A DNA stretch of 64,000 nt, from positions 558,001 through 622,000 of the forward strand of contig NZ_QKVK01000002.1 in assembly GCF_003234965.1 (NCBI RefSeq), given 5' to 3'. Shown here piece after piece: positions 1 to 64,000 of the stretch. Each line of letters begins with the position of its first letter. Position 1 is the first letter of the stretch. This stretch comes from Aestuariivirga litoralis. GTDB lineage: Bacteria; Pseudomonadota; Alphaproteobacteria; Rhizobiales; Aestuariivirgaceae. The notes below the pieces were generated by a model. That model made no database searches. It was given only the letters and a program-made list of their open reading frames with translations, and had not been told where the DNA came from. Position numbers and translations under genes: made by a program.

Positions 1-1
1 T

Positions 2-520
2 CCATTCTTCATGTCTCAGGGCTACTTCACGAGTGACATTCTACCAAGGAGACTGAGTAGCGCTGGATGCAATTATCTGCAGTTGCCACCATTTGGAGCG
101 GATCCGGCGATCCCTGCCCTTGTAGCGGAAGCTGCGATGACGGGCGCTCGCACTGCAAATCTCATTCCGGAAGAGACTTCGCTCCTGCTTGCCGCTCACG
201 GAAGCGAGGTCTCGCCAGCTTCCCGCATTGCCACTCTCGCGTTGGTCGAGCAACTTCTCGCGGCTCTGCCGTTTAAAGCAGTCGTGGCAGGCTTCATCGA
301 AGAGCCGCCATATCTGGGGGAGTCAGCACGTGATCTCGGACGGGCTCTCTGCCTGCCACTTTTCACGTTGACCGCAAGCCACGTTCTCGATGACGTGCCT
401 GATGCCATGCTTCGAGCCGGCTTCACTGGCCCGATTCTTCCTGCCATTGGATCGCATCTGGCCGTTCCACGCGTCATTGCGGCCGGCCTTGAACGCTACG
501 CCACGCGGATAGCGGCATGA
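2..520 (+). CDS. CbiX-type sirohydrochlorin chelatase family protein, 3' part
   Basis: This is the C-terminal part of a gene that begins before the window, since the reading frame is open to the first bases and reads PFFMSQGYF ahead of the first internal ATG. Family CbiX proteins carry a similar P-x-F-M-S-x-G-Y-F stretch in the middle of the chain. A second half begins near residue 60 with LLLAAHGS, the chelatase motif whose His coordinates metal. Members insert Fe or Co into sirohydrochlorin for sirohaem or cobalamin. The stop codon overlaps the next start (ATGA), so the two genes are translationally coupled. The metal actually used cannot be read from this fragment. Confidence 0.75.
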   Translation, partial: PFFMSQGYFTSDILPRRLSSAGCNYLQLPPFGADPAIPALVAEAAMTGARTANLIPEETSLLLAAHGSEVSPASRIATLALVEQLLAALPFKAVVAGFIEEPPYLGESARDLGRALCLPLFTLTASHVLDDVPDAMLRAGFTGPILPAIGSHLAVPRVIAAGLERYATRIAA

Positions 521-753
521 AGAAGCGCGCCGAGGACATATGGCCTGTCTGGAAGCTCGGCCTGTTGCTATACCCCTTTGCGACTGCGGCAGTTGCAGTT
601 AATCTGTTCATGCTAGCACTTCTTGGGAGCTGGATTGGACTTGGCACGCTGTCGCCCATGTCTGCTGTCTGGCTTTCGCTACCCCTTGGCATTCCTGCCA
701 CGTGGGCATCAGCACTATGGGTGCAACGACTTCTTGTCCAAGCGTCACGTTGA
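517..753 (+). CDS. Small inner-membrane protein
   Basis: The 78-residue product has two strongly hydrophobic stretches (about residues 14-36 and 44-68) separated by a short loop, so it should be a two-helix inner-membrane protein. It starts inside the stop codon of the CbiX-like gene and ends about 36 bases before the cytochrome c start, which puts it in the same operon. I do not recognise the family. From context it could serve a membrane step of haem or respiratory-chain assembly, but that is inference. Confidence 0.7.
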   Translation: MKKRAEDIWPVWKLGLLLYPFATAAVAVNLFMLALLGSWIGLGTLSPMSAVWLSLPLGIPATWASALWVQRLLVQASR

Positions 754-789
754 ACTAATGACAGGCAACAACAGAAGGGAAAAGCAAAC

Positions 790-1167
790 ATGAAGATTAC
801 TACAATCATCGCGGCGGCAGTTATTGCTGCCATGTGCCTTCCTGCCCTCGCAGATGGCGATGCGGCAAAGGGAGAAAAGGTGTTCGTTAAGTGCAAGACC
901 TGCCATGACGTTGACAAAGGCGTCAACAGGGTTGGACCAACACTCAAGGGCGTCGTCGGCCGTCCGGTCGCGTCAGTTGAAGGTTTCAAGTATTCTGAGG
1001 ACATGCTTGCCAAGGGCAAGGAGGGAGCGGTTTGGGATGAAGCTACCCTTGCTGCCTATCTTCCCGATCCAAAGGCCTGGGTTCCCAAGACAAAAATGGC
1101 GTTTGCGGGCCTCAAGAAGCCCGAAGATGTCATGGATCTCATTGCATATTTAAAGACCAAGCCCTGA
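790..1167 (+). CDS. Class I c-type cytochrome, periplasmic
   Basis: The 125-residue protein has an N-terminal signal peptide (about residues 1-21, ending ALA) followed by a mature domain of about 104 residues. The haem-binding CKTCH sits near residue 35, and Met in the C-terminal part (KTKMAF near residue 102) is the expected sixth ligand. Size and layout match cytochrome c2/c-550 type electron carriers. A GGGAAAAG ribosome site precedes the ATG. Placed after a tetrapyrrole chelatase and facing an Rrf2 regulator, it probably shuttles electrons in the periplasm. Its redox partners are not in the window. Confidence 0.88.
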   Translation: MKITTIIAAAVIAAMCLPALADGDAAKGEKVFVKCKTCHDVDKGVNRVGPTLKGVVGRPVASVEGFKYSEDMLAKGKEGAVWDEATLAAYLPDPKAWVPKTKMAFAGLKKPEDVMDLIAYLKTKP

Positions 1168-1183
1168 TCAACCACCGCTTGAG

Positions 1184-1212
1184 AACTCCGGGCGGGTTAC
1201 TTGCCCGGAGTT
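1184..1212. terminator. Bidirectional hairpin terminator
   Basis: A 10-bp perfect stem (AACTCCGGGC with GCCCGGAGTT) and a 9-base loop lie between the convergent cytochrome c and Rrf2 genes. No long T tract follows on either strand, so it is better called terminator-like. Its position between two converging stops supports a transcript-end role. Confidence 0.6.
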
Positions 1213-1218
1213 GCCCCG

Positions 1219-1641
1219 TCAGCATGAGGATTTGGCGCTTCGTCTATTTCGAACAAGATCAGCCAACGTCGCCTTATCTAGTTCACTGAGGAACGACATC
1301 ATTGCGTCTTGGAGGTAGATTGGACCTCGGCATATGTTCTCCAAGCTGCACGCCCCCGGCGTCGACATGCATTGTACCGGCAGGAGAGTTGGCTCGGTCA
1401 CTCTGATTATGTCTCCCAATCGGATATCTTCAGAACTCCTGCTGAGGCGAATTCCGCCTCTTCTTCCTCTTGTGCCAACTATGAAGTCTTTCCTGACCAA
1501 TAAGTTGGCAATCTTGATGAGGTGGTTTTTTGATAGTTTCAGTGTGGCCGCAGCATCCCCTATCGTGATGGAGTGCCCTTCCTCCATCGCGAGCAACATG
1601 AGCAGTCTTATAGCGTAGTCGGAGAATTGCGTGAGTTGCAC
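1219..1641 (-). CDS. Rrf2 family Fe-S transcriptional regulator, NsrR/RirA-like
   Basis: The protein begins QLTQFSDYAIR after a GTG start at 1641, which I chose because a GGGAGAG ribosome site lies just upstream and the residues before it do not resemble the family. A winged helix spans roughly residues 1-80. Three cysteines spaced C-x6-C-x5-C near residues 90-105 are placed as in NsrR, RirA and IscR, where they bind an Fe-S cluster sensing NO or iron. It is divergent from hemA and convergent with the cytochrome gene, so control of haem or respiratory genes is plausible. Which signal it senses is not decided by the sequence. Confidence 0.82.
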   Translation of the reverse strand: MQLTQFSDYAIRLLMLLAMEEGHSITIGDAAATLKLSKNHLIKIANLLVRKDFIVGTRGRRGGIRLSRSSEDIRLGDIIRVTEPTLLPVQCMSTPGACSLENICRGPIYLQDAMMSFLSELDKATLADLVRNRRSAKSSC

Positions 1642-1760
1642 TCCACTCTCCCTTTGGGAGGATACTGAGACAGACTCCGTCGAGACTGAATGACCAAAGT
1701 CAAGAGGGCGCACACAGGTTTTCTCCCCCATCGCGTACGCGGTTCCTGGCGCATCCACGG

Positions 1761-1788
1761 TTAGGGCACATGACTACAGTTTAGGGCA
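1761..1788. promoter_or_regulatory. Direct repeat TTAGGGCA x2 in the Rrf2-hemA intergenic region
   Basis: The octamer TTAGGGCA occurs at 1761-1768 and 1781-1788, exactly 20 bases apart (about two helical turns), in the 227-base gap between the divergent Rrf2 gene and hemA. The spacing would put two protein monomers on one DNA face. It does not resemble the NsrR palindrome I know. The role is inferred from position only. Confidence 0.4.
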
Positions 1789-1868
1789 ATTTAACCAAAG
1801 TCAATGCCAATAAACTGAAGGTGTCGGAATCTGGCCGGGAGACTTTAGATCCTCTCCGGAGTGCCCTG

Positions 1869-3080
1869 ATGGACTATGAAAGCTTTTTCCAGACCGAACT
1901 CGACGCGCTGAAGACCGAAGGCCGCTACCGCGTCTTCGCCGATCTCGAGCGCAAGGCGGGCAATTTCCCGAAAGCGACGCACTACGGCCCGGACAAGAAG
2001 GAGATCACCGTCTGGTGCTCAAACGACTATTTGGGAATGGGCCAGAACGCGTCCGTCATCGCGGCAATGCACGAGGCGCTGGATCGCTGCGGCGCAGGCG
2101 CCGGCGGCACGCGCAACATTTCCGGCACCAACCACTACCATGTCGAACTCGAGCGCGAGCTGGCGGACCTTCACGGCAAGGAAGGCGCCCTGCTCTTCAC
2201 CTCCGGCTATGTCTCGAACTGGGCGGCGCTGGGCACGCTGGCGAGCTGCATTCGCGGGTGCATGGTGTTCTCGGACGCCGGAAACCATGCCTCGATGATC
2301 GAGGGCATTCGCCACAGCCGCGCCGAGCGCCACATCTTCAGGCACAATGACCTCGTCGACCTCGAGCGCCTGCTCAAGGCGGCCGATCCGTCGCGCCCCA
2401 AGCTCATCGCCTTCGAGTCGGTCTATTCGATGGATGGCGACATCGGCCCGATCAAGGAGATCTGCGACCTCGCCAACAAGTACGGCGCCATGACCTATCT
2501 CGACGAGGTACATGCGGTGGGCATGTATGGCCCGCGCGGAGGAGGAATTGCCGAGCGCGAGGGGCTGATGGACCGCATCACGGTAATCGAGGGCACCCTC
2601 GGCAAGGCCTTCGGCGTCGTCGGCGGCTACATCACCGGCTCCGCCGCGCTGTGCGACTTCGTGCGCAGCTTCGCCTCAGGCTTCATCTTCACCACCGCCC
2701 TGCCGCCGCACTGCGCCGCAGGTGCCGCTGCCTCGATCCGCCATCTCAAGGCCTCGCAGTTCGAGCGCATGCGCCAAAAGGACCGGGTTGCACGGCTGCG
2801 CAAGAAGCTGGACCAGGCGGGCGTACCTTACATGGCGAACAGCAGCCACATCGTTCCGGTGATGGTGGGCGATGCCAAGAAGTGCAAGTGGATCAGCGAC
2901 ATCCTGCTCTCGCAGCATGGCATCTACATCCAGCCCATCAACTACCCCACCGTGCCGCGTGGCACCGAGCGGCTGCGCATCACCCCGACCCCCTTGCACA
3001 GCGATGCCGACATCGACCAACTGGTGACCGCCCTCTCCGAGCTTTGGTCGCAATGCGCCCTGTCTAGGGCGGTTGCCTGA
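1869..3080 (+). CDS. hemA: 5-aminolevulinate synthase
   Basis: This PLP enzyme condenses glycine and succinyl-CoA to 5-aminolevulinate, the first step of the C4 haem route typical of alphaproteobacteria. The sequence from MDYESFFQ onwards follows the family along its full length (403 residues). It has [11 protein letters not shown] near residue 48, the substrate-site GTRNISGT, and the Schiff-base lysine in EGTLGKAFG near residue 248. I chose ATG 1869, preceded by GGAG at good spacing and matching the usual family N-terminus, over an upstream GTG at 1821. It stands alone, divergent from the Rrf2 regulator. Confidence 0.95.
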
Positions 3081-3182
3081 TGGCGGATTGGAGAACCGCA
3101 GCGACGCCCAGCGGCCTCTAGACCATCAGGTGAAATAGATTGAGGGCAATTCGCGTCCAATGGACAGCAGGAGATATGACAG

Positions 3183-3365
3183 TTGAAGTTAAAAACCGCA
3201 GTAGACGCACTTGTCGGGGCATCAATTGGATCTTCGCCTAACAATTGCATATCAGCCAACTTGATAGCCGCGGCACTCGCACCCAAGCACTCGTTCATTC
3301 CCCAAGATGAGATGCTTGCCGCCATCCGAATCTCTCTCAAACGCCTCATGTATCGAGGCAAGTGA
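3183..3365 (+). CDS. Small protein related to the prophage protein at 29411-29644; likely phage relic
   Basis: A 60-residue frame starts with TTG after an AGGAG site. Its body (TAVDALVGASIG, NLIAAALAP, FIPQDEMLAAIR) aligns without large gaps to the 77-residue prophage protein encoded at 29411-29644 (TAVGTLVRAAMG, GLIVAVLAR, VFPETHLARLLIQ). The C-terminal extension of that protein is missing. No function is known. Its position between hemA and a second phage-gene fragment suggests remains of an older, related prophage. It may still be expressed, as the frame is intact. Confidence 0.5.
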   Translation: MKLKTAVDALVGASIGSSPNNCISANLIAAALAPKHSFIPQDEMLAAIRISLKRLMYRGK

Positions 3366-3473
3366 CTTCAGAAGCATTACTGATTGCGTATTCGCTTTCC
3401 ACAGTTAAGCCTGACCGTTGTAGGGGCGCCACACGCTGAGTTCACCTACTTCTGAGTCGAAGCGCCCCCTCGA

Positions 3474-3614
3474 CCACTCATCCCCCTGCCCCCGCCTCTC
3501 GGCCTCGCGCCACACATCCTCCTCCGCCGGCAGTCTCTTCGAGACATAGCGCCATGCCAGCGGCAGCAGCACCCTGCCATGTCGTGACGCGAACTCGATC
3601 CAGAAGGATGACCG
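3474..3614 (-). pseudogene. Fragment of the prophage small membrane protein gene (relative of 8718-8975)
   Basis: About 47 codons read RSSFWIEFASRHGR, LLPLAWRYVSKR and WREAERRGQGDEW, matching the middle and C-terminal part of the protein at 8718-8975 (RPSFWIEFGSR, LLPLAWQFVGKR, WREAERRGQGDEW). The N-terminal membrane helix of the intact relative is absent and the frame runs on into unrelated sequence on both sides. The fragment begins about 14 bases beyond the stop of the neighbouring aldolase gene. It is best read as a relic of a related prophage's left arm. Confidence 0.75.
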
Positions 3615-3627
3615 CTGCGACGCTCCG

Positions 3628-4422
3628 CTACCAGCGCCGGCTGAAGGATTTTCGCGTGATAGCGGCAACTTCCTTTATCAGGCTGCTTGCCTCTTGTTCC
3701 GGCCGCTGCCAGATCTTGCGGCCGACGACAACGCCCTGGGCTCCGGCCTCGATGGCTTCACGGATGTCTTTCAGGGTTGAGTCCTTGTCGCCACTCAACG
3801 GTCCTCCGGCAACGACTATCGGAATGTTGAGCTCAGCACAGAGTTTCGCCGTTGCATCGGGCCCCGGGAAGGTGATCTTGATGATGTCGGCCCCGAGGTC
3901 GTAGCCGACACGGGCTACTTCCAGCTCGGCCTCGATAATCTCAGGAGTACGCGGCGCGGCGAGGAAGACCGGTTCGACCATGACGGGAATGTGCCACTTT
4001 GAGGCCTCCGACACGACCGTGCCGATGCGTTTGCAATAGAGCACCTTCTCAGCATCATTGACGTTCCACGGCAGCAATAGCTTGACGCAATCGACTCCAA
4101 GGCGAGCCGCATCCTCGACACTCGCGACCAGCGTACCAGTACCCGTGTCAGGCGCACCCGTCGGCCAGAAGGCGTCTATGGCCAGAACCCGCGCGAGGTG
4201 TGACGCCTTGGCGAGTTCGACTTCGGACTGCTTGACGATTCCGGTCGATACCATGAACCCCGTAATGTCTTCCGGAATGAAGCGCTTCATCACCTCCACA
4301 GGAGCTTCCAGTGACTTTACCCTGCCCCACACCAGGCCATGGTCAATGGGCACGATCAGCGCAGCGCGATCGGGGCGCAGAACACGGTTCATGCGATAGT
4401 TGGTCGAATAGCGGTTGGTCAT
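3628..4422 (-). CDS. DeoC/LsrF/FbaB-type class I aldolase family protein
   Basis: The 264-residue protein has the family's N-terminal PIDHGLVWG, a likely Schiff-base lysine in ADIIKITFPG near residue 188, IVVAGGP, and the phosphate-site end VVVGRKIWQRPE. Relatives include archaeal-type class I fructose-bisphosphate aldolase, LsrF and aminodideoxyheptulosonate synthase, so a class I (Lys-based) aldol or thiolase-like reaction is expected; the substrate is unknown. It lies 64 bases downstream of the GMC oxidoreductase gene and probably belongs to that operon. The short C-terminus ends next to a phage-gene fragment, so its 3' end may have been remodelled by an insertion. Confidence 0.8.
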   Translation of the reverse strand: MTNRYSTNYRMNRVLRPDRAALIVPIDHGLVWGRVKSLEAPVEVMKRFIPEDITGFMVSTGIVKQSEVELAKASHLARVLAIDAFWPTGAPDTGTGTLVASVEDAARLGVDCVKLLLPWNVNDAEKVLYCKRIGTVVSEASKWHIPVMVEPVFLAAPRTPEIIEAELEVARVGYDLGADIIKITFPGPDATAKLCAELNIPIVVAGGPLSGDKDSTLKDIREAIEAGAQGVVVGRKIWQRPEQEASSLIKEVAAITRKSFSRRW

Positions 4423-4486
4423 TTGGCTCCTCGTCGCGGCATGAAAGCAGTCAGGTGATCATTGAGGTCGTTCGGCCAACAGCTCA

Positions 4487-5995
4487 TCACTGAAGAAGAT
4501 GCTCTGCCGTTTTCACCGCCTGCGCCACGATGGTTAGCGAGGGGTTCACCGCCGTTGACGACGGCAGGAACGAGGCATCGACGACATAGAGATTGTCGAG
4601 ATCCCAGGCCTTGCAGTTGGAATCGAGAACCGATGTCGCAGGATCACTGCCGAAGCGCGCCGTGCCGCACTGGTGCATGGCGACGGTGATGTCCATCTTC
4701 TGAGTGATGACGATCGGATAGCCGAGGCTCTTCATCAGACTGGTCCAGTGGCTGACGAGCTCGCCGTGGGATTTCAGGTTGTTGGGCGTGTAGGATACGC
4801 GGATCTTGCCGTCGCCATCTACCGTGACCCGGTTGTTGGGGTCCGGCAGGTCCTCCGACATGATCCACCAGTCGACGCTACGTTCGGCGAACCAACTCAT
4901 CAGGCTTTCGGGTACCCAGCGCATGTTCGCGGTGAGCATGCCTCCCTGCAGCTTGCCCAGCCCCTGAACATTGCCGAGTGGATAGGGTCTCACCTCGTTC
5001 TTCAGATAGTAGTCGTTGACGCACAGCGACTTCTGGAAGACCACGTGGTTCTTCTTGAAGGGGTTCACCGCCATCATGGCCGTGTTGTTGTGGGCCATAT
5101 AGTTGCGGCCGAGCAGGTCGGAGGAGTTCGCCAGCCCCCTCGGGTGCCTGTCATTGGCGGAGCGCAGCAGCAAGGCCGCCGAATTGATGGCGCCGGCACT
5201 GGAGATGAACACGCCGCCAGAAATCACCCGCCGCTCGCCCTTCTGCTCGATCTCGACCCCCGTCACCTTGCGGCCGGATGGATCGGTGAGGAAGCGGTGC
5301 ACATAGGTTTCGAGGATGAGATCGACATTGCCTGTGGCCAGGGCCGGGTCGACAAGGCGCACCTCGGCGTCGTTCTTCGCGCCGATCTTGCAGGCAAAGC
5401 CATCGCAGGTGCGGCAGCGGATGCATTTGCCGCCGGCGTGCAGGTCGATGGCCACGGGCAAGGGAAAGGGGTGGAGCCCCTTGGCCTTCAGCTTCGTGTT
5501 GAAGGCCTCGATCTCGGGTTCATGACCGATGGCGGGATGCGGGAAGGGTGCGGACCGCGGCGGCTCGGTGGGGTCGAGCCCCTGCTCGCCGTGGGTGCCC
5601 ATCAGCTTCTCGGCCACGGCATAATAGGGTTCGAGATCGGCATAGCGGATGGGCCAGGCGGGGGTTCGCCCGGCTTCGTGCTCCATGCCTTCGAAGTCCT
5701 GCTCGCGGAAGCGCAGCGTCGCCGTGCCGAAGAACTTGGAATTGCCGCCGACATAGTAATAGGTCGACGGCGTGAACTCGGCACCGCTGCGATCGCGCCA
5801 GGTTTCCCGCGTCGAATATTTCCGGTCGTGGAAGACGGCCTTGACGCTCCAGTTGTCGGCCTCGCGCGGAAGCCTGGTGCCGCGCTCAATGACCAGCACC
5901 TTGCGGCCTGCCTGCGCCAGCCGGTTGGCCATGGCCCCGCCGCCGACACCCGCACCGACAATCACCACGTCATAGGATGATTTCACACCGCTCAT
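4487..5995 (-). CDS. GMC family FAD-dependent oxidoreductase
   Basis: The 502-residue protein opens with a Rossmann FAD motif (VVIVGAGVGGGAMA near residue 10). It ends with the GMC C-terminal catalytic region, HQCGTARFG near residue 435 and NPSLTIVA near residue 483, carrying the His and Asn placed over flavin N5. A cysteine-rich stretch (CIRCRTCDGFACKIG near residue 190) could hold an Fe-S cluster or disulfides, as in some sugar and polyol dehydrogenases. No signal peptide is visible. It overlaps the GntR gene by four bases (ATGA). It probably oxidises an alcohol or sugar group; the substrate is not known. Confidence 0.85.
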   Translation of the reverse strand: MSGVKSSYDVVIVGAGVGGGAMANRLAQAGRKVLVIERGTRLPREADNWSVKAVFHDRKYSTRETWRDRSGAEFTPSTYYYVGGNSKFFGTATLRFREQDFEGMEHEAGRTPAWPIRYADLEPYYAVAEKLMGTHGEQGLDPTEPPRSAPFPHPAIGHEPEIEAFNTKLKAKGLHPFPLPVAIDLHAGGKCIRCRTCDGFACKIGAKNDAEVRLVDPALATGNVDLILETYVHRFLTDPSGRKVTGVEIEQKGERRVISGGVFISSAGAINSAALLLRSANDRHPRGLANSSDLLGRNYMAHNNTAMMAVNPFKKNHVVFQKSLCVNDYYLKNEVRPYPLGNVQGLGKLQGGMLTANMRWVPESLMSWFAERSVDWWIMSEDLPDPNNRVTVDGDGKIRVSYTPNNLKSHGELVSHWTSLMKSLGYPIVITQKMDITVAMHQCGTARFGSDPATSVLDSNCKAWDLDNLYVVDASFLPSSTAVNPSLTIVAQAVKTAEHLLQ

Positions 5996-6693
5996 CCGGC
6001 CCTCTCGACTGACACGTGCCGGGCCGCTTCCGCAAACAGCGCGGGCTGGCCCGGATAGATCGACGCCATCACCTCGAATGACTGGTCGAGGTGGATGCGC
6101 ATGGCGAGTTCCGCCTGCATGGCGTTGCGCCGCCCCAGCGCCTGCACGATTGCCGCGTGCTGCTCCGTCACCTCGGCGAGGTGGCCTGGTACCGGGGCCG
6201 AGAGCTGCCGCATGCGGTCCAGCTGCACCTTGGCAAGGCCGATGAACTTCCAGATCCGCGGATAGCCGCTGACGCGGGCAATGGCGGCATGGAAGGCGTC
6301 GTCGACCTCGAGGTAATCCGCCAGCCGGTCCTCGCGCAGGATGCGGTGCATCCGCGCCACGATGAGCTCGAGTTCTGCGATGCCGGCACCGGTGATGAGT
6401 GCCGCAGCCTTGCGCACGCTTTCCACCTCCAGCGCCCGGCGCAGCACGAAGCCCTCCTCCGCCAGGGCAAACGAGATGCGGCTCACCCAGGTGCCGGAAT
6501 GGGGGAAGATGTCGACCAGGTCTTCCTCGGCCAGCCGCTGCAGCGCCTCGCGCACTGGCGTTCGGGAGACATTGAACTGGGCGCAGATGTCCTTTTCCGA
6601 GATGGCCGTCCCGGGCTGCATCTCCAGCCGGACGATGGCGCGGCGAAGCTGCTCATATATCTGATCGGCTTTGGCGGGGTTCTTCTCTGCCAT
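5992..6693 (-). CDS. GntR family (FadR/FCD-like) transcriptional regulator
   Basis: The start is ATG at 6693 (MAEKNPAKADQIYEQLRRAIV). An N-terminal winged helix covers about residues 10-75, with ISEKDICAQFNVSRTPVREALQRL as the GntR signature region. A helical FCD-type ligand domain follows, including the acidic and His residues (EVDDAFHAAIA near residue 140, EQHAAIV near 190) that bind metal or carboxylate effectors. The gene is divergent from the alcohol dehydrogenase and coupled to the GMC gene, so it is the obvious local regulator. A palindrome lies between the divergent starts and a related motif lies just inside its own coding region. Confidence 0.88.
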   Translation of the reverse strand: MAEKNPAKADQIYEQLRRAIVRLEMQPGTAISEKDICAQFNVSRTPVREALQRLAEEDLVDIFPHSGTWVSRISFALAEEGFVLRRALEVESVRKAAALITGAGIAELELIVARMHRILREDRLADYLEVDDAFHAAIARVSGYPRIWKFIGLAKVQLDRMRQLSAPVPGHLAEVTEQHAAIVQALGRRNAMQAELAMRIHLDQSFEVMASIYPGQPALFAEAARHVSVERAG

Positions 6694-6752
6694 TACTTTC
6701 AAGCGCTTGACAGGTTGGCGGCGTTCTGCGCCTAGTAACTCATATATCAGTT
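6651..6752. promoter_or_regulatory. Putative GntR operator pair
   Basis: AACTCATATATCAGTT at 6737-6752 is an almost perfect 16-base palindrome in the 84-base gap between the divergent GntR and alcohol dehydrogenase starts. The same core CTCATATATC recurs at 6652-6661, inside the first codons of the GntR gene. Position and symmetry fit autoregulation plus control of both arms of the catabolic cluster. Binding is inferred. Confidence 0.5.
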
Positions 6753-6777
6753 GGGCTGACAAGCAGAAAGACGCGCC

Positions 6778-7890
6778 ATGAGCACCATCAGCTATCTCAC
6801 CCGCGTGGAGTTCGGCGAAGGCCAGGTATCGCGGCTGCAGGAGTTCCTCGATCTTCTCGGCGTGAAGCGCCCCCTGCTCTGTACCGACCGCGGCCTCGTT
6901 GCCACCGGCATGGTCCAGCGCATCGCCGCCCTGCTGAAGGCGCCGCCCGCCATCTTCGACGGCACGCCGGCCAACCCGACCGAAGAGGCGGTGCTCGCCG
7001 CCCATGCGCAGTATGTGGCCGAAGGCTGCGATGGCATCATCGGGCTGGGCGGCGGCTCGGCCCTCGACCTTGCCAAGGGTGTGCGTCTGCTGACGGGCCA
7101 TGATGGCCCGCTGGCACAATACACACTGGTGGCCGGCGGCCTCGCCCGCATTCATGGCCGCATCTGCCCGCTCATCGCCATTCCGACGACCGCCGGCACC
7201 GGCTCGGAAGTCGGCCGCGCCGCCGTCATCATCACCGCGGAAGGCCGCAAGCTCGGCATCATCTCGCCGCACATGCTGCCCTCCATCGCGCTGTGCGATC
7301 CCGAACTCACCTACGGCCTGCCGCCGGGCCTCACCGCGGCGACGGGGATGGACGCCATCTCGCACTGTCTTGAGACCTTCATGGCCCCCGCCTTCAACCC
7401 GCCGGCCGATGCCATCGCGCTAGACGGGCTCGCGCGCGGCTGGCGCTCCATTGAGAAGGCCGTGAGAGATGGGTCCGACAAGTCGGCGCGCAATGACATG
7501 ATGGTCTGCGCGCTCGAGGGCGCACTGGCCTTCCAGAAGGGTCTCGGCGCCGTTCACGCCCTTACCCACCCGCTCGGCGCCATCCGCCAGCTCAACCTGC
7601 ACCACGGCACGCTCAACGCCGTGCTGATGCCCGCCGTGCTGCGATTCAACCGCCCGGCCATCGGCGCCAAGTGGGATCAGCTCCAGAGCTTCTTCGGCGA
7701 AGCACCCGACGTCGCAGTGGCGAAGCTCAACCAGCGCCTCGGCATGCCTGCAGGCCTCGCAGCCATGGGCGTCACCGAGGAGATGCTTCGTCCCGTCGCA
7801 GAAGACGCCCTGAAGGATCATTGCCACGCCACCAATCCCCGCACGCCGACCGCAGACGACTACCTCGTCATCATGCGCGAGAGCTGCTGA
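6778..7890 (+). CDS. Iron-containing (group III) alcohol dehydrogenase
   Basis: The 370-residue protein is full length for the Fe-ADH family. It has the nucleotide-binding GLGGGSALDLAKG near residue 92, PTTAGTGSEVGR near residue 140, and the metal-binding Asp/His set: DAISHCLE near residue 193 and HALTHPLGA near residue 262, with a further His (HHGT) after it. Members oxidise alcohols or reduce aldehydes and ketones with NAD(P). It is divergent from the GntR gene and followed 31 bases later by an SDR gene. The two dehydrogenases probably act on related metabolites of the same unknown substrate. Confidence 0.88.
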   Translation: MSTISYLTRVEFGEGQVSRLQEFLDLLGVKRPLLCTDRGLVATGMVQRIAALLKAPPAIFDGTPANPTEEAVLAAHAQYVAEGCDGIIGLGGGSALDLAKGVRLLTGHDGPLAQYTLVAGGLARIHGRICPLIAIPTTAGTGSEVGRAAVIITAEGRKLGIISPHMLPSIALCDPELTYGLPPGLTAATGMDAISHCLETFMAPAFNPPADAIALDGLARGWRSIEKAVRDGSDKSARNDMMVCALEGALAFQKGLGAVHALTHPLGAIRQLNLHHGTLNAVLMPAVLRFNRPAIGAKWDQLQSFFGEAPDVAVAKLNQRLGMPAGLAAMGVTEEMLRPVAEDALKDHCHATNPRTPTADDYLVIMRESC

Positions 7891-7921
7891 ATCACGACAC
7901 GCCCAAGGCCGGGAGGATCAA

Positions 7922-8716
7922 ATGACTGACGTTTCGGACTATCGTGGCATCTTCAGCCTCGCAGGCAAGAAGGCCATCGTCACCGGCGGCTCGCGCGGCA
8001 TCGGCAAGGCGCTGGCCGAGGGCCTCGCGGCGCACGGCGCGGATGTCGCCATCGTCGTCCAGAACACGGTGGAGCGCGGCGAGGCCGTGGCCGCGGGGAT
8101 CAGGGCCGCGGGCCGCGATGCCATGGTCATCAAGGCCAATGTCGCCAGCGAGGCAGATACCATCCGCGTGGCGGACGAGGTCGCTGCACGCTGCGGGCGG
8201 ATCGACATTCTCATCAACAATGCCGGAATCGTTCTGCCGGCTGCCGCCGAGGACTGCAGCCTTGATGACTGGCGTTGGACCATGGCGGTGAACCTCGATG
8301 GCGTGTTCCTGATGTCGCGCGCCGTGGGCCGGAAGATGATCGCGCAGAAATCCGGCACCATCATCTCGGTCGGCTCGATGTCAGGCCGCATCGTTAACTG
8401 GCCGTTCCGGCATGCCGCCTACAATGTCTCGAAGGCCGGCGTCCACATGCTCACCAAGTGCCTTGCCACCGAATGGGCGGAGCACAACATCCGCGTCAAC
8501 GCCATAGCACCCGGCTACGTGTTGACTGAACTCACCGAAGAGGTGCTGCGCGATCATCCGGATGTGGTCAATAACCAGTGGGCCAAGGGAGCTGTCCAGA
8601 ATCGTATTGGCAGCGTCGAGGAACTGGTGGGCGCCACTGTCTATCTCGCGTCAGATGCTGCAAGTTTCACCACCGGCGAGGTCATCACGATTGATGGCGG
8701 ATTAACACTGCGCTAG
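7922..8716 (+). CDS. Short-chain dehydrogenase/reductase (SDR)
   Basis: The 264-residue classical SDR has the cofactor motif TGGSRGIGKAL near residue 21, the NNAGIV structural motif near residue 100, catalytic Ser in SVGSMSG near residue 155, and YNVSK near residue 168. It ends ITIDGGLTLR, a normal family C-terminus, so the coding region was not cut by the adjacent prophage. GGGAGG lies before the ATG. It is cotranscribed with the iron-type dehydrogenase. Its stop codon abuts the inferred left end of the prophage. Substrate unknown. Confidence 0.88.
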   Translation: MTDVSDYRGIFSLAGKKAIVTGGSRGIGKALAEGLAAHGADVAIVVQNTVERGEAVAAGIRAAGRDAMVIKANVASEADTIRVADEVAARCGRIDILINNAGIVLPAAAEDCSLDDWRWTMAVNLDGVFLMSRAVGRKMIAQKSGTIISVGSMSGRIVNWPFRHAAYNVSKAGVHMLTKCLATEWAEHNIRVNAIAPGYVLTELTEEVLRDHPDVVNNQWAKGAVQNRIGSVEELVGATVYLASDAASFTTGEVITIDGGLTLR

Positions 8717-8720
8717 CTTA
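8715..8720. other. Tentative attL core
   Basis: AGCTTA overlaps the stop of the SDR gene and recurs at 57531-57536 at the opposite border. Serine integrases use short cores, so a six-base match is compatible but also easily due to chance. Confidence 0.3.
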
Positions 8721-8975
8721 ATCAGCTTTCCACTGCTTCTGCCGCCGCTCCCTCAGCCACTCATCTCCCTGCCCCCGCCTCTCGGCCTCACGCCACGCAG
8801 CCTCCTCCTCCGGCGGCATCCTCTTGCCGACGAACTGCCACGCCAGCGGCAGCAGCGCCTTCGCCACCCGAGACCCGAACTCGATCCAGAAGGAGGGCCG
8901 CTGCGCCACGAGGAATGCCCCGGCCCCAAGGCCTAGGAGCACCACGGCTATCGCAACGCCCTCCTGCCAGCTCAT
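8718..8975 (-). CDS. Small phage membrane protein of the lysis region
   Basis: The 85-residue protein has one N-terminal hydrophobic helix (about residues 6-24), then a basic segment RPSFWIEFGSR and a charged C-terminal tail (EEEAAWREAERRGQGDEW). It is the last gene of the leftward late operon, after the holin-like and peptidase genes, with a start two bases before the upstream stop. An accessory lysis role (holin partner or spanin-like) is possible from position only. A truncated relative lies at 3474-3614 outside the prophage. Confidence 0.65.
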   Translation of the reverse strand: MSWQEGVAIAVVLLGLGAGAFLVAQRPSFWIEFGSRVAKALLPLAWQFVGKRMPPEEEAAWREAERRGQGDEWLRERRQKQWKAD

Positions 8976-8977
8976 GC

Positions 8978-9151
8978 TCAGACCACCTTCTTGTTGGGGA
9001 TGGCCCAGACCAGCACCGGGGTGACGAGACCGATGATGGTGGCAATGGTGTCAGGGGTCGCCCAGGCCATGCTGAACCCGGTGTAGGTCTGGACAATGAA
9101 CAGGATGCCCATGATGGCGGCAACGAGCGCCTTGTCGATCGACGTGAACAA
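8978..9151 (-). CDS. Holin-like two-helix small membrane protein
   Basis: The 57-residue protein is too short for many gene callers. I place the start at TTG 9151, preceded by AGGAG at good spacing. It has two hydrophobic helices (about residues 9-22 and 33-50) and a short charged tail NKKVV. Small two-helix proteins next to a phage peptidase are often class II holins, but no family match is certain. Confidence 0.6.
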   Translation of the reverse strand: MFTSIDKALVAAIMGILFIVQTYTGFSMAWATPDTIATIIGLVTPVLVWAIPNKKVV

Positions 9152-9162
9152 GCGAGTTTCTC

Positions 9163-9705
9163 CTATGCTTCGTTGGTGGAAAGGGCGCCGTTGGCCGCCA
9201 GCACGACAGGTCGGACTGCAACCGGCTGATTGATCCTCCAGGGGCAGCGCCGGGCCCCGAGAAGGCGGTTCTTGGCGATGCGCTTGATCATCACCCGGTC
9301 GGACTGGTTGCCGCCGAGAACATGGAAGGCCTGGGCGTCCTCGCCGACATAGAGCCCCACATGGCCGTTGAAGCCGCCTGACGTCCCCCGCCAGAAGACG
9401 AGGACATCGCCTAAGGCGGGCTTCTGCTGGGGCACGCCGAAGGCCAGCCAGTTGCGGGCGCCCAGAGGGTTCAGGGGAACATCCCAGCCGGCCTGCAGCG
9501 CCACATAGGCCATCCAAAGCCCGCACCAGGCGGTCGCGTCGCTGCGGTAGATGCGATCGAGGCCCGTGACCTTCGCCCAAGCCAGTATCGATGGGTTCGA
9601 CCCCGCTCCCGGCTTCTCGATGGTGCCGTAGGTCTTGAGCGCCTCGACAAGGAGGCGCGGGCCCGGCTCACGCTCAAGCCAGGCGTATTGCCGTGGAAGG
9701 TCCAT
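9163..9705 (-). CDS. Phage NlpC/P60- or CHAP-like peptidase, probable endolysin
   Basis: The 180-residue protein resembles the TIGR02594-type phage peptidases. It has a catalytic Cys in DATAWCGLWMAYV near residue 60 and a His in NGHVGLYVG near residue 114, separated by a GDVLVFWRG strand. The N-terminal PRQYAWLEREPGPRLL is typical of the family. It should cleave peptidoglycan during host lysis or entry. It has no signal peptide, so it would need one of the neighbouring holin-like proteins for export. Confidence 0.75.
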   Translation of the reverse strand: MDLPRQYAWLEREPGPRLLVEALKTYGTIEKPGAGSNPSILAWAKVTGLDRIYRSDATAWCGLWMAYVALQAGWDVPLNPLGARNWLAFGVPQQKPALGDVLVFWRGTSGGFNGHVGLYVGEDAQAFHVLGGNQSDRVMIKRIAKNRLLGARRCPWRINQPVAVRPVVLAANGALSTNEA

Positions 9706-9708
9706 GGT

Positions 9709-10035
9709 TCAGTTCTCCGGGTATGGAAGTTTGGGGTTGCGCGACCAGCCACGGATGAAGCGCAGCACGCCCTCGCAGATCAGCATGGCGGTCAGGCCGA
9801 CGAGGAAGCCGATCGCGTGCTCGGTTGAGGCGTCACCCGTCAGCGCCGGGAAGTACGCCTTCGCCGCCGCGTAGACGGGTGTCGTCAGGTAGCCTGCGGT
9901 CAGGCTGCCAATGACCACGGAGGAGATGGCCGCAAGCCACCCGCCCCCGGACAGCAGCGCGCGCACCACACCTCCGGCCACACCGGCCACCAGATGTGTC
10001 GCCTTGATCCCGAGCACGGCCTGAACCGGGTCCAT
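9709..10035 (-). CDS. Holin-like membrane protein
   Basis: The 108-residue protein has three hydrophobic segments (about residues 12-30, 34-55 and 74-93) and a positively charged tail RFIRGWSRNPKLPYPEN. It sits directly upstream of the probable endolysin gene with a three-base gap. Size, helices and position suggest a class I holin, but the sequence does not name a family. Confidence 0.6.
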   Translation of the reverse strand: MDPVQAVLGIKATHLVAGVAGGVVRALLSGGGWLAAISSVVIGSLTAGYLTTPVYAAAKAYFPALTGDASTEHAIGFLVGLTAMLICEGVLRFIRGWSRNPKLPYPEN

Positions 10036-10043
10036 GGGTCACC

Positions 10044-10250
10044 TCACAATGTCGTGGAAAAGGGAAAAGGCGCTAAAGGCGCTTGGTCGGACTCCGGGGC
10101 GCCGGCCAGTTCGCGCAGCACGGCGGCCCTCTGGCGTAGTTGGAGCATCCGTCGCTTGTGGGCGAGCATCTCCGAGGCGGCCTTGTCGGCCCGCGCCTCG
10201 AGTTCCGCCGCCATCTCAAGCAGTGTGTCGCGCTGGAACGGGATCATCAC
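10044..10250 (-). CDS. Small coiled-coil phage protein
   Basis: The 68-residue protein is almost entirely a charged, heptad-like helix from about residue 8 to 50 (MAAELEARADKAASEML), then a Pro-rich end. It overlaps the upstream fibre gene stop by four bases, so it is coupled to it. It might be a fibre chaperone or a lysis accessory protein. Function not recognised. Confidence 0.55.
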   Translation of the reverse strand: MMIPFQRDTLLEMAAELEARADKAASEMLAHKRRMLQLRQRAAVLRELAGAPESDQAPLAPFPFSTTL

Positions 10251-11899
10251 GCCATGTCTCCCGACAGGGTCCAGGTGTTGGTCCCGGTCTTTCGGAGCCG
10301 CACCACGGAGTATTGCCCGGCCGTCGCCGCCATGCGGGTTGATGGCTTGTTCACCGTCACCCCGACGTCGCCAACGATCGACACCTGGCCGGCACCCCTC
10401 TGCTCCAACTCGATGGCCGCCCCGATCGGAAAGGCAACGGACGCGTTGGCCGGGACGGTGACGGTTGTCGCAGTGGCCGAGGCGAACAGCAGGCAGGCGT
10501 TGATGTCGACCATGCTGAGCGTACGCGCCGCCGCTGCGTCGGTCTGCACGTTTGCGATGTTGATGCCGCCTTCGACCTCGATCACCTCGAGCGTCAGGAC
10601 GGTACGGTCAGCCTCGATAATGACGGAGGTGTCTGAGGTTCTGAGGAACAGTTCGAACCAGTCGCCCTCGACGACGCTGACGACGCTGGTGGCCGCATTC
10701 AGGATCTGGCTGGTCGTACCGCTGTTCTCGGCGTCAAGCGAACCACTGCCGTAATAGACTTCGCTGCCGTTCTTGCGGATCGAGACATAGTTATCAGAAC
10801 CGGCTGCAATGCTGGAGAAGCGCACGGAGGCGTGCAGCTTGACCCGCCTGATCCCAAGGCCCGCCGGAATGGTCAAGCGGGTATTGTTGGTGACCGTGTC
10901 GTGGAACCCATCGGTGTCGAAGGCCTCGGAATTGAATGGCACCGCATAGCCGGCCGTGATGTTGAGGGCCCCGGTCGAGGCGGACATATAGACCTGTGCG
11001 CCCATGAAGCGCGGCGTAGCGGCAACGGGGAGAAGCGTTCCAGGTGACGTGAACTGGAGGCCTGTGCCATCGGTCCTCACCGTGACCAGCTTGCCGCCAT
11101 GCCCCGCATAGCTCGTTGGCACGTCCGAGAGCCCCGTGAAGGCGATCTGCGATACGGCGGCAGACAGGGAATTTGCCGTATCGTCATAGGTGAAGCTGAT
11201 CCCGGAATGGGTTCCGGCCGACAACGCCGTCGCCGCAGCATCCTGGGCCAGTTCGTCGGTGTACTGCGTGATGTCGACGGTGGCGCTGACCTGCTGACTG
11301 GCAAAGTCGTAGGCAAAACTGATCCCCGTGTGGGATCCGGAGTACAGGAAATCCCTGACAGCATTGAAGTACTCCACCCTCCCGGCCGTGAAGTCGACCG
11401 TGGAGGTGATGTCGCCAGAGACCGGATCATGGGCATAGCTGATGCCGGTGTGCGTGTCGTTGTCGAAGACCGGCCCCACGGAACTCCGGGCCGCGGCATC
11501 GCCATCGAACATCAACTGGTAAACGGGTACGCCGCCTATGGTCTGGGTTGGCAGGAAGTCCGGGCCACTGGTGTGGTCGGCGGCGATGAAGAAGACATCA
11601 TTGCCGTTACGGACGATGTCGTTCTTCAGGTAGGAGGTGTTCGGCGCCCAGGTTCCCATGAAGCGAAGCGCCACGGCTGGCACCGGCAGGGGGCCATAGA
11701 CGTCGCCATTGTCCATGATGACCGTCAGGGCAGAGCCCGAACTGGTGATGGCCTCGATCTGGGCGGGCTGAGCGGGGTTGGTTTCGACGGCGGAAAGCCT
11801 TGTGGCAAGGCCATGGAAGTTCCCGTCGACCTCTCCTGCTGTCAGGTTGGCGCCCTTGCCGGGGCCCCAGACGCCCGGCGTCCGGTAGGTGATCGTCAT
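10247..11899 (-). CDS. Tail fibre / receptor-binding protein
   Basis: The 550-residue protein has a beta-rich, low-charge composition. Three degenerate copies of a unit beginning HTGISF/YxYD occur between about residues 150 and 260. A central domain near residues 300-430 is reminiscent of C1q/TNF-like trimer heads (MGAQVYMSASTG, VPFNSEAFDTDGFHD). A C-terminal beta segment TVTVPANASVAFPIG is of a kind seen in phage fibres. As the last large gene before lysis, it is the best candidate for the distal fibre that selects the host. Family assignment is by composition and position. Confidence 0.6.
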   Translation of the reverse strand: MTITYRTPGVWGPGKGANLTAGEVDGNFHGLATRLSAVETNPAQPAQIEAITSSGSALTVIMDNGDVYGPLPVPAVALRFMGTWAPNTSYLKNDIVRNGNDVFFIAADHTSGPDFLPTQTIGGVPVYQLMFDGDAAARSSVGPVFDNDTHTGISYAHDPVSGDITSTVDFTAGRVEYFNAVRDFLYSGSHTGISFAYDFASQQVSATVDITQYTDELAQDAAATALSAGTHSGISFTYDDTANSLSAAVSQIAFTGLSDVPTSYAGHGGKLVTVRTDGTGLQFTSPGTLLPVAATPRFMGAQVYMSASTGALNITAGYAVPFNSEAFDTDGFHDTVTNNTRLTIPAGLGIRRVKLHASVRFSSIAAGSDNYVSIRKNGSEVYYGSGSLDAENSGTTSQILNAATSVVSVVEGDWFELFLRTSDTSVIIEADRTVLTLEVIEVEGGINIANVQTDAAAARTLSMVDINACLLFASATATTVTVPANASVAFPIGAAIELEQRGAGQVSIVGDVGVTVNKPSTRMAATAGQYSVVRLRKTGTNTWTLSGDMA

Positions 11900-11908
11900 G
11901 TTCTGTCC

Positions 11909-12430
11909 TCACAGGAATTGCAGCTGGGGCCCATTGACCAGGATGCGTCCGATGATCTGCGGGTTGTTGTAGCGGGTGGAGATGGTCACCGACCGGGAGA
12001 GGCTAGGCCCTGAGGCCCCCTCGAGGTAGTCGACCCGGAAAGACACCTGGCCATTGCCCGGCTCCCCGTACCAGTGGGCCGCGCAGTTGATCACCATCTG
12101 ACGGGAGGGATCCGAGGACGCCGCGGCATAGGCCAGCATGTTGTCGAGGTTCGCGTCGACATATTCCTCGCCACCCTGGTTAGTGTTGTCGCCCGATACC
12201 CAGTGGAGAAGGTCCAGCAACTGGACGGAACCGGGGCGGTATGTGCTGGCGGAACCTCCGAAGCTCCAGCCGACAGAACCACCCAGGATGTTGCCGCCGA
12301 AAGTCACCCAGGTCTTGGTATCGAGATCGCGCCCGGCGCCTGCCGTCCAGATGTAGCGCAGCCGGATCCTGCCCCTCGACCAGCTCACCGCGACGATGCG
12401 CTGGAAAGGTCCGATACAGGGTGCTGCCAT
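11909..12430 (-). CDS. Phage tail-tip protein, uncharacterised
   Basis: The 173-residue product has no motif that I recognise. It is rich in Gly, Ser and aromatic residues (FGGNILGGSVGWSFGGS) and looks all-beta. It lies between a 116-residue protein and the fibre gene with gaps of 3 and 9 bases, inside the baseplate/tail-tip block. A structural tail role is inferred. Confidence 0.55.
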   Translation of the reverse strand: MAAPCIGPFQRIVAVSWSRGRIRLRYIWTAGAGRDLDTKTWVTFGGNILGGSVGWSFGGSASTYRPGSVQLLDLLHWVSGDNTNQGGEEYVDANLDNMLAYAAASSDPSRQMVINCAAHWYGEPGNGQVSFRVDYLEGASGPSLSRSVTISTRYNNPQIIGRILVNGPQLQFL

Positions 12431-12433
12431 GGG

Positions 12434-12784
12434 TCAGGCCGGATTCGAGAAGTTCCAGGTGTAGATGCCGCTCATCCCCACCATCTCGAGGCTGTCAATC
12501 ACCTCGACATCGACCCAGATGCTCTGGTTGTCAGGGTTGTAGACCCGAATGACATGGGTTCGCCGCATCGTCTCGTCGAGGATGTGCATATTGGAGGGGC
12601 CGCTTCCGCCGCCGCCCCCACCGTCATAACTGTCATAGACGCTGGTGCGTTCGGCGAGCCCCAGGGGTCCGTTTCCCCACTCGATGACCGCCTCGTTGTC
12701 TTCGGACGCCGTGACAGGCTGTACGGCCTGGTTCCTGAGGACGGTAACGGCACTTGCGGGCCTGACGACGATTTCGATGCTCAT
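12434..12784 (-). CDS. Phage tail-tip protein, uncharacterised
   Basis: The 116-residue protein has a Gly-rich linker (YDGGGGGGSGP near residue 55) between an N-terminal beta segment and a C-terminal domain ending YTWNFSNPA. It overlaps the end of the 563-residue upstream gene by four bases. No family recognised; a structural tail function is inferred from the operon. Confidence 0.55.
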   Translation of the reverse strand: MSIEIVVRPASAVTVLRNQAVQPVTASEDNEAVIEWGNGPLGLAERTSVYDSYDGGGGGGSGPSNMHILDETMRRTHVIRVYNPDNQSIWVDVEVIDSLEMVGMSGIYTWNFSNPA

Positions 12785-14472
12785 GCGGAGGGGGCCTCAA
12801 GGTCGATGGTCTTCGGCACGATGAGGGCCGAGCAGTCGATCTGGTAGTCAGTACGGAAGGGTCCGCCCTTCACCGGGCGGTAGCGGACAGCGATCTTCGT
12901 CGGGTACTTCGTCAGGGCGGCGTTGGTGTCCTGCGAGTTCCCATAGACATAGGGCTTCTGGACAGAGGCCGGATTGGTGATGGTGGTCGAGAGGATGGTC
13001 GTCGCGGGCGTCATGTTGAAGAGGTCGAGTCCGTCGTCATTGGGAACGATGCCGTCGAAATTGGCGATGGTAAGCGCTGCGTCCCCTGCCCCGTCCGTCA
13101 CCAGCACCTGCGTCGCACCCACATAGACCTGGTAACCGTCGACATAGTCCGTGACATAGGCAGGCGTTCCAGGGTCAAGCACCAGCGAACCGCCGTAGCC
13201 CGGCGCGCAGCCAAGCGTCACCCGGCAGCCGGTTTCCCCCGAGGAGCCATCGGCGAAGATGGCGTAGGACTTGATCTTGCCGGTTGCGCCGCCTCCAGGC
13301 AGCCGCGGGTCGACCAAGGAGCCGCTCTTCCGCAGGCTCAGCGCGGCGGCATGGGAAAACGGCACTTCGAAGGAGATCTCTACGCAGCGGGCCGAAGCCA
13401 GCAGCCGGGCAGCGGCAATGTTGGCGAGGTAGGCGACACTCAAGTGCCCACGCTCCGTGGTGAAGTAGGCGCGCCGCCGGAGGTCGCCGATCGGCATCGT
13501 GTCCCCGGCATCCACCGGCTCGTCGGCATCGCCCGACACGGAGAGGGCAATCTGCTCCTCGTCCCCGGACTCGGTGACGATCTCCTGCAGACCTGATTGA
13601 AGCGTGAAGGTCGCCACTTCGGTGTAGCTGCGCTCAGCCTCGTAGGTGGCATCGAGATTGCCACTGATGGTCCACTTGTAGAGGATGTACTTGGTGACCC
13701 CGTCGCGGTCGTTGATCGTCTCGGTGTTGAGCTTCGACCAGGCGTCCCTGGCGAAGGCGTCCGCCACCGTCCAGCCACCGCCAATGCGCTGCCCCTTCTT
13801 CGGCCAGGCTGAGAGAAGCCCGTCACCGGTATAGGTGCGGATCCCGGCGAAGCTGAGGGGAACGGTGCCATAACCATATTGCGTCCAGCGCACCTGCGCC
13901 TCGATTACCACCTTCCGCTGCGGGGCGCCGGAATAGCCGCAGCGCACGCTGTCGGCATAGGCGTCGTCGCCAAAGGCCAGTGTGCCATCCTCGCCCGTCA
14001 GCACATGGCTGGCGGTCACGGCATGGGTCACCCGGTCGATGTGCCAGACCATGGGACGGGCCTCGAGCACGGTGTCCGGTTCAAGTCGCCGCTCCTGCTC
14101 GATGAACAGAGGATCAAAATGTTCGGGCTGCCGCATCGTGTCGGCGACCGCGGCCTTCGCTGCCTGATAGTTCAGCGGCTTTGCGATGAAGGACAGCGTC
14201 ACGACGTCCTCGTTCATCTCCTCGGGCAGGCCGATCAGACGTCCGAAGAACAGCGGTGTCAGGGATGTTCCCTCCGAGACGGAAAGCCAACCCCAGCGCT
14301 TGCGGTTGATGCTGAGCAGCCCGACGCGGGGATTACGCACCTCGAGCCTGAGGGAGGCAAAGTCGCCCTCCTCCTGGGCAAGCTCAAAGGACAGGACCTG
14401 CTCGTCCTCACGGGCGAAGGCAGAGGAAAAGCTCGTCTGGCCGGCGTCGACCCAGGCAAAATGGAAAGCCAT
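12781..14472 (-). CDS. Probable tail hub / baseplate protein
   Basis: The 563-residue protein starts MAFHFAWVDAGQTSF at 14472; the frame is open further upstream but that stretch overlaps the previous gene and looks spurious. The N-terminal domain (LRLEVRNPRVGLLSINRKRWGWL, about residues 30-60, then FFGRLIGLP) resembles the hub or distal-tail fold of siphophages that anchors fibres to the tube. Its position after the tape measure and a small tail gene fits. Start and stop overlap the neighbours, showing tight translational coupling. Confidence 0.6.
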   Translation of the reverse strand: MAFHFAWVDAGQTSFSSAFAREDEQVLSFELAQEEGDFASLRLEVRNPRVGLLSINRKRWGWLSVSEGTSLTPLFFGRLIGLPEEMNEDVVTLSFIAKPLNYQAAKAAVADTMRQPEHFDPLFIEQERRLEPDTVLEARPMVWHIDRVTHAVTASHVLTGEDGTLAFGDDAYADSVRCGYSGAPQRKVVIEAQVRWTQYGYGTVPLSFAGIRTYTGDGLLSAWPKKGQRIGGGWTVADAFARDAWSKLNTETINDRDGVTKYILYKWTISGNLDATYEAERSYTEVATFTLQSGLQEIVTESGDEEQIALSVSGDADEPVDAGDTMPIGDLRRRAYFTTERGHLSVAYLANIAAARLLASARCVEISFEVPFSHAAALSLRKSGSLVDPRLPGGGATGKIKSYAIFADGSSGETGCRVTLGCAPGYGGSLVLDPGTPAYVTDYVDGYQVYVGATQVLVTDGAGDAALTIANFDGIVPNDDGLDLFNMTPATTILSTTITNPASVQKPYVYGNSQDTNAALTKYPTKIAVRYRPVKGGPFRTDYQIDCSALIVPKTIDLEAPSA

Positions 14473-14897
14473 CAGACCTCCTCCAGCTGGAGTGACCAGG
14501 AGACTTCCGCCCCATACTCGTTGGTGTCCTGGCTGAACGACACGACCCGCATGGTGAGGCTCGGCCGGTAGAAGGTGAAGGAGCCCTCGGTGCGGGATGA
14601 GCCTGCCACCACGGGACGCGCCGGCGCACCGCCAGACGTTCGATAGGAAAGCTCCGAGATGCAACCGACGGTGAGCACCTGACCGGGCCAGACGCCATCG
14701 ACGGCGGGCGGCTGCTGGTCCGCGCAGGAGACGGTCGAGCGGTACTTGCGGAACTCCGCGCGCGAGATGTCGATGAGCTCTCCATTGATGATGCGGCGCA
14801 GCTGCTGGGACGCAGAGATCGGCTCCAGCGACTGGCTGGCCCCACGCGCCGAATAGGGTGGCACGCCGATCCCAGACAGCGTCAGGACATCCGACAC
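14472..14897 (-). CDS. Phage tail protein, distal-tail position
   Basis: The 141-residue protein directly follows the tape-measure gene (5-base gap) and overlaps the next start by one base. It begins MSDVLTLSGIGVPPYSARG and carries EYGAEVSWSLQLEEV at the end. In siphophages this position is held by the distal tail protein or a minor tail protein. No motif is decisive. Confidence 0.55.
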   Translation of the reverse strand: MSDVLTLSGIGVPPYSARGASQSLEPISASQQLRRIINGELIDISRAEFRKYRSTVSCADQQPPAVDGVWPGQVLTVGCISELSYRTSGGAPARPVVAGSSRTEGSFTFYRPSLTMRVVSFSQDTNEYGAEVSWSLQLEEV

Positions 14898-14902
14898 GGG
14901 GC

Positions 14903-17662
14903 TCAGGCTCCGTACCAGGAGGGCTTGCGACCGGCGCTGTTGACCCGGCGCTTGGCTGAGTAGCGGATCAGCTTTTCGGCCACGTCATTGTCGGCGACCA
15001 TCTGGAAGGACTGCTCACCAAGGCTCAGCACCACGGGCCGTCCTGTGGCAGCACCAGGCGCCATGACAGAAGGTGGCGCCACGCTGACGGGACCGCCCAG
15101 CGTGAAGCCGGGGAAGCCATCCCTAACGACAGGCCCGGCGCTGAGGCCGTTGATGGCGCGCAGGAAGTCGACGCCGTACTTCCGCACCGCAGCGGCCCGG
15201 ATGATGAACTCGCCGTTCGACAGCCAGGCCGGAATGGAGTCACTGGTTGCACTCCCCGCTCCCCGCACATAGCCGCCGGAGGCATATTTGGATCCACTGC
15301 TGCTGCTCGCCTGGGCCCGGAGACGGGCCGCCTCAGCAACGGCGCGCTGCAGGGCCGCGATGATGGCAGCGATCTGGCGCTGGATGGCGGCTCCTGCGGC
15401 GGCGACGGCATTGCCCACAGCCGAGAAGCCGACCTGGACGATGGATTGAAAGCTCCCGGCGATTTCCCTGATCCGGGCTTGCGCGTTGACGAAGGGCTGG
15501 ACCAGGGCCGCAGCAAGGGCCTCGGCGCCTGCGACGTCGCCGGCAATGTCTGTTGCCGTGGCAATGGCATCCCGAATGGCGGCGGCACTCTGCGCGACCG
15601 TCTGGCTCGCTCCAGACCAGGCCGAGACGACGAGGTTGGCCACGCCGGAGAAGGCGGAATAGGCGGTATCGACGATGCCTTGCCAGATGGGGGCCAAGGC
15701 CATGGCGACCCCCGAGGCGGCTTCGGTGATCGCACCCCAGGTCTGCGAGGCGGCCATAAGAAGACCTTCACGCGCGAGCGCCACCGAGCTGGTGATGCCG
15801 GACCAGGTATCGCTCGCCACCGTGATGAGGCCCAGCCGGGCGTCCGCCGCGATGGTGGTGAGCCCGGTCCAGAGGTCACTGTAGGCGAGCTTCAGCCCAT
15901 CGAAGGCGGTGGTTGCGGCCGTGATCAACCCGGCCCAGGTGTCGGTGAACATGGTCTTCACGCCCTCGATGGCTGAGGCTGTCACCGCCTTGATGCCATC
16001 CCAGGCAGCGGAGAAGGCCGTTTCGAGGAAGGCAAAGGCTGCCTTGGCGCCGGCGACGATGTCGTCCCAGAAGGCATAAAGCAGTGCGCCTAGCGCCACC
16101 ACGCCCACGGCGATGAGCCCGCCGGGGCTGAGAAACATCGCAAGCTGCGGCAAAACGGAGAGAAGTGCCCGCACACCCGTGGCCAGCACCGGCCAGAAAC
16201 CAGCGATCACCTTCCCCAGCGGCGCGATGAGCGCCAACACGTCGAACACGAGCCGCAGCGAGTTGACGCCCAACCCCAGCACCGAGAACAGCAGCCTGAA
16301 CCCGCCCGCGAGCTGCGTGACGGCCGCCACGATCAGCAACTGGTCGCCCGAGAGGTTAGTGCCGAAGATCCGGTTGATCTGCTCGGCCACCGGCTGGGCG
16401 TACTGGCGGATTGTCTGGAACGCCGGGACCAGCACATTGTCGAAAAGGTCTTTGGCCGCCGCACCCGCGCTGACAAGCCCGTCACGGAGATCGACGATCC
16501 ACTGGTTATGAACGGCGGCATCTGGCCCACCGGTCGCCATGGTGATGAGGTCCTGGACGATGGACACGAACTTCGCCGCCGCGCCGGTGATGAAGGCGTT
16601 GATAGCGGCCGAGTTGTCTGCAATGGCGCCGAGGATCGCGTCGGAGGCCTTGGTGATGCCCGGCGCGATCAGCGAGGTGAAGACGTTGCGGTACTGGCCG
16701 AAGAGGAAGCCGATGACGGCCAGCTCATCGCCTGCGGCATCGGCCGCCTTCACCCCTTCATTGGTAACGAGCGCGTTGAAAGACTTGAGGATCCCCTTGT
16801 AGTTCTCGATCGCCTTGCCGCCCTGGTTCAGGAACGGGATCAGCTTCGGCCCGAGCTTGGGGCCGAGGAGATCAATCGCCAGCTGCGTCTTCTCCGCCCC
16901 GTCCTTCATGCCGGCGAAGGCCGTGGCGATGGTCTTCAGCACATCCGCCGGAATGAGCTTGGTGCCGGGTGGGACACCGGCCTTGGCCAGCACCGTGCTC
17001 AGGGCCTTCGCCTTGTCGGAGAGCTTGTCGGTGGCCTTTCCGGCGCTGTCACTTCCCGACATGATGCCGCGGTAGATCTTGACGCCGTTCTGCTCGGCGA
17101 CTGTGAAGCTGTTTCCGAGCTTCACCATGCCGTTATAGGCGCCGGTCGTGTTCAGTTCGTTCAGCGTATCGCTCAAGGAGGCGATGGCCTTGACGAAGTC
17201 CCCGGCGCCGACCCCCGCCTGCACACCGGCATACTGGAAGGCCTGCAGGTCCTCCGAAGCAATGCCGAGCGATTCCGAGAGATCGTTCAGCTGGCCGAGG
17301 CTGTCGAGGCTGCCCTTGAGAAAGACACCGGCACCGTAGGCCGCTCCGCTGAGTGTCGCCGTGAAGATGCCTATGCGCGCAGCCGAGGAATGGAAGGCGC
17401 CCGAGATGTTGCCGAGGCTCTTGCCGACCCGGCCGAAACTATCGGCCACCTTGGAGCCTGCAGCCTGGAGGCCGGCGAACTGGGCCTTGAGATTGGCAAA
17501 CGCCGAACCGAAGGATTTGCCGACGCTGACATTCCTGAAGGCGGCCTCGAGCTTCCTCGCTGCCGCCTCGCCCTCATCGCCCATCTTCCTGAGCATGGCG
17601 ACGATCTCGTCGCCGCCTTCCAGCGCAATCGACTGGTTGATGACATTGCGTCCGCGGGCCAT
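14903..17662 (-). CDS. Tail tape measure protein
   Basis: This 919-residue protein is the longest phage product. It sets tail length and probably passes into the host membrane on DNA entry. An N-terminal helical region (about 1-110) is followed by hydrophobic helices near residues 450-540 (GLIAVGVVALGALLYAF), five tandem 22-residue units with Trp at position 3 (residues 552-661), and an Ala-rich helix. The C-terminal SIPAWLSNGEFIIRA with GGYVRG is a common tape-measure end. With about 1.5 angstroms per helical residue, a tail near 130-140 nm would be expected. Confidence 0.9.
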   Translation of the reverse strand: MARGRNVINQSIALEGGDEIVAMLRKMGDEGEAAARKLEAAFRNVSVGKSFGSAFANLKAQFAGLQAAGSKVADSFGRVGKSLGNISGAFHSSAARIGIFTATLSGAAYGAGVFLKGSLDSLGQLNDLSESLGIASEDLQAFQYAGVQAGVGAGDFVKAIASLSDTLNELNTTGAYNGMVKLGNSFTVAEQNGVKIYRGIMSGSDSAGKATDKLSDKAKALSTVLAKAGVPPGTKLIPADVLKTIATAFAGMKDGAEKTQLAIDLLGPKLGPKLIPFLNQGGKAIENYKGILKSFNALVTNEGVKAADAAGDELAVIGFLFGQYRNVFTSLIAPGITKASDAILGAIADNSAAINAFITGAAAKFVSIVQDLITMATGGPDAAVHNQWIVDLRDGLVSAGAAAKDLFDNVLVPAFQTIRQYAQPVAEQINRIFGTNLSGDQLLIVAAVTQLAGGFRLLFSVLGLGVNSLRLVFDVLALIAPLGKVIAGFWPVLATGVRALLSVLPQLAMFLSPGGLIAVGVVALGALLYAFWDDIVAGAKAAFAFLETAFSAAWDGIKAVTASAIEGVKTMFTDTWAGLITAATTAFDGLKLAYSDLWTGLTTIAADARLGLITVASDTWSGITSSVALAREGLLMAASQTWGAITEAASGVAMALAPIWQGIVDTAYSAFSGVANLVVSAWSGASQTVAQSAAAIRDAIATATDIAGDVAGAEALAAALVQPFVNAQARIREIAGSFQSIVQVGFSAVGNAVAAAGAAIQRQIAAIIAALQRAVAEAARLRAQASSSSGSKYASGGYVRGAGSATSDSIPAWLSNGEFIIRAAAVRKYGVDFLRAINGLSAGPVVRDGFPGFTLGGPVSVAPPSVMAPGAATGRPVVLSLGEQSFQMVADNDVAEKLIRYSAKRRVNSAGRKPSWYGA
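15680..16009 (-). repeat. Five tandem 22-codon repeats in the tape measure gene
   Basis: Units begin at 16009, 15943, 15877, 15811 and 15745 (minus strand), each 66 bases. The encoded units read AAWDGIKAV, DTWAGLITA, DLWTGLTTI, DTWSGITSS and QTWGAITEA at their starts, with Trp always third. The DNA has diverged, so these are old repeats held by protein constraint. Confidence 0.8.
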
Positions 17663-17734
17663 ACGTTCACCTCTTCTTTAGGGGGACCGGCTTTGCTGAA
17701 CGGCGCGGCGAATCGTTTGTGAGGAGTACCAGGG

Positions 17735-17959
17735 GTGAACGTGATCAACTTCGAGGACAGGATCGTGGCACGTTTGGCAAAGAAGGCGGCAGCCTACGGC
17801 ATGGATGTTGTCCGCGAGCCCGCCGGCACCTGGGCGCTGGTCGCGTGGGGGTTCAGGACACCGGAACTCTCAGGCGTCTCGCTGCGGGAGATCGAGGCTG
17901 ATCTCGACTCCTGCGCGGAACTGGAGTTTCAGTTTCACACCGAGATGAACGACGCATAA
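17735..17959 (+). CDS. Small plus-strand protein inside the leftward tail operon
   Basis: The 74-residue product MNVINFEDRIVARLAKK is encoded opposite to all neighbours, starting at GTG 17735 with GAGGAG upstream. Its last 25 bases overlap the 3' end of the convergent 210-residue gene. It has an amphipathic N-terminal helix and an acidic C-terminus (LREIEADLDSCAELEF). I do not recognise it. A separately transcribed gene inside a structural operon is typical of phage 'morons' expressed from the lysogen. Confidence 0.6.
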   Translation: MNVINFEDRIVARLAKKAAAYGMDVVREPAGTWALVAWGFRTPELSGVSLREIEADLDSCAELEFQFHTEMNDA

Positions 17960-18567
17960 AGCTGAGGCAACCGGTCGCTCGCGCTGCGCACGATCGCACT
18001 GATGTTCAGCTTCTTGCGGATCGACACGCTGTCCACTCCGACGAAGACCGGCACGGACACGAACGGACCCTCTCCTCGCCCACCTGAGCGGAAGCGGGCG
18101 AGGCTGATCTTCGTCATGTTCTTCCCCTTCTTCGCCTTGGCCACGAGCAGCGGTCGCTTGCCGGGGCGCTTCACAAAGGAAAGTGGGCCAATGCTTTTCC
18201 GGAACAGTTCCGGCGTCATGGGTTTCCGGCCATAGCGCTGCGGCGTTGAGGGAAGTGCGAGCCACAGGCGAGGCCGGCCGCGGATAGTGACGCCTTCCTC
18301 GAATACCCCGGCATAGGGGATCTTGTGATAGATATGCGCCGTCGCGTTGAGGCTGTTGCGCCCTTGCGGATAGATATCCACCCGCAGCGCCTTGACGAAG
18401 CCCGCCCCCAGGCCGGCTGCAGCGATGTCGGCCCGTCCCTCCGCCTTCACGATGGCGCCCGCTGCAGCAATGGCTCGCTGGGCAGCTTCCGCCATCGGGG
18501 CATAGCGGGCGCGGAAGGCCGCTTCGAAGCTTCCCTGCTCATAGCGGTAGCGAAACCGTGCAGTCAT
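17935..18567 (-). CDS. Phage tail-completion-like protein (DUF6441-like)
   Basis: The 210-residue protein has an N-terminal helical part, then IYHKIPYAGVFEEGVTIRGRPRLWLAL near residues 78-105, a pattern I associate with DUF6441 and HK97 gp10-like proteins. Basic stretches GKRPLLVAKAKKGKN follow. It lies between the tail chaperones and the tape measure, slightly later than gp10 usually does. Its ATG overlaps the stop of the chaperone frameshift product, so it is coupled. The fold assignment is tentative. Confidence 0.55.
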   Translation of the reverse strand: MTARFRYRYEQGSFEAAFRARYAPMAEAAQRAIAAAGAIVKAEGRADIAAAGLGAGFVKALRVDIYPQGRNSLNATAHIYHKIPYAGVFEEGVTIRGRPRLWLALPSTPQRYGRKPMTPELFRKSIGPLSFVKRPGKRPLLVAKAKKGKNMTKISLARFRSGGRGEGPFVSVPVFVGVDSVSIRKKLNISAIVRSASDRLPQLYASFISV

Positions 18568-18842
18568 TCGCGGGTGAGCTCCTTGTGCTGGCGGCGGATT
18601 TCCTTGGCGTCACCCCGGGCCGCGAGAGCCGAAATGGAGAGTGCCTGGGCAGCCTCCCTCCCCAAACGCCGGTGTACGAGCTTCAGGAAGCCGGCAATCC
18701 GCCGCGGCGTGTAGCTCCACACGGAAGTCGGCGCGTGCCCGGCCGCGATCAGTTCTTCGATGCCGGCAGCGAGGTCGTAGCCAGCGTCGCGGAAGCGCCC
18801 CCGGCGAGGAGGCCCAACCGGGAGAGCCTTTCCACCAAAGGG
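18564..18842 (-). CDS. Frameshift extension (T part) of the tail assembly chaperone
   Basis: A minus-strand frame in the -1 register from 18842 to the stop at 18564 has no usable start codon of its own. It encodes a protein-like C-terminal domain of about 90 residues containing RDAGYDLAAGIEELIAAG, SVWSYTPRRIAGFLKL and IRRQHKELTRE. It overlaps the last 94 bases of the upstream chaperone gene. A CCCTTTG heptamer at the start of the overlap would join the two into a product of about 200 residues. This mirrors gpG-gpGT of lambda, where a few percent of ribosomes shift between tail tube and tape measure genes. Confidence 0.7.
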   Translation of the reverse strand, partial: PFGGKALPVGPPRRGRFRDAGYDLAAGIEELIAAGHAPTSVWSYTPRRIAGFLKLVHRRLGREAAQALSISALAARGDAKEIRRQHKELTRE

Positions 18843-19165
18843 CCAAGACCCCGCGGCATAGTGAGTTCGACGATGGCAGCCAGCAGGTCGGCTTGCTCCT
18901 CGAGGGTCAGGTTGTCGGCCGCCTTTTCGGCCTGGGCGTCACCCGGAGCTCCCGTCCCCGCTGCGATGATGGCGGCAATCACGTCACCACCGAGCTTCAG
19001 AAGCTCCTCCAGAGCGACCTCGCGACCAGTCATCAGAGCCCGCAGCTCCGGAAACCGCGCCAGGAGGGAGGCGATCCCACGGGCCGAAACACCTGTGATG
19101 GTGATGTCCTGCCCGCGAATAGAGACGGACGAGGTAATGGGCGCAATGTCGACCAGTCCGACCAT
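18749..19165 (-). CDS. Tail assembly chaperone, short form (G-like)
   Basis: The 138-residue protein starts at ATG 19165, overlapping the tail tube stop by one base (TAATG). It is helical, with EVALEELLKLGGDVIAAIIAAG near residue 50 and NLTLEEQADLLAAIVEL near residue 86. Position between tail tube and tape measure is the classical place of the G chaperone. Its last 28 codons downstream of CCCTTTG would be replaced in the frameshifted form. Confidence 0.7.
   Translation of the reverse strand: MVGLVDIAPITSSVSIRGQDITITGVSARGIASLLARFPELRALMTGREVALEELLKLGGDVIAAIIAAGTGAPGDAQAEKAADNLTLEEQADLLAAIVELTMPRGLGPLVERLSRLGLLAGGASATLATTSLPASKN
18836..18842 (-). other. Probable -1 ribosomal frameshift slippery site
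   Basis: On the minus strand the heptamer C-CCT-TTG is in register with the chaperone frame, giving X-XXY-YYZ; slipping one base back yields CCC-TTT. It lies exactly where the start-less -1 frame opens. No downstream pseudoknot was worked out. Confidence 0.65.
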
Positions 19166-19665
19166 TAGACGGTCTCCAGGTCGGTAATGGTGCCGAAGGA
19201 GCCGGAAACCGCCGCACACTCTCCGGTCAGTTCCAGCGTCCCCCACTCGTCCGAGATCAGGCTGATGGACGACGACGGTATGAAATCTACCGCATGGAAC
19301 AGCCATTCGTACTTGGGCCCGATGTCATTGGTGCCGGTGAACTTGATGGCACCCGAGACGCTGCTCTGGTCGAAGATCTGGATGACGTCGGCCCCCGACA
19401 CGACGGCAGAGCTGCCGAGAACTGCCATCTTGAGGTTGTCGACGGTCCATTCGTCCAAAACGAGCCTCAGGGTGCCGCTCTTCTGGATCACCACCGACTT
19501 GTCCTTGAAGCGAACACCTGTGCGGGACGAGAAGTGATCGAGCTTCTCGATCTCGGGCGTGAACTCGAATTCGGTGCAGTTCCCCATGTCTGCAAAGGAC
19601 GTGGCACCCGTCTTCTTGAAGGACACGAGGCCCTTGCCCACGGTGTAATTGTCAATCGAGGCCAT
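19165..19665 (-). CDS. Major tail tube protein
   Basis: The 166-residue protein begins MASIDNYTVGKGLVSFKK and is a beta-rich single domain (TEFEFTPEIEKLDHFSS, WGTLELTGECAAVSG near the end). Size, composition and position between the tail terminator and the chaperones fit the tube subunit of long-tailed, non-contractile phages. The one-base overlap with the chaperone start makes expression coupled. Assignment relies on features and order rather than a catalytic motif. Confidence 0.7.
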   Translation of the reverse strand: MASIDNYTVGKGLVSFKKTGATSFADMGNCTEFEFTPEIEKLDHFSSRTGVRFKDKSVVIQKSGTLRLVLDEWTVDNLKMAVLGSSAVVSGADVIQIFDQSSVSGAIKFTGTNDIGPKYEWLFHAVDFIPSSSISLISDEWGTLELTGECAAVSGSFGTITDLETV

Positions 19666-19707
19666 GACGACCCTCCATTTTTGAAGCGTTCAGGTTCGAG
19701 AGAAGGT

Positions 19708-20151
19708 TCAGAGCTCTTCCGGCCGGAGCACGTAGGCGAAGGAGAAGGACACGCCCATCTCGCCTTCCATGCTGCGGCCGCGGGCGAGAGCGGTGGCACA
19801 GCCCTCGTAGCGGACGTCACCGTTCGTACCAACGATACTGCCGAGCTGGGCGTCGGTAAGAACCGCCTTCACGAAGCGAGCACGCAGGATATTGATGGCG
19901 TTTCCGAGATCTTCGGGCTTCGCACCCAGCAGGATGTAGATCTCCGGGGTCATCGCCACGCGGCGGGGTGCCCTTGATGACCGGGACACGGGATCTGCAT
20001 CGTCGGCCGCCTCGTCCGCATCGAGGATCACGATGGCCGGGCGCTGCTTCTCGCTGATCTCGTCCCTGTTGCGGAAGGCCGACGTGACGCCTTCGATGCC
20101 CCGGGCAATCTCGAGGAGCCGCATCAGTATCAACTCGCGGCGGTCGGTCAT
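19708..20151 (-). CDS. Tail terminator-like protein
   Basis: The 147-residue protein starts MTDRRELILMRLLEIARGIEGV and carries a PAIVILDADEAAD segment and a C-terminal VSFSFAYVLRPEEL. This pattern fits the gpU-type tail terminator/minor tail family that caps the tail tube and joins it to the head. It lies one gene before the tail tube, as expected. It overlaps the preceding connector gene by four bases. Confidence 0.6.
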   Translation of the reverse strand: MTDRRELILMRLLEIARGIEGVTSAFRNRDEISEKQRPAIVILDADEAADDADPVSRSSRAPRRVAMTPEIYILLGAKPEDLGNAINILRARFVKAVLTDAQLGSIVGTNGDVRYEGCATALARGRSMEGEMGVSFSFAYVLRPEEL

Positions 20152-20498
20152 GCCTCGTCCTCGATCAGGATCAGATAAAGCTCGCCATCGGCCTCGCCGG
20201 TGGGTGCGGGCTTCGGCATGGTTGCATTGACCCTCCAGATCTTGCCGTTGAGCTCGAGCGCGGCATCCTCGAGATCATCCCGGGAGAGCCCCCGCTCTCT
20301 GAGTTCCGGCATGCGGACGACAGCGGCCGGCCGGATGGTCTTCACATCGATGCCGGAGCCCTCGGTTACCTCGATCCCCGACGTGCAGTCGATGGCGCGA
20401 ATGTCGAAGGCGTCGGAATAGAGGTAGCGGATAACGGCATCAGTGCCGAAACTGGCATAGAGTGGGTCATAGAGGATCGCAATGTAGTCCATCGTCAT
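20148..20498 (-). CDS. Head-tail connector-like protein
   Basis: The 116-residue protein (MDYIAILYDPLYASFGTDAV at the start, GELYLILIEDEA at the end) is a small beta-rich protein whose layout, LNGKIWRVNATMP included, resembles the stopper or head-tail joining proteins of lambdoid and Gifsy-2 type phages. It is placed before the tail terminator and overlaps both neighbours by four bases. Family name uncertain. Confidence 0.55.
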   Translation of the reverse strand: MTMDYIAILYDPLYASFGTDAVIRYLYSDAFDIRAIDCTSGIEVTEGSGIDVKTIRPAAVVRMPELRERGLSRDDLEDAALELNGKIWRVNATMPKPAPTGEADGELYLILIEDEA

Positions 20499-20770
20499 TC
20501 GACCACCACGGCCGTCACGGCGTCCCGTGCTACCTGCGCGGCCTCTTCCGCTTCCACCGCCATGACGATCGCCTTGATGTTATCGATCGAGAACTGCCGC
20601 ACCCGTGCGAGAAGCTCGGCTCCGGTCATCTCCCTGGCGACCATGGTCTCTTCGCCCGTCTCAGGGTCGGTGACGGCTTCCACGACGGGACCGAACTGCT
20701 TACGCAGCGCATGGCGGATGCGGTCCATGTGTTCGTCAGCAACAGCGAACTCAATGGTGAAGGTGGCCAT
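20495..20770 (-). CDS. Small phage protein, head-tail region
   Basis: The 91-residue protein starts MATFTIEFAVADEHMDRI at ATG 20770; the frame is open upstream but only as a shadow of the previous gene. It has an N-terminal beta strand and a mostly helical remainder with an Ala/Val-rich end (EAAQVARDAVTAVVVE). Function unknown. It overlaps the connector gene by four bases and is therefore in the same translational chain. Confidence 0.55.
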   Translation of the reverse strand: MATFTIEFAVADEHMDRIRHALRKQFGPVVEAVTDPETGEETMVAREMTGAELLARVRQFSIDNIKAIVMAVEAEEAAQVARDAVTAVVVE

Positions 20771-20781
20771 GGCAATGATCC

Positions 20782-21594
20782 TCAGTAGTTGGTCCTGACC
20801 CAGCTGGTGCCGTTCCAGACCTTGAGGGGCTTCTGCACCCAGGCTGTCCCGTTCCAGTGCTTGACGGGCTTCGCTGCCCAATTGCTGCCAGTGTAATGTT
20901 TGATGCGGCCAAGTGCCGGTCGCAGCGCCAGCGTTGCAGCACACCAGGATGCACCGCTGCCGCCCGCCGAGGCAGTCATGGTCCCGGGGTCCTGGGCAAT
21001 GCCCCCTGCCACATTGAGCTTGTAGCAACCGCCAACACCCGATCCGCGGGTGCCGCCCTGGCTGCTCAGCGTGCCGCCCGCCGTATATCCCGCCGCCGCC
21101 GAGAATGTCCCGGCATTGGTTGCCGCCATCAGTGATACAGCGACTATGGCCGCACCCGTGGTCACGGGTGTGATCGCCGGGGGATTGCCGGTGCTGCTGC
21201 CGGTACCGGTAGCGGTCGTCACGGTGGCATCGAGTGGTGCACTTGGGTCGACGCCGCGGAACACCATCATCAGGCCGCAACTGCCGTTTGCCGAACTGCC
21301 GGAACTGTTGATGCTGATGAAGCTCGGCACGGACCCCGTGGTGAGCATCCAGGCGACCGACATGTTGGCGTCATTCGTGCCGTTGGCATAGAGGTCCGCC
21401 ACTTCCGTGAACCCCGGAGAAGCCACCCCCGGGTCAGCGTTTGCGGTCGAGGCCCAACCCGAGGCGATGACCAGAAGGTCACCGATCTGGGCAGCTGTTC
21501 CGATGCCACCGGTCAGGCTGCCGGTATAGAGGGCGTAGGCGGAGCCCGAGACGGGGTCTGCCCCGGTGATGTAGCCAACGAACTCGATCGCCAT
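20782..21594 (-). CDS. Phage appendage protein with C-terminal Trp repeats
   Basis: The 270-residue protein is low in charge and rich in Gly, Ala, Ser and Thr, with DPSAPLDATVTTATGTGSS near the centre. The last 40 residues hold three copies of a short unit: KHYTGSNWAAKP, KHWNGTAWVQKP and KVWNGTSWVRTNY. Such Trp/Gly units resemble short carbohydrate- or peptide-binding repeats at phage tips. It abuts the upstream fibre-like gene by one base. Whether it decorates the head or tail is not settled by the sequence. Confidence 0.6.
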   Translation of the reverse strand: MAIEFVGYITGADPVSGSAYALYTGSLTGGIGTAAQIGDLLVIASGWASTANADPGVASPGFTEVADLYANGTNDANMSVAWMLTTGSVPSFISINSSGSSANGSCGLMMVFRGVDPSAPLDATVTTATGTGSSTGNPPAITPVTTGAAIVAVSLMAATNAGTFSAAAGYTAGGTLSSQGGTRGSGVGGCYKLNVAGGIAQDPGTMTASAGGSGASWCAATLALRPALGRIKHYTGSNWAAKPVKHWNGTAWVQKPLKVWNGTSWVRTNY

Positions 21595-23060
21595 CAGTTG
21601 GTGTCCACCCAGAGGTCCCCGACGGCAGGGCTTGCCGGCGCAGTGGTGCCGACCGCAATGCCCAGATTGGTGCGTGCGCCCCCTTTGGTGGTCGAACCAG
21701 TGCCGCCATTGGCGAGTGCGAGCGTTCCGGCGACCGTGACGGCGCCACCCGTGGCGCTTGCCGGAGTAAGGCCGGTCGTGCCGAAGCTGATCGAGGTAAC
21801 GGCGGAGGTTACGTAGGCGCTGGTATCGAGTGCCCAGGTATTGGTGGCCGTCTTCCTCAGAAGCCCCGAGGTTCCGGCGAGCGCCTCGATCGCGTCAAGA
21901 TCCGCACTCCAGGCCTGGGTGAGGGATCCAATGCCCAGCGAGGTGAGATAGGTCGATGTATCCAGCGTCCAGCTGTTGGCGGCAGTCTTCTTCAGAAGTC
22001 CTGATGTTCCGGAAAGTGCTGCTATCGCATCCAGGTCCCCGTCCCAGGCCTGGAACATCGTGCCGATATTGGCGATGTTCGAGGCCCACCTGGTCGCCGT
22101 CGCCCCGTAGAGCACCAGTGTATCACCGACCGGCAGACTGATGGGCGTGTCATTCGCCAGGACGTCGATCGCATGGCCGGTCGCCGGATAGACGTTGACA
22201 GGGTTGGTGCCCCGGTTTGTCACCATGACCATGCGGCCCGCCCCGGGGCTCGGCAACGTGACACCGGACGGGTTCAGCGCCGTGGTCGTAATGGTGTGAA
22301 AGTCCTGAAGGGCCGAAAGGTTCACGGAACCTTGCGTGGAAGCGCCCGCGGTAACAGCAGTATTGGTGTCGAAGAAGGGGCTTCTGAGCAAAGGATAGCT
22401 CAGCTGCGGGCTGGCGTTCAGGACCGCGGCACCCGCACCGGAGAAACTGGTCGCACCCGCAAAGCTTGCCTGCCAGGCGGAGGCGGCATTGCTCACGTTC
22501 GAAACGCAGGTGACCCGCAGCACGATCCCCGACCCGCTGGCGGTGATGGCTGAATTGGTGGAGGTATTGATGTACTGGTTCCACCCTTGGGCCGCGATGA
22601 ATGTATAGGTGGCGCCCAAGGGGATCGTGGCGGTATCGGGCAGCAGGAAGGTTGGCTGGTAGCCGGAGCCCGTCAGCAGATGGTTACGTGTGCTTGCCGC
22701 GGTGAGCGTGATGGTGGTGCCGGAGCCATGGATCGTCCAGCCATCGAGGCTGGAGATGGCCGCAATCGCCGAGGTCTGGCCCGTACCGCCATTGGCAAGT
22801 GGCAGGGTGCCCGAGACCTTGGTGGCAAGGTTCACGGCCCCGTTGTCGATGGTCCAGGTCGCACCCGAGACGGTGATATCGCCCTTGTCGCCATCGGTGA
22901 CACCGGTTCCGACTTCGATGATCGAGGCGGTCCCGTTGTCCTTCTTGATGTAGAGCTTGCCGTCGAATGTATTGATGGCGATCTCGCCCAGGGCGAGGTC
23001 TGCCGTGGTCGGCACCTTGCTGGCGACCGCTGACCGCTTCATGCGTACCGTGTTTGCCAT
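21594..23060 (-). CDS. Fibre-like appendage protein
   Basis: The 488-residue protein has an N-terminal segment MANTVRMKRSAVASKVPT with LALGEIAINTFDGKLYIKK, a pattern shared by many phage fibres and by the next gene upstream. Repetitive beta-rich sequence follows, including LANGGTG twice and SGLLKKTAANSWTLDTS with a second near copy (SGLLRKTATNTWALDTS). The C-terminus NLGIAVGTTAPASPAVGDLWVDTN has a phrase common in tail fibres. It should trimerise. It overlaps the 270-residue gene by one base. Confidence 0.7.
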   Translation of the reverse strand: MANTVRMKRSAVASKVPTTADLALGEIAINTFDGKLYIKKDNGTASIIEVGTGVTDGDKGDITVSGATWTIDNGAVNLATKVSGTLPLANGGTGQTSAIAAISSLDGWTIHGSGTTITLTAASTRNHLLTGSGYQPTFLLPDTATIPLGATYTFIAAQGWNQYINTSTNSAITASGSGIVLRVTCVSNVSNAASAWQASFAGATSFSGAGAAVLNASPQLSYPLLRSPFFDTNTAVTAGASTQGSVNLSALQDFHTITTTALNPSGVTLPSPGAGRMVMVTNRGTNPVNVYPATGHAIDVLANDTPISLPVGDTLVLYGATATRWASNIANIGTMFQAWDGDLDAIAALSGTSGLLKKTAANSWTLDTSTYLTSLGIGSLTQAWSADLDAIEALAGTSGLLRKTATNTWALDTSAYVTSAVTSISFGTTGLTPASATGGAVTVAGTLALANGGTGSTTKGGARTNLGIAVGTTAPASPAVGDLWVDTN

Positions 23061-23099
23061 GTGGCTCCCCAGAGGCGGCTATGTAGCCGGGGTCATTCG

Positions 23100-24539
23100 C
23101 TAGAACGTGCCGCCATCGATGGTGGCGTTGGGGGAGAGGTAATCGGTACCGTCGACTGCGGCCGAGAAGGCAGCCGCACCATTGCCCTTCACAAGTCCGG
23201 TCAGGGACGTGACACCCGTGCCGCCGTAGCCCACCGCCAGTGTCGAGCCATTCCAGGTACCGGTGGTGATCGTCCCCAGCGTGGTGATGGTGTTCTGGCC
23301 GACGTAGCTGGAGGCGATATCGAGGGTCGGATTGCCGGAGACGCCGTCGCCATTGGTGATGGCGATACGGTTGGCGGTCCCGGTGATGGTTCGGGCCGTG
23401 ACCGTGTTGGCCGCCGTACGGGCAATGATACCGCTGGTGGCGAGATTGAATAGCGACAGGACGTTGGAGGGCCCAAGCGCGATGTCATCGGCGTTGACCT
23501 GGATGCCTGTGCCGGCCCCGATGTCGAGGGTCGAACCGGTCTTGGTGAGGCCCGCGCCCGCCGTGACCTGGCCGGCGCCTGAGAACTGGGTGAAGGCGAG
23601 CGAGGTGGTGCCGAGCGTGACCGGTGCATTGGTGGTCAGCACCCAGCCGGTGTCGGCATTGGCCGTCCCTTCCTCAACGAAGGTGAACATGCCGGCCGTG
23701 ACCTTGGCGGAGCTGTCGGCGTCGGTCGCCCTCGTCCAGGCCCCGGCCGCCACGACGTAGATGCCATTGGCGGAAGCGGTCGACTGGTCCTTGACCAGTA
23801 CGCGGTCCCCGGCAACGAGTGCTACACCGTCCACGGTCTGGGTGGCGCTCAGCGTAATGCTGGCCGTGGTGGCGGCGCGGACCGAATCCTTCACGTCGAG
23901 CCCCTGCCGCGTCGCATCGACATAGGCCTTGGTGGCGGCATCCTGGGCGCCTGCCGGATCGGCGAGGTTGCTGATCTTCTGGGAGTTCAGGGACACCGTG
24001 GCGGTGGGTGCCGCCATCTGGTCCAGACGCGAGGTCCGGACCTGGGTGTCGAAGTCGGAGATCTTTGAAGCGGTAAGCGTCGGGATGTCGGTGGCCGAAA
24101 GGGTCGTTCCGGAAGTAACCCTCCCCTTGGCGTCGGTCGTCACCTTCGTATAGGTGCCGGCCGTGCCCACCGAGGCCAGCGTCAGGGCGATCGCCGTGGT
24201 GCCGGACCCCGACGCATCGCCTGAGATGGTGATCGTGTTGTTATCGGTGAGGTAGCCAAGCCCCTTGATGAAGGCGGTCGTTGCCAGCTTCGTCGAATTG
24301 TCGGTTCCAGTGGGTGTGGGAGCCGTGGGCGTGCCCGTGAGCGCCGGACTGTCGAGCTTTGCGAAGGTGCCCTCGCCCCCGACCGGCTTTACCGCCGTGG
24401 CATTGCCCGACCCATCGTCCCCGTAGCCGGCGTAGATCGCATTGTCGGCCATGTTGTAGGCAAGTTCGGCCGACTTGAGGCCGGTCGGCGCTCCGGCCGC
24501 ACCGGAAACGCGCCGCTTGATGCGGATGATGTTGGACAT
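23100..24539 (-). CDS. Fibre-like appendage protein
   Basis: The 479-residue protein starts MSNIIRIKRRVSGAAGAPT with LKSAELAYNMADNAIYAGY, homologous in pattern to the N-terminus of the next gene. It contains ATKAYVDATRQGLDVKDSVRA near residue 205, typical of phage tail-fibre repeats, and LAVGYGGTGVTSLTG near residue 435. It ends ATIDGGTF, resembling the end of the small collagen-like protein encoded just upstream (ALDGGNF). Beta-helical, trimeric structure is expected. Receptor or decoration role not determined. Confidence 0.7.
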   Translation of the reverse strand: MSNIIRIKRRVSGAAGAPTGLKSAELAYNMADNAIYAGYGDDGSGNATAVKPVGGEGTFAKLDSPALTGTPTAPTPTGTDNSTKLATTAFIKGLGYLTDNNTITISGDASGSGTTAIALTLASVGTAGTYTKVTTDAKGRVTSGTTLSATDIPTLTASKISDFDTQVRTSRLDQMAAPTATVSLNSQKISNLADPAGAQDAATKAYVDATRQGLDVKDSVRAATTASITLSATQTVDGVALVAGDRVLVKDQSTASANGIYVVAAGAWTRATDADSSAKVTAGMFTFVEEGTANADTGWVLTTNAPVTLGTTSLAFTQFSGAGQVTAGAGLTKTGSTLDIGAGTGIQVNADDIALGPSNVLSLFNLATSGIIARTAANTVTARTITGTANRIAITNGDGVSGNPTLDIASSYVGQNTITTLGTITTGTWNGSTLAVGYGGTGVTSLTGLVKGNGAAAFSAAVDGTDYLSPNATIDGGTF

Positions 24540-24548
24540 GAACTCTCC

Positions 24549-24752
24549 TCAGAAATTGCCGCCATCAAGGGCGATCATGGAGGTGTCGACAGCGGGACCC
24601 ATGGGACCCTGTGCCCCCGGCTGCCCGGTCTGGCCTTTGGGACCCTGGAGACCGGGGCTCGCCACCTCGATCATGTCGATGGCATCCGGGACCGTGACTT
24701 CGATGATCTGCGGGGATGCAGGAACGACGACCTCAATGATCTCCATTGTCAT
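24549..24752 (-). CDS. Short collagen-like phage protein
   Basis: The 67-residue protein has an N-terminal part with repeated IIEV/MIEV (EIIEVVVPASPQIIEVTVP), then about seven Gly-X-Y triplets (GLQGPKGQTGQPGAQGPMG), and the end MIALDGGNF. Short collagen triple helices are known in phage fibres as stiff trimeric connectors. It overlaps the upstream gene by 20 bases. The terminal DGGNF matches the ends of a neighbouring fibre, suggesting a shared docking tag. Confidence 0.65.
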   Translation of the reverse strand: MTMEIIEVVVPASPQIIEVTVPDAIDMIEVASPGLQGPKGQTGQPGAQGPMGPAVDTSMIALDGGNF

Positions 24753-25092
24753 CGTTGATCCCGTCCATCACCGTGATGCAGCCAGAGACAAGGGTGGTTT
24801 CCTCCCCCTCGATGCGCCGCTCGATCTCGTAGCGGGCGCGCAGGCGCCCCACCGGAAGCATCCGTGTCTCGGCGGGGGTCAGGTTCAGCACGATCTCGCC
24901 GGCAACAGGGTCCGGCATCGCGAGAGAACCGTCTTCAGTGGACTTGCGGATCCGCGCTGTTCCCGCCTCGGCCACGAACACAAGAACAGACCCCGTGAGG
25001 TCGACGAGGTCACCGGCGGCATCCTTGAACCGAAAAGTTCGCCGGAAACTGTTGCCGCGACGCAGGCCTGTGAGGTCATAGCTTGCCTGCAT
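24733..25092 (-). CDS. BppU-like N-terminal domain protein
   Basis: The 119-residue protein (YDLTGLRRGNSFRRTFRFKD, then DLTGSVLVFVAEAG and IVLNLTPAETRMLPVGRLRARYEIE) has the layout of the BppU N-terminal domain family, which attaches receptor-binding proteins to baseplates of lactococcal phages. Here it is a stand-alone domain directly after a head decoration gene, which may mean that it docks the following fibres to the capsid. This is inferred from order. Confidence 0.55.
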   Translation of the reverse strand: MQASYDLTGLRRGNSFRRTFRFKDAAGDLVDLTGSVLVFVAEAGTARIRKSTEDGSLAMPDPVAGEIVLNLTPAETRMLPVGRLRARYEIERRIEGEETTLVSGCITVMDGINDDNGDH

Positions 25093-25119
25093 CGCTCGAC
25101 CTCACAGTCCCTGCTTGCG

Positions 25120-25455
25120 TCAGAAGCTGCCGTTGAGTCGCACGCGGCCAGTCGTCTCGTCCGTGCCACTGCCAACCACAGACAGCGACACGCCGATCAG
25201 CGTGTTGTCGGTGGCGATCTTGGTCACGCGCTTGTTGGTATTGTCCCAGTAGACCTTGTCGCCCGGCGCCCAGGCCTGCGAGCCGATCTTGTTGAGATCG
25301 TAGACGCCCGAAGTCGCGGTTTCGACCGGGTCACCGGAGGCCGCATCATGCATCGCGATGCCGAAGATGGCGCCGACCAGCACGCCGGAACCGGAAGTGA
25401 CGGCGGCGGGAGCGACAAGGGTCACGGTCAGGCCGTGCTGAACGAAATTCTTCAT
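25120..25455 (-). CDS. DUF2190 capsid cement/decoration-like protein
   Basis: The 111-residue protein matches the DUF2190 pattern: MKNFVQHGLTVTLVAPAAVTSG at the start, VLVGAIFGIAMHDAASGDPVE, then GVYDLNKIGSQAWAPGDKVYWD. Relatives follow the capsid gene in many phages and are thought to stabilise or decorate the shell. It lies 72 bases after the capsid fusion gene, separated by a hairpin with a T run. Confidence 0.75.
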   Translation of the reverse strand: MKNFVQHGLTVTLVAPAAVTSGSGVLVGAIFGIAMHDAASGDPVETATSGVYDLNKIGSQAWAPGDKVYWDNTNKRVTKIATDNTLIGVSLSVVGSGTDETTGRVRLNGSF

Positions 25456-25473
25456 GGAGATGTCCCTCTCAAA

Positions 25474-25498
25474 AGAGCGGGCGGCACAATGGCCGCCC
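25474..25498 (-). terminator. Hairpin with T run between capsid and DUF2190 genes
   Basis: On the minus strand GGGCGGC and GCCGCCC form a 7-bp stem with a 6-base loop, followed after three bases by CTTTT. It lies in the 72-base gap between the capsid stop and the DUF2190 start. It may terminate part of the transcripts and so set the ratio of head to later gene products. Confidence 0.5.
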
Positions 25499-25527
25499 TC
25501 AGGATGGATTGATCGTCAGGTTGGGCG

Positions 25528-27615
25528 TCAGCTCAGCGCCACGCCCGGATTCTTGTAGAGGCCGCGCCAGTCGATGGCCTTGGCGCCGAAGTCGAGGCGG
25601 GCCTTGATCTCCACGCCATCAACGTCGAAGCCCATGCGGGTCTCGATGAAGACGCCATCCTGGCCCTCGAGGAAGGCGTACTCGATGGTGTCGATCGCCG
25701 TGGGGCTCGCCACGAGGTACCACGGCACCGCTCCCGAGGCCGGATCGAGCCGCGGCTCCGAGACGACCGACAGGCTGCGAATGGTGGCGGGCACCACATC
25801 GCCCACTCGCGTCGGCACGATGTTCTGGGCCAGCAGCTGTTCGGCCGCGAGTTCCAGCGAAGTGGGTACCACAAGGAAGGTCGGACGGATGTTGAGCACC
25901 GTCTTGCCGTCGAGGCCGGTCTGCTTCGACATGGCGGTACGCGCCTTGGCGAGGTTCGCGACATCGAGCGCTGTGCCAGTGCCGGCGAGGTTGCTGTGAC
26001 CGGCATGGAACAGCGACTTGCCGTCAGCCATGGCAAGGTTGGCGGTGAAGATGCTCCAGACGACGTCCGACTCGAGCGTGGCAGCGGCCGTGCCGAACAG
26101 CGAGGGCACGCGGGTGAACGCGTCGAGGTCGTCGTTGATCAGAACTTGGCGGGTGATCCCCACCACCTTGCCGTAGGTCTCGACGCGGTAGGTTTCCTTG
26201 GCCTCGCCGATGCTGCCGCGCTTGAACTCGCCGGCCTCATTGACCTTCTCGAGCTGCGGGGCCTCACCGAGCTGCAGACGCTGCACCGACTTGAAGTCGG
26301 CGACCGTCGTACGACGGGCAATCGCCTGATAGGTGCGGGGTGCCGCCTCATAGGCATCGCGGAGTGTCCTGTTGGTGACCCCCGCGAGGATCTGCGGGAA
26401 GTCGGAGCCGGTGTGGAGCGCGCGGGTGGCGATCTCGTCGCGGCCCAACCCTTTCACCCGGATACCTTCGGCCTCGAGGAAGCCGCGGGCCATTTCGATG
26501 AGGCTGAGGCCCCGCCATTCGCGCGCCGCATCGGTCAGGCGGAACTTGCCCGGCTCGAAGCGATGGAGAAGGGCAGCTTCGACGGCGGAACGGCGGGTTT
26601 CAGTCGCATCGAGATCGCCGGCACGCACATGCGGCCGGGTTTCGATGGCTGCGTCCTTCGCTGCCGCGGCATCGATGAGGAAACCACGGGCTTCGGCAAG
26701 GCTTGTACCGCGCTTTACGAGATCATCGGCCACGGCCTGATCGACGTGGAGCTTGCGGGCAGCCTCGTAGATGCCGGCGATGCGCGCACGTTCCTGGGCG
26801 AGGATCTGCTCCGGCTTGAAGGCAGGCTCCTGCGGAACGGCGCGGGTAATGGCCTCCGGAGCAGCGGCCCGCACTTCCTGCGGGGACGGCGGCGGCACGG
26901 GAGCCTCAGGGGCCGCAGCAGGCGCATCAGCCTGAGGTTCAGTACGCTCAGTCTCGGCCGCGGCCGGGGTCACTTCGGTCATGGGAGATTCCTTCTCACT
27001 GGAATTTTCGGGATTTGCCTGGCGCAGCAGGCGGCAAAGGGTCGGGGATTGATGGGAGCGAAAGCCTGCGGCGCCATCGGCGCCGATGGGAACGGCCGAG
27101 AGTTCGAGGGGCTGCCAGTCGACGGCGGTCCACGTGGGGATGGTGCCTTCCTCCTCCCGGATCTCGTAGGCGCGGACGGCGTAGCCGACCGAGACATTGC
27201 GGATGATGCCGTTCCGGACGTCCTGCCAGATCGGCTCGACATCAGCCCGGTCGCTGAAGCGCACCGTGGCGCGTCCCACGTAGCTGCCGTTCTCGCGCGC
27301 GATCCACGCCCGCTCCACGACCCCGACCACATCCTCGAGGTCGAAGGCGTCATGGGCGTTGAGCAGCGGGGCCCCGCCATTGAGGCGGGAAAGGTCGACA
27401 TGAGCGGGGTCAAGCGAGAGGATCTCCTCGTAGAGCCTGCCAGACCACGGATCGCGGCGGCGGACCGCAGCGCCTGTCGACCACACCACCTCGATGGTGC
27501 GTGTCTCGGCAATGACGGTGTCCGGCATCAGCCGCACATCCATGCGGGTCTGGAGCGGCAGCTCGCAACTGTCCGCTGCCGCCGGCATGAGCTGCGGCGG
27601 TTCCTGGTGGGTCAT
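25528..27615 (-). CDS. Prohead protease / major capsid protein fusion
   Basis: The 695-residue protein joins two functions. Residues about 30-190 form an HK97-type (U35) prohead protease, with likely catalytic His in LLNAHDAFD near residue 88 and Ser in RNVSVGYAV near residue 142. A long, charged, Pro/Ala-rich helical middle (about 205-330) could act as a scaffold. The C-terminal half is a Mu gpT-like capsid domain (WSIFTANLAMADGKSLFHAGH near residue 520, then PTFLVVPTSLELAAEQLL). Fused forms are known in phages; self-cleavage would release the capsid subunit. Confidence 0.85.
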   Translation of the reverse strand: MTHQEPPQLMPAAADSCELPLQTRMDVRLMPDTVIAETRTIEVVWSTGAAVRRRDPWSGRLYEEILSLDPAHVDLSRLNGGAPLLNAHDAFDLEDVVGVVERAWIARENGSYVGRATVRFSDRADVEPIWQDVRNGIIRNVSVGYAVRAYEIREEEGTIPTWTAVDWQPLELSAVPIGADGAAGFRSHQSPTLCRLLRQANPENSSEKESPMTEVTPAAAETERTEPQADAPAAAPEAPVPPPSPQEVRAAAPEAITRAVPQEPAFKPEQILAQERARIAGIYEAARKLHVDQAVADDLVKRGTSLAEARGFLIDAAAAKDAAIETRPHVRAGDLDATETRRSAVEAALLHRFEPGKFRLTDAAREWRGLSLIEMARGFLEAEGIRVKGLGRDEIATRALHTGSDFPQILAGVTNRTLRDAYEAAPRTYQAIARRTTVADFKSVQRLQLGEAPQLEKVNEAGEFKRGSIGEAKETYRVETYGKVVGITRQVLINDDLDAFTRVPSLFGTAAATLESDVVWSIFTANLAMADGKSLFHAGHSNLAGTGTALDVANLAKARTAMSKQTGLDGKTVLNIRPTFLVVPTSLELAAEQLLAQNIVPTRVGDVVPATIRSLSVVSEPRLDPASGAVPWYLVASPTAIDTIEYAFLEGQDGVFIETRMGFDVDGVEIKARLDFGAKAIDWRGLYKNPGVALS

Positions 27616-27630
27616 GAACCCTCCTCGTGA

Positions 27631-29115
27631 TTATAGGGTGTTGGGATCCTGAGACGGATCGGACGTGGCGGACTTCTCCTGACCGGTCTTGGTCGAGCGC
27701 CGCGGATCGGTGTCCAGTGTGATGCCGGCGGCATCGAGCTCGGCATTGGTGGCGGCAATTTCCGCCAGCACCTGCGCCGGGTCGTAGCCCTGTCGCGCGA
27801 TGGCCTCCTTCAGCGTCATCACACCCGCACGGACCGCCAGAATGTCGGCCTGGATGTCCTTCAGCGGATCGACGGCTTCAAACCTCGGTGCTGTCCACTC
27901 CGAGGTGATCTCGCCCTCAGGCAGTTTCCCGGCAGCCTGTGCCAATTCGATGAACCTCGCCCACACTGGCTGGCAGAGGCCCGGAACGATCAGCTGCCAC
28001 TGCAGCGCCTCCATGCGGCGGCGGAATTCGATGAGCCCGGCGCGGATGGAAGAATAGTTCACCTGGCTCAGGTCGCCGGTGAGGAGCTCATAGGTCAGCC
28101 CCACCCCGGCGGCGACGGCATGCAGTTGCATGCGCATATAGTCGGCATAGTCGCCATTGGCCGAAGGTGCGGCGAACTTCACATCCTTGCCGGGCTCCAG
28201 ATACTCGATCATACCAGGCTCGAAGCTCTCGATCCGGTCACCCGCGATGCCTGTCGATGGCTTGCCCAGCGTCTCCTCATCCTGCGCGCCGGTCACGAAG
28301 GCGGCAAAGCAGGCTTCTATCTTCTTACGCATCAGCTCTGCGTCATCGTAGTCGTCGAGATCGCGGAGCTTGAGGATGACGGGTGCGAACCACGGCACGC
28401 CCCGCACCTGCCCCGGACGCAATCGCTCGAACAGATGCAGCACCTGTCGCGCAGGAACCGGCCGCGATGAAACTGATCTGCCCCTGCTCTCCCCCGGGTG
28501 AACCGGAAACAGCCAGTAGGCCCGTCTGCGCCCAAAGGCGTCGAATTCGATGCCCTGAACAATGTATCCGCCATCGGCGAGATCTTCGGTCTTGCCACTG
28601 TCGAGATGGTCGGGCTCAAGCACCTGAAGCTGGAAGGGTACGGGCAAGCCGTCCTCAACCCTTCGATCCCGGAACCTGACGATGACCTCCCCGCTCTCGA
28701 CAAGGCTTCGCACGATGAGCGCCTGCAGGCCGCCGAAGTCGGTCAACCCGTCTGCATCGCAGGCTGCAGCGAACTGCACCCACAGCTGATCGGCCTGCTT
28801 CGCGGCAGCGAGCTTGCGGCTGCGGGCCCGCGGCACGATGCCGGTGCCGACCAGGTTGCTCACCAGGGCGTTCACCGCCTTGGTAGCATATGGATTGTTG
28901 CGCACCAGATCGCGGGCGCGCTCCCGAAGCCGGGAACTCGCTGGCCCGACTTCTGCATTGGCGCCGGTTCCGGCGGTCACCCAGCCATCCGTGCGCCGCC
29001 CGGCCTTTGCCCCCTCGTAGGCCCGCTGCATCAGGCGAAGCGCCTGCCGCTGGCGGACACGGCGAAGCCCGGCGGCCGGTGCAACGGCGCCGATGACCCG
29101 ATCCAGCCAGTTCAT
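27631..29115 (-). CDS. Portal protein, lambda family
   Basis: The protein starts MNWLDRVIGAVAPAAGLRRV at ATG 29115, just after the gpW stop; an upstream start at 29145 would overlap gpW. It has RARDLVRNNPYATKAVNALVSNLVGTG near residue 65 and the long central HLFERLRPGQVRGVPWFAPVI segment that marks lambda gpB-type portals. The C-terminus is charged and flexible. It forms the dodecameric ring for DNA packaging and ejection. It follows terminase and gpW and precedes the protease-capsid gene. Confidence 0.88.
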   Translation of the reverse strand: MNWLDRVIGAVAPAAGLRRVRQRQALRLMQRAYEGAKAGRRTDGWVTAGTGANAEVGPASSRLRERARDLVRNNPYATKAVNALVSNLVGTGIVPRARSRKLAAAKQADQLWVQFAAACDADGLTDFGGLQALIVRSLVESGEVIVRFRDRRVEDGLPVPFQLQVLEPDHLDSGKTEDLADGGYIVQGIEFDAFGRRRAYWLFPVHPGESRGRSVSSRPVPARQVLHLFERLRPGQVRGVPWFAPVILKLRDLDDYDDAELMRKKIEACFAAFVTGAQDEETLGKPSTGIAGDRIESFEPGMIEYLEPGKDVKFAAPSANGDYADYMRMQLHAVAAGVGLTYELLTGDLSQVNYSSIRAGLIEFRRRMEALQWQLIVPGLCQPVWARFIELAQAAGKLPEGEITSEWTAPRFEAVDPLKDIQADILAVRAGVMTLKEAIARQGYDPAQVLAEIAATNAELDAAGITLDTDPRRSTKTGQEKSATSDPSQDPNTL

Positions 29116-29122
29116 CTGAACA

Positions 29123-29326
29123 TTATCCCCGGGCAAAGGACGCAAGGCTGCGGCGCGGCGGCTTCCGGCCAGACTGAGTTTGCATTTCGGCTTCGATGGT
29201 TCGAATACGGCTCAGCAGATCGACGGCCGAACCATACTCGACGCTCCGCCCCTCGAACGAGACCCGCAAGGTGCCGCTCGCATAGGCCTTGCGCAGTGCA
29301 GCCAGTTCGGCGGCGGTCCAGCTCAT
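29123..29326 (-). CDS. gpW-like head-tail joining protein
   Basis: The 67-residue protein (MSWTAAELAALRKAYASGTL, GRSVEYGSAVDLLSRIRTIEAEM) matches the gpW family: two helices around a short beta hairpin with basic C-terminus. gpW plugs the portal after packaging in lambda. It lies immediately upstream of the portal gene. Confidence 0.75.
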   Translation of the reverse strand: MSWTAAELAALRKAYASGTLRVSFEGRSVEYGSAVDLLSRIRTIEAEMQTQSGRKPPRRSLASFARG

Positions 29327-29410
29327 GCGGTAGCTCCAGTATGATCCACATCAAGGCGGGGCGCAGCCGCACTGCCCAGTGTCGGCATCTGCAAGACATG
29401 GGATGTGCTT

Positions 29411-29644
29411 ATGGACATCGATATCAACACCGCCGTTGGGACCCTTGTACGTGCCGCCATGGGGCAGGACCCCGACAATCGGGTGACCGTGGGCCTGATC
29501 GTCGCCGTGCTGGCCCGGAAATTCGCGGTCTTTCCCGAAACTCACCTTGCGCGCCTGCTGATCCAGGCGATCCTGGACATCGGCGGCAAGGTTGATTTGT
29601 CCATTCCCGTCAGGGTTCCGGCAGACATCCGCCGGTCGGCATGA
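29411..29644 (+). CDS. Small plus-strand phage protein
   Basis: The 77-residue protein starts MDIDINTAVGTLVRAAMG at ATG 29411, opposite to the late operon and 84 bases from the gpW start. It looks like a single helical domain (RVTVGLIVAVLARK, HLARLLIQAILDIGG). A shorter relative lies outside the prophage at 3183-3365 and a weaker one may lie at 41063-41323. It precedes the cold-shock gene on the same strand. Function unknown. Confidence 0.6.
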   Translation: MDIDINTAVGTLVRAAMGQDPDNRVTVGLIVAVLARKFAVFPETHLARLLIQAILDIGGKVDLSIPVRVPADIRRSA

Positions 29645-29752
29645 GCTCCCGCAGCCGCGGCAATGTTTGACTCAGAGGCAGCTTACCTGCTTTGTTCCGG
29701 TGGCTGCTTCGGGCAGCAATGACGACACTCAGACAAGAAGAGAGATTCTGTT

Positions 29753-29962
29753 TTGGCTACAGGCAAGGTTAAGTGGTTCAACGACGCCAAGGGTTACGGC
29801 TTCATTCAGCCGGATGATGGCACCAAGGACGTCTTCGTGCACATCAGCGCCGTGGAGCGCGCCGGCCTCCGGTCCCTCCAGGAGAACCAGGCCGTGTCCT
29901 TCGAGCTGCAGACCGACCGCCGCTCCGGCAAGGTCTCGGCCGATCAGCTGCGCCCGCTCTGA
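29753..29962 (+). CDS. Cold shock (CspA-type) protein
   Basis: The 69-residue OB-fold protein has both RNA-binding motifs, KGYGFIQ (residues 13-19) and DVFVHI (26-31). It starts at TTG 29753 after an AAGAAGAGAGA stretch. CspA proteins are single-strand nucleic acid chaperones that melt mRNA structure. It is encoded on the plus strand inside the packaging module and converges on the terminase gene with a nine-base gap. The 108-base leader is long enough to carry thermoregulatory structure. It is a host-type gene carried by the phage. Confidence 0.9.
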
Positions 29963-29971
29963 CCCAGGCGT

Positions 29972-31939
29972 CTACTTGATCCAGCCGCGCCTGCGGTTGA
30001 TCCAGTTGCCATCACGCGCTCCGGATACGGGGCGCGTGTTTTGTTTCTGTGGCACGGCGCGTTCTGACCTAAGCCTTGAACCCGCGCCATCCTTCAGTTC
30101 CGTCTCCAGTGCCTCCCAGCGGTCCTCGCCCCAGCGATCAATGCCGGCAATCCACGCGGCGGCTCTCGCATAACTCCGGCAATCGAGGGCCTCGTTTCGC
30201 TCGCGGAGCTTCTGCCACTCTAGCCGCTGGAAGCCACGCTTGGTCTTCACAGTCACCAGCTGCTCGGCAACGAACTGTTTGCACCATTCGCTTTCGGCCC
30301 AGGCCGGAAGATGAATCGTGCCGGGTGGATGCGCGGTGCCTGTGCCCAATTCCTCATCCGTCGGCCGCTCGAGCCTGAGGAAGCGATAGGTCTCCGACTT
30401 GAAGGTCGAGACAGCGACGGTCCATAGCCTGACACCGCGCCGGATACGTCTGCCGCCCGCTGTCATGTCCACGTAGGTGGGGCCTGAGACCGGGCTCAGG
30501 CGGTTGAAGCCATCGACACCCTTGACGGGCGCCACCTGCTCGAAGCCCTGTCCCCGCGCCCAGGCATAGACAGCGGGCGCTTCATAGCCGGTATCGATCC
30601 CCAATCGCACAATCTGCATCGAAGTTCCGGACGCATGCCGCCAGGTCTTGGCACACAAAGCGGTCAGTTCCGACCATGCGGCCGGCCGATCGGGCCCTCC
30701 TTCGATGACAATGTGGTCGATGAGCCAGCTTTCGAGCCCCCGCCCCCAAGCCCAGACGTCGATTTCGATGCGATCCTTCTGAACATCGGCGCCGGCCGTC
30801 AGGAAGAGCGCCTTCTCCGGCACAGTTCCCGGCGTCCAACGTTCCCTTCGGTCGTAAAGGCGTTGCCAGTCCGGGGCTTCGCCCGATTCCATCCAGGTCT
30901 CACCCAGCAACACGTTCTTCGCCGTCTTCAGAGCCGCCTCATTGTGCTGGGCGTCCTCCCAACTCCGCGCGATGCCGGACCAACTGGTCCATCCGACCGG
31001 CGAATAGAGCGCCGAGAGGTGATATCCGCGGGTACGAGGGTCATTTCCGTCCGCCATGGGGCGCCATTCGCCCTTCGACATCATCTCGGTCTTGGCAGCC
31101 TCTAGGATTTGGGCGTCACAGGCCTCGCAGATGTAGTGCGCGGTCTCCGGTTTCCCTTTCTCCCAGCGCAGCCGCTCGAACTGGAGCCACTGCATCTCCC
31201 CGCAATGCGGACAGGGCACGAAATACCGCCGCTGGTCGGAGGCCTCATACTCCCGCTCGATGCGCGACAGCCCCTTGATCGTTGGTGTCGAGACCAGAAA
31301 CAGCTTCTTGCGATGCCCGAAGGTGGCGGTGCGGGCTTCGGCCAGGGCAATCGGGTCGCCCTCCCCGTCCACGTCCCCCGGATAGGCGTCGACCTCGTCG
31401 AGGAACACGTAGCGTGCCGGCATCGAGCGGAGCCCCGTGGCACTGTTGGCACCTGTAAGGACCAGTTGTCCCCCGGGAAAGCGCTTCGCAAGAACAGTAT
31501 TTCCTGAATCTCGTGAGCGAGCAGGCGCCACGATCTTCCGGAGCGCCTCGCTATCCTCGATCAGCGGGTCGATACGCTGCTGCGAATTGCGCTTCGCCAG
31601 CTCCACCGTCGGCTGGACCGCCAGGATGGGGCCTGGCGCCTGGTGGATGACGAAGCCGATGAAGTTGTTGCCGGCCTCGGTGGCTCCGGTCTGCGCCGCC
31701 TTCATGAACACCACCCGCTCGATGGGGCTCGACGGGGAGAGGTTCTCCATGATTTCGCGCATGTAGGGGGTGCGCGAGGTGCGGTACCTGCCGGCTTCTG
31801 CCGCCGCCCTCCCCGACAGCATGCGATAGCTGTCGGCCCATTCGGCGACCGTCATCAGTGGATCGGGCGTCAGGCCGTCGGCAAGGCTCCGCAGGAAGGC
31901 GGCATTGCCGGCATAATCATTGGCCATCGCCGCCCGCAT
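29972..31939 (-). CDS. Terminase large subunit, GpA family
   Basis: The protein is about 655 residues. The N-terminal ATPase has a deviant Walker A KAAQTGATEAGNN near residue 82 and Walker B RYVFLDEVD near residue 180. A Zn knuckle follows (CPHCG near 245, CEAC near 275), then the nuclease part with acidic residues (LGIDTGYEAPAVYAW near 460). This is the lambda gpA type that cuts at cos and pumps DNA into proheads. Start is ATG 31939 or 31927; a TTG at 31945 is also open. A strong hairpin lies just upstream. Confidence 0.92.
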   Translation of the reverse strand: MRAAMANDYAGNAAFLRSLADGLTPDPLMTVAEWADSYRMLSGRAAAEAGRYRTSRTPYMREIMENLSPSSPIERVVFMKAAQTGATEAGNNFIGFVIHQAPGPILAVQPTVELAKRNSQQRIDPLIEDSEALRKIVAPARSRDSGNTVLAKRFPGGQLVLTGANSATGLRSMPARYVFLDEVDAYPGDVDGEGDPIALAEARTATFGHRKKLFLVSTPTIKGLSRIEREYEASDQRRYFVPCPHCGEMQWLQFERLRWEKGKPETAHYICEACDAQILEAAKTEMMSKGEWRPMADGNDPRTRGYHLSALYSPVGWTSWSGIARSWEDAQHNEAALKTAKNVLLGETWMESGEAPDWQRLYDRRERWTPGTVPEKALFLTAGADVQKDRIEIDVWAWGRGLESWLIDHIVIEGGPDRPAAWSELTALCAKTWRHASGTSMQIVRLGIDTGYEAPAVYAWARGQGFEQVAPVKGVDGFNRLSPVSGPTYVDMTAGGRRIRRGVRLWTVAVSTFKSETYRFLRLERPTDEELGTGTAHPPGTIHLPAWAESEWCKQFVAEQLVTVKTKRGFQRLEWQKLRERNEALDCRSYARAAAWIAGIDRWGEDRWEALETELKDGAGSRLRSERAVPQKQNTRPVSGARDGNWINRRRGWIK

Positions 31940-31947
31940 TCTCAAAG

Positions 31948-31974
31948 TTCAAGATTGGAGCCTCCAATCTTGAA
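31948..31974. repeat. Perfect 12-bp inverted repeat between the terminase genes
   Basis: TTCAAGATTGGA and TCCAATCTTGAA flank a 3-base loop in the gap between the two terminase genes. On the minus transcript it puts a GGAGG at the loop, 15 or more bases before the possible starts. No T tract follows. It could hide the ribosome site or be a DNA signal; either is inference. Confidence 0.6.
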
Positions 31975-31983
31975 AATGTGCAC

Positions 31984-32538
31984 TCACCCCGTCCGCTCAT
32001 GCAGCCGGAGCTCATCGGACGCGGAGGCCTGAAGCTGCTCGCGCACATGCTCGGTGAGCAACGCCTCGAGCTTGTGGGTATCGACACCCAGATCCGCTGC
32101 CATCAGCGCCGAGACGCGCGCCGGCCAGCCGAGCCACTGGTCCCGGATCCGCCTTGCGAAGGAGAACCCCTGCTCGATGGCGTAGTCGCGCTCGACCACC
32201 TCCCCCTTCTCGCGGCGAAGCTTCTCGCGCAGCAACTGCACCGTCAGCACCTTCTCCGCCGTCTTGGCATGGAGGTAGCTCATGCCACCGACGAGTGGTG
32301 AGCCTGCCTCTGAAAGTGTATCCCGCACGGCGCCGACTGCCGCTTCGGGCACGGGCTTCAGCGTTGTGCTGCTCCGCGCCTTCGATGGGTCGGCATTCCG
32401 TACCCAGGCGCGATCAGCCTTGTCGGGGTCAATCGTCCCGTCAGGTTCCGTTGTCAGTCGGCCCGACGCGATCGCCTTCCGCACGCTGGTGTGGCTCACA
32501 CCCCGATGGGCGGCATAGGCGCGGATGGAAAGGCCCAT
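31984..32538 (-). CDS. Terminase small subunit, Nu1-like
   Basis: The 184-residue protein starts with a helix-turn-helix MGLSIRAYAAHRGVSHTSVRKAI (residues 1-23) of the Nu1 DNA-recognition type. A Lys/Arg linker follows, then a helical C-terminal part (TVQLLREKLRREKGEVVERDYA, FARRIRDQWLGWPARVSALMAADLG). The C-terminal domain contacts the large subunit. Its position just upstream of the GpA-type gene is standard. It should recognise the phage cos site, which I did not locate. Confidence 0.82.
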   Translation of the reverse strand: MGLSIRAYAAHRGVSHTSVRKAIASGRLTTEPDGTIDPDKADRAWVRNADPSKARSSTTLKPVPEAAVGAVRDTLSEAGSPLVGGMSYLHAKTAEKVLTVQLLREKLRREKGEVVERDYAIEQGFSFARRIRDQWLGWPARVSALMAADLGVDTHKLEALLTEHVREQLQASASDELRLHERTG

Positions 32539-32814
32539 GTTCTCACAAATCCCGGGAATGCAAGCGAATTACCGACGTGGACGAAGATGGAAGGGGAAAA
32601 CTCAATCACCCTAGGGAAGTGTCAGATCGCAAAGACAAGATTGGCCCAGAGGGGGAACACCCGGCCAACGCATGCACAACAGCCTTCCGACCCGGTACGC
32701 GCTGGCGGCTCAAGCTCTACCGTGAATAGCAATCACATTGCTCACAATCGACTGGATAGGCGGGCCACACAGAGCAAATGTCCAATCAACAGAGCGACAC
32801 GGAGCCCCAACACG

Positions 32815-33036
32815 ATGCGGAAGCACAAGGACAACAGTGAAGCGGTTTCCGCCTTCATCGCCAAGAAGGCAGAGATCGACACCATGCTAGCGCGATTGGC
32901 GACGCTGAGCGGAGATCACTTCAATACCGATCCCGAAACACTGCATTGGGGTCACGTCGGTAACCTGGAATTCTACGCCAGCCTTCTGAAGCGCGTGACC
33001 GACTCGGCCTTCCGCGAAGGCGAGCACGCCGAATAG
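32815..33036 (+). CDS. Small conserved phage protein
   Basis: The 73-residue protein starts MRKHKDNSEAVSAFIAKKAEIDTML at ATG 32815 and holds LATLSGDHFNTDPETLHWGHVGNLEFYA. It looks helical. I recall similar small proteins next to DUF3489 genes in Hyphomicrobiales genomes but know no function. It is divergent from the terminase operon and precedes the DUF3489 gene by 100 bases, probably in one transcript. Confidence 0.6.
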   Translation: MRKHKDNSEAVSAFIAKKAEIDTMLARLATLSGDHFNTDPETLHWGHVGNLEFYASLLKRVTDSAFREGEHAE

Positions 33037-33136
33037 GGCCAAGCCCCGCCCGCTCCTTCGCCCCGTATCAGATGTGGGGCTTGGGCTCGTAGGAACCGGC
33101 GATCCCCGCCGCTCCACAGAGCCAAGGAGCAAGACC

Positions 33137-33670
33137 ATGACAAAGCTTTCCGATACCCAGAGCATCATTCTCAGTGCAGCCTCGCAGCGGACCGACCGCT
33201 TTGCCCTCCCCCTCCCCAAAAGCCTGAAAGGCGGAGCGGCCCACAAGGTGGTGGCCGCACTGGTCGCCAAGGGCCTCCTCAAAGAGGTCAGGACCAACCG
33301 CAAGCTCAACGACCCGGTCTGGCGCGAGACCGACGACGGCCGTCTGGTCACGCTCGTCATCACCGACGCCGGTCTTGCGGCCATCGGGGTCGAGCCAGAC
33401 GAGCCCAAGGAGCATGCCCCTGAGAAGGCCGCGGCTACCAAGCCCGCTGCCACCAAGGAGCGCAAACCCCGCGAAGGCACGAAGCAGCAGCAGATGATCG
33501 ACCTGCTGCGCCGCCCCAAGGGCGCCACGCTTGCCGAGATCGCCGAAGTGACGGCGTGGCAACAACATACAATTCGTGGCGCCATGGCGGGCGCCCTGAA
33601 GAAGAAGCTGGGCCTGACGATCACCTCCCAGAAAGATGAATCCCGGGGCCGCGTGTACAAAATCGCCTGA
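33137..33670 (+). CDS. DUF3489 domain protein, probable DNA-binding
   Basis: The 177-residue protein has an N-terminal winged-helix-like half (LSDTQSIILSAASQR, VAALVAKGLLKEV, ITDAGLAAIG), an Ala/Lys-rich linker near residues 95-115, and a C-terminal DUF3489 domain (GTKQQQMIDLLRRPKGATLAEIAEVTAWQQHTIRG) that reads as a helix-turn-helix. It is a likely transcriptional regulator, common in Hyphomicrobiales prophages and islands. AAGGAGCAAG lies before the ATG. Confidence 0.8.
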   Translation: MTKLSDTQSIILSAASQRTDRFALPLPKSLKGGAAHKVVAALVAKGLLKEVRTNRKLNDPVWRETDDGRLVTLVITDAGLAAIGVEPDEPKEHAPEKAAATKPAATKERKPREGTKQQQMIDLLRRPKGATLAEIAEVTAWQQHTIRGAMAGALKKKLGLTITSQKDESRGRVYKIA

Positions 33671-33905
33671 ACGCCCTTCGCGGACGAAAGAAAAAAGAGC
33701 CGTTGGGTGGATATCCGGCGGCTCTCAAGTAGGGAGGTACGTGGGCGTCTCTCTAGGCGATGGGTGTGAATTGGATTGATCGGAAAGCGACACTTGGAGT
33801 CGCGTTGCGCCAATGCATGGCAGCCCTGTGTAGCGCGTTGGATATCGCGGATTCTGGGAGTATGGTTGGTTCCACGTATCCCACTCAGCACAGGAGGGAC
33901 TGGCC

Positions 33906-34022
33906 ATGATGCAAGGGTTCGATGGCATGGGTATGGGATGGGGTATGGGCCTGTTCGGCCTGCTCATCCTGGTGTTCCTCGTTCTGGCAATCGCTGCACT
34001 GGTCAAGTACCTGCGGACCTAA
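33906..34022 (+). CDS. 38-residue Gly/Met-rich membrane micro-protein
   Basis: The product begins MMQGFDGMGMGWGMGLFGLL and continues as one membrane helix ending VKYLRT. An AGGAGGG site lies upstream with good spacing. Similar Met/Gly/Trp-rich single-helix proteins occur beside metal-handling genes in proteobacteria, where Met may bind copper. No such gene is adjacent here, so the role is open. Confidence 0.6.
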   Translation: MMQGFDGMGMGWGMGLFGLLILVFLVLAIAALVKYLRT

Positions 34023-34065
34023 CGCCGACAGCGTTGTAGATACGCCTGAGCGCAAAGTTCGGGCG

Positions 34066-34899
34066 TCAGAAGTGATAGGTCAGACCGGAAACCCAGAGAT
34101 TGTAGTTCTGCTGACCCACGTCGACGTTCCACTTCGTCGTGGGAAGATGCTCACCCGGATAATCGGTCTGACCGAATGTGTAATCCGTGGATGCGATGTA
34201 GACATGCCGGTATTCGGTGAACACCGACCAATTGCTGGTGACATCAGCCCTGATGCCAATCTTGGCCTGAAGTGCCAGGCCTCCACTGGATGCATCCGGC
34301 TCAGAGTTGAAGTGATTTATTCCCGGCTCCGACGGATTGGTGGAGTTGGAACCATTGATGAAGACGGCACCGTAACCAGCCCCGATGCCGGCATAGGGCG
34401 TAACGGCCTCCGAATATGGCGTCCGGAGATTGAACACCGCGTTTACGAGCACGGCGCCGACACTGACGGGAAGGGTCACGTACTGCGTGCCCAACGCCTG
34501 CGGATCAATGTCGAGAACGCCCTTGGGTTTGGCCCCAAGATAGAGCCCCTCGATCTCGGCAGCCATTCCGACGCTCCACCCGGAAGCAGAGACATCCCAT
34601 TGATTGAATTCGTAACCTAACTGTAAGCCCGCAATGGGTGCCACGACGCTGTCTGCGGAGCCCCGAGCATCGACGTTGATATCTGGAACGATGAACGGCG
34701 TGATGACCGTACCGACCTGCCGCATGCTGGTCTCGTCCAGCAGGCCGACACCGCCAAATGCCCCCACGTACATCCCGGGACTGTCCGAAACATCAGCTGC
34801 CGAGGAGCCGTTGGCGAGCAACAGGCTCGTCGCTGCCGAAAGCGCCAGCCTAGTGATCAAATTCGTGCCCCATCTCGTTCCCAACGGCCGCCTCCCCAA
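34066..34899 (-). CDS. Outer-membrane beta-barrel protein
   Basis: The 277-residue frame has a signal peptide (LALSAATSLLLANGSSAADV, cleavage near residue 35), then alternating beta strands such as GMYVGAFGGVGLL, GYEFNQWDVSASGWSVG and VTPYAGIGAGYGAVF, and ends NLWVSGLTYHF with the terminal Phe that Bam recognises. It resembles the opacity/Omp25-type 8-strand barrels of Rhizobiales. The first residues after the TTG at 34899 are unusual, so the real start may be an internal TTG. As a prophage cargo gene it could alter surface properties or block superinfection. Confidence 0.72.
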   Translation of the reverse strand: MGRRPLGTRWGTNLITRLALSAATSLLLANGSSAADVSDSPGMYVGAFGGVGLLDETSMRQVGTVITPFIVPDINVDARGSADSVVAPIAGLQLGYEFNQWDVSASGWSVGMAAEIEGLYLGAKPKGVLDIDPQALGTQYVTLPVSVGAVLVNAVFNLRTPYSEAVTPYAGIGAGYGAVFINGSNSTNPSEPGINHFNSEPDASSGGLALQAKIGIRADVTSNWSVFTEYRHVYIASTDYTFGQTDYPGEHLPTTKWNVDVGQQNYNLWVSGLTYHF

Positions 34900-34941
34900 G
34901 ACCCTCAGTGAGCATGTGCGTCACAACCAGTCCTGAATCAA

Positions 34942-35211
34942 TCAAGGTAGATGGTGTTGAGCCGGGAGAGCACTGTCAACGATTGTTCGGGGCTCCGACG
35001 GGTGATGGGATCCGAGATTGAATATTCGGCGGAGTATATAGCTCCGCACGAGCGAAATGACGGTGAAGACGGCACCGATGCCGAGGTTCTCGCCGAGCGA
35101 GACGCTCAGACCGAACAGCGGGAACACAATTACCTGCGTCAGGACGGCCAGACAGTAGCCGACGACAATATTGGTCGTCGCCTCAACCAGGGACATCCAG
35201 CGTGACTGCAT
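34942..35211 (-). CDS. DUF7220-like two-helix membrane protein
   Basis: The 89-residue protein starts MQSRWMSLVEATTNIVVGYCL at ATG 35211, which has GGAGAGG upstream. Two helices (TNIVVGYCLAVLTQVIVFPLF and GIGAVFTVISLVRSYILRR) follow. This pattern recurs in prophages of alphaproteobacteria, often near the DNA methyltransferase. It may be a superinfection-exclusion or holin-like protein; not established. Confidence 0.65.
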   Translation of the reverse strand: MQSRWMSLVEATTNIVVGYCLAVLTQVIVFPLFGLSVSLGENLGIGAVFTVISLVRSYILRRIFNLGSHHPSEPRTIVDSALPAQHHLP

Positions 35212-35304
35212 GACCTCTCCCACCACTATGCGTTTGACGGCGCTGCAGTTCGGATTCACTCTTCAACGCATTCTGCCTCACGCAGAACCAGCAGTGGAGT
35301 GACC

Positions 35305-35481
35305 ATGTCGACCCAATCTCACCTCGATGCACTGAAGGCAAAGCACAAGGCCCTTGAGACCCAGCTTGCCGATGCCGTTGCCCATGCTTCGTCGAGCGAC
35401 CAAGAACTGGCTGAGATCAAGCATCAGAAGCTGAAGATCAAGGACGAGATCACGGAGCTGGAAGCGAAGCTGAAGTCGTAG
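35305..35481 (+). CDS. DUF465/YdcH family protein
   Basis: The 58-residue protein (STQSHLDALKAKHKALETQL, then IKHQKLKIKDEITELEAKL) is a helical hairpin with regular heptads, matching the DUF465 (YdcH/SlyX-like) family found in alphaproteobacteria. Start at ATG 35305 with GGAG five bases upstream. It ends at the base before the convergent methyltransferase stop. A host-type gene; cellular role unknown. Confidence 0.8.
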   Translation: MSTQSHLDALKAKHKALETQLADAVAHASSSDQELAEIKHQKLKIKDEITELEAKLKS

Positions 35482-36762
35482 TCATCCGCCCGAGACGGCC
35501 CCGGTCGCGTGCTTCGCGCGCGCCGCCTTGAGGTCGTCGTAGGTCCGATCTTCGCCGTCCAGTACGGCTGCCTGACCCGTCAGGTTCTGCCAGCGCTCGA
35601 CAATGACGTCGACGTACTTCGGGTCGAGCTCAAGAAGGCGGGCAGACCGACCGGTGCGCTCGGCTGCAATCAGGGTGGTGCCTGAGCCGCCGAACAGGTC
35701 CAGGACGATATCCCGGCTCTTGGAGCTGTTGCGGATCGCCCGTTCGATCAGTTCCACCGGCTTCATGGTGGGATGCAGGTCGTTGACCCGCGGCTTGTCC
35801 ACGAACCAGACGTCGCCCTGGTCGCGGGCGCCGCACCAGAAGTGGTCGGCCCCCTGCTTCCAGCCATAGAGGATCGGCTCATACTGGCGTTGGTAGTCTG
35901 CCCGACCCAGGGTGAAGGTGTTCTTGGCCCAGATGATGAAGGTCGACCACTTGCCGCCGGCATCAGTGAAAGCCTTCTGGAGGGTGTGGAGCTCGGAGGA
36001 GCTCATGCACACGTAGCAAGCGCCCTTGGTGACCATCAGCAGGTTCACGCAGGTATCGTAGAGGAACTGGTAGAAGCCCTCGCCCAGGGCGTCGTTCAGG
36101 ATGCGGCGGTCCTTGGCGAGGGACTTGTTCTTGGCGGCGTTGGCGTAGTCGACGTTATACGGAGGGTCGAGCGCCGCCATGTCTGCGAGCTGCCGGTCCA
36201 TCAGGCGCTCGACGTCCGTCACCACGGTCGCGTCGCCGCAGAGCAGGCGATGATTACCGAGGACCCACAGGTCGCCCGGCCGGGAGGTTGGGACAACCGG
36301 AACCTCGGGAAGGTCGCCTTCCTCAGCCACTGCTGCGCTATCCTCGGCGAAGCTGGCCAGGTAGCGATCTAGTTCTTCAGAGACGAACCCCAGCAGATCC
36401 AGATCGAATTTCTCGGTATCCAACTCGCGGATCAGGTCGGAAAGGGCTGCTTCATCCCACCCCGCGTTCAGTGCCAACTGATTGTCGGCGATGACGAGCG
36501 CCTTGCGCTGAGCGTCCGACAGATGGCCCAGCCGGATGACCGGCACCTCGGTGAGACCGAGGCGTGTGGCAGCGGCGAGACGGCCATGGCCGGCAATGAT
36601 CGTGCCCTCGGCGTCTACGAGAATGGGGTTGGTCCATCCGAACTCCCGGATGCTGGCCGCGATCTGATCGATCTGCGTGTCGGAATGCGTGCGGGGGTTC
36701 CCGGAGAACGCCGTCAGCGCGGACACCTCCACGCGTTCGATGCCGTAGCTCTCGGGGATCAT
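35482..36762 (-). CDS. ParB-domain / DNA methyltransferase fusion
   Basis: The 426-residue protein starts at ATG 36762 (GAGG upstream). Residues 1-100 are a ParB/sulfiredoxin-type domain (NPRTHSDTQIDQIAASI, AGHGRLAAATRLG). Then comes a class-beta N4/N6-adenine or cytosine methyltransferase: catalytic DPPYNVDYA near residue 192, and the SAM-binding region DLFGGSGTTLIAAE near residue 360. Such fusions are standard in siphoviruses and modify phage DNA against host restriction. There is no cognate nuclease nearby. Confidence 0.9.
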   Translation of the reverse strand: MIPESYGIERVEVSALTAFSGNPRTHSDTQIDQIAASIREFGWTNPILVDAEGTIIAGHGRLAAATRLGLTEVPVIRLGHLSDAQRKALVIADNQLALNAGWDEAALSDLIRELDTEKFDLDLLGFVSEELDRYLASFAEDSAAVAEEGDLPEVPVVPTSRPGDLWVLGNHRLLCGDATVVTDVERLMDRQLADMAALDPPYNVDYANAAKNKSLAKDRRILNDALGEGFYQFLYDTCVNLLMVTKGACYVCMSSSELHTLQKAFTDAGGKWSTFIIWAKNTFTLGRADYQRQYEPILYGWKQGADHFWCGARDQGDVWFVDKPRVNDLHPTMKPVELIERAIRNSSKSRDIVLDLFGGSGTTLIAAERTGRSARLLELDPKYVDVIVERWQNLTGQAAVLDGEDRTYDDLKAARAKHATGAVSGG

Positions 36763-37337
36763 GGAAACCTCGTGGTGGAAACCGGGAAGTGGAAACCCGC
36801 GTGGAACCCAGGAGGACTGGAACCGCGCAGGTTTCCACGCACATTCACCGGCGGCAGTGAATGCTTTTGAATGCGAAAAGCTCCGGAACACGGGGCTATT
36901 TCGAATGATGCTATTCAGATGATGCGATAATCGTCGGGGTGGAAACTGGAAACCGGGACCCCAAACTGGAACCCTGTCGCTAGCGAAAGCCTGCGCTGAG
37001 CGCCCCCGCTATTCTTTCCCTTTGGGAAGGACCCGTGTTTTTATTCAGGCTCGGCAATCAGGTGGTCGAGGCATTTGCCCTCTCCGACACTTCATCGAGC
37101 CTTCAATATCGGAACTTCTATCACACTCAGGGACGACGTCAACAACTATTTTCAAGTAAGCAGACACTTTTCTTGATAAGTTGGTTGCCAGACTCTCTCG
37201 CCTACCGCTTTGATCTCCGCACTCTTGGAGCAACTGAGTGCGGGCACGCTCACCGTTCTCGTATACACGCCTAATAATTCCCCGTTGGCGGATCGCCCTA
37301 CCCAAGCTAGCGTTCTCCCAAAAGACGGAGGGGTCTC
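36763..37337. repeat. 575-base gap with a TGGAAAC repeat cluster upstream of the methyltransferase
   Basis: TGGAAAC occurs at 36762, 36776 and 36790 (exact 14-base spacing), again at 36940 and 36947, and inverted (GTTTCCA) at 36831; shorter TGGAAC copies fill 36802-36823 and 36967. These flank the methyltransferase start. The rest of the gap, about 36975-37320, shows no gene that I can support. The cluster suggests an operator. Confidence 0.5.
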
Positions 37338-37628
37338 ATGCACGCAGTCGTTCGATTGTACTACGGCACAGGCGGTCGCGACCTTCTCGCGTTCATTGCC
37401 GCCAACAAGCCACAGATCGAGACGATGATGTCAGGCGTGTCCGGCTTCGAAAGCTATGCGATTTCCCCGGCAGGCGGGTTCACCATTACGGTGTGCGCGG
37501 ACGAGAAGGCATCCGAGACTGTGACAGAGCTTGCCCGGAAGTGGATCGCCGATAACGCGAGGCACATCAAGGCCGAACCGCCAAAGGTCCTTGGTGGCCC
37601 CATAGCCTGGACCTTGGCTCGCGCTTGA
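37338..37628 (+). CDS. Conserved small protein, function unknown
   Basis: The 96-residue protein begins [21 protein letters not shown] at ATG 37338 with GGAGGGG upstream. It looks like an alpha/beta single domain with [34 protein letters not shown]. The ferredoxin-like, dimeric monooxygenase-like fold of short ABM proteins is possible, but no catalytic residues are evident. It lies 49 bases before an IHF/HU-like gene on the same strand. Confidence 0.6.
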
Positions 37629-37677
37629 CGGCAGTCACATTAGCCGGCTAGGTCCTCGCACCTTCAAGGACACCCCT

Positions 37678-37986
37678 ATGATCAAATCCGAACTCGTCCA
37701 GAAGCTGGCGACCCAGAGCCCGCACCTTTATCAACGTGACCTCGAGCGCATCGTCAACCTTGTCCTGGATGAAATTATCGGTACGCTCAAGGAAGGCGAC
37801 CGCGTGGAACTCCGCGGCTTCGGCGCATTCTCCGCCAAGGAGCGCACCGCCCGCACTGGTCGCAACCCACGCACCGGTACAGCCGTAGAGGTCTCGGCCA
37901 AGAGGGCGCCAGCATTCAAGCCGGGCAAGGAAATGCGTGCGCGACTCAATGCGCCAGCGCCTAATACCACCACATCAGCAAAGTAG
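37678..37986 (+). CDS. HU/IHF-family nucleoid protein, IHF-beta-like
   Basis: The 102-residue protein ([21 protein letters not shown]) has the complete family body: helical dimer part, [19 protein letters not shown], and the beta-arm with the Arg/Asn/Pro tip [12 protein letters not shown]. The C-terminal tail [12 protein letters not shown] is longer than in IHF-beta. It bends DNA as a dimer. A copy inside a prophage may assist integration, packaging or host gene control; a chromosomal ihfB is expected elsewhere. Confidence 0.88.
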
Positions 37987-38031
37987 TGTCCTGCTCAGAG
38001 ATGTCTCGGTGCGTGACAGAAAGCACGCTAT

Positions 38032-38718
38032 TCATGCCGTTTCCGAGCAGAATGCCAAAAGGCTAACTGGATCCGAAATCTGGATCCGTCGATAGGCCGT
38101 CTGGATAATGCCTCGATCTTCCAGTCTCTTCAGCACTTGGAGAACCACTGAGCGACTGAGGTTGCACATCTCTGCGAGATCGTTCTGTGTCACACACAGT
38201 TCAATTGGTGTAACACCACCGGCTTTCTCGGCAAGCAGAGCAAGGCGGGAGGCAATCCGATGCTCTGTTCGATCCGAGAGAAGGTGCGCAAGAGCTGTAG
38301 CGGCTTCATAATAATGCTCCACCGTCAGCAGAGCGAAACACCTTGCATATGATGCGTCAGCCATGAGCTCTTCAAACCTCTCATGGGAAATATGAAGAAT
38401 GCTGGACGGCTTTGTCACGGTGACAGTAACGGAGTGGGCCTCACGCGTCAGAGATGAGGCCTGCCCAAACCAGAAGTTCGATTGTTTGACGCTTGCAATC
38501 TTCAGGTCCTGCCCGGGCGTCGCGAATTCGATCTTCATGATGCCGGTGACCAGGCCGAACATACCGGTAAACCTGTCACCGACGTTGCAGATAATCTCCC
38601 CCGCAACATGCCGACGCAGATTGCAACGTGACAGTAGCGCCTCCTGAAACTCGGATGGTTGCTTCGATAGCCAGCCAGAGGACTTGGCAAGCGTGTTGAC
38701 GTCCTCTCTGCTGATCAT
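38032..38718 (-). CDS. Crp/Fnr family transcriptional regulator
   Basis: The 228-residue protein starts at ATG 38718 (GAGGGAG upstream). It has an N-terminal cyclic-nucleotide-binding-like barrel (HVAGEIICNVGDRFTGMFGLVTGIMK near residue 35). A C-terminal winged helix follows, with recognition helix TQNDLAEMCNLSRSVVLQVLKRL near residue 170. The cysteines are not spaced as in FNR, so no Fe-S cluster is predicted, and the Arg that binds cAMP is not evident. Its ligand and targets are unknown. It is divergent from the DUF937 gene. Confidence 0.85.
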   Translation of the reverse strand: MISREDVNTLAKSSGWLSKQPSEFQEALLSRCNLRRHVAGEIICNVGDRFTGMFGLVTGIMKIEFATPGQDLKIASVKQSNFWFGQASSLTREAHSVTVTVTKPSSILHISHERFEELMADASYARCFALLTVEHYYEAATALAHLLSDRTEHRIASRLALLAEKAGGVTPIELCVTQNDLAEMCNLSRSVVLQVLKRLEDRGIIQTAYRRIQISDPVSLLAFCSETA

Positions 38719-39018
38719 GGCTCCCTCTCTCGGCATGCACGGAGGGCAGGTACTCGATAGATTAGTCGTTTCCTTTAGGAGACTTTGTCGATGGAGATTG
38801 TGTGCACCAATGAAAAGTTGGCCACAAGGCGTCGGGTTTCTGAAGTCCGGGCTCATGCAATCGATTTACACCGCTTCATGCGAGTGGAAACACCTAATCA
38901 AGAAGTTCCCCCAATTGCCTAATTCAGAACAGTTCCAAGGCTTTGCCAGCCCCATACGTCGCTGACGAGCGACTGCCGCGTGCGGATCTCGTCAACCAGA
39001 CTTATTGGAGCAACACAC

Positions 39019-40116
39019 GTGTCATCTAACATCGTTACCTCAATTCTCAACATGCTCGCTCCCGCGCTGCTCGACAAGATCGCAGCGGCGCTCGGCGTGA
39101 GCAGCGGCACCGCGAAGGCCGCTCTCGCAGCGGCCGTGCCTGCAGTTCTCGGTGCGCTTGGCAGCAAGGCCTCGACCGAAGTCGGCGCGCGCTCGCTGTT
39201 CGATGCCGTGACAAAGACCAACACCGGTCCCATGGGAGACCTTGCATCGACGCTTACTGGCGCTGCTGGCGCGAACTTCGTCCAGGGCGGTCTCGGTTCG
39301 CTGGGCTCATTGCTCGGCGAGAATGCCGTCCAAAGCCTCTCCGGCGTCATCGGTAAGCAGGCAGGCATTGGTGCTGATGCTTCTTCCTCGATTATCGGTC
39401 TCGCCAGCCAGCTCGCCATGGGCCAGCTCGCCAAGTCGGTAACCGGCGGTGGCCTCAATGCCTCCTCGCTGTCAGGCCTCCTCAGTGCACAGCAAGGTAA
39501 CATCGCCTCGGCTCTTCCCGCTGGCCTCGGCAGCATGCTGTCCACCGCCGGCGTTCTCGGAGGGAACTTTGCTGGTAACGCAACCCGCGCTGTCAACGAT
39601 GCTGCCCGCAGTGCATCCGCAGCAACCGCTCAGGCAGCCAATGCTGCCAAGAAGACCGGCACCAATTGGCTAGCCTGGATCATTCCACTCGCCATTATCG
39701 CTGCCGCGGCCTGGTACTTCCTGGGCCAAGGCACACAGGCGGTGAAGGACGCTGCGCAGCAGGCAGCGGGCAGTGCCACTGCTCTTGTCGTGGATGGCGT
39801 CGATCTGAACGCCCAGCTGACGTCCTCTATGGATGGCCTCAAGTCCGCACTCGGCGGTATAACCGACGTGGCGAGCGCCCAGGCCGCACTCCCGAAGCTC
39901 GAAGACGCTGTTAAGTCGGTGGACGGTCTGGCCGCCATTCTCGCCAAGCTGTCGCCTGAGCAGCGCACGGCGGTTGCTGGTATGGTCAACACTTTCCTGC
40001 CTACCCTCAAGGAACTGATCGCCAAGGTAATGGCGATTCCGGGTGTCGGTGACGTTGTGAAGCCGACAGTTGATGCCCTGCTGACGAAGGTCGAAGCACT
40101 CGCCAAATCGGCCTGA
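39019..40116 (+). CDS. DUF937 (YidB-like) membrane protein
   Basis: The 365-residue protein starts at GTG 39019 with GGAG eight bases upstream. The N-terminal half is a DUF937 domain (NMLAPALLDKIAAALGVSSGTAKAA, VPAVLGALGSKAS, GLGSLGSLLG), all-alpha and Ala/Gly-rich. A single transmembrane helix (NWLAWIIPLAIIAAAAWYFL near residue 215) precedes a helical C-terminal domain with LPKLEDAVKSVDGLAAILAKL. Similar proteins appear in stress-linked islands of alphaproteobacteria. A strong hairpin ends the transcript. Confidence 0.75.
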   Translation: MSSNIVTSILNMLAPALLDKIAAALGVSSGTAKAALAAAVPAVLGALGSKASTEVGARSLFDAVTKTNTGPMGDLASTLTGAAGANFVQGGLGSLGSLLGENAVQSLSGVIGKQAGIGADASSSIIGLASQLAMGQLAKSVTGGGLNASSLSGLLSAQQGNIASALPAGLGSMLSTAGVLGGNFAGNATRAVNDAARSASAATAQAANAAKKTGTNWLAWIIPLAIIAAAAWYFLGQGTQAVKDAAQQAAGSATALVVDGVDLNAQLTSSMDGLKSALGGITDVASAQAALPKLEDAVKSVDGLAAILAKLSPEQRTAVAGMVNTFLPTLKELIAKVMAIPGVGDVVKPTVDALLTKVEALAKSA

Positions 40117-40134
40117 CCGGCAGCTCATGAATAT

Positions 40135-40163
40135 CTCCACCGTATCTTTTAGATACGGTGGAG
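40135..40163. terminator. Strong hairpin after the DUF937 gene
   Basis: CTCCACCGTATC and GATACGGTGGAG form a perfect 12-bp stem with a 5-base TTTTA loop, 19 bases past the stop. No T run follows, yet the stem is long enough to end or protect the transcript, and it also faces the convergent Rnk-like gene. Confidence 0.65.
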
Positions 40164-40260
40164 GCTCTCGACCAACACGCTCGGCCACTCGCGTGAGGTG
40201 GGTATTCAGCGACATTCAGGATTCTGAACGTCGCTCTTGGTGCGGTGGCAGCGCCACTCG

Positions 40261-40662
40261 TCAATCGCGCGGCTGATTGTCGACCTCAATCACCTTCAGC
40301 CATCGGCTTTGGCTGTTCCTGTCCGTCCAGTGCATCACCTGACCTTCAGAAAGACCAATCAGTGCAGTGCCCATCGGCGAGAGTATTGACAGGCGATCGC
40401 GGATGATGTCCGCGTCCTCTGGATAGACCAGCATTACACTGTGCTCCGACCCTCGATCGGTTGTGAACCGCACCACAGAGTACATCCGAACGACGCCGAG
40501 CGGCACGCGTCCGCTCTCGCAGACTTCAGCTCTCTCAAGTTCAATCATCAACTCTTCCGCGACATCAGGCAGCTTGCTCGCAGCGGAACGTGCAATCTTC
40601 GAGAGTTCGCTCTTGTCCACATCGCTGATGACGATTGGAGGACGAGCGTTGCCATTATTCAT
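40261..40662 (-). CDS. rnk: Rnk/GreA C-terminal domain regulator
   Basis: The 133-residue protein (PPIVISDVDKSELSKIARSA) has a short helical N-terminal part and a GreA/GreB C-terminal FKBP-like domain with VRFTTDRGSEHSVMLVYPEDAD and RLSILSPMGTALIGLSEGQ. This is the layout of Rnk, the nucleoside diphosphate kinase regulator that binds RNA polymerase without a full coiled coil. It is a host-type gene, one of several stress or transcription factors in this block. Confidence 0.82.
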   Translation of the reverse strand: MNNGNARPPIVISDVDKSELSKIARSAASKLPDVAEELMIELERAEVCESGRVPLGVVRMYSVVRFTTDRGSEHSVMLVYPEDADIIRDRLSILSPMGTALIGLSEGQVMHWTDRNSQSRWLKVIEVDNQPRD

Positions 40663-41062
40663 GGTTGAATTCCATTGAGAAGCAGCTTCGGGCTGATGAG
40701 GATCAGGGAAACGACAATCGACTCCTTGCGCCTCGGCAGTGTTTCAGTGAACAGGGCCGAGGCCTATGGACCGAAGATAAGTCGCATGGTTTCCAATTGC
40801 CTGATCATTGAACGTTACTATGTCGCCACAGCGATCATTACAAGATAGCGCCCTACGCGCGAAGAGGAGCTCATCATATGCATTGGAGCTGGCGGGGCGC
40901 TCACAGTCCGAGGGAGTAGCCCGGCTCGGAAACGCTGCCTATTTGCGCCGATACCGCAGTTTCACTTAGTGGTATCAAAGGTCTGCCGTGGTTGGATCAT
41001 TCCAGGTCGGACAGTTTTGGGGCATGTACACACTGGCTGATCTGGGAGTGCAGTGCTAGGCC
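40663..41062. other. 400-base stretch without a supported gene
   Basis: Between the Rnk-like gene and a weak frame at 41063 I find no open frame with a convincing start or family pattern, and no RNA gene. Base composition is less GC-rich than the neighbouring phage genes, which fits decayed DNA. Confidence 0.4.
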
Positions 41063-41323
41063 TTGAGGGATGTAATCGAACTGCTGGCGCGCGGCTTTGC
41101 GGCTCAACGTCAACCGTTTGATGTTGAAGTTGCCCTCTGGGGTCTGTCCTATCGCTTCCCCACAAGGACGCGAGATGAACTCCGGACTGCGATCCTGGAT
41201 GTTCTCGGTGACGCCGCAACACCACCGAGGGAGCCCATCAATCAGTCCACGATTACCTATCTCCCGAAAAAGCGTAAGCCGCCTTTCCGTCAACAAGTCA
41301 CTTGGGAACGCAAAGCAGGTTGA
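41063..41323 (+). CDS. Doubtful small frame, possible relic of the 29411 family
   Basis: An 86-residue frame opens at TTG 41063 without a good ribosome site. Its centre (VIELLARGFA, VEVALWGLSYRFPTRTRDELRTAILDVLG) weakly resembles the 29411-29644 protein (TLVRAAMG, VFPETHLARLLIQAILDIGG). It sits beside a clear relic of another prophage gene, which raises the likelihood slightly. It may equally be non-coding. Confidence 0.3.
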   Translation: MRDVIELLARGFAAQRQPFDVEVALWGLSYRFPTRTRDELRTAILDVLGDAATPPREPINQSTITYLPKKRKPPFRQQVTWERKAG

Positions 41324-41349
41324 AGTAGCAGGCCGTGAAGCCCGACTTG

Positions 41350-41480
41350 CTAAAGCCTGAACAGCCTGACCAGCGCATTGAGCGCCACCCGTAGGTTACC
41401 GATGCCCTCCTCAGCCCAGTGCAAGGCATCCTGACTTGTGCAGGCGATCAAGTAGATCACCAAACTCGACGACAAGTGCT
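41350..41480 (-). pseudogene. Truncated relative of the phage gene at 42973-43530
   Basis: The minus strand encodes LVIYLIACTSQDALHWAEEGIGNLRVALNALVRLFRL at the end, matching the C-terminus of the protein at 42973-43530 (LVYRVICTDQDAMNWPEEDLGNLR and then the identical VALNALVRLFRL). The DNA is similar but not identical over about 110 bases, with no upstream homology. It is a relic of a diverged copy, hence from a related phage rather than a fresh duplication. Confidence 0.75.
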
Positions 41481-41702
41481 CCGGTTCAGCGGCTCTACAC
41501 GCTGAACTCGGGAGACCGCGCAACTGGTATTGCGGCGCCATTATACGACCAGAGATTTTGTTCTCTGATCTCACTCAAACGAAAATGACCATCACCTCTG
41601 AGTTTGATCCAGCGCAATTTCAAACATGGATTTTCAATCTAGCTTTTAGATAACACCCGTGCCTGCTCGTGCATCTCCACTGTCATGTAAGAGGGATACA
41701 GC

Positions 41703-42029
41703 ATGAACACCCCCCAATCTCCGCTGAGCAACTTCGTCATGCGTTTTGCCGAAATCAGCGATCAGGTAGGCAAGCGCCTGCACATTGGCTGTGTGATGGC
41801 TGCAGGTCAGGATTGGGTCGAAGTCAGCCTACCGGAACACGCTGACCTCGGATCGAACCTTCAGGTACGATTCCTTCCCTCAGATGTGACTCACGAAGTC
41901 AAGGCCGGCTGGAGAGCCGATGACCGCATTGGTTTCACTTATGCTGCGGGTGGTCCGCCGGAAGAGCACTTTGCCGGATTACCTGGACTACTCGATCCGC
42001 GCCCGGCCTTTCTCAAGATCGGACACTGA
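41703..42029 (+). CDS. PilZ-like small protein
   Basis: The 108-residue protein (RFAEISDQVGKRLHIGCVMA) has beta strands in the order of a PilZ barrel: WVEVSLPEHADLGSNLQVRFLP, then HEVKAGWRADDRIGFTYA. The canonical RxxxR and D/NxSxxG residues for c-di-GMP are not clear, so it may not bind the nucleotide. GAGGGATACAGC precedes the ATG. It is followed by a coupled micro-protein. Confidence 0.5.
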   Translation: MNTPQSPLSNFVMRFAEISDQVGKRLHIGCVMAAGQDWVEVSLPEHADLGSNLQVRFLPSDVTHEVKAGWRADDRIGFTYAAGGPPEEHFAGLPGLLDPRPAFLKIGH

Positions 42030-42041
42030 GGAGCGCATTCC

Positions 42042-42125
42042 ATGGATGTCATTATGTTGCTGCTCGTGCTCGTTTGCTCGGTCCTGTTCGTCTCGATTGC
42101 CGTTGGCATGACGTCGACAATCTGA
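42042..42125 (+). CDS. 27-residue single-helix membrane micro-protein
   Basis: The product MDVIMLLLVLVCSVLFVSIA is one membrane helix with a short polar end. GAGGAG lies at the previous gene's stop, giving a standard ribosome site with good spacing. Gene position, size and helix suggest a small membrane regulator. It is easily missed in annotation. Confidence 0.5.
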   Translation: MDVIMLLLVLVCSVLFVSIAVGMTSTI

Positions 42126-42260
42126 AACAGAGGTCGGCTCTGTCCGTACTGCCGCTCTCAATTCGCGGGAGGCACCTGTCCCAGTACTTCATCGCTCACC
42201 ATTCAGCGTGCCGAATGCCCCGCGTGTGAGATCCGCCCAAACTCAGCCAGACATTCTGGC

Positions 42261-42521
42261 TTAGCCGCCAGTGCCTTCCTTATCCCGGATCTCATTCTGG
42301 TTGGGATTGTACTTCGCACAATTGATCTTCAAGAGGCTCTTGGCGATCAGGTTGTTGAATTCGGAAGGGTGTTCCTGAAACTCCTCGAAGAGTTTCTGGC
42401 GCATGGAAGGAGCCCAGTTCTTGTTGATGTGCTCTGCCACCATTTGCATCGCCTCGTCTTCCGAGAACGATTGATGGAACCTGGCGATGTCGTTCGCCAT
42501 GTGAACAAGATGGCTATCCAT
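42261..42521 (-). CDS. Formate dehydrogenase delta subunit (FdsD)-like protein
   Basis: The 86-residue protein starts at ATG 42521 (AAGGAGG upstream). MANDIARFHQSFSEDEAMQMVAEHINKNWAPSMRQKL near residues 8-44 is the FdsD family pattern (MANQIA..., HI..FW.PRMR). FdsD normally helps assemble NAD-dependent Mo formate dehydrogenase, but the fdsGBAC genes are not in the window. As a stand-alone copy in phage cargo its partner is unclear. The C-terminus is longer than usual. Confidence 0.65.
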   Translation of the reverse strand: MDSHLVHMANDIARFHQSFSEDEAMQMVAEHINKNWAPSMRQKLFEEFQEHPSEFNNLIAKSLLKINCAKYNPNQNEIRDKEGTGG

Positions 42522-42616
42522 TGGCTGCCTCCTTGGTTCAGGACGCATGAGACGCAAGGCCTACCGATCAAGGATGCCACAGCAGGCGAGAAGTTCCAGA
42601 CACCTTCGCGTGATTG

Positions 42617-42871
42617 TCAGGCGGCCAGCATTTCCATCACACCGTCCGGCAGATCACCCTCCTTGCAAATGAGAACGGCTTCGCCGTACTCGCCAATGTT
42701 CGGATCTCCGGAGCGCCTGAAGGCGATCGCACCGATCGCTCCCTTGGAAACAGCGCCACGCGCCTGGGCGATGGCCGAGCGTTCGGATGGGCATTGGATG
42801 CCCTGATCGGCCACCAATCCGTTCTCCGTTTCCTGGAAGGGAACCACCACAAAATACGTGATCTCTGCCAT
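42617..42871 (-). CDS. Small conserved phage/island protein
   Basis: The 84-residue protein starts MAEITYFVVVPFQETENGLVA at ATG 42871 (AGGAG upstream). It has an alpha/beta pattern with SERSAIAQARGAVSKGAIGAIAFRRSGDPNIGEY. I do not know its function. It lies between the FdsD-like gene and a phage gene on the same strand and may mark the cargo border. Confidence 0.6.
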   Translation of the reverse strand: MAEITYFVVVPFQETENGLVADQGIQCPSERSAIAQARGAVSKGAIGAIAFRRSGDPNIGEYGEAVLICKEGDLPDGVMEMLAA

Positions 42872-42972
42872 GACGGGTCTCCTGTGATAGACTGGAACAT
42901 AACAGGAACGTGCAGGAATGTCGAGTCCCCGGGAAATCAGGGCCGGCCGAGACCGGCCCCATCGCTTCCGGC

Positions 42973-43530
42973 TCAAAGCCTGAACAACCTGACGAGCGCA
43001 TTTAGCGCCACCCGCAGGTTACCGAGATCCTCCTCCGGCCAGTTCATCGCATCCTGATCGGTACAGATGACCCGGTAGACCAGAAGCGTCGGACGTTGCC
43101 CCGGCGACAGTCGATGCTCGCGATCGCAAGCATCGAGCACATCGGTGGCATCGCCGAACCGCCGCTTCAGCTTATCTACCACCTCCGCAGCAGGCTCGCT
43201 CGGAGTGGTTCCGAAGATACCCTCATTGATGAGGAGCCCGGCAACCGACCGCGGGCTGGGCGAAGGAAGCCCAAGTACCGTATGATGCTGCTGGTAGAGC
43301 TGGGCGAATGCTACCCCCGCCTGGTATTGCGTTTCGCTGATCATCTCCCGAAAGGCGAGGCGACCCAGAGCCGTACCAAGCCTCTCGTCCCTCGCCTGCT
43401 TCGCCGTAACCCCAAAGTGCCGGCGCCGTGCATCGATCACCGTGCTCATGGCATCCATCTCCAGCTGCTGCTTCGTGCGCTTGCCACAGGGGTAGCGCTT
43501 GCCGGGTTTGCGCTTGCGTCCAGGTGCCAT
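42973..43530 (-). CDS. Conserved prophage protein, unknown function
   Basis: The 185-residue protein starts with a very basic segment (APGRKRKPGKRYPCGKRTKQQLE), suggesting nucleic-acid contact. Helical parts follow (ARDERLGTALGRLAFREMI, ISETQYQAGVAFAQLYQQHH), then a C-terminal LGNLRVALNALVRLFRL. A truncated relative lies at 41350-41480. It sits in the replication operon behind a DUF6378 gene with a two-base gap. Confidence 0.65.
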   Translation of the reverse strand: MAPGRKRKPGKRYPCGKRTKQQLEMDAMSTVIDARRRHFGVTAKQARDERLGTALGRLAFREMISETQYQAGVAFAQLYQQHHTVLGLPSPSPRSVAGLLINEGIFGTTPSEPAAEVVDKLKRRFGDATDVLDACDREHRLSPGQRPTLLVYRVICTDQDAMNWPEEDLGNLRVALNALVRLFRL

Positions 43531-43532
43531 GT

Positions 43533-43817
43533 TCAGCGTCCTTCCGTATTGGTGGTTTCGGCAAGCTCGCGCAGCAGAGCAGCGTAACCGCAGACATCGA
43601 CTGCCGAGTCTTCGTGGGTGGGGTCATGGGCGAGACGGGCCAGTTTCAGGTCGAGGAGGCAGAGCACCACCTGTGACGGGGTAATTTCCCAGCCCAGCGT
43701 GCTGGACCAGCGGGCAGCGATGGCCGCCATGTTGCCGGCCGCATCGCCGTACTGGGTGCTTCGCTCGGCCACGACGTTGGCAACATGTTTGAGGAACATC
43801 TCTGCAGGAGTGCTCAT
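43533..43817 (-). CDS. DUF6378-like phage protein
   Basis: The 94-residue protein (AEMFLKHVANVVAERSTQYGDAA, WEITPSQVVLCLLDLKLARLAHDPTHEDSAVDVCGYAALL) matches a phage family annotated DUF6378. A MazG-like or nucleotide-handling helical bundle is plausible from the DxxxD-like pattern near the end. It overlaps the RuvC-like gene by four bases. Confidence 0.7.
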   Translation of the reverse strand: MSTPAEMFLKHVANVVAERSTQYGDAAGNMAAIAARWSSTLGWEITPSQVVLCLLDLKLARLAHDPTHEDSAVDVCGYAALLRELAETTNTEGR

Positions 43818-44302
43818 GCGACACCCCCTTCCGTCTCGAGTACCCAGAGCAGGATGGCGATGGCATCCGCCTCGTTGTCATCCGCAGGCTCGAAACCGCG
43901 CTGACGCATGGCGGCGATAACTTCGTGCTTGCTAGCATTCCCCTTGCGGCAGGCATGCCGTTTCCAGGTTCCGACCGGCACGCCTTGGTACGGGATACCG
44001 CGCCCCTCGCACCAGGCGGTCAGCGTAGCGAGCAGTCCGCCGAAGACATGTGCTGCGTCCGTGCCGATGTGGCGGCGCACTTCCTCGAAGTAGACGACAT
44101 CGATGCCGCCGGTAACCTCGAGCGTCTGTTCGAGCCACCGTCCGAAGCGGAGGTAGCGCATGCCTCCGCCTTCGAAGCGGGTCGGACGGAACTCGGCCGT
44201 GCCATGCAGGATCCGGCAGCGGCCGTTGCGGACAGCCCAGCCAGTGGTGCTGCCCAAATCGAGCGCGAGAATGCTCGCGACGTTGTCAGGTGATTGGGTC
44301 AT
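43814..44302 (-). CDS. RuvC-like Holliday junction resolvase
   Basis: The 162-residue protein has the RNase H fold pattern of phage RuvC-type resolvases. ILALDLGSTTGWA (first Asp near residue 15), VVYFEEVRRH (Glu near 73) and DDNEADAIAILLW (Asp near 147) supply the acidic triad. It would cut branched DNA before packaging or in recombination. It lies downstream of the replication protein gene across a 385-base region with an iteron-like array. Confidence 0.82.
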   Translation of the reverse strand: MTQSPDNVASILALDLGSTTGWAVRNGRCRILHGTAEFRPTRFEGGGMRYLRFGRWLEQTLEVTGGIDVVYFEEVRRHIGTDAAHVFGGLLATLTAWCEGRGIPYQGVPVGTWKRHACRKGNASKHEVIAAMRQRGFEPADDNEADAIAILLWVLETEGGVA

Positions 44303-44687
44303 GACGACCTCCTCTTCGGGTTGGCGGCCGGGGCGATGTCGCTGTCCTGTGAAGGAGGCGCATCGCCCGGACCCGAAAGGGGTCTGGTCAGGTCATCTGC
44401 CAGGCGGAAAACCGCCGGAGGCTTTCTTCAGTTTCTTCAAGAGCCGTTCTTGAAGGAAGTCGGGGGTTAAGTCCTTGAGATGACTACCCTCTGTACCTTC
44501 TTTCAATATTTCTATTATTTCAATGGATACTCAATTCTATCTATAACGCGCGCGCGGGGATGCACATACATACATGGCACTCCTTGAAAGATTGAAAGAA
44601 GGGTCCGCGCAGAAAAACCCGATTCAGATCAGCCACTTCTGAGGCAACTTCTTTCAATTGAAGAATGGGTGGCATTGAAGGAAGCCC
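44303..44687. other. 385-base non-coding region, candidate replication origin
   Basis: No gene is visible. The segment is clearly AT-richer than its surroundings around 44500-44560 and holds four copies of an 11-base motif (see repeat entry) plus an alternating CGCGCGCG tract near 44550. It lies directly after the stop of the prim-pol/helicase gene. These traits fit an origin, without proof. Confidence 0.45.
44497..44684. repeat. Iteron-like 11-mer CTTCTTTCAAT, four copies
   Basis: Exact copies lie at 44497-44507 and 44648-44658, an exact inverted copy (ATTGAAAGAAG) at 44591-44601, and a one-mismatch inverted copy (ATTGAAGGAAG) at 44674-44684. They sit in the gap behind the replication gene. 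Confidence 0.6.
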
Positions 44688-46955
44688 TCAGACCACGACG
44701 CGGTAGATCATGGCCCTGCGTCCACCAGTCTCCCGCATCGCCGGTTTGATGTCCCCGCTTTCGATCAGAGTATTGAGAATGTCATCGCGATCGCGCGCCT
44801 TCAGCCACTGCGATGCGCGCGTAAGCTCCGATTTCGTCAGCCCGCTGCTTCCGGCGACACGGATGATCTCCCGAAGGCGCTTCAAATGGGCCTCCGTCTC
44901 GGTGTCCGCGACATGACGCTCGACGGCCTCCATCGTCCGGCCGGCAAAGTGCCGCACGAAGCGGATCGCCCACTCGGCATCATGCGCGTCGATGACAGGT
45001 TGCGCCGAATCACGCCCCACAGCGATGATCAGCGCCAGCTTCATGGCATTCTCGCCGATGCGGGCGAGGATCGAGGTGAAGGCCGTTCCGGCGGCGGATC
45101 GAAGTTCCACCGTCAGCTCACGACTGAGCATCGCAGAGCAAGTCCTCGCATCCCCCGTCATCGGCACAACGGCAGCATCCACAGCGGCGCTTGCGCCGGA
45201 GGTCTTGCCGACAAGATTGCCACGCTGCCGACCACCACCAGCGGCGATCCTTTGCAGGCCTTCCAGCAGCTCCCGCGGCGCCTCCCGCAGTCCTGCCCCG
45301 AGATTTTCGTCGGGATAGCTGTCCTCGCTGGGCAGGATGAGGAAACGGGCGAGAGAGCCGTCCGCCACGTTCGCCCCCTGCAAGGCGCCCCAGAAGTGCA
45401 GCGGCGTGGTCGTGCCGTAGACAGAAAGGCATGGCTCGACGATGTCGCGCCGCTCGTTCATGCCGTCCCGATTGGCATACTCGGCCCCCAGGAATATGCC
45501 TCCGGCGGCCGTGAAGAGCTCCGTCATGTTGTCGAGTATCTCGGTGATGTGACGCGGGCTGCGCTTCCTGTCCGCGGCGGCCGAAAGGAACATGCCGAAT
45601 TCGTCGATCTGAAACAGGATGGCGGGCTGCCGGTGAAGTGCCGTCAGCAGCCCTGCCCCCGAGGCGATCTTGTTGCCACCGAGGTGATTGGCGAGCCCGG
45701 CCTCGAAGAACACCTCGTTGACGATTTCGCGGGCGTGGTTCTTGCCGGAGCCACTGTCGGCGATGCCGACGACATAAAGGTTCGACCGGAGATTGCTCTC
45801 CGTCCGGTAGAGCCTGCCCATCAGCGCTCCGATGGCGCAGAGGCTGGCGCCGAGCGACAAGAGCGGCTGCGGCCGGCGGGCGGTGGCAATCATGTAACGG
45901 GTGAGATCTCCCACCAGGCCACCCGGAATGACCAGATCGAAGGGCGCGGCAGGAGCAGTCGCAGGGCGCGGGTTCGAAGGTTCCGAGAGTTTCTCCAGCA
46001 GTGCGCTGGCCGGATGCGCATCTTCAACAGGCAATGAGCCATCAAGCACGAGACCCGCGTCAGGAACCCAGCCGCGCTCCATCGCGAGATGATAGATCGT
46101 GCCCGCGCCGATGCTGTTGGGCTTGAAGGACACCCAGCTTCGTGCGGTGAAGGCATCGTCATTCTTGGCTGCCTGCGCCGACCAGGCGACGAACAGCTCT
46201 GCCCCGTCCTCGCCCAGCGCACCCTTGAGCGCCAGACCGACACGCACCCAGCTGTCGTAGTCGAGCTCGGCGTTGGGGATGAAGGCCAGCGCCGCGCGGA
46301 TTGCAGGGAGTGTTCCCCTCCGGGTATGGGCTGGCAAGCCAGAAGTGCTTGCCCCATCGCAAAGCGATGCCGGGCGCTGTTCCGCTGGAAGGCGCGAATA
46401 GGCCTCATCGAGAAACGCGCGCGCCATGTCCTCGTCGATCTCGGGCAGGCTGGCGACATCAATGTCCGCAAGTCCCTCCTCCGGCCACGCGTAGGGTTCG
46501 CCTGTTGCGGGGTGGATCGCATAGGCGACGAACTGCTGGCCGAGGCACAACACCTCCAGCGGGTGGCGCTTGAGGCCTTTGAAGGGCGCCGACGTCCGGT
46601 AGACCAGCATTCGCTTCGGAGCCTGGCCGATACGAATGGCCGGGGTGTCGCCAAGGCGCGCGCGTGCCAGTTGCTCGATCTCCAGCGCCAGTTCCGGATT
46701 GTCGGCGATGTCGATATCGACCGCCGCCACGGCACCTCCCACGATGCCGATGCCGCAGCCAGGCCAGCGCGACCAGGACTTGAGCTCGATCTCCGTCGTC
46801 GGTCGCTCGGAATGGCGGTTCCATTCGGGATAGTCGCTCCACGTGCCGCGCGTAAGACGTCCCGGCTTCTTGGTGCCGGGCGCGACCGGGAGAATGGAAT
46901 AGCCATTGCTCAGCAGGCGTTCGCCATGGCGCGCCATGAAGTTTTCGTTTGCCAT
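44688..46955 (-). CDS. Prim-pol / DUF3987 helicase replication protein
   Basis: The 755-residue protein combines an N-terminal primase-polymerase domain (AVAAVDIDIAD, with the DxD metal motif near residue 78), a PriCT-like segment (ELDYDSWVRVGLALKGALGEDG near 235), and a DUF3987 helicase-like ATPase. The latter has Walker A VGIADSGSGKNHA near residue 395 and Walker B ILFQIDEFG near residue 450. It ends in a winged-helix-like stretch (SGLTKSELTRASQWL). It should prime and unwind phage DNA. It overlaps the DUF6511-like gene by one base. Confidence 0.88.
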   Translation of the reverse strand: MANENFMARHGERLLSNGYSILPVAPGTKKPGRLTRGTWSDYPEWNRHSERPTTEIELKSWSRWPGCGIGIVGGAVAAVDIDIADNPELALEIEQLARARLGDTPAIRIGQAPKRMLVYRTSAPFKGLKRHPLEVLCLGQQFVAYAIHPATGEPYAWPEEGLADIDVASLPEIDEDMARAFLDEAYSRLPAEQRPASLCDGASTSGLPAHTRRGTLPAIRAALAFIPNAELDYDSWVRVGLALKGALGEDGAELFVAWSAQAAKNDDAFTARSWVSFKPNSIGAGTIYHLAMERGWVPDAGLVLDGSLPVEDAHPASALLEKLSEPSNPRPATAPAAPFDLVIPGGLVGDLTRYMIATARRPQPLLSLGASLCAIGALMGRLYRTESNLRSNLYVVGIADSGSGKNHAREIVNEVFFEAGLANHLGGNKIASGAGLLTALHRQPAILFQIDEFGMFLSAAADRKRSPRHITEILDNMTELFTAAGGIFLGAEYANRDGMNERRDIVEPCLSVYGTTTPLHFWGALQGANVADGSLARFLILPSEDSYPDENLGAGLREAPRELLEGLQRIAAGGGRQRGNLVGKTSGASAAVDAAVVPMTGDARTCSAMLSRELTVELRSAAGTAFTSILARIGENAMKLALIIAVGRDSAQPVIDAHDAEWAIRFVRHFAGRTMEAVERHVADTETEAHLKRLREIIRVAGSSGLTKSELTRASQWLKARDRDDILNTLIESGDIKPAMRETGGRRAMIYRVVV

Positions 46956-47341
46956 CAGAACGGCACTCCTTGTTTCATGGCGTCAAGCCGATTTCGGTCG
47001 GTGGACGCGAGCTCGCGGAGGCAGTCGCAGTAGCCCGTGACCACGCATTCGATGAAGGTGGTCCACTCTTCCACCGTGAAGGAGGCGAGATCGGTCTTGC
47101 CAAGGCTGTCGAGATACTCGCCGCCCATCTGGCCGCCATGCTCCATGGCCGCTTTCTCATTGGGGCTCGGATCGATCATGCCTTTCCTCCCGTGACAGAT
47201 GTCCTGGCAGACGCGACTGCAGAGCCGCCGGCGGGTCGGGTCCCGGCGGGGGTCGGAAGCCCGGTAGTTGGCGTCGAACCAGCCATGGTGGCGCGGCTCG
47301 CGATGGCAGACGGCGCAAAGGCCGACATCGGTGGCGTGCAT
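46955..47341 (-). CDS. DUF6511-like zinc-ribbon phage protein
   Basis: The 128-residue protein starts MHATDVGLCAVCHREPRHHGWFDA and has two further Cys/His pairs (LCSRVCQDICH near residue 41), fitting a small zinc-binding domain of the DUF6511 family. The C-terminal half is acidic (FTVEEWTTFIECVVTGYCDCLREL). Its first 166 bases overlap the end of the helicase gene in another frame, which is unusually long for this compact operon. Confidence 0.65.
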   Translation of the reverse strand: MHATDVGLCAVCHREPRHHGWFDANYRASDPRRDPTRRRLCSRVCQDICHGRKGMIDPSPNEKAAMEHGGQMGGEYLDSLGKTDLASFTVEEWTTFIECVVTGYCDCLRELASTDRNRLDAMKQGVPF

Positions 47342-48912
47342 GCTTCGAACCTGTGCTTGGAGATTTCAGTGAATTTGCCGTTTGAACGGACGAAGATGTG
47401 GCTCGGACGCAGCAACCCGCCGGACGCATTCAAGGCCTCATCGACCGTCCGCGGGAACGGTGCAACGGACCGGCGCTCCCACCAGCCTTCGGCCTTGAGC
47501 CGGGCATAGCCCTGATGCTCGAAGCAGACCCATTCCTTGTGGATCACGAAGCCACAATGATATTCGGCCCTGAGCGAGGGCGGGCTGCCTTCCTTCACGT
47601 GCTTCCTGTAGGTGACGGAGCTCACCTCCACCCAGCGGTCACGTTTCCCCGACAGGATGGCGAGTGTCGACGCCGTGGGTGCGATCTTCACCTCCGGTGC
47701 CGGAAACTCATAGCCGCAGTCCGAGCATTCGCTCGCGGCGATGGGAAGAATGCTCTCGCATTCCGGACAGACCTTTGTGGGAGCCTCGCCTCCACCAGCT
47801 CCGCCAGGCCTGCGTGGTTCCACGAGGTCGATAGGTCCATGGCGGCTGACATTGCCGGCGAAGTCGAGGACGAGGCAGTTCGCCTTGCCTGGCGCCAGAC
47901 GCGTGCCCCGACCCGCCATCTGGACATAGAGACCGGCGGACTTGGTGGGGCGCAGCATCGCGATGAGATCGACACCCGGCGCATTGAAGCCAGTGGTCAG
48001 CACGCCCATGGACGCCAGTGCGCGGATTTCTCCGCGCTTGAACGCGGCGATGATCTTGTCCCGCTCGTCCTTCGGCGTGTCACCGAAGATGGTCGAACAA
48101 GTAATGCCACGGCCGCGGAACTCCTCGGCAACATGGCGGGCGTGCTCGACGCCCGAGCAGAAGGCAAGCCACGACTTCCGCTCCGCGCCGTAGGCGATGA
48201 CTTCCGAGACCGCCGCCCGGGTGATGGCCTCCTTGTCGACAGCCGCCTGCAGCTCGCTGGCAATGAACTCGCCGCCGCGGCTGCCGACACCTCCGACATC
48301 TAGCCTCGTCTTCGGCTGCTTGCTGACCAGCGGGCAGAGGTAGCCCCGGTCGATCAGCTCGCGCACCGACACCTCGAAGGCAAGATCGGTGAACAGCGCC
48401 GCATCGCCCTCGTGCAGCATCCCGCTGTCGAGGCGATAGGGGGTTGCGGTGAAGCCGATCACCTTTAGCTTCGGATTGATCGCCATAAGCTCGTCGATGA
48501 AGCGCCGGTACATGGTGGCTGAGGAAACCGGGATCAGATGCGCCTCGTCGATCAGTACCAGATCGCAGTGACCGATCTCGACCGCCTTGCGATGGACCGA
48601 CTGGATGCCGGCGAAGAGAATGCGGGCATCCGCCTCCCGCCTGCCGAGACCGGCGGAGTAGACACCCGCCGGTGCCTCGGGCCAGAGTCCCAGCATTTCG
48701 GCATGGTTCTGGGCGATCAGTTCCCGCACATGGGTCACGATCAGGATGCGCTGGTCGGGCCAGGTCTTGAGGACGCCCTCGGAGAAGGCAGCCATAACAA
48801 GGCTCTTGCCCCCGGCCGTCGGGATCACGATCAGCGGATTGCCGGTGTGTTTCCCGAAGTAGGCGTAGATGGCATCAATGGCTTCCTGCTGGTAGGGACG
48901 AAGTTTCAGCAT
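47176..48912 (-). CDS. DEAH-box superfamily 2 helicase
   Basis: The 578-residue protein has the Q-like LRPYQQEAIDAIYAYF, Walker A VIPTAGGKS near residue 32, DEAH in LVLIDEAHLIP near 123, and the helicase-C motifs GVLTTGFNAPGVD near 310 and QMAGRGTRLAPGK near 335. A four-Cys ribbon follows (CPECESILPIAASECSDCGYEF near 390). This is the phage SSL2/UvsW-like type used in replication-recombination. The last ~55 residues are Ala/Thr/Ser-rich and lie over the start of the next gene, so the original stop may have been lost. Confidence 0.88.
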   Translation of the reverse strand: MLKLRPYQQEAIDAIYAYFGKHTGNPLIVIPTAGGKSLVMAAFSEGVLKTWPDQRILIVTHVRELIAQNHAEMLGLWPEAPAGVYSAGLGRREADARILFAGIQSVHRKAVEIGHCDLVLIDEAHLIPVSSATMYRRFIDELMAINPKLKVIGFTATPYRLDSGMLHEGDAALFTDLAFEVSVRELIDRGYLCPLVSKQPKTRLDVGGVGSRGGEFIASELQAAVDKEAITRAAVSEVIAYGAERKSWLAFCSGVEHARHVAEEFRGRGITCSTIFGDTPKDERDKIIAAFKRGEIRALASMGVLTTGFNAPGVDLIAMLRPTKSAGLYVQMAGRGTRLAPGKANCLVLDFAGNVSRHGPIDLVEPRRPGGAGGGEAPTKVCPECESILPIAASECSDCGYEFPAPEVKIAPTASTLAILSGKRDRWVEVSSVTYRKHVKEGSPPSLRAEYHCGFVIHKEWVCFEHQGYARLKAEGWWERRSVAPFPRTVDEALNASGGLLRPSHIFVRSNGKFTEISKHRFEACTPPMSAFAPSAIASRATMAGSTPTTGLPTPAGTRPAGGSAVASARTSVTGGKA

Positions 48913-49853
48913 GACTCCACCTCGTCTTCGCTCCGCGCATCATTGACCCAGCACGAGCCGTCCTTCATGCGATAGGCGACGAAGTCATCGCCCGCGCCGC
49001 TCACTTCACCGCCGACAAGATCGGGTATGAACAGGTGCTTGCTACAGGCGATGCGCTGATCGATGGAATCGGGCATGTGGCCGTGCCGGGCGCAGTGCCA
49101 GCCACCCTCGACGGGGGTCGAGTGCAGGCAGGTCCGGCAGGTGACGGCGGCCTTCGCACCCTCGTGGCAGACGGCACGGTGGCTGCACATGCGGCACTCG
49201 AACCAGGAGGCGTCTTCGCTGATCCGGAACGGCGGTCGCGGCGCATCGATGATGCGCGAGGCCTTGGCCATGAGCCTTCCGGCCTCCTCGTGATCGACCT
49301 CCACACGCTCGGCGTAGAGGGCATCGGTGTCCTTGCAAACGGCGAGGTAGAAGGCCCGGGAAATCCCCATCAGATGCATGTAGATCTGCATCTGTGCGGC
49401 ATGCTGGGGCTTCGAGGCGGCAACGCCCTTGGAGCCCAGCTGTCCGAAGCTCTTGGCCGAATGCGTCTTGAACTCGAGCACATGCCAGGTTTTCGGGGCC
49501 TCGCGGAGCCCCAGCGCGATGCCGTCCAGAGAACCGCCGAAGTGACCGCCATGGGCCTCGACGCGGAACTGGCGCCCCGTGGCGGGATCGACCTCCAGCA
49601 CGGTGGCACCCGTGGCACGGAGATTGCGCACGAGACGTTCTTCCTCGCGTTGTCCGGTCTCGAACAGGCGCAGGATGCGGCCCTCGTGCCGCGAGCATGT
49701 GGCCCAGCGGAAGTCGTACCAGAGGGCGCGCTCGCAGGACTTGCCGATGAGCGACGCGCCGAGATGTTCCCGGAAGCCGTCGCCTTGGGCAGTTTCGTAT
49801 GTGGCGAGGATTGCATCGACGGTGGGGGTGGGTACCGGAGGGAGCTTGACCAT
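48906..49853 (-). CDS. PD-(D/E)XK nuclease family protein
   Basis: The 315-residue protein has the Cas4/RecB-type nuclease pattern: GASLIGKSCERALWYDFRW near residue 32, GGSLDGIAL (catalytic Asp near 109), HVLEFKTHSAKSF (E-x-K near 127), and QMQIYMHLMG (motif QxxxY). C-terminal Cys residues (CRMCSHRAVC, CRTC) may bind Fe-S or Zn. It should act as exonuclease with the neighbouring ATPase and DUF669 protein in single-strand annealing recombination. It overlaps the helicase gene by seven bases. Confidence 0.82.
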   Translation of the reverse strand: MVKLPPVPTPTVDAILATYETAQGDGFREHLGASLIGKSCERALWYDFRWATCSRHEGRILRLFETGQREEERLVRNLRATGATVLEVDPATGRQFRVEAHGGHFGGSLDGIALGLREAPKTWHVLEFKTHSAKSFGQLGSKGVAASKPQHAAQMQIYMHLMGISRAFYLAVCKDTDALYAERVEVDHEEAGRLMAKASRIIDAPRPPFRISEDASWFECRMCSHRAVCHEGAKAAVTCRTCLHSTPVEGGWHCARHGHMPDSIDQRIACSKHLFIPDLVGGEVSGAGDDFVAYRMKDGSCWVNDARSEDEVESC

Positions 49854-49856
49854 GAC

Positions 49857-50228
49857 TCAACCCTCCCCAGCGACGAGGCACCGGGCCTCGTTCAGTACGG
49901 TGGCCCAACTCGCCTCGTCATGGTCCCGGCGCACCACCTCGATGATAGCGTCCTTGAGCCTCGCCTTGCGGCGCGCGGTAACGGGGCCGGTCGCAAGCAG
50001 TTCGACGCGCTCGCGCTGCAGGTGCCGCATGGCCGTCTTGGCGCGGTGGAACCAGCTGGGATCGATCTTCTTGCCCCGGGCCTGACGCTCGAGATCGGCA
50101 GCCGCGATCTGCGTGCGGATACGCGCAATGGCGTCGTCCAGGGCGGCAAGCCGCAACCTGCGCACATCGGGGCCGGCGTCGGACAAGGCTCCGGCGGCCG
50201 CGGAATCAGCGGAATGAAGGGTATCCAT
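49857..50228 (-). CDS. Hypothetical phage protein, helical
   Basis: The 123-residue protein starts MDTLHSADSAAAGALSDAG at ATG 50228 with GGAG seven bases upstream. It is basic and helical (DDAIARIRTQIAAADLERQARGKK, WFHRAKTAMRHLQRERVELL). A DNA-related accessory role is likely from its place between the nuclease and DUF669 genes. Family not recognised. Confidence 0.55.
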   Translation of the reverse strand: MDTLHSADSAAAGALSDAGPDVRRLRLAALDDAIARIRTQIAAADLERQARGKKIDPSWFHRAKTAMRHLQRERVELLATGPVTARRKARLKDAIIEVVRRDHDEASWATVLNEARCLVAGEG

Positions 50229-50302
50229 CGATGTCTCCGTAAGTTCGAGGGGAAGACCGCCGCCGAAGGCCTGAGGAAGCCCGGCAGCGGCCTGGTTTTG
50301 CC

Positions 50303-50821
50303 TCAGGCCTTGGCTTTCCACGGTGCCGCGTTGGGGCGCTGCGGCGCCGTGGGCGTTGCCGTGGTGGCGGGACGGACCGGACGCTGCGGCGCTGCCGGGC
50401 GTGCGGGCGCTGTGGGCGCCTCGTCCTTGGGCACGAGGTAGCGGATCTGGTTCCGCTCCTGTCCGCCGTCCTTGGGCTTCCTGATCGAAACCCGGATGGT
50501 CATGGGCTTGAAGTGCAGGTCCTCGGAGTCGCTGACATGCAGTTCCCCCGTCGCATGGCAGATCGCCGACAGCGTGCGCTGGGCCATTTCCACGGTGGTG
50601 GGGTTCTGGTTGATGAGGTTCAGCTGGTCATAGACCTTGCGGCCCTGATACTGGCCCTCGAGAATGTCCATCCCGATCCAGAGATACTCGCCGGTCCCGC
50701 TGCGGGTGGGGCGCATCTCGCTCTCAACGATCTGGGCAAGATAATCCCCGGCCGGGAGAAGCTCGTAACCGGTGAGGGGCTCGACGCCGCTGGCGTCGAA
50801 GGTGGTGTCGAAACGTGCCAT
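50303..50821 (-). CDS. DUF669 family single-strand-binding-like protein
   Basis: The 172-residue protein starts MARFDTTFDASGVEPLTGYELLPAG at ATG 50821. The DUF669 pattern is clear (LPAGDYLAQIVESEMRPT, EYLWIGMDILEGQYQGRKVYDQLNL), followed by an Ala/Pro/Thr-rich flexible tail ending NAAPWKAKA. DUF669 proteins pair with phage AAA recombinases and are thought to bind single-stranded DNA like SSB; the acidic-tip tail of SSB is absent. It follows the AAA gene by 29 bases. Confidence 0.82.
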   Translation of the reverse strand: MARFDTTFDASGVEPLTGYELLPAGDYLAQIVESEMRPTRSGTGEYLWIGMDILEGQYQGRKVYDQLNLINQNPTTVEMAQRTLSAICHATGELHVSDSEDLHFKPMTIRVSIRKPKDGGQERNQIRYLVPKDEAPTAPARPAAPQRPVRPATTATPTAPQRPNAAPWKAKA

Positions 50822-50850
50822 TGTAATGGTTCCTGTGATGGTGTGTGGGG

Positions 50851-51597
50851 TCAGTCGAACTTGGGCATGGCCGCGGCGAAGGCGTCCCAGTCCAGGGGAA
50901 GGACATCGGGAAGCCCGTAGCGGTTCTTGGCGAGGAAGGCGGGACGCTCGGCGGTGTAGAGAACCCGTTCGCCACTCCCGAGCGCACGGGTCACCTTCTT
51001 GTTGAACCCGACATCCGATTTCACCGTCGAGATGCGGTAGTTGGCGAACAGCACGATGTCGGCATGTTCCTGCAGCAATGCCGCGGCGCGTGCGTGAAGC
51101 TTGATCACGTAGCGGTCGTAGGGCTCGTGTTCGGGGCTGTCGAAACGCTTGATGTCGGTGTGCGCGAGCTGCACCACCATCATCCGGCGGTCCTCGCGGA
51201 GCGCATTGATCCAGTCGAGGTACTGGCGCCACAGGTCGAGGGCCGCGATATAGCCCTTGCCGTAGCCGGGTTCCTCGATCGTCGACCAGTTGTTGATCTT
51301 GCAGGCATGCTGCCAGATCAGCGGCTCCAGCCAGTCGAGGCTGTCGACCACCAGCGTGCGGTGCTCATGCGGTTCGGCATGGAGCGCTGCCAGCGCCTCG
51401 ATGACCTCCTCGAAGCTCCGTGCCAGGGGAAAGTGCGGCAGCTTCAGGGTGCCGAGACCGTCCTCGGTGCAGACAGCGACGGCCTTGTCGCTGCCGGCGG
51501 CGAAAGTGGTCTTGCCCACCCCCGCCACGCCGTGGACGATGATGGCCGGTGGCGTGAGCTGGCTCGAGGTCTTGAGTGATGCGAGAGAGATTGCCAT
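50851..51597 (-). CDS. AAA ATPase, Sak4-like phage recombinase
   Basis: The 248-residue protein starts at ATG 51597 with GAGG upstream. Walker A is VHGVAGVGKTTFA near residue 22 and Walker B is RTLVVDSLDWLEP near residue 80; QLAHTDIKRF near 145 fits the RecA-like sensor. Phage proteins of this AAA_24 kind beside DUF669 act as RecA-like or annealing recombinases (Sak4). It is the first of the recombination genes after two small early genes. Confidence 0.8.
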   Translation of the reverse strand: MAISLASLKTSSQLTPPAIIVHGVAGVGKTTFAAGSDKAVAVCTEDGLGTLKLPHFPLARSFEEVIEALAALHAEPHEHRTLVVDSLDWLEPLIWQHACKINNWSTIEEPGYGKGYIAALDLWRQYLDWINALREDRRMMVVQLAHTDIKRFDSPEHEPYDRYVIKLHARAAALLQEHADIVLFANYRISTVKSDVGFNKKVTRALGSGERVLYTAERPAFLAKNRYGLPDVLPLDWDAFAAAMPKFD

Positions 51598-51605
51598 GGC
51601 GGACC

Positions 51606-51884
51606 TCACTGCGCGTTGGTGGTTGGTGTGGTCGTGACTGCGCCTTCGCCCAGCGGGGTGCCGCCGGCAGCTATGCCCAGCAGGAAGTCACGGAGCGCAT
51701 AGAGCTGGTCACGGGTGCGGTCGTGATTGCCGATCGCGTCGGTGACGATGCGCAGCGCAAAGCCGATCGCCTCGGCATCGGCCAGGGCAATTGCCTCATT
51801 GAGGCGGTGGTACCGGTCGGGACCGACTACGTCGATCAGCCGGGCGGCAAGCTCCACATGGGAGCGGGTCTGGATTGCGGACAT
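51606..51884 (-). CDS. Hypothetical early phage protein
   Basis: The 92-residue protein (SHVELAARLIDVVGPDRYHRLNEAIALADAEAIGFALRIV) is helical with a polar Thr-rich tail. It lies nine bases before the AAA ATPase start. No family recognised. Confidence 0.5.
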   Translation of the reverse strand: MSAIQTRSHVELAARLIDVVGPDRYHRLNEAIALADAEAIGFALRIVTDAIGNHDRTRDQLYALRDFLLGIAAGGTPLGEGAVTTTPTTNAQ

Positions 51885-51943
51885 GAGTTCTCGTTCCGTT
51901 GTTTGACGGTTGAAAAAAGCGTCGATTGAGAAGGGCTGAAGGT

Positions 51944-52402
51944 TCAGGCGTCGTTGGGCGGCCCGGTCGCCATCGGCATGCCGCCAGCCGGCGCAACTAT
52001 GTCCGCGGCGGCGGGCTTCTCGCGGTTGCTCTTGCGCGGCTCACGGGCCAGGGACTGGATGATGCGATAGACGGGCTTCTGCTTCGGCGTATCGGCGCGG
52101 CGGACCGCGATGTACTCCCAGCAGCCCATGGAGACGCGGCGCTGGATCAGGTGGACCCAGTTCTCGTCGCCCAGCATCCAGGCGGCATTGCCAAGCTCGC
52201 CGATCTTGCGGCGGACGGCCTCGGAGTAGCCGTCGATGTGCGGGAGACGGTCGCGGCTCAGATGCCCGGTGTAATAGACAATCCGGGCGCCGGGCCTGGC
52301 GTCGGCGACCCAGACGCAGAGGTCGACGTCGTTCATGATGTCGGTAACCGTGAGGTCCCGGCTCCGGGGGAAGATCGAGGAGTTGGTTGCGATGTTCAGC
52401 AT
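51944..52402 (-). CDS. Hypothetical early phage protein
   Basis: The 152-residue protein begins MLNIATNSSIFPRSRDLTVTD and reads VDLCVWVADARPGARIVYYTGHLSRDR, with a helix (YSEAVRRKIGELGNAAWML), a strand (MGCWEYIAVRRAD) and a disordered C-terminus. The mix suggests a small winged-helix-like domain. It is encoded between the sigma-like and small helical genes. Function unknown. Confidence 0.55.
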   Translation of the reverse strand: MLNIATNSSIFPRSRDLTVTDIMNDVDLCVWVADARPGARIVYYTGHLSRDRLPHIDGYSEAVRRKIGELGNAAWMLGDENWVHLIQRRVSMGCWEYIAVRRADTPKQKPVYRIIQSLAREPRKSNREKPAAADIVAPAGGMPMATGPPNDA

Positions 52403-52410
52403 TAGAGACC

Positions 52411-52956
52411 TCAGTTGCTCGCTGCCACGTTGACGGTGGACGGTTTGAGACCTGCCGCGATGAGGCGAAGGCGCAGCTGACGGAGGGCGCGGTAGAAGGA
52501 CGCCGCCGGCAGTGTACCGGCCCGCTGTGCGCCCGTGACGCTCCCCTCCTCGGTAATCGCATCGAGGATCTCGGAGAGAGATGGCGGCAGGCGCCGGCGT
52601 GCGGCCTTCACGTCGATCGACAGCAACGTTGCGGCTTCAACATGACTCCTGGGATCCGCGAGGTCGTCGGTCGGGGTGTTCTCGATGATGGCGGAGCGAA
52701 GGTGCTGCGCCAGGAGCGTCAGCGCAGCATGGCGGGTCACAACCGTGACGAAGGCACCCCAGGAGCCACGTTCGGCGTCGAACCGGTGGGCCCGCTGGAG
52801 GAGATCGAGCAGGATGTCCTGGCGGTGATCGTCACGGTCACGTGCAGGATCCCTGACCTGCCGCGCCAGCTGTCCTGCACGGCGATTGGCTGCACTCATG
52901 GCAACCGCAAGTGCAGTCTGGTCCTGCAGTGGAAGGGGTATGGAGTGCTGAAGCAT
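52411..52956 (-). CDS. Sigma-70-like phage regulator
   Basis: The 181-residue protein has a region-2-like segment (HRQDILLDLLQRAHRFDAERGSWGAFVTVVTRHAA near residues 44-78) similar to ECF sigma factors, and a C-terminal helix-turn-helix-like part (SVTGAQRAGTLPAASFYRALRQLRLRL near residues 138-165). It may redirect RNA polymerase to phage promoters. It is the first gene of the leftward early operon, directly behind the GGGGAATAA array. No family search was possible, and classical region 4 is weak. Confidence 0.65.
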   Translation of the reverse strand: MLQHSIPLPLQDQTALAVAMSAANRRAGQLARQVRDPARDRDDHRQDILLDLLQRAHRFDAERGSWGAFVTVVTRHAALTLLAQHLRSAIIENTPTDDLADPRSHVEAATLLSIDVKAARRRLPPSLSEILDAITEEGSVTGAQRAGTLPAASFYRALRQLRLRLIAAGLKPSTVNVAASN

Positions 52957-53031
52957 TCTGCGTCTCGTCGGTGGCGTTGTTGCGAACGCCCCGAGGAGAA
53001 CACCGCCGCTCCGGGGAAAGCGAGGCGGAAT

Positions 53032-53182
53032 GGGGAATAAAGGGGAATAAATACCCTTGCCGATTTATTCCCCGAGTTTTCGTGAACAGGAACAAATACT
53101 TCTCAATGAATTTGGCTTTCCGGGGAATAATTGGGGGGCGGAATTGGCGGCAAATTCGGGGAAGAATTCCGAATTATTCCCC
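53032..53182. promoter_or_regulatory. Five-copy GGGGAATAA operator array
   Basis: GGGGAATAA lies at 53032-53040, 53042-53050 and 53122-53130, and inverted (TTATTCCCC) at 53065-53073 and 53174-53182. The array fills the 311-base gap between the leftward sigma-like gene and the rightward ImmA/ImmR pair. It is the natural site for the lysogeny repressor and the divergent early promoters. Confidence 0.7.
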
Positions 53183-53267
53183 ACCTCCAAAATCTCCCTC
53201 TGGACTCTTTTGACGAGTGGAACATATAGTGAACACTCAACAGGCAATCCGGCCGGGAGGGCTCCCC

Positions 53268-54026
53268 ATGACACTGTCGCTGACCTACGCTCCATCCTTC
53301 CCCGACCGGCGGAATGCCGATGATGCCCCGCGCTTCTGGCTGGTGGCCAATATGCTGCGCCGGCAGGTTTTTCCGCGGGAACCGGAGCAGCCGCTGGAGG
53401 CCTCCGACATGCCGAAGCTGTTCCCCGGGATCGTCATCAACGGCCGGGCGGTCGAGATCGCCTGGGACTTCCAGCACCACGTCCACGACACTGCGGGGCT
53501 CGAGGTCTATGGCGTGTGCGAGACGGACGCGGAGCTTGCCGGCACCGCAAACGTTTGCATCAACGGCCCCCTTCTCCACAACCGGCCCGACATCATGCTG
53601 AGCACGGCCGCGCACGAACTGGGGCATGTGGTGTTCGACATCCCCGAAACGCTTGGAGGTCAGGCCGCGTCCTATCGGCACTACCGGTCGGCAGAGGCTG
53701 CCGACAACGCCTTCCGGAACGCCGCAGCGGTCTGCTTCTGCGAATGGCGGGCCAACGAGTTCATGGGTGCCCTACTCGCCCCTGCGCTCGCCGTGCACCG
53801 CCGGCTTCTGCACCACGCCCGCAATGAGCGCCTTGCCATCGTGAGGACCAGGAGCGCCGGGCATCCGGCGTGGCCGGTCGTGTCGGGCGACAACGACCCC
53901 GACGCTGTAGCAGGTATCACCGAGGTTCTCGCCCAGGAGTTCGGGGTATCGCCGCGCTTCATGAGCGTGCGCCTCGACCAGTACAAGCTGATCACGCGCA
54001 GAAACCGCACGGGAGGACGCTCATGA
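53268..54026 (+). CDS. ImmA/IrrE-type metallopeptidase
   Basis: The 252-residue protein starts MTLSLTYAPSFPDRRNAD at ATG 53268 after GGGAGGG. The zinc motif HELGH lies near residue 115 (STAAHELGHVVFD), with a possible third ligand Glu in FCEWRANEFMGALL near 160. ImmA proteases cleave their partner repressor after DNA damage to induce a mobile element. The partner ImmR-like gene follows with an ATGA overlap. It would thus trigger prophage induction. Confidence 0.82.
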   Translation: MTLSLTYAPSFPDRRNADDAPRFWLVANMLRRQVFPREPEQPLEASDMPKLFPGIVINGRAVEIAWDFQHHVHDTAGLEVYGVCETDAELAGTANVCINGPLLHNRPDIMLSTAAHELGHVVFDIPETLGGQAASYRHYRSAEAADNAFRNAAAVCFCEWRANEFMGALLAPALAVHRRLLHHARNERLAIVRTRSAGHPAWPVVSGDNDPDAVAGITEVLAQEFGVSPRFMSVRLDQYKLITRRNRTGGRS

Positions 54027-54304
54027 GCTTCGGGCTTTATATCCGCCAGCGCCGTATCGAGATGGGATATGGCCTGAACGAGTTCTCAGGGCGGATCGGA
54101 ATCTCGCCGGCCTATTGGTCGCGCGTCGAGCGCGGGATCGAGAAGGCGCCCCGGGACGAGCTGATCGAGAAGACCGCAGCACTGCTGGGCATGAGCGTCG
54201 ATGAGCTCTTCCTGCAGGCGGCGCGTCTTCCGCCCGACATGCAGAAGGAACTGCCGCAGGTTGTGTCGCTATACCGGCGGTTCAATTCTTCCGCCCGGCC
54301 TTAA
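54023..54304 (+). CDS. XRE/HTH repressor-like protein (ImmR-like)
   Basis: The 93-residue protein has a lambda-type HTH (YIRQRRIEMGYGLNEFSGRIGISPAYWSRVERG, residues 6-38) followed by a short helical C-terminal part (KTAALLGMSVDELFLQAARLP). Its gene overlaps the ImmA-like protease gene by four bases. It is the likely lysogeny repressor acting on the GGGGAATAA array. Unlike ICEBs1, where immR precedes immA, the order here is protease first. Confidence 0.82.
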   Translation: MSFGLYIRQRRIEMGYGLNEFSGRIGISPAYWSRVERGIEKAPRDELIEKTAALLGMSVDELFLQAARLPPDMQKELPQVVSLYRRFNSSARP

Positions 54305-54388
54305 GCTTTTCGACCACTTCTACCTGACACATCACACCCGCGGGACGGCGTCCGGCGGCAGGCATCGTTTTCTCGTCCGGAGCGTTCC

Positions 54389-55069
54389 ATGACCTATTTT
54401 TCAAAGCCCTTTTACCATGTCGATGAAGTCCTCACCCGCTGGAGCCTGACAGAGCGGGATCTGATGTCCTTCGTGCTGTCCGGAGCATTGACTGTTTCCG
54501 CAACAGTTGCCGGCCTCAGGGTCACTTATGGCCTCTGCCGCCCGTCCGCTGCGGGTGTCGTCGACCGGATTGCCACCAGCCACAGCTACATCATCGGTCT
54601 CGTTCCCCTGACCCAGAGCGATGCCTGGCGGGTTCTCCGCCATGGCGAGGTTGCGATCACGACGCTCGCGGCCCCGGCAGAGCAGTTCGCCATGATCGAA
54701 AATGCGACCGGCGACAACCAGCACCTCGTCCAGAAGAGCGATCTCGTCGTCTCTCACGAGGAGTTCCTACGGTTCGAGAAGGTTCACCCCGCCTTGGGAG
54801 CCCTGGATGGCGGTAGCGATCTCAGCCGCCGCGGCGCACCCTCGAAGTACGACTGGGACGATATCTGGGTTGAGCTCTGCGCCATGCTCTTTCTCGAAGG
54901 GATCCCGGAAACCCAGGCCGAACTGGTTCAGCATGTGGCCGCATGGCTTGAGGCCCAAGGAAAGCGTGTTCCAGACGACAGCACCATCAAGAAGAAGATC
55001 AAGCCGCTGTGGCAAAGGCTTCGCGCGGAAGGCTCTTTGCAGGCTGCCAAACAGCAATCGACCCCCTGA
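54389..55069 (+). CDS. Hypothetical phage protein, lysogeny region
   Basis: The 226-residue protein (YHVDEVLTRWSLTERDLMSFV at the start) reads like a helix-turn-helix entry, and the C-terminal half (WDDIWVELCAMLFLEGIPETQAELVQHVAAWLEAQGKRVPDD, then STIKKKIKPLWQRL) is a second likely DNA-binding region. It is common near phage regulator modules of alphaproteobacteria. Function unknown. Confidence 0.6.
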   Translation: MTYFSKPFYHVDEVLTRWSLTERDLMSFVLSGALTVSATVAGLRVTYGLCRPSAAGVVDRIATSHSYIIGLVPLTQSDAWRVLRHGEVAITTLAAPAEQFAMIENATGDNQHLVQKSDLVVSHEEFLRFEKVHPALGALDGGSDLSRRGAPSKYDWDDIWVELCAMLFLEGIPETQAELVQHVAAWLEAQGKRVPDDSTIKKKIKPLWQRLRAEGSLQAAKQQSTP

Positions 55070-55126
55070 GAGTAAATCGGGAGCGCGCAAGTAATACACA
55101 GGCAGAGACCATGGAGCCCGCTGCCC

Positions 55127-55330
55127 GTGAATCAACATTCCCATCCCACCCGCATGTCCCCGGACGACCGGCTCGCAGAAGTGGGCCGCACTCTGGCCAC
55201 CGGCCTCATCCGCATGTTCGCGACACAGTCCAGTTCTTTATCTGCGCCGCAGTCTCAGACAGTTGTCGACTTAGCACCCACCAAGAGCGGTGCTCACCGT
55301 CGCAAACCGCACAACCGAGTTGGAGGGTAA
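55127..55330 (+). CDS. Small protein upstream of the integration genes
   Basis: The 67-residue protein starts at GTG 55127 (NQHSHPTRMSPDDRLAEVGRTLATGLIRM). The C-terminal part is basic and polar. Similar small proteins (RxxEv..iLA.G..R) precede DUF2924 and recombinase genes in this group. Its stop overlaps the next ATG (TAATG). Confidence 0.6.
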   Translation: MNQHSHPTRMSPDDRLAEVGRTLATGLIRMFATQSSSLSAPQSQTVVDLAPTKSGAHRRKPHNRVGG

Positions 55331-55845
55331 TGATGCAAACTGCGACGAAACCGAAGCCACAGGGACTCCCGCGGCCGGGAGAAGACGCCGCCACGGACGG
55401 GGCCGTGTTGGCCCAGCTGGCGGCCATGCAAAAACTGTCGGTCAACGAGCTTAAGGCCAAATGGGAGGCGCTGTTCGGCACCCCTGCTCCCAATAATGCC
55501 CGCGCATTCCTGGAGCTTCGGATCGGCTACCGAATACAGGAGCTGACCTATGGCGGCCTCACCCGGGAAACCCGCCGGGTGCTGGATCTGCTGGCCGACG
55601 AGGTCGAGGGCAAGATTTCGCGCAAGAACATGGTGGCCGACCCCCGCAATCCTGTGGTCGGCACGCGCCTGGTGCGGGAGTGGGACGGGGCTGAGCATAC
55701 CGTCACAGTGCTGCGGGACGGGTACGACTGGCAGGGGCGGAAATTTCGCTCCCTCTCTGCGGTTGCCAAGGCGATCACCGGCACGAACTGGAACGGCTTT
55801 CGGTTCTTCGGGATGCGCGAGAAGAAGAGGGAGAACCGGGCATGA
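55330..55845 (+). CDS. DUF2924 protein, serine recombinase partner
   Basis: The 171-residue protein holds the DUF2924 body: LAAMQKLSVNELKAKWEALFGTPAPNNARAFLELRIGYRIQEL, LVREWDGAEHTVTVLRDGYDWQGRKFRSLSAVAKAITGTNWNG. It is coupled to the recombinase (ATGA overlap). DUF2924 genes accompany large serine recombinases in alphaproteobacterial prophages and may act as direction or specificity factors; not shown. Confidence 0.85.
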   Translation: MMQTATKPKPQGLPRPGEDAATDGAVLAQLAAMQKLSVNELKAKWEALFGTPAPNNARAFLELRIGYRIQELTYGGLTRETRRVLDLLADEVEGKISRKNMVADPRNPVVGTRLVREWDGAEHTVTVLRDGYDWQGRKFRSLSAVAKAITGTNWNGFRFFGMREKKRENRA

Positions 55846-57173
55846 GCAAGTCATCTGTGGTCCAGATGCCGAAGCGCTCGCGGTGCGCCATCTACACCCG
55901 CAAGTCCACGGAAGAAGGCCTCGATATGGAGTTTAACTCCCTCGACGCACAACGGGAGGCCTGCGAGGCTTATGTTGCCAGTCAGCGGTCCGAGGGCTGG
56001 GCAGCCATCCGCGAGCGTTATGATGATGGTGGGTTCTCCGGCGGCACGCTGGAACGCCCTGCCCTGAAACAATTGCTCAAGGACATCGAGGCCGGTCTGA
56101 TCGACGTGATCGTCGTCTATAAGATCGATCGCCTCAGCCGTTCCTTGATGGATTTTGCGAAACTGGTCGAGGTGTTCGACCGAAACAACGTCACTTTCGT
56201 CTCCGTCACCCAGTCCTTCAACACCACGACGTCGATGGGGCGCCTGACGCTCAACATCCTGCTGAGCTTCGCCCAGTTTGAGCGCGAGGTGATCGGCGAG
56301 CGCATCCGCGACAAGTTCGCGGCGTCCCGCAAGCGCGGCATGTGGATGGGCGGCTTTGTACCCATGGGCTATGACGTCAGGGACAGAAAGCTGGTTGTCA
56401 ATGAAACCGAGGCCCAGACTGTCCGCATGATATTCGAGCGCTTCGTGGCACTCGGCTCCGCCTCGACGCTGGCGCGCGCACTACAGGCTGAGCGGGTGCT
56501 CAACAAGCGGGGGAAACGCATCGACAAAGGCTTCCTCTACAAGCTCCTCAGAAACCGGGTCTACCTCGGCGAGGCGGTTCACAAGGGAACTTCCTATCCC
56601 GGCGAGCATACGGCCATCATCACCCAGGACCTCTGGGACGGCGTACATGCCATTCTGAAGGAAAGCCCTCGCTCGCGTGGGGCAAAGAACCGACGGGGCT
56701 CCGAAGCCCTTCTCAAAGGAATGATATTCACCGCCGCTGGCACGGCCATGACACCGACCTACACCCGGAAGGGCGAACGGCTATACCACTACTACGTCTC
56801 GATGGACGCCATCCGCAACCGGGAGACCGACGGAGACACCGGCCCTGCCCGCCTGCCAGGTGCCATGGTAGAAGAGGCCGTCATCGCCGAATTGCGCCGC
56901 CTCGTAGCGACGCCAGACGTTGCCGCACGGGTGATCGAGACCTGCCGTCAGGCGGACCACCGCTTGGATGAACGTGCCGCCATCGAGGCGCTGAGAGACT
57001 TCAAAGGCATCTGGGAGCGGCTGATACCCGCCGAGCAGTCGCGGATCGTCCGCCTACTGGTTCAGCGGGTCACCGTCAGCTCTCAAGGCCTCGCCGTCGA
57101 CCTCCGCAACAACGGCATCGCGATGCTCGCCAGAGAACTTACCGTGACCACCCAGATGAGAGCAGCGGAATGA
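55842..57173 (+). CDS. Large serine recombinase (integrase)
   Basis: The 443-residue protein has the catalytic Ser in IYTRKSTEEG near residue 22, the resolvase domain (YDDGGFSGGTLERPAL, VVYKIDRLSRS, LNILLSFAQFEREVIGERIRDK), a recombinase domain (KGFLYKLLRNRVYLGEAVHKG), and the zinc-ribbon region. That region lacks the usual cysteines (KGMIFTAAGTAMTPTYTRKG), as in related proteins of this group. It lies at the right end of the prophage, upstream of a small partner gene whose end crosses the inferred attachment site. Confidence 0.9.
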   Translation: MSKSSVVQMPKRSRCAIYTRKSTEEGLDMEFNSLDAQREACEAYVASQRSEGWAAIRERYDDGGFSGGTLERPALKQLLKDIEAGLIDVIVVYKIDRLSRSLMDFAKLVEVFDRNNVTFVSVTQSFNTTTSMGRLTLNILLSFAQFEREVIGERIRDKFAASRKRGMWMGGFVPMGYDVRDRKLVVNETEAQTVRMIFERFVALGSASTLARALQAERVLNKRGKRIDKGFLYKLLRNRVYLGEAVHKGTSYPGEHTAIITQDLWDGVHAILKESPRSRGAKNRRGSEALLKGMIFTAAGTAMTPTYTRKGERLYHYYVSMDAIRNRETDGDTGPARLPGAMVEEAVIAELRRLVATPDVAARVIETCRQADHRLDERAAIEALRDFKGIWERLIPAEQSRIVRLLVQRVTVSSQGLAVDLRNNGIAMLARELTVTTQMRAAE

Positions 57174-57571
57174 CCAGACCTGACGACACCATCCGCGTAG
57201 TCATTCCGCTCGCCATCCGAAAGCAAAACGGGCGACCGAAGATCTTACCCCCTGATAATACTCAGGCCTTGGAGTCGCGGTCCCAAGATCCGCATATCTT
57301 GAAGGCGCTTGGAAGAGCTTGGGCGTGGCGACGGAAGCTCGAAAATGGAGAAGTCGCGACGGCAGGTGAACTGGCGAAGATGGAGGGTGTAACGGAGCGG
57401 TTTGTCAGCCGGACAATGCGTCTGGCATTCCTATCGCCTGAGGTGCTTCATCACCTCTTAATAGCAAGAGAGCCACCAGGCCTAGCGGTCAACATGCTCA
57501 TTGCCACGTCTAGTCTGCCTTGGGGAACCCAGCTTAGCACCGCCCTCTCTATACCTACTCGATCACAATAA
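57170..57571 (+). CDS. Small recombinase-partner protein crossing the right border
   Basis: The 133-residue protein (IPLAIRKQNGRPKILPPDN, LGRAWAWRRKLENGEVATAGELAKMEGVTERFVSRTMRLAFLSPEVLHHLL) contains an HTH and is a known companion of the serine recombinases here. Relatives end soon after LPW. The last ~13 residues here (LSTALSIPTRSQ) appear to be read from host DNA beyond the attachment site, so the original C-terminus was swapped on integration. Overlaps the recombinase by four bases. Confidence 0.75.
   Translation: MTRPDDTIRVVIPLAIRKQNGRPKILPPDNTQALESRSQDPHILKALGRAWAWRRKLENGEVATAGELAKMEGVTERFVSRTMRLAFLSPEVLHHLLIAREPPGLAVNMLIATSSLPWGTQLSTALSIPTRSQ
57531..57536. other. Tentative attR core
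   Basis: AGCTTA follows codon LPWGTQ of the partner gene and repeats the hexamer at 8715-8720. Beyond it lies the end of a host M24 gene. The match is short, so other crossover positions within about 20 bases remain possible. Confidence 0.3.
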
Positions 57572-58739
57572 GTTCACGCGCAACGTCGCAGAGGCGCTCA
57601 CCGCCGCCCTTACCGACGACGAAGGATTCGGAGATCGCAACTCCGAAATCCGCGAGCCAGAGCCCCGACTGGATATGGAAGCACATGCCTTCCTGGAGCT
57701 CCGTCGTATCGCCGGGGCGCAGGCTCACCGTGCGCTCGCCCCAATCGGGCGGATAGGACAACCCGATCGAATACCCGACGCGGCTGTCCTTCCTCAGACC
57801 ATTGCGGCGAAGGACCGCCTGCCACGCGGCCTCGACCTGTTCGGCGGTGTTGCCGGGCTTCGCGGTGGCGAGGCCCGCATCCACGCCTTCGACCACGACC
57901 TTGGCAACGTCCAGCATCTGCTGCGGCGGCTTGCCGAGATAGATGGTGCGGGTGAGCGGCGCATGGTAGCGGCGACGCGCGCCGGCGATCTCGATCATGG
58001 TCAGGACGTCGTCGGGCAGCGGTTTGTCCGTCCAGGTGAGATGCGGCGTCGAGGTGCCCTCGCCCACCGGCATGAGCGGGCAGATGGCGGCATAGTCGCC
58101 GCCTGCCCCCGGCACGCCGATGGTCTGCGCTTCGTAGATGGCAGCGATCACGTTCTGCTGCGGCATACCCGGCTTCATCACCTCGATGGCGCGGTTCATG
58201 GCATGGGTGCAGATGCGGCCGGCATCCCGCATTAGCCTGACTTCGGCGGGAGACTTGATGAGGCGGGCCCAGTTCACGAGGTCGGCGTTGTTGGCGAATG
58301 TCGCCTCGGGCAAACCTTTGGTCAGATGCTGGTGGCAGCGCGCCGTGTAGTAGTGCGCATCCATCTCGACGCCGATGTGGGCCTTGCCCCAACCGCGTTC
58401 GCGGATCAGTTGTGCGAGCTCATCGTAGGGGTGGTTGACGGGATGCTGCACCAGCGGCTCTGAGAAGGGCACAATGTTCTGGTCGGGGAGGTCAGTGGTG
58501 ATGCGCGCGCTCTTGGCGTCCTGCGCGCGACCGAACCAGATGGGCGTCTCCTCATCGATATGGACCAGCACACATTGCGGCACGTAGAAGGACCAGCCGT
58601 CAAAGCCGGTGAGCCAGCACATGTTGGCAGGGTCCTGGCAGACTATGAGATCGAATCCAGCCTTGCGCATGCTGGCCTTGGTATCGGCAACGCGGCGCGC
58701 GAATTCCGCCGGCGCGAAGAGTTTCTCGAAGATGTCCAT
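57555..58739 (-). CDS. Second DoeA-like M24 family hydrolase
   Basis: The 394-residue protein starts MDIFEKLFAPAEFARRV at ATG 58739. It is a creatinase/M24 pita-bread fold like DoeA (ectoine hydrolase): an N-terminal domain (NMCWLTGFDGWSFYVPQCVLVHID), then RTIYLGKPPQ and GYSIGLSYPPDWGERT. Many stretches match the doeA product at 61786-62967. It lies after eutC at the end of the operon. It may hydrolyse hydroxyectoine or a related compound; that is inference. Its stop is about 19 bases from the inferred prophage border. Confidence 0.8.
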   Translation of the reverse strand: MDIFEKLFAPAEFARRVADTKASMRKAGFDLIVCQDPANMCWLTGFDGWSFYVPQCVLVHIDEETPIWFGRAQDAKSARITTDLPDQNIVPFSEPLVQHPVNHPYDELAQLIRERGWGKAHIGVEMDAHYYTARCHQHLTKGLPEATFANNADLVNWARLIKSPAEVRLMRDAGRICTHAMNRAIEVMKPGMPQQNVIAAIYEAQTIGVPGAGGDYAAICPLMPVGEGTSTPHLTWTDKPLPDDVLTMIEIAGARRRYHAPLTRTIYLGKPPQQMLDVAKVVVEGVDAGLATAKPGNTAEQVEAAWQAVLRRNGLRKDSRVGYSIGLSYPPDWGERTVSLRPGDTTELQEGMCFHIQSGLWLADFGVAISESFVVGKGGGERLCDVARELIVIE

Positions 58740-58756
58740 GTGAGCGTTGTCCCCGT

Positions 58757-59749
58757 TCAGGCCTTGATGAGTGTGCCGGCAGCCGCAGCGCGTGCCGCCT
58801 TGAGTGCGAAAGTGGCGATGGCGGTGTCCTGCGCGCCGGTGCCGGTGAGATCGCAGATGGTAATGTCGTCCTGGCTCCTGCGTCCGGGCCTGCTGTCCGA
58901 CACGATCTCGCCCAGTTCGGGGGGCATGACGTCCGTGAGGTGACCTGCCTCCCGCGCGCTGCGAAGCTCGCCCAGCTTCTCGGCCTGCGAGATGCGGTCG
59001 CAGACATAGATCGTCGCACGCGCAAGGGCCGCCGCCTCGATCTCGTTCTTGCCCGCCTGGTCGGACCCCATGGCGGTTATGTGGAGGCCGGGATGGAGCC
59101 ACGCGGCTTTGAGCACGGGTTCGCGGGCAGGTGTGGTGGTGATGACCAGCTGGCTGTCCTTCACCGTGCGCTCCGCCGAGGCAGCTTCGGCGGCGATACC
59201 GAGACGCGATGAGATATCCTTCGCGCAGGCTTCCGCCTTTGCAGCATCGCGGCCCCAGACCAGCACCTTGCGGAAGGGCCGAACGAGATGGGCGGCCTCG
59301 ACCTGCAGGCGCGCCTGCACGCCGGTACCCAACACGCCCGCTGTTTCAACCTCAGCGGGGGCGAGATGTCTTGCCGCGACCGCACCGGCAGCGGCGGTGC
59401 GCACATCCGTCAAGTAGCCATTGTCGAGCAACAGCGCCTCGACCAGCCCGGTCTTCGCCGAGAACAGGATCATCAGGCCGTTGAGGCTCGGCAGGCCAAT
59501 CCTGGGATTGTCGAAGAAGCCGGGGCTCACCTTGATGGCGAAGCCGTCGAATCCGGGAATGTAAGCCGTCTTGACATCGACCTCGCCATGCGCGTCCGGA
59601 ATGTCCATCGACAGGATCGGCGGCATCACGACCTTGCCTGTCGCCAGCATGCGGAAGGCGTCCTCGACGACCGCCACGGTGTCATGCCCCAGGCTCACGC
59701 AGCCCCGGAGGTCCTTCTCGGTGAGAACGTAGATGTCGCGCATGTTCAT
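58757..59749 (-). CDS. eutC: EutC, ornithine cyclodeaminase-family ectoine utilisation protein
   Basis: The 330-residue protein has the OCD/mu-crystallin layout: Rossmann motif GVLGTGVQARLQVEAA near residue 140, DVRTAAAGAVAARHL near 117, and HITAMGSDQAGKNEI near 225. In ehu-eut operons EutC pairs with EutB to handle 3-hydroxy-2-aminobutyrate or diaminobutyrate-derived intermediates in hydroxyectoine breakdown. It overlaps eutB by four bases, which supports the pairing. Confidence 0.85.
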   Translation of the reverse strand: MNMRDIYVLTEKDLRGCVSLGHDTVAVVEDAFRMLATGKVVMPPILSMDIPDAHGEVDVKTAYIPGFDGFAIKVSPGFFDNPRIGLPSLNGLMILFSAKTGLVEALLLDNGYLTDVRTAAAGAVAARHLAPAEVETAGVLGTGVQARLQVEAAHLVRPFRKVLVWGRDAAKAEACAKDISSRLGIAAEAASAERTVKDSQLVITTTPAREPVLKAAWLHPGLHITAMGSDQAGKNEIEAAALARATIYVCDRISQAEKLGELRSAREAGHLTDVMPPELGEIVSDSRPGRRSQDDITICDLTGTGAQDTAIATFALKAARAAAAGTLIKA

Positions 59750-60759
59750 CCCTTCACTTCCAGGCCGCCCAGCGTGACGGGCTCGCCGCGGCCGATGGCG
59801 AGTACCTGTTCCATGGGTGCGTTCTGGCCCGAGACGATGATGGCCGCCGGGCCGTCGAGCTTCACCTTGCCTGCGAGCAACGCGGCATGGCCAACAGCCG
59901 CGGCACCTTCAGCGACGAGGCGTTCCTCCAGCAGTAGCACGCGCATCCCGCGATAGATTTCCGACTCGTCCAGCAGCACCACGTCGTCGACGAGGTTGCG
60001 GCAGAGATCAAAGGTCCAGCGGTTGCGGAGTCCGATCCCGCCGCCGAGCGAGTCGGCAAGCGTGGGCAGTTCCTCGACCTCGACCGGCCGACCCGTCATG
60101 AGGCTCGCCTGCATCGCCGCACCACGCTTCATACTGATGCCGATGATACGGATGGACGGCTTCAATGCCTTCGCCGCGAGCGCGATTCCGCCGATCAGGC
60201 CGCCGCCCGAGAGCGGCACGAGGATAGTTTCGATGTCCGGACGGTCCTCGAGGATCTCGAGCGCAATCGTGCCTTGACCCGCAATGACGTGCGGATGATC
60301 AAAGGGCGGAATGTCGGTGAGACCTTCCTCTCGCACCATTCGGTCCGCCTCGACTTGCGCCTCATCCTGGCTCTGACCCACGCGCCGGACTGTTCCGCCA
60401 AGCGCTTCGATGGCGCTGATCTTTACCTCCGGCACGAGATGCGAGAGGCAGACAGTGGCGCGCATCCCCAGTCGCCGCGCGGCGAAGGCCACGGCGCGAC
60501 CGTGATTACCAGTAGAACAGCACACCACGCCACGTGCGCGCTCATCCCCCCCCAGCAAGGACAGTGCATTAGCCGCTCCGCGCAGCTTGAATGCACCGAT
60601 GGGTTGCAGCGTTTCGAGCTTTAGGAAGACAGGCTGTTTGGTAGTACCCTCAAGGCAGCGGGAGGCAATGAGGGGCGTCTTTACCGCCATCCCCGCAATG
60701 GCTGCACGCGCGACCTGGACCATACCCACATGGAGTTCGCGACCGCCAGTGCAAGCCAT
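59746..60759 (-). CDS. eutB: EutB, threonine dehydratase-like ectoine utilisation protein
   Basis: The 337-residue PLP enzyme has the Schiff-base lysine in PIGAFKLRGAANAL near residue 58, CCSTGNHGRAVAFAARRLG near 80, and the phosphate loop VPLSGGGLIGGIALAA near 185. It is a type II fold dehydratase acting on a hydroxyamino acid, proposed to process hydroxyectoine-derived 3-hydroxy-2,4-diaminobutyrate. The exact start is uncertain; the first residues before VQVARAAIAG may not be coded. Confidence 0.85.
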   Translation of the reverse strand: MACTGGRELHVGMVQVARAAIAGMAVKTPLIASRCLEGTTKQPVFLKLETLQPIGAFKLRGAANALSLLGGDERARGVVCCSTGNHGRAVAFAARRLGMRATVCLSHLVPEVKISAIEALGGTVRRVGQSQDEAQVEADRMVREEGLTDIPPFDHPHVIAGQGTIALEILEDRPDIETILVPLSGGGLIGGIALAAKALKPSIRIIGISMKRGAAMQASLMTGRPVEVEELPTLADSLGGGIGLRNRWTFDLCRNLVDDVVLLDESEIYRGMRVLLLEERLVAEGAAAVGHAALLAGKVKLDGPAAIIVSGQNAPMEQVLAIGRGEPVTLGGLEVKG

Positions 60760-60773
60760 TGCTCGTGCAACCC

Positions 60774-61784
60774 TCAGCCGATGATTTCGTCGGCTATGAC
60801 CGCCACGCAGTCACCGGGCTTCACGAGGCCCAGGAAATGCCGAGCCGTGAACAGGCCCGATCGACGAGCCCGCAACTCCACTGGTTTCAGGCCCGTTCGC
60901 CCGATGGGGTAGATGAAGGCAATGATCTGCTCCTTTTGTACCTTGTCCCCCAAGTCGGCGCAGAAGCGGACAAGGCCATGGTCCTCGGCGAAGGTGAAGC
61001 AGTCGCCATCGGGCATGTCGAGCCACTGCGTGCTGCGCACTTCAGGCTTGCCCTTGAGAATCCCGGCGGCGATCAGCAGGTTGCGGCAGCCGTCAATGGC
61101 GATCTGCGCGGTGCGGGCGGATGCGGTGCCGCCGCCGCCGAGCTCAGTGGTAACGAAAACCTTTCCCATCTCCTCGGCTGCTGTATCATACATGCCTACA
61201 GCGTCGATTTCGAGCATCTTCACAGAATAGGGCGCGCCGAAGGCCCGCACGAGCTCGAAGGCGCGCGCCTCCTGCTGCTTGTCAGGCAGGATATGCGCAG
61301 CGCAGAAAGGCAGGAAGTCCAGCGTCTTGCCGCCCGAGTGGAAGTCCAGCACCACATCGGCCATGGGCAGCAGCACGCGCTGGAAATAATCGGCGATTTT
61401 TTCCGTCACCGTGCCGTCGGGACGCCCAGGGAAGGCGCGGTTCATGTTGCCCTTGTCGATGGGCGAGGTACGTGTGCCTGCGGCGAAGGCCGGCTGGTTC
61501 ATAGCCGGAACGATGATAACGCGGCCTCTGACATCCTCGGGCCGAACGCTGCGCGCCAGCTCGAACAGTGCGATCGGCCCTTCATATTCGTCGCCATGGT
61601 TGGCGCCGGTGAGGAGCGCGGTTGGGCCCTCACCGTTCTTCACCACCGTCACCGGGATCATTACTGAGCCCCAGGCGGCATCATCGCGGCTGTAGGGCAG
61701 CCGTAGAAAGCCATGCTGGATGCCGTCCGAATCGAAGTCCACCGTGGCCGAAACCGGCGACGGCCTAACCTGAGTTTCCATCAC
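60774..61784 (-). CDS. doeB: DoeB/EutE N-alpha-acetyl-L-2,4-diaminobutyrate deacetylase
   Basis: The 336-residue protein belongs to the succinylglutamate desuccinylase/aspartoacylase family, a carboxypeptidase-like zinc fold. ALLTGANHGDEYEGPIALFELA near residue 55 supplies His and Glu ligands, DVVLDFHSGGKTLDF near 137 a further His, and VTTELGGGGTASART near 208 the catalytic Glu. It removes the acetyl group from the diaminobutyrate made by DoeA. It lies one base downstream of doeA, clearly cotranscribed. Confidence 0.9.
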   Translation of the reverse strand: MMETQVRPSPVSATVDFDSDGIQHGFLRLPYSRDDAAWGSVMIPVTVVKNGEGPTALLTGANHGDEYEGPIALFELARSVRPEDVRGRVIIVPAMNQPAFAAGTRTSPIDKGNMNRAFPGRPDGTVTEKIADYFQRVLLPMADVVLDFHSGGKTLDFLPFCAAHILPDKQQEARAFELVRAFGAPYSVKMLEIDAVGMYDTAAEEMGKVFVTTELGGGGTASARTAQIAIDGCRNLLIAAGILKGKPEVRSTQWLDMPDGDCFTFAEDHGLVRFCADLGDKVQKEQIIAFIYPIGRTGLKPVELRARRSGLFTARHFLGLVKPGDCVAVIADEIIG

Positions 61785-61785
61785 T

Positions 61786-62967
61786 TCACCCCTTCACGAC
61801 TAACTTGCGCGGCGTCTTGCTCAGACACTCGACGCCCGTGTCCGTGATCAGGATCGTCTCGGAGAGTTCAAGTCCGCCGTCATCAAGCCACAGCGCTGGC
61901 ATGAAGTGCAGCGTCATGTTGGGCTCCAGTACAGTCTTGTCACCACGGCGGATGGAAAGTGTGCGCTCACCCCAATCCGGCGGATAGGAGAGGCCGATCG
62001 AGTAGCCGGCGCGCGAATCCTTGTGGAAGCCACGTTTCTGAAGCGTTCCGAAGAAGGCCTCCGCCACCTCGCCGCAAGTGACGCCGGGCTTGCACTTGGC
62101 GAGCCCCGCCTCGGTTGCCTCCGACACCGCCCTCTCGGCATCGAGGAACTTCTGCGGCGGCTTGCCCAGATAGACGGTGCGCGACAGCGGCGCGTGATAG
62201 CGCTTGTAGCAACCGCCAAGCTCGAAGAAGGTACCCTCGTTATTTTTAAAGGGGCGGTCGTCCCAAGTGAGGTGCGGAGCGGTCGCATCAATGCCCGACG
62301 GCAGCATCGGCACGATGGCGCAGTAATCACCCCAGTGGCCGCCTGCACCGAGGATCGCCTGCTTCTGGATTTCGGCGACCAGTACGTTCTTGGGAAGACC
62401 CGGCTCGACCAGTTCGATCACCTTCGCATGCATAGCATCGACTATAGCGGCGGCACGGCGAATGAACTCGACCTCGCGCGAACTCTTCACTTTGCGCTGC
62501 CAGTTAACCAGACCCGTCGCATCAGAAAAGCGCGCCTCCTTTAAATGACTCCGGAGGGTCTCGCTGGCCGCGGCGGAGAACCAGTAATTGTCCATCTCCA
62601 CGCCGATCCGCGCCTTCGCCCAACCGCGCGACGTGATCACCTGCGAGAGCTGTTCCATCGGGTGCTTCAGCGGGTTCTGCACATAGGTATCATCATAACC
62701 CACGATGTTGTCCGGTTGCATAAAGACGGTACGCCTCGCACCCTGCGCGTCCATCGCGCGGCCCCACCAAATGGGCTCCCCCTCGAGCCCGACGAGAACG
62801 CCCTGGTGCACGTAGAACGACCAGCCATCATAGCCCGTAAGCCAAGCCATGTTCGAAGGGTCTGAGACTATAATGAGTTCCAAACCCTTCTCGACCATTG
62901 ATTGACGCGTGCGTTCAATGCGGGCGCCATACTCCTCACGCGTGAAGCGCAGTTCGACATCGCTCAT
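61786..62967 (-). CDS. doeA: DoeA/EutD ectoine hydrolase (M24 family)
   Basis: The 393-residue protein (EYGARIERTRQSMVEKGLELI, NMAWLTGYDGWSFYVHQGVLV) is the creatinase-type fold that opens the ectoine ring to N-acetyl-diaminobutyrate. Motifs: AGGHWGDYCAIVPMLPSG near 225, CYKRYHAPLSRTVYLGKPPQ near 260, and GYSIGLSYPPDWGERTLSIRRGD near 330. The metal ligands of M24 peptidases are partly replaced, as in creatinase. It precedes doeB by one base. Confidence 0.9.
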   Translation of the reverse strand: MSDVELRFTREEYGARIERTRQSMVEKGLELIIVSDPSNMAWLTGYDGWSFYVHQGVLVGLEGEPIWWGRAMDAQGARRTVFMQPDNIVGYDDTYVQNPLKHPMEQLSQVITSRGWAKARIGVEMDNYWFSAAASETLRSHLKEARFSDATGLVNWQRKVKSSREVEFIRRAAAIVDAMHAKVIELVEPGLPKNVLVAEIQKQAILGAGGHWGDYCAIVPMLPSGIDATAPHLTWDDRPFKNNEGTFFELGGCYKRYHAPLSRTVYLGKPPQKFLDAERAVSEATEAGLAKCKPGVTCGEVAEAFFGTLQKRGFHKDSRAGYSIGLSYPPDWGERTLSIRRGDKTVLEPNMTLHFMPALWLDDGGLELSETILITDTGVECLSKTPRKLVVKG

Positions 62968-63029
62968 TTTTATCTCCTATAGGATCAATTCAATATATTC
63001 GGATTTCGCTATCTGAGCGTCTCAGCACC

Positions 63030-63794
63030 TTAGTGGGGTAGCTGCAGAGCCATCAGGCGGCCAGGCGCCAGCGCGCCCGACACACCGCAGATGCGCGCGG
63101 CGTTCCAGGCGGCAGCATAGTTGGACGATAGCGCAGTGGTCCCTGTCGCTGCCTCAATGCGGCCGATGATACCCGCGGCGCGCACCGCCGTGCAGGAGAT
63201 AAACAGCGCGTCGGACTGCGGGGACGTCGCATCGCGCGCAAGCTCAACGAGCTCGTCTTGGGCAATACGCGCCATATCACGGTCATCCGTCATGTTGAGG
63301 CAGGTGAAGCGGTCAATCGTGTAACCCACCGCCTCGAACATCTCTGCCATTGGACGCGAGGTATCGGGCGTGTAGGGTGTAAGCACCGAGAGGCGCCTCG
63401 CTTTGAGTGCCGCCAGACCCTTGAGCGCGGCGGATACCGGCGTCACCACAGGGCATCCGGGTTTGCCGCGCGTAACTTGCGCCTGCACCACGTCGTCACC
63501 AATGCAAACCGAGGCCGAGGTGCAGCCATAAACGATTGCGTCGAGGCTCTCGCCCGGCAGGATGAGCGCGGCGCCACCTGCGAGGTCAGGCTCCATGGCT
63601 CGCAGGCGCTCCGGCGTCACAGGGTTTACGAAAGGAATGCGCGCCACGTAGATGCCGATTCCTGCGGGTGCCAGGATGCGGGCGAAGTCTACCTCCGTCG
63701 TGTGATCGGTGGACAGCGCGATGAGACCGATACGGTGCATCACAGGGCGCAGATCAAGCTGCGGCGCACGCGGAGAGATAAGGATGTCGATCAC
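63030..63794 (-). CDS. eutA: EutA, Asp/Glu racemase-like ectoine utilisation protein
   Basis: The protein starts at GTG 63794, overlapping the permease stop (GTGA). It resembles arylmalonate decarboxylase/Asp-Glu racemase proteins: IVYGCTSASVCIGDD near residue 88 holds one catalytic Cys, and DALFISCTAVRAAGII near 180 the other. EutA occurs right after ehuD in the ehu-eut operon. It is thought to invert or isomerise a ring intermediate of hydroxyectoine. The 254-residue length is normal. Confidence 0.85.
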   Translation of the reverse strand: MIDILISPRAPQLDLRPVMHRIGLIALSTDHTTEVDFARILAPAGIGIYVARIPFVNPVTPERLRAMEPDLAGGAALILPGESLDAIVYGCTSASVCIGDDVVQAQVTRGKPGCPVVTPVSAALKGLAALKARRLSVLTPYTPDTSRPMAEMFEAVGYTIDRFTCLNMTDDRDMARIAQDELVELARDATSPQSDALFISCTAVRAAGIIGRIEAATGTTALSSNYAAAWNAARICGVSGALAPGRLMALQLPH

Positions 63795-64000
63795 TTTGCA
63801 AGCCTCCCATAGCGACGCTCGAGCCATCGCAACAGGATGACTGACAGCAGGCTCATCACCAGGAAGAAGGCACCGACCAGCGTCATGGGCTCGATATAGC
63901 GGTAATTCGAATTGGCCACGGATTTCGCTTGGTTCATAAGCTCCAGCACCGTGATGGCGGAGAGCAGCGGCGTCTCCTTGAACATCGCGATCAGGTAGTT
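63791..64000 (-). CDS. ehuD: EhuD, ABC permease for ectoine/hydroxyectoine, 3' end
   Basis: Only the last 69 codons are in the window. They read NYLIAMFKETPLLSAITVLELM and include a membrane segment (PMTLVGAFFLVMSLLSVILL) ending ERRYGRLAK. KET-LLSAI is typical of polar amino acid permeases of the HisM/GltJ type. Placed before eutA, this is EhuD, the permease paired with EhuC. Confidence 0.8.
   Translation of the reverse strand, partial: NYLIAMFKETPLLSAITVLELMNQAKSVANSNYRYIEPMTLVGAFFLVMSLLSVILLRWLERRYGRLAK

Follow-up and report, generated by a model that had tools for sequence, protein, structure and literature searches.

Analysis of the tail module of a prophage revealed what is very probably a programmed -1 ribosomal frameshift in the tail assembly chaperone gene, predicted from sequence to yield two products, the chaperone G and a longer G-T fusion. 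Most ribosomes would finish G (138 aa), and a minority, with tRNA-Pro on CCT in the P site and tRNA-Leu on TTG in the A site, would slip one base back onto CCC and TTT, read GGT next, and go on to the TGA at 18564, giving a G-T protein of 200 residues. On the lambda model, the tape measure protein would be bound both by free G and by the G moiety of the fusion, with T serving to recruit tail tube subunits. We infer that real ribosome slippage takes place here, as well as its frequency and the role of T; the G to GT ratio and the assembly roles would hold by analogy.

The window, that is, the whole stretch of 64,000 nucleotides that was analysed, corresponds to positions 558001–622000 of contig C12 from a 4.23 Mb genome. 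The tail module belongs to a prophage and is encoded on the minus strand in the order tail tube, G, T, DUF6441 gene, and tape measure, with the following features (window coordinates):

19165..19665, minus strand: tail tube gene (phrog_807, E 5.1e-29)
18749..19165, minus strand: gene G, tail assembly chaperone, 138 aa (PF23789 Pre_tape_measure, E 9.6e-12)
18749..18938, minus strand: part of G with a second open frame, at -1, by frame reading
18836..18842, minus strand: slippery heptamer C CCT TTG, in register, codons 109–110 of G
18564..18836, minus strand: T part, read at -1 past the slip site, 90 residues and the closing TGA
18720..18722, minus strand: first start codon in the T frame, GTG, inside the domain (whole frame examined)
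18564..19165, minus strand: predicted G-T fusion, 200 residues, 19165–18836 joined to 18836–18564, by frame reading
17935..18567, minus strand: DUF6441 gene (PF20039, E 4.9e-30)
14903..17662, minus strand: tape measure gene (several tape-measure PHROGs, e.g., phrog_8462, E 3.1e-22)

Gene G runs from the ATG at 19165–19163, which overlaps the tail tube stop (TAATG), to the TGA at 18751–18749, and the ATG of the DUF6441 gene overlaps the stop of T (ATGA). Within G, the heptamer was found in register, with CCT as zero-frame codon 109 and TTG as codon 110, just as the original prediction had claimed. From the heptamer, the -1 frame extends for 92 residues up to the TGA at 18566–18564, so a one-base slip joins 110 residues of G to 90 of T and reproduces the fusion of about 200 residues anticipated there. 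In contrast, the claim that the heptamer sits exactly where the overlap opens had to be corrected, as the last -1 stop within G is the TGA at 18941–18939 and the frame is already open from 18938, 96 nt upstream of the heptamer. The T frame, described originally as a start-less minus-strand frame reaching 18564 after the 138-residue chaperone gene, indeed shows no start codon after that upstream stop until the GTG at 18722–18720, which corresponds to residue 41 of T. In-register XXXYYYZ sequences were present at only 2 of 5,502 codon positions in 14 prophage ORFs chosen by eye, both of them CCCGGGG, and from this rate about 0.02 in-register heptamers would be expected by chance in the overlap.

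The G protein is a tail assembly chaperone by its Pfam family, its likely fold, and its position. It matched PF23789 with 45.4 bits (gathering cut-off 27), and the same family was matched, at E up to 0.01, by the 32 sequences (32/32) of the G alignment (A4). Its structural model folds most like the HK97 tail chaperone (2ob9). A Foldseek search of the PDB with G gave no match at E <= 0.001. The zero-frame tail of G beyond the slip site is variable, and the model is of low confidence from residue 123. Searches by sequence of G and T against solved structures produced only weak rows with unrelated names; no match was found in the phage collection for the DNA of the G/T region, for the proteins G and T, or for two distant relatives of G, and none in plasmids for G.

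To place the site in a wider context, at least 39 viral loci were collected from protein G and then from an alignment of nine G sequences, with search patterns located elsewhere in G, off the heptamer, and three further loci (L003, L014, L048) came from whole-genome searches with T, phrog_13355, and PF23789. A pattern scan of genome contigs yielded 593 pattern matches, with no relative among them. The resulting 42 loci with a G match were reduced to 36 distinct ones, window included, with G identities down to about 37%, after dropping six (L025, L030, L043, L034, L035, L036) more than 93% identical to others. The window is represented by an identical IMG/VR contig (L006), L049 being its own genome; L050 and L051 were left out, as their PF23789 matches are below the cut-off and they lack a G match, and L047, with a canonical PF23789 protein and GGGAAAC, stands outside the tally because it was not found by tblastn with the G of the window. 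Three alignments were used: A4 (G) with 32 of the 36 loci (without L008, L044, L046, L048), A3 (T) with 31 (without L008, L041, L044, L046, L048), and A2 with 20, picked by eye.

Among the matches listed, a tail tube relative was found upstream of G in 35 of the 36 loci and a tape measure was detected downstream in 25. In one locus (L016, about 1969–2900 and 3607–4270), minus-strand ORFs separate the tube gene from G, two of which we take to resemble a RES-type toxin and its Xre-like antitoxin, and a further ORF stands between T and DUF6441; the G/T unit itself is uninterrupted. In another (L028, about 3621–5280), around 1.7 kb of other ORFs separate T from the DUF6441 gene.

The comparison with related prophages that the original prediction had called for turned out in its favour. 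Of the 36 distinct loci among the matches listed, 32 carry CCCTTT[C/G] at the position homologous to that in the window, namely 30 of the 34 loci with an intact G, plus L044 and L046, in which G carries an indel further upstream of the heptamer. In three others (L026, L028, L045), the heptamer is destroyed because CCC replaces CCT at that proline codon, and an in-register C CCA AAC appears five codons earlier in G, from which point the -1 frame is open. Among the matches listed, only L048 lacks either heptamer, with T still in the -1 frame; as a separate observation, this locus has a TTG 5 nt past the G stop in the T frame, perhaps allowing reinitiation. As for stops in the -1 frame of relatives, named beforehand as what would speak against the fusion, the frame is open from the site for 92–111 residues in 34 of the 35 loci covering T (counted in L048 from zero-frame codon 104, in the absence of a heptamer) and for 67 residues in L041.

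When synonymous codons were resampled 20,000 times at Gly108, Pro109, and Phe110, the heptamer arose on average in 2.08 loci and never in more than 9, whereas 30 of 34 were observed to carry it; this resampling ignores relatedness, so other conserved proline codons were taken as a control, since relatedness acts on them equally. The Pro109 codon is CCT in 30 of 33 sequences, the other three being the loci with the replaced heptamer, whereas CCT encodes Pro104, a proline of almost equal conservation at a distance of five residues, in 2/30. The corresponding values at other conserved prolines were 1/26 (Pro9), 1/25 (Pro74), and 7/33 (Pro39), with a pooled CCT share of proline codons of 16%. Codon use on both sides of Pro109 was similarly uniform, with Gly108 encoded by GGC in 28/29 and Phe110 by TTC in 24/24. 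On sequence grounds, the comparison of relatives thus supports programmed -1 frameshifting as the predicted mode of expression.

T is a real protein under purifying selection in the -1 frame. In the T-only region, comparison of the window with its nearest relative, from the same genus (L003), gave dN 0.089 and dS 1.197 in that frame, where third positions account for 29 of the 40 differences, and dN > dS in the other two frames, bearing out the protein-like coding content ascribed to T at the outset. A tblastn search detected T in 34 of the 36 loci among the matches listed; of the other two, the contig of L008 ends 4 residues past the site, and the T of L045 is too divergent for tblastn, yet alignable. 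It is predicted to form an all-helical domain, with the motif GY..A.AIE.LIA.GH.P..VW.YTPR.I. A clear separate start for T, the other finding that would have weakened the proposal, is absent from the window, and among the matches listed no T-frame ATG, GTG, or TTG was found ahead of the domain in 31 of the 36 loci (L008 being cut there), in a search of the relatives covering codons more than 25 residues from the TPR motif. In the remaining five loci, no Shine-Dalgarno-like word was found before the T-frame starts.

The only PHROG matched by the T of the window was phrog_13355 (58 positions, function unknown), matched also by 19 of the 31 T sequences in all. As the alignment covers residues 41–92 and so begins at the internal GTG, this family may be made of truncated gene calls. 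Gene callers presumably begin T near the GTG at 18722, and gene calling based on start codons would miss most of T. The T of the window did not match PF09550, nor did its genome contain any match to that family, and a Foldseek search of BFVD with the predicted structure of T gave no match at E <= 0.001.

These data allow other origins of the second frame to be weighed. T could be a separate gene, translated by termination-reinitiation near the G stop or from an unusual start codon, with the heptamer as an incidental feature. Such an arrangement has parallels: in addition to the TTG of L048, the record of Aeromonas phage phiWae15 (Casjensviridae-type) annotates a T coding sequence starting on the G stop, and a T-like gene with its own start is common in 33 loci (L052–L084) from the same bacterial family and order, with the gene order tube, g10, and PF09550 gene, which we take to be gene-transfer-agent-like clusters. 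In these, the PF09550 gene is read at -1 relative to g10 in 28/33 and a start codon is found near the g10 stop in 26/33, unlike in the window; an in-register GGGAAA[C/G] occurs in the overlap in 9/33, four of them without a start near the g10 stop and five with both, and 18 of the 28 at -1 have a start near the stop and no GGGAAA[C/G]. Against a separate gene in our case, the first T-frame start of the window falls inside the domain, most relatives have no start upstream of it and the others have none preceded by a Shine-Dalgarno-like word, and the frozen heptamer would be left unexplained. We therefore regard a separate T gene as very improbable.

Transcriptional rather than ribosomal slippage would also result in a fusion, and nothing specific speaks for it. 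Homopolymers known for RNA polymerase slippage are far longer than the runs present here, which are only C3 and T3; runs over 7–8 are reported for this process (PMC3711429). Besides, it is the codon register that is conserved, which makes a transcriptional origin extremely improbable. Finally, G and T could be the remains of one frame broken by an indel or a sequencing error, and two contigs (L044, L046) do have an indel in G. Nevertheless, contigs independent of one another, their G as little as about 37% identical, share the same -1 offset and heptamer, G and T are in one frame in none of the 36 distinct loci among the matches listed, and T is under purifying selection, all of which renders a decayed or mis-sequenced gene almost inconceivable. 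Programmed ribosomal frameshifting thus stays as the reading that we adopt below.

Searches for elements assisting the predicted slip did not show any conserved RNA or Shine-Dalgarno stimulator. RNAalifold on a 20-sequence alignment detected no conserved pair, and there was no match in Rfam. Single-sequence folding of the downstream region was slightly stronger than that of shuffles, with a mean z of -1.01 (50 nt from base 3 after the heptamer, n = 34) and of -0.57 from base 6 (n = 34), compared with -0.11 to -0.88 at control places in the same genes. Shine-Dalgarno-like words 6–20 nt upstream of the site were present in 9/35 loci, the window not among them, against 0–8/34 at seven control offsets. 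In E. coli, C_CC.U_UU.G is reported among the motifs shifting >0.10% without a stimulator, and C_CC.U_UU.C is described there as a high-level motif (PMC4066793); for a measured phage tail chaperone cluster, 6–7% frameshifting is reported (PMC3711429).

The organization described resembles that of lambda gpG/gpGT, where G is followed by T in the -1 frame, the fusion is formed by a slip near the end of G, and the pair lies between tail tube and tape measure, a likeness of layout and slip. The original prediction had put the window's pair in the position of lambda G-GT, which holds as regards its place between tail tube and tape measure; unlike in lambda, the DUF6441 gene intervenes between T and the tape measure. 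The slip sites differ too, GGGAAAG in lambda and CCCTTTG in the window. The roles of lambda G and G-T in tail assembly are described in PMC5009743, and PMC3483164 reports that HK97, SPP1, and other phages also have a gene intervening before the tape measure.

A PF23789-type match was present in 228 phage records, of which five Casjensviridae-type phages (Chi, Seifer, SS2019XI, RHph_X2_30, phiWae15) were examined. Each has an open -1 frame beyond the end of G and a heptamer, AAAAAAC in RHph_X2_30 and AAAAAAG in the other four, within about one codon of the window's site in an alignment by eye. The records of Chi and Seifer annotate a joined product, that of phiWae15 the separate T mentioned above, and those of SS2019XI and RHph_X2_30 no T as such. 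Their T domains were tried as relatives of the window's T and set aside, the similarity being weak (hhalign probability 28%). Of 12 phage records matched by DUF6441, four were examined. In three Rhodobacter phages, of 11 matched, the relative of DUF6441 carries the annotation 'minor tail protein', and their records show a joined chaperone and an in-register GGGAAAC; as a side observation, in these three (L085, L086, L088) the DUF6441 gene lies before the tail tube, and in the window after T. The published sites include GGGAAAC for KL1 and AAAAAAG for AH2 (PMC3483164), and CCCUUUUUUU is reported for a -2 shift in phage 9g. CCCTTT[C/G] was not met in the other chaperone records examined, and it may still be published for tail chaperones.

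Regarding T, the W..TPR.I motif is shared with Phage_TAC_6 (PF09550), the second chaperone gene of gene transfer agents (hhalign 84%, 21 columns), and PF09550 was matched by 5 of the 31 T sequences at E up to 0.1 (best 0.0036). The first genes of these agents are not detectably like G by sequence (probability 3%).

A tentative evolutionary reading, which we consider possible rather than likely, is that this prophage branch gave up the purine heptamers of the PF23789 frameshift (AAAAAAG/C, GGGAAAC) for an invariant pyrimidine one, CCCTTT[C/G], which some side lineages in turn exchanged for CCCAAAC, placed five codons before it. As no conserved stimulator seems to take part, the G to GT ratio would then be set by the heptamer alone; in gene transfer agents of the same bacterial family, the T-like domain would be expressed in some cases from a start codon of its own and in others through a GGGAAA[C/G] frameshift. 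The occurrence of CCCTTTC, CCCTTTG, CCCAAAC, AAAAAAG, AAAAAAC, and GGGAAAC at nearly one place in one protein family provides a natural set well suited to studying the tuning of slip efficiency in hosts other than E. coli. In a broader biological view, it adds one more example of a familiar device. In conclusion, as the chaperone records and published sites compared show -1 heptamers, the mechanism predicted here is that of lambda G-GT, a known one with an unusual pyrimidine heptamer, and the case is convincing but ordinary.
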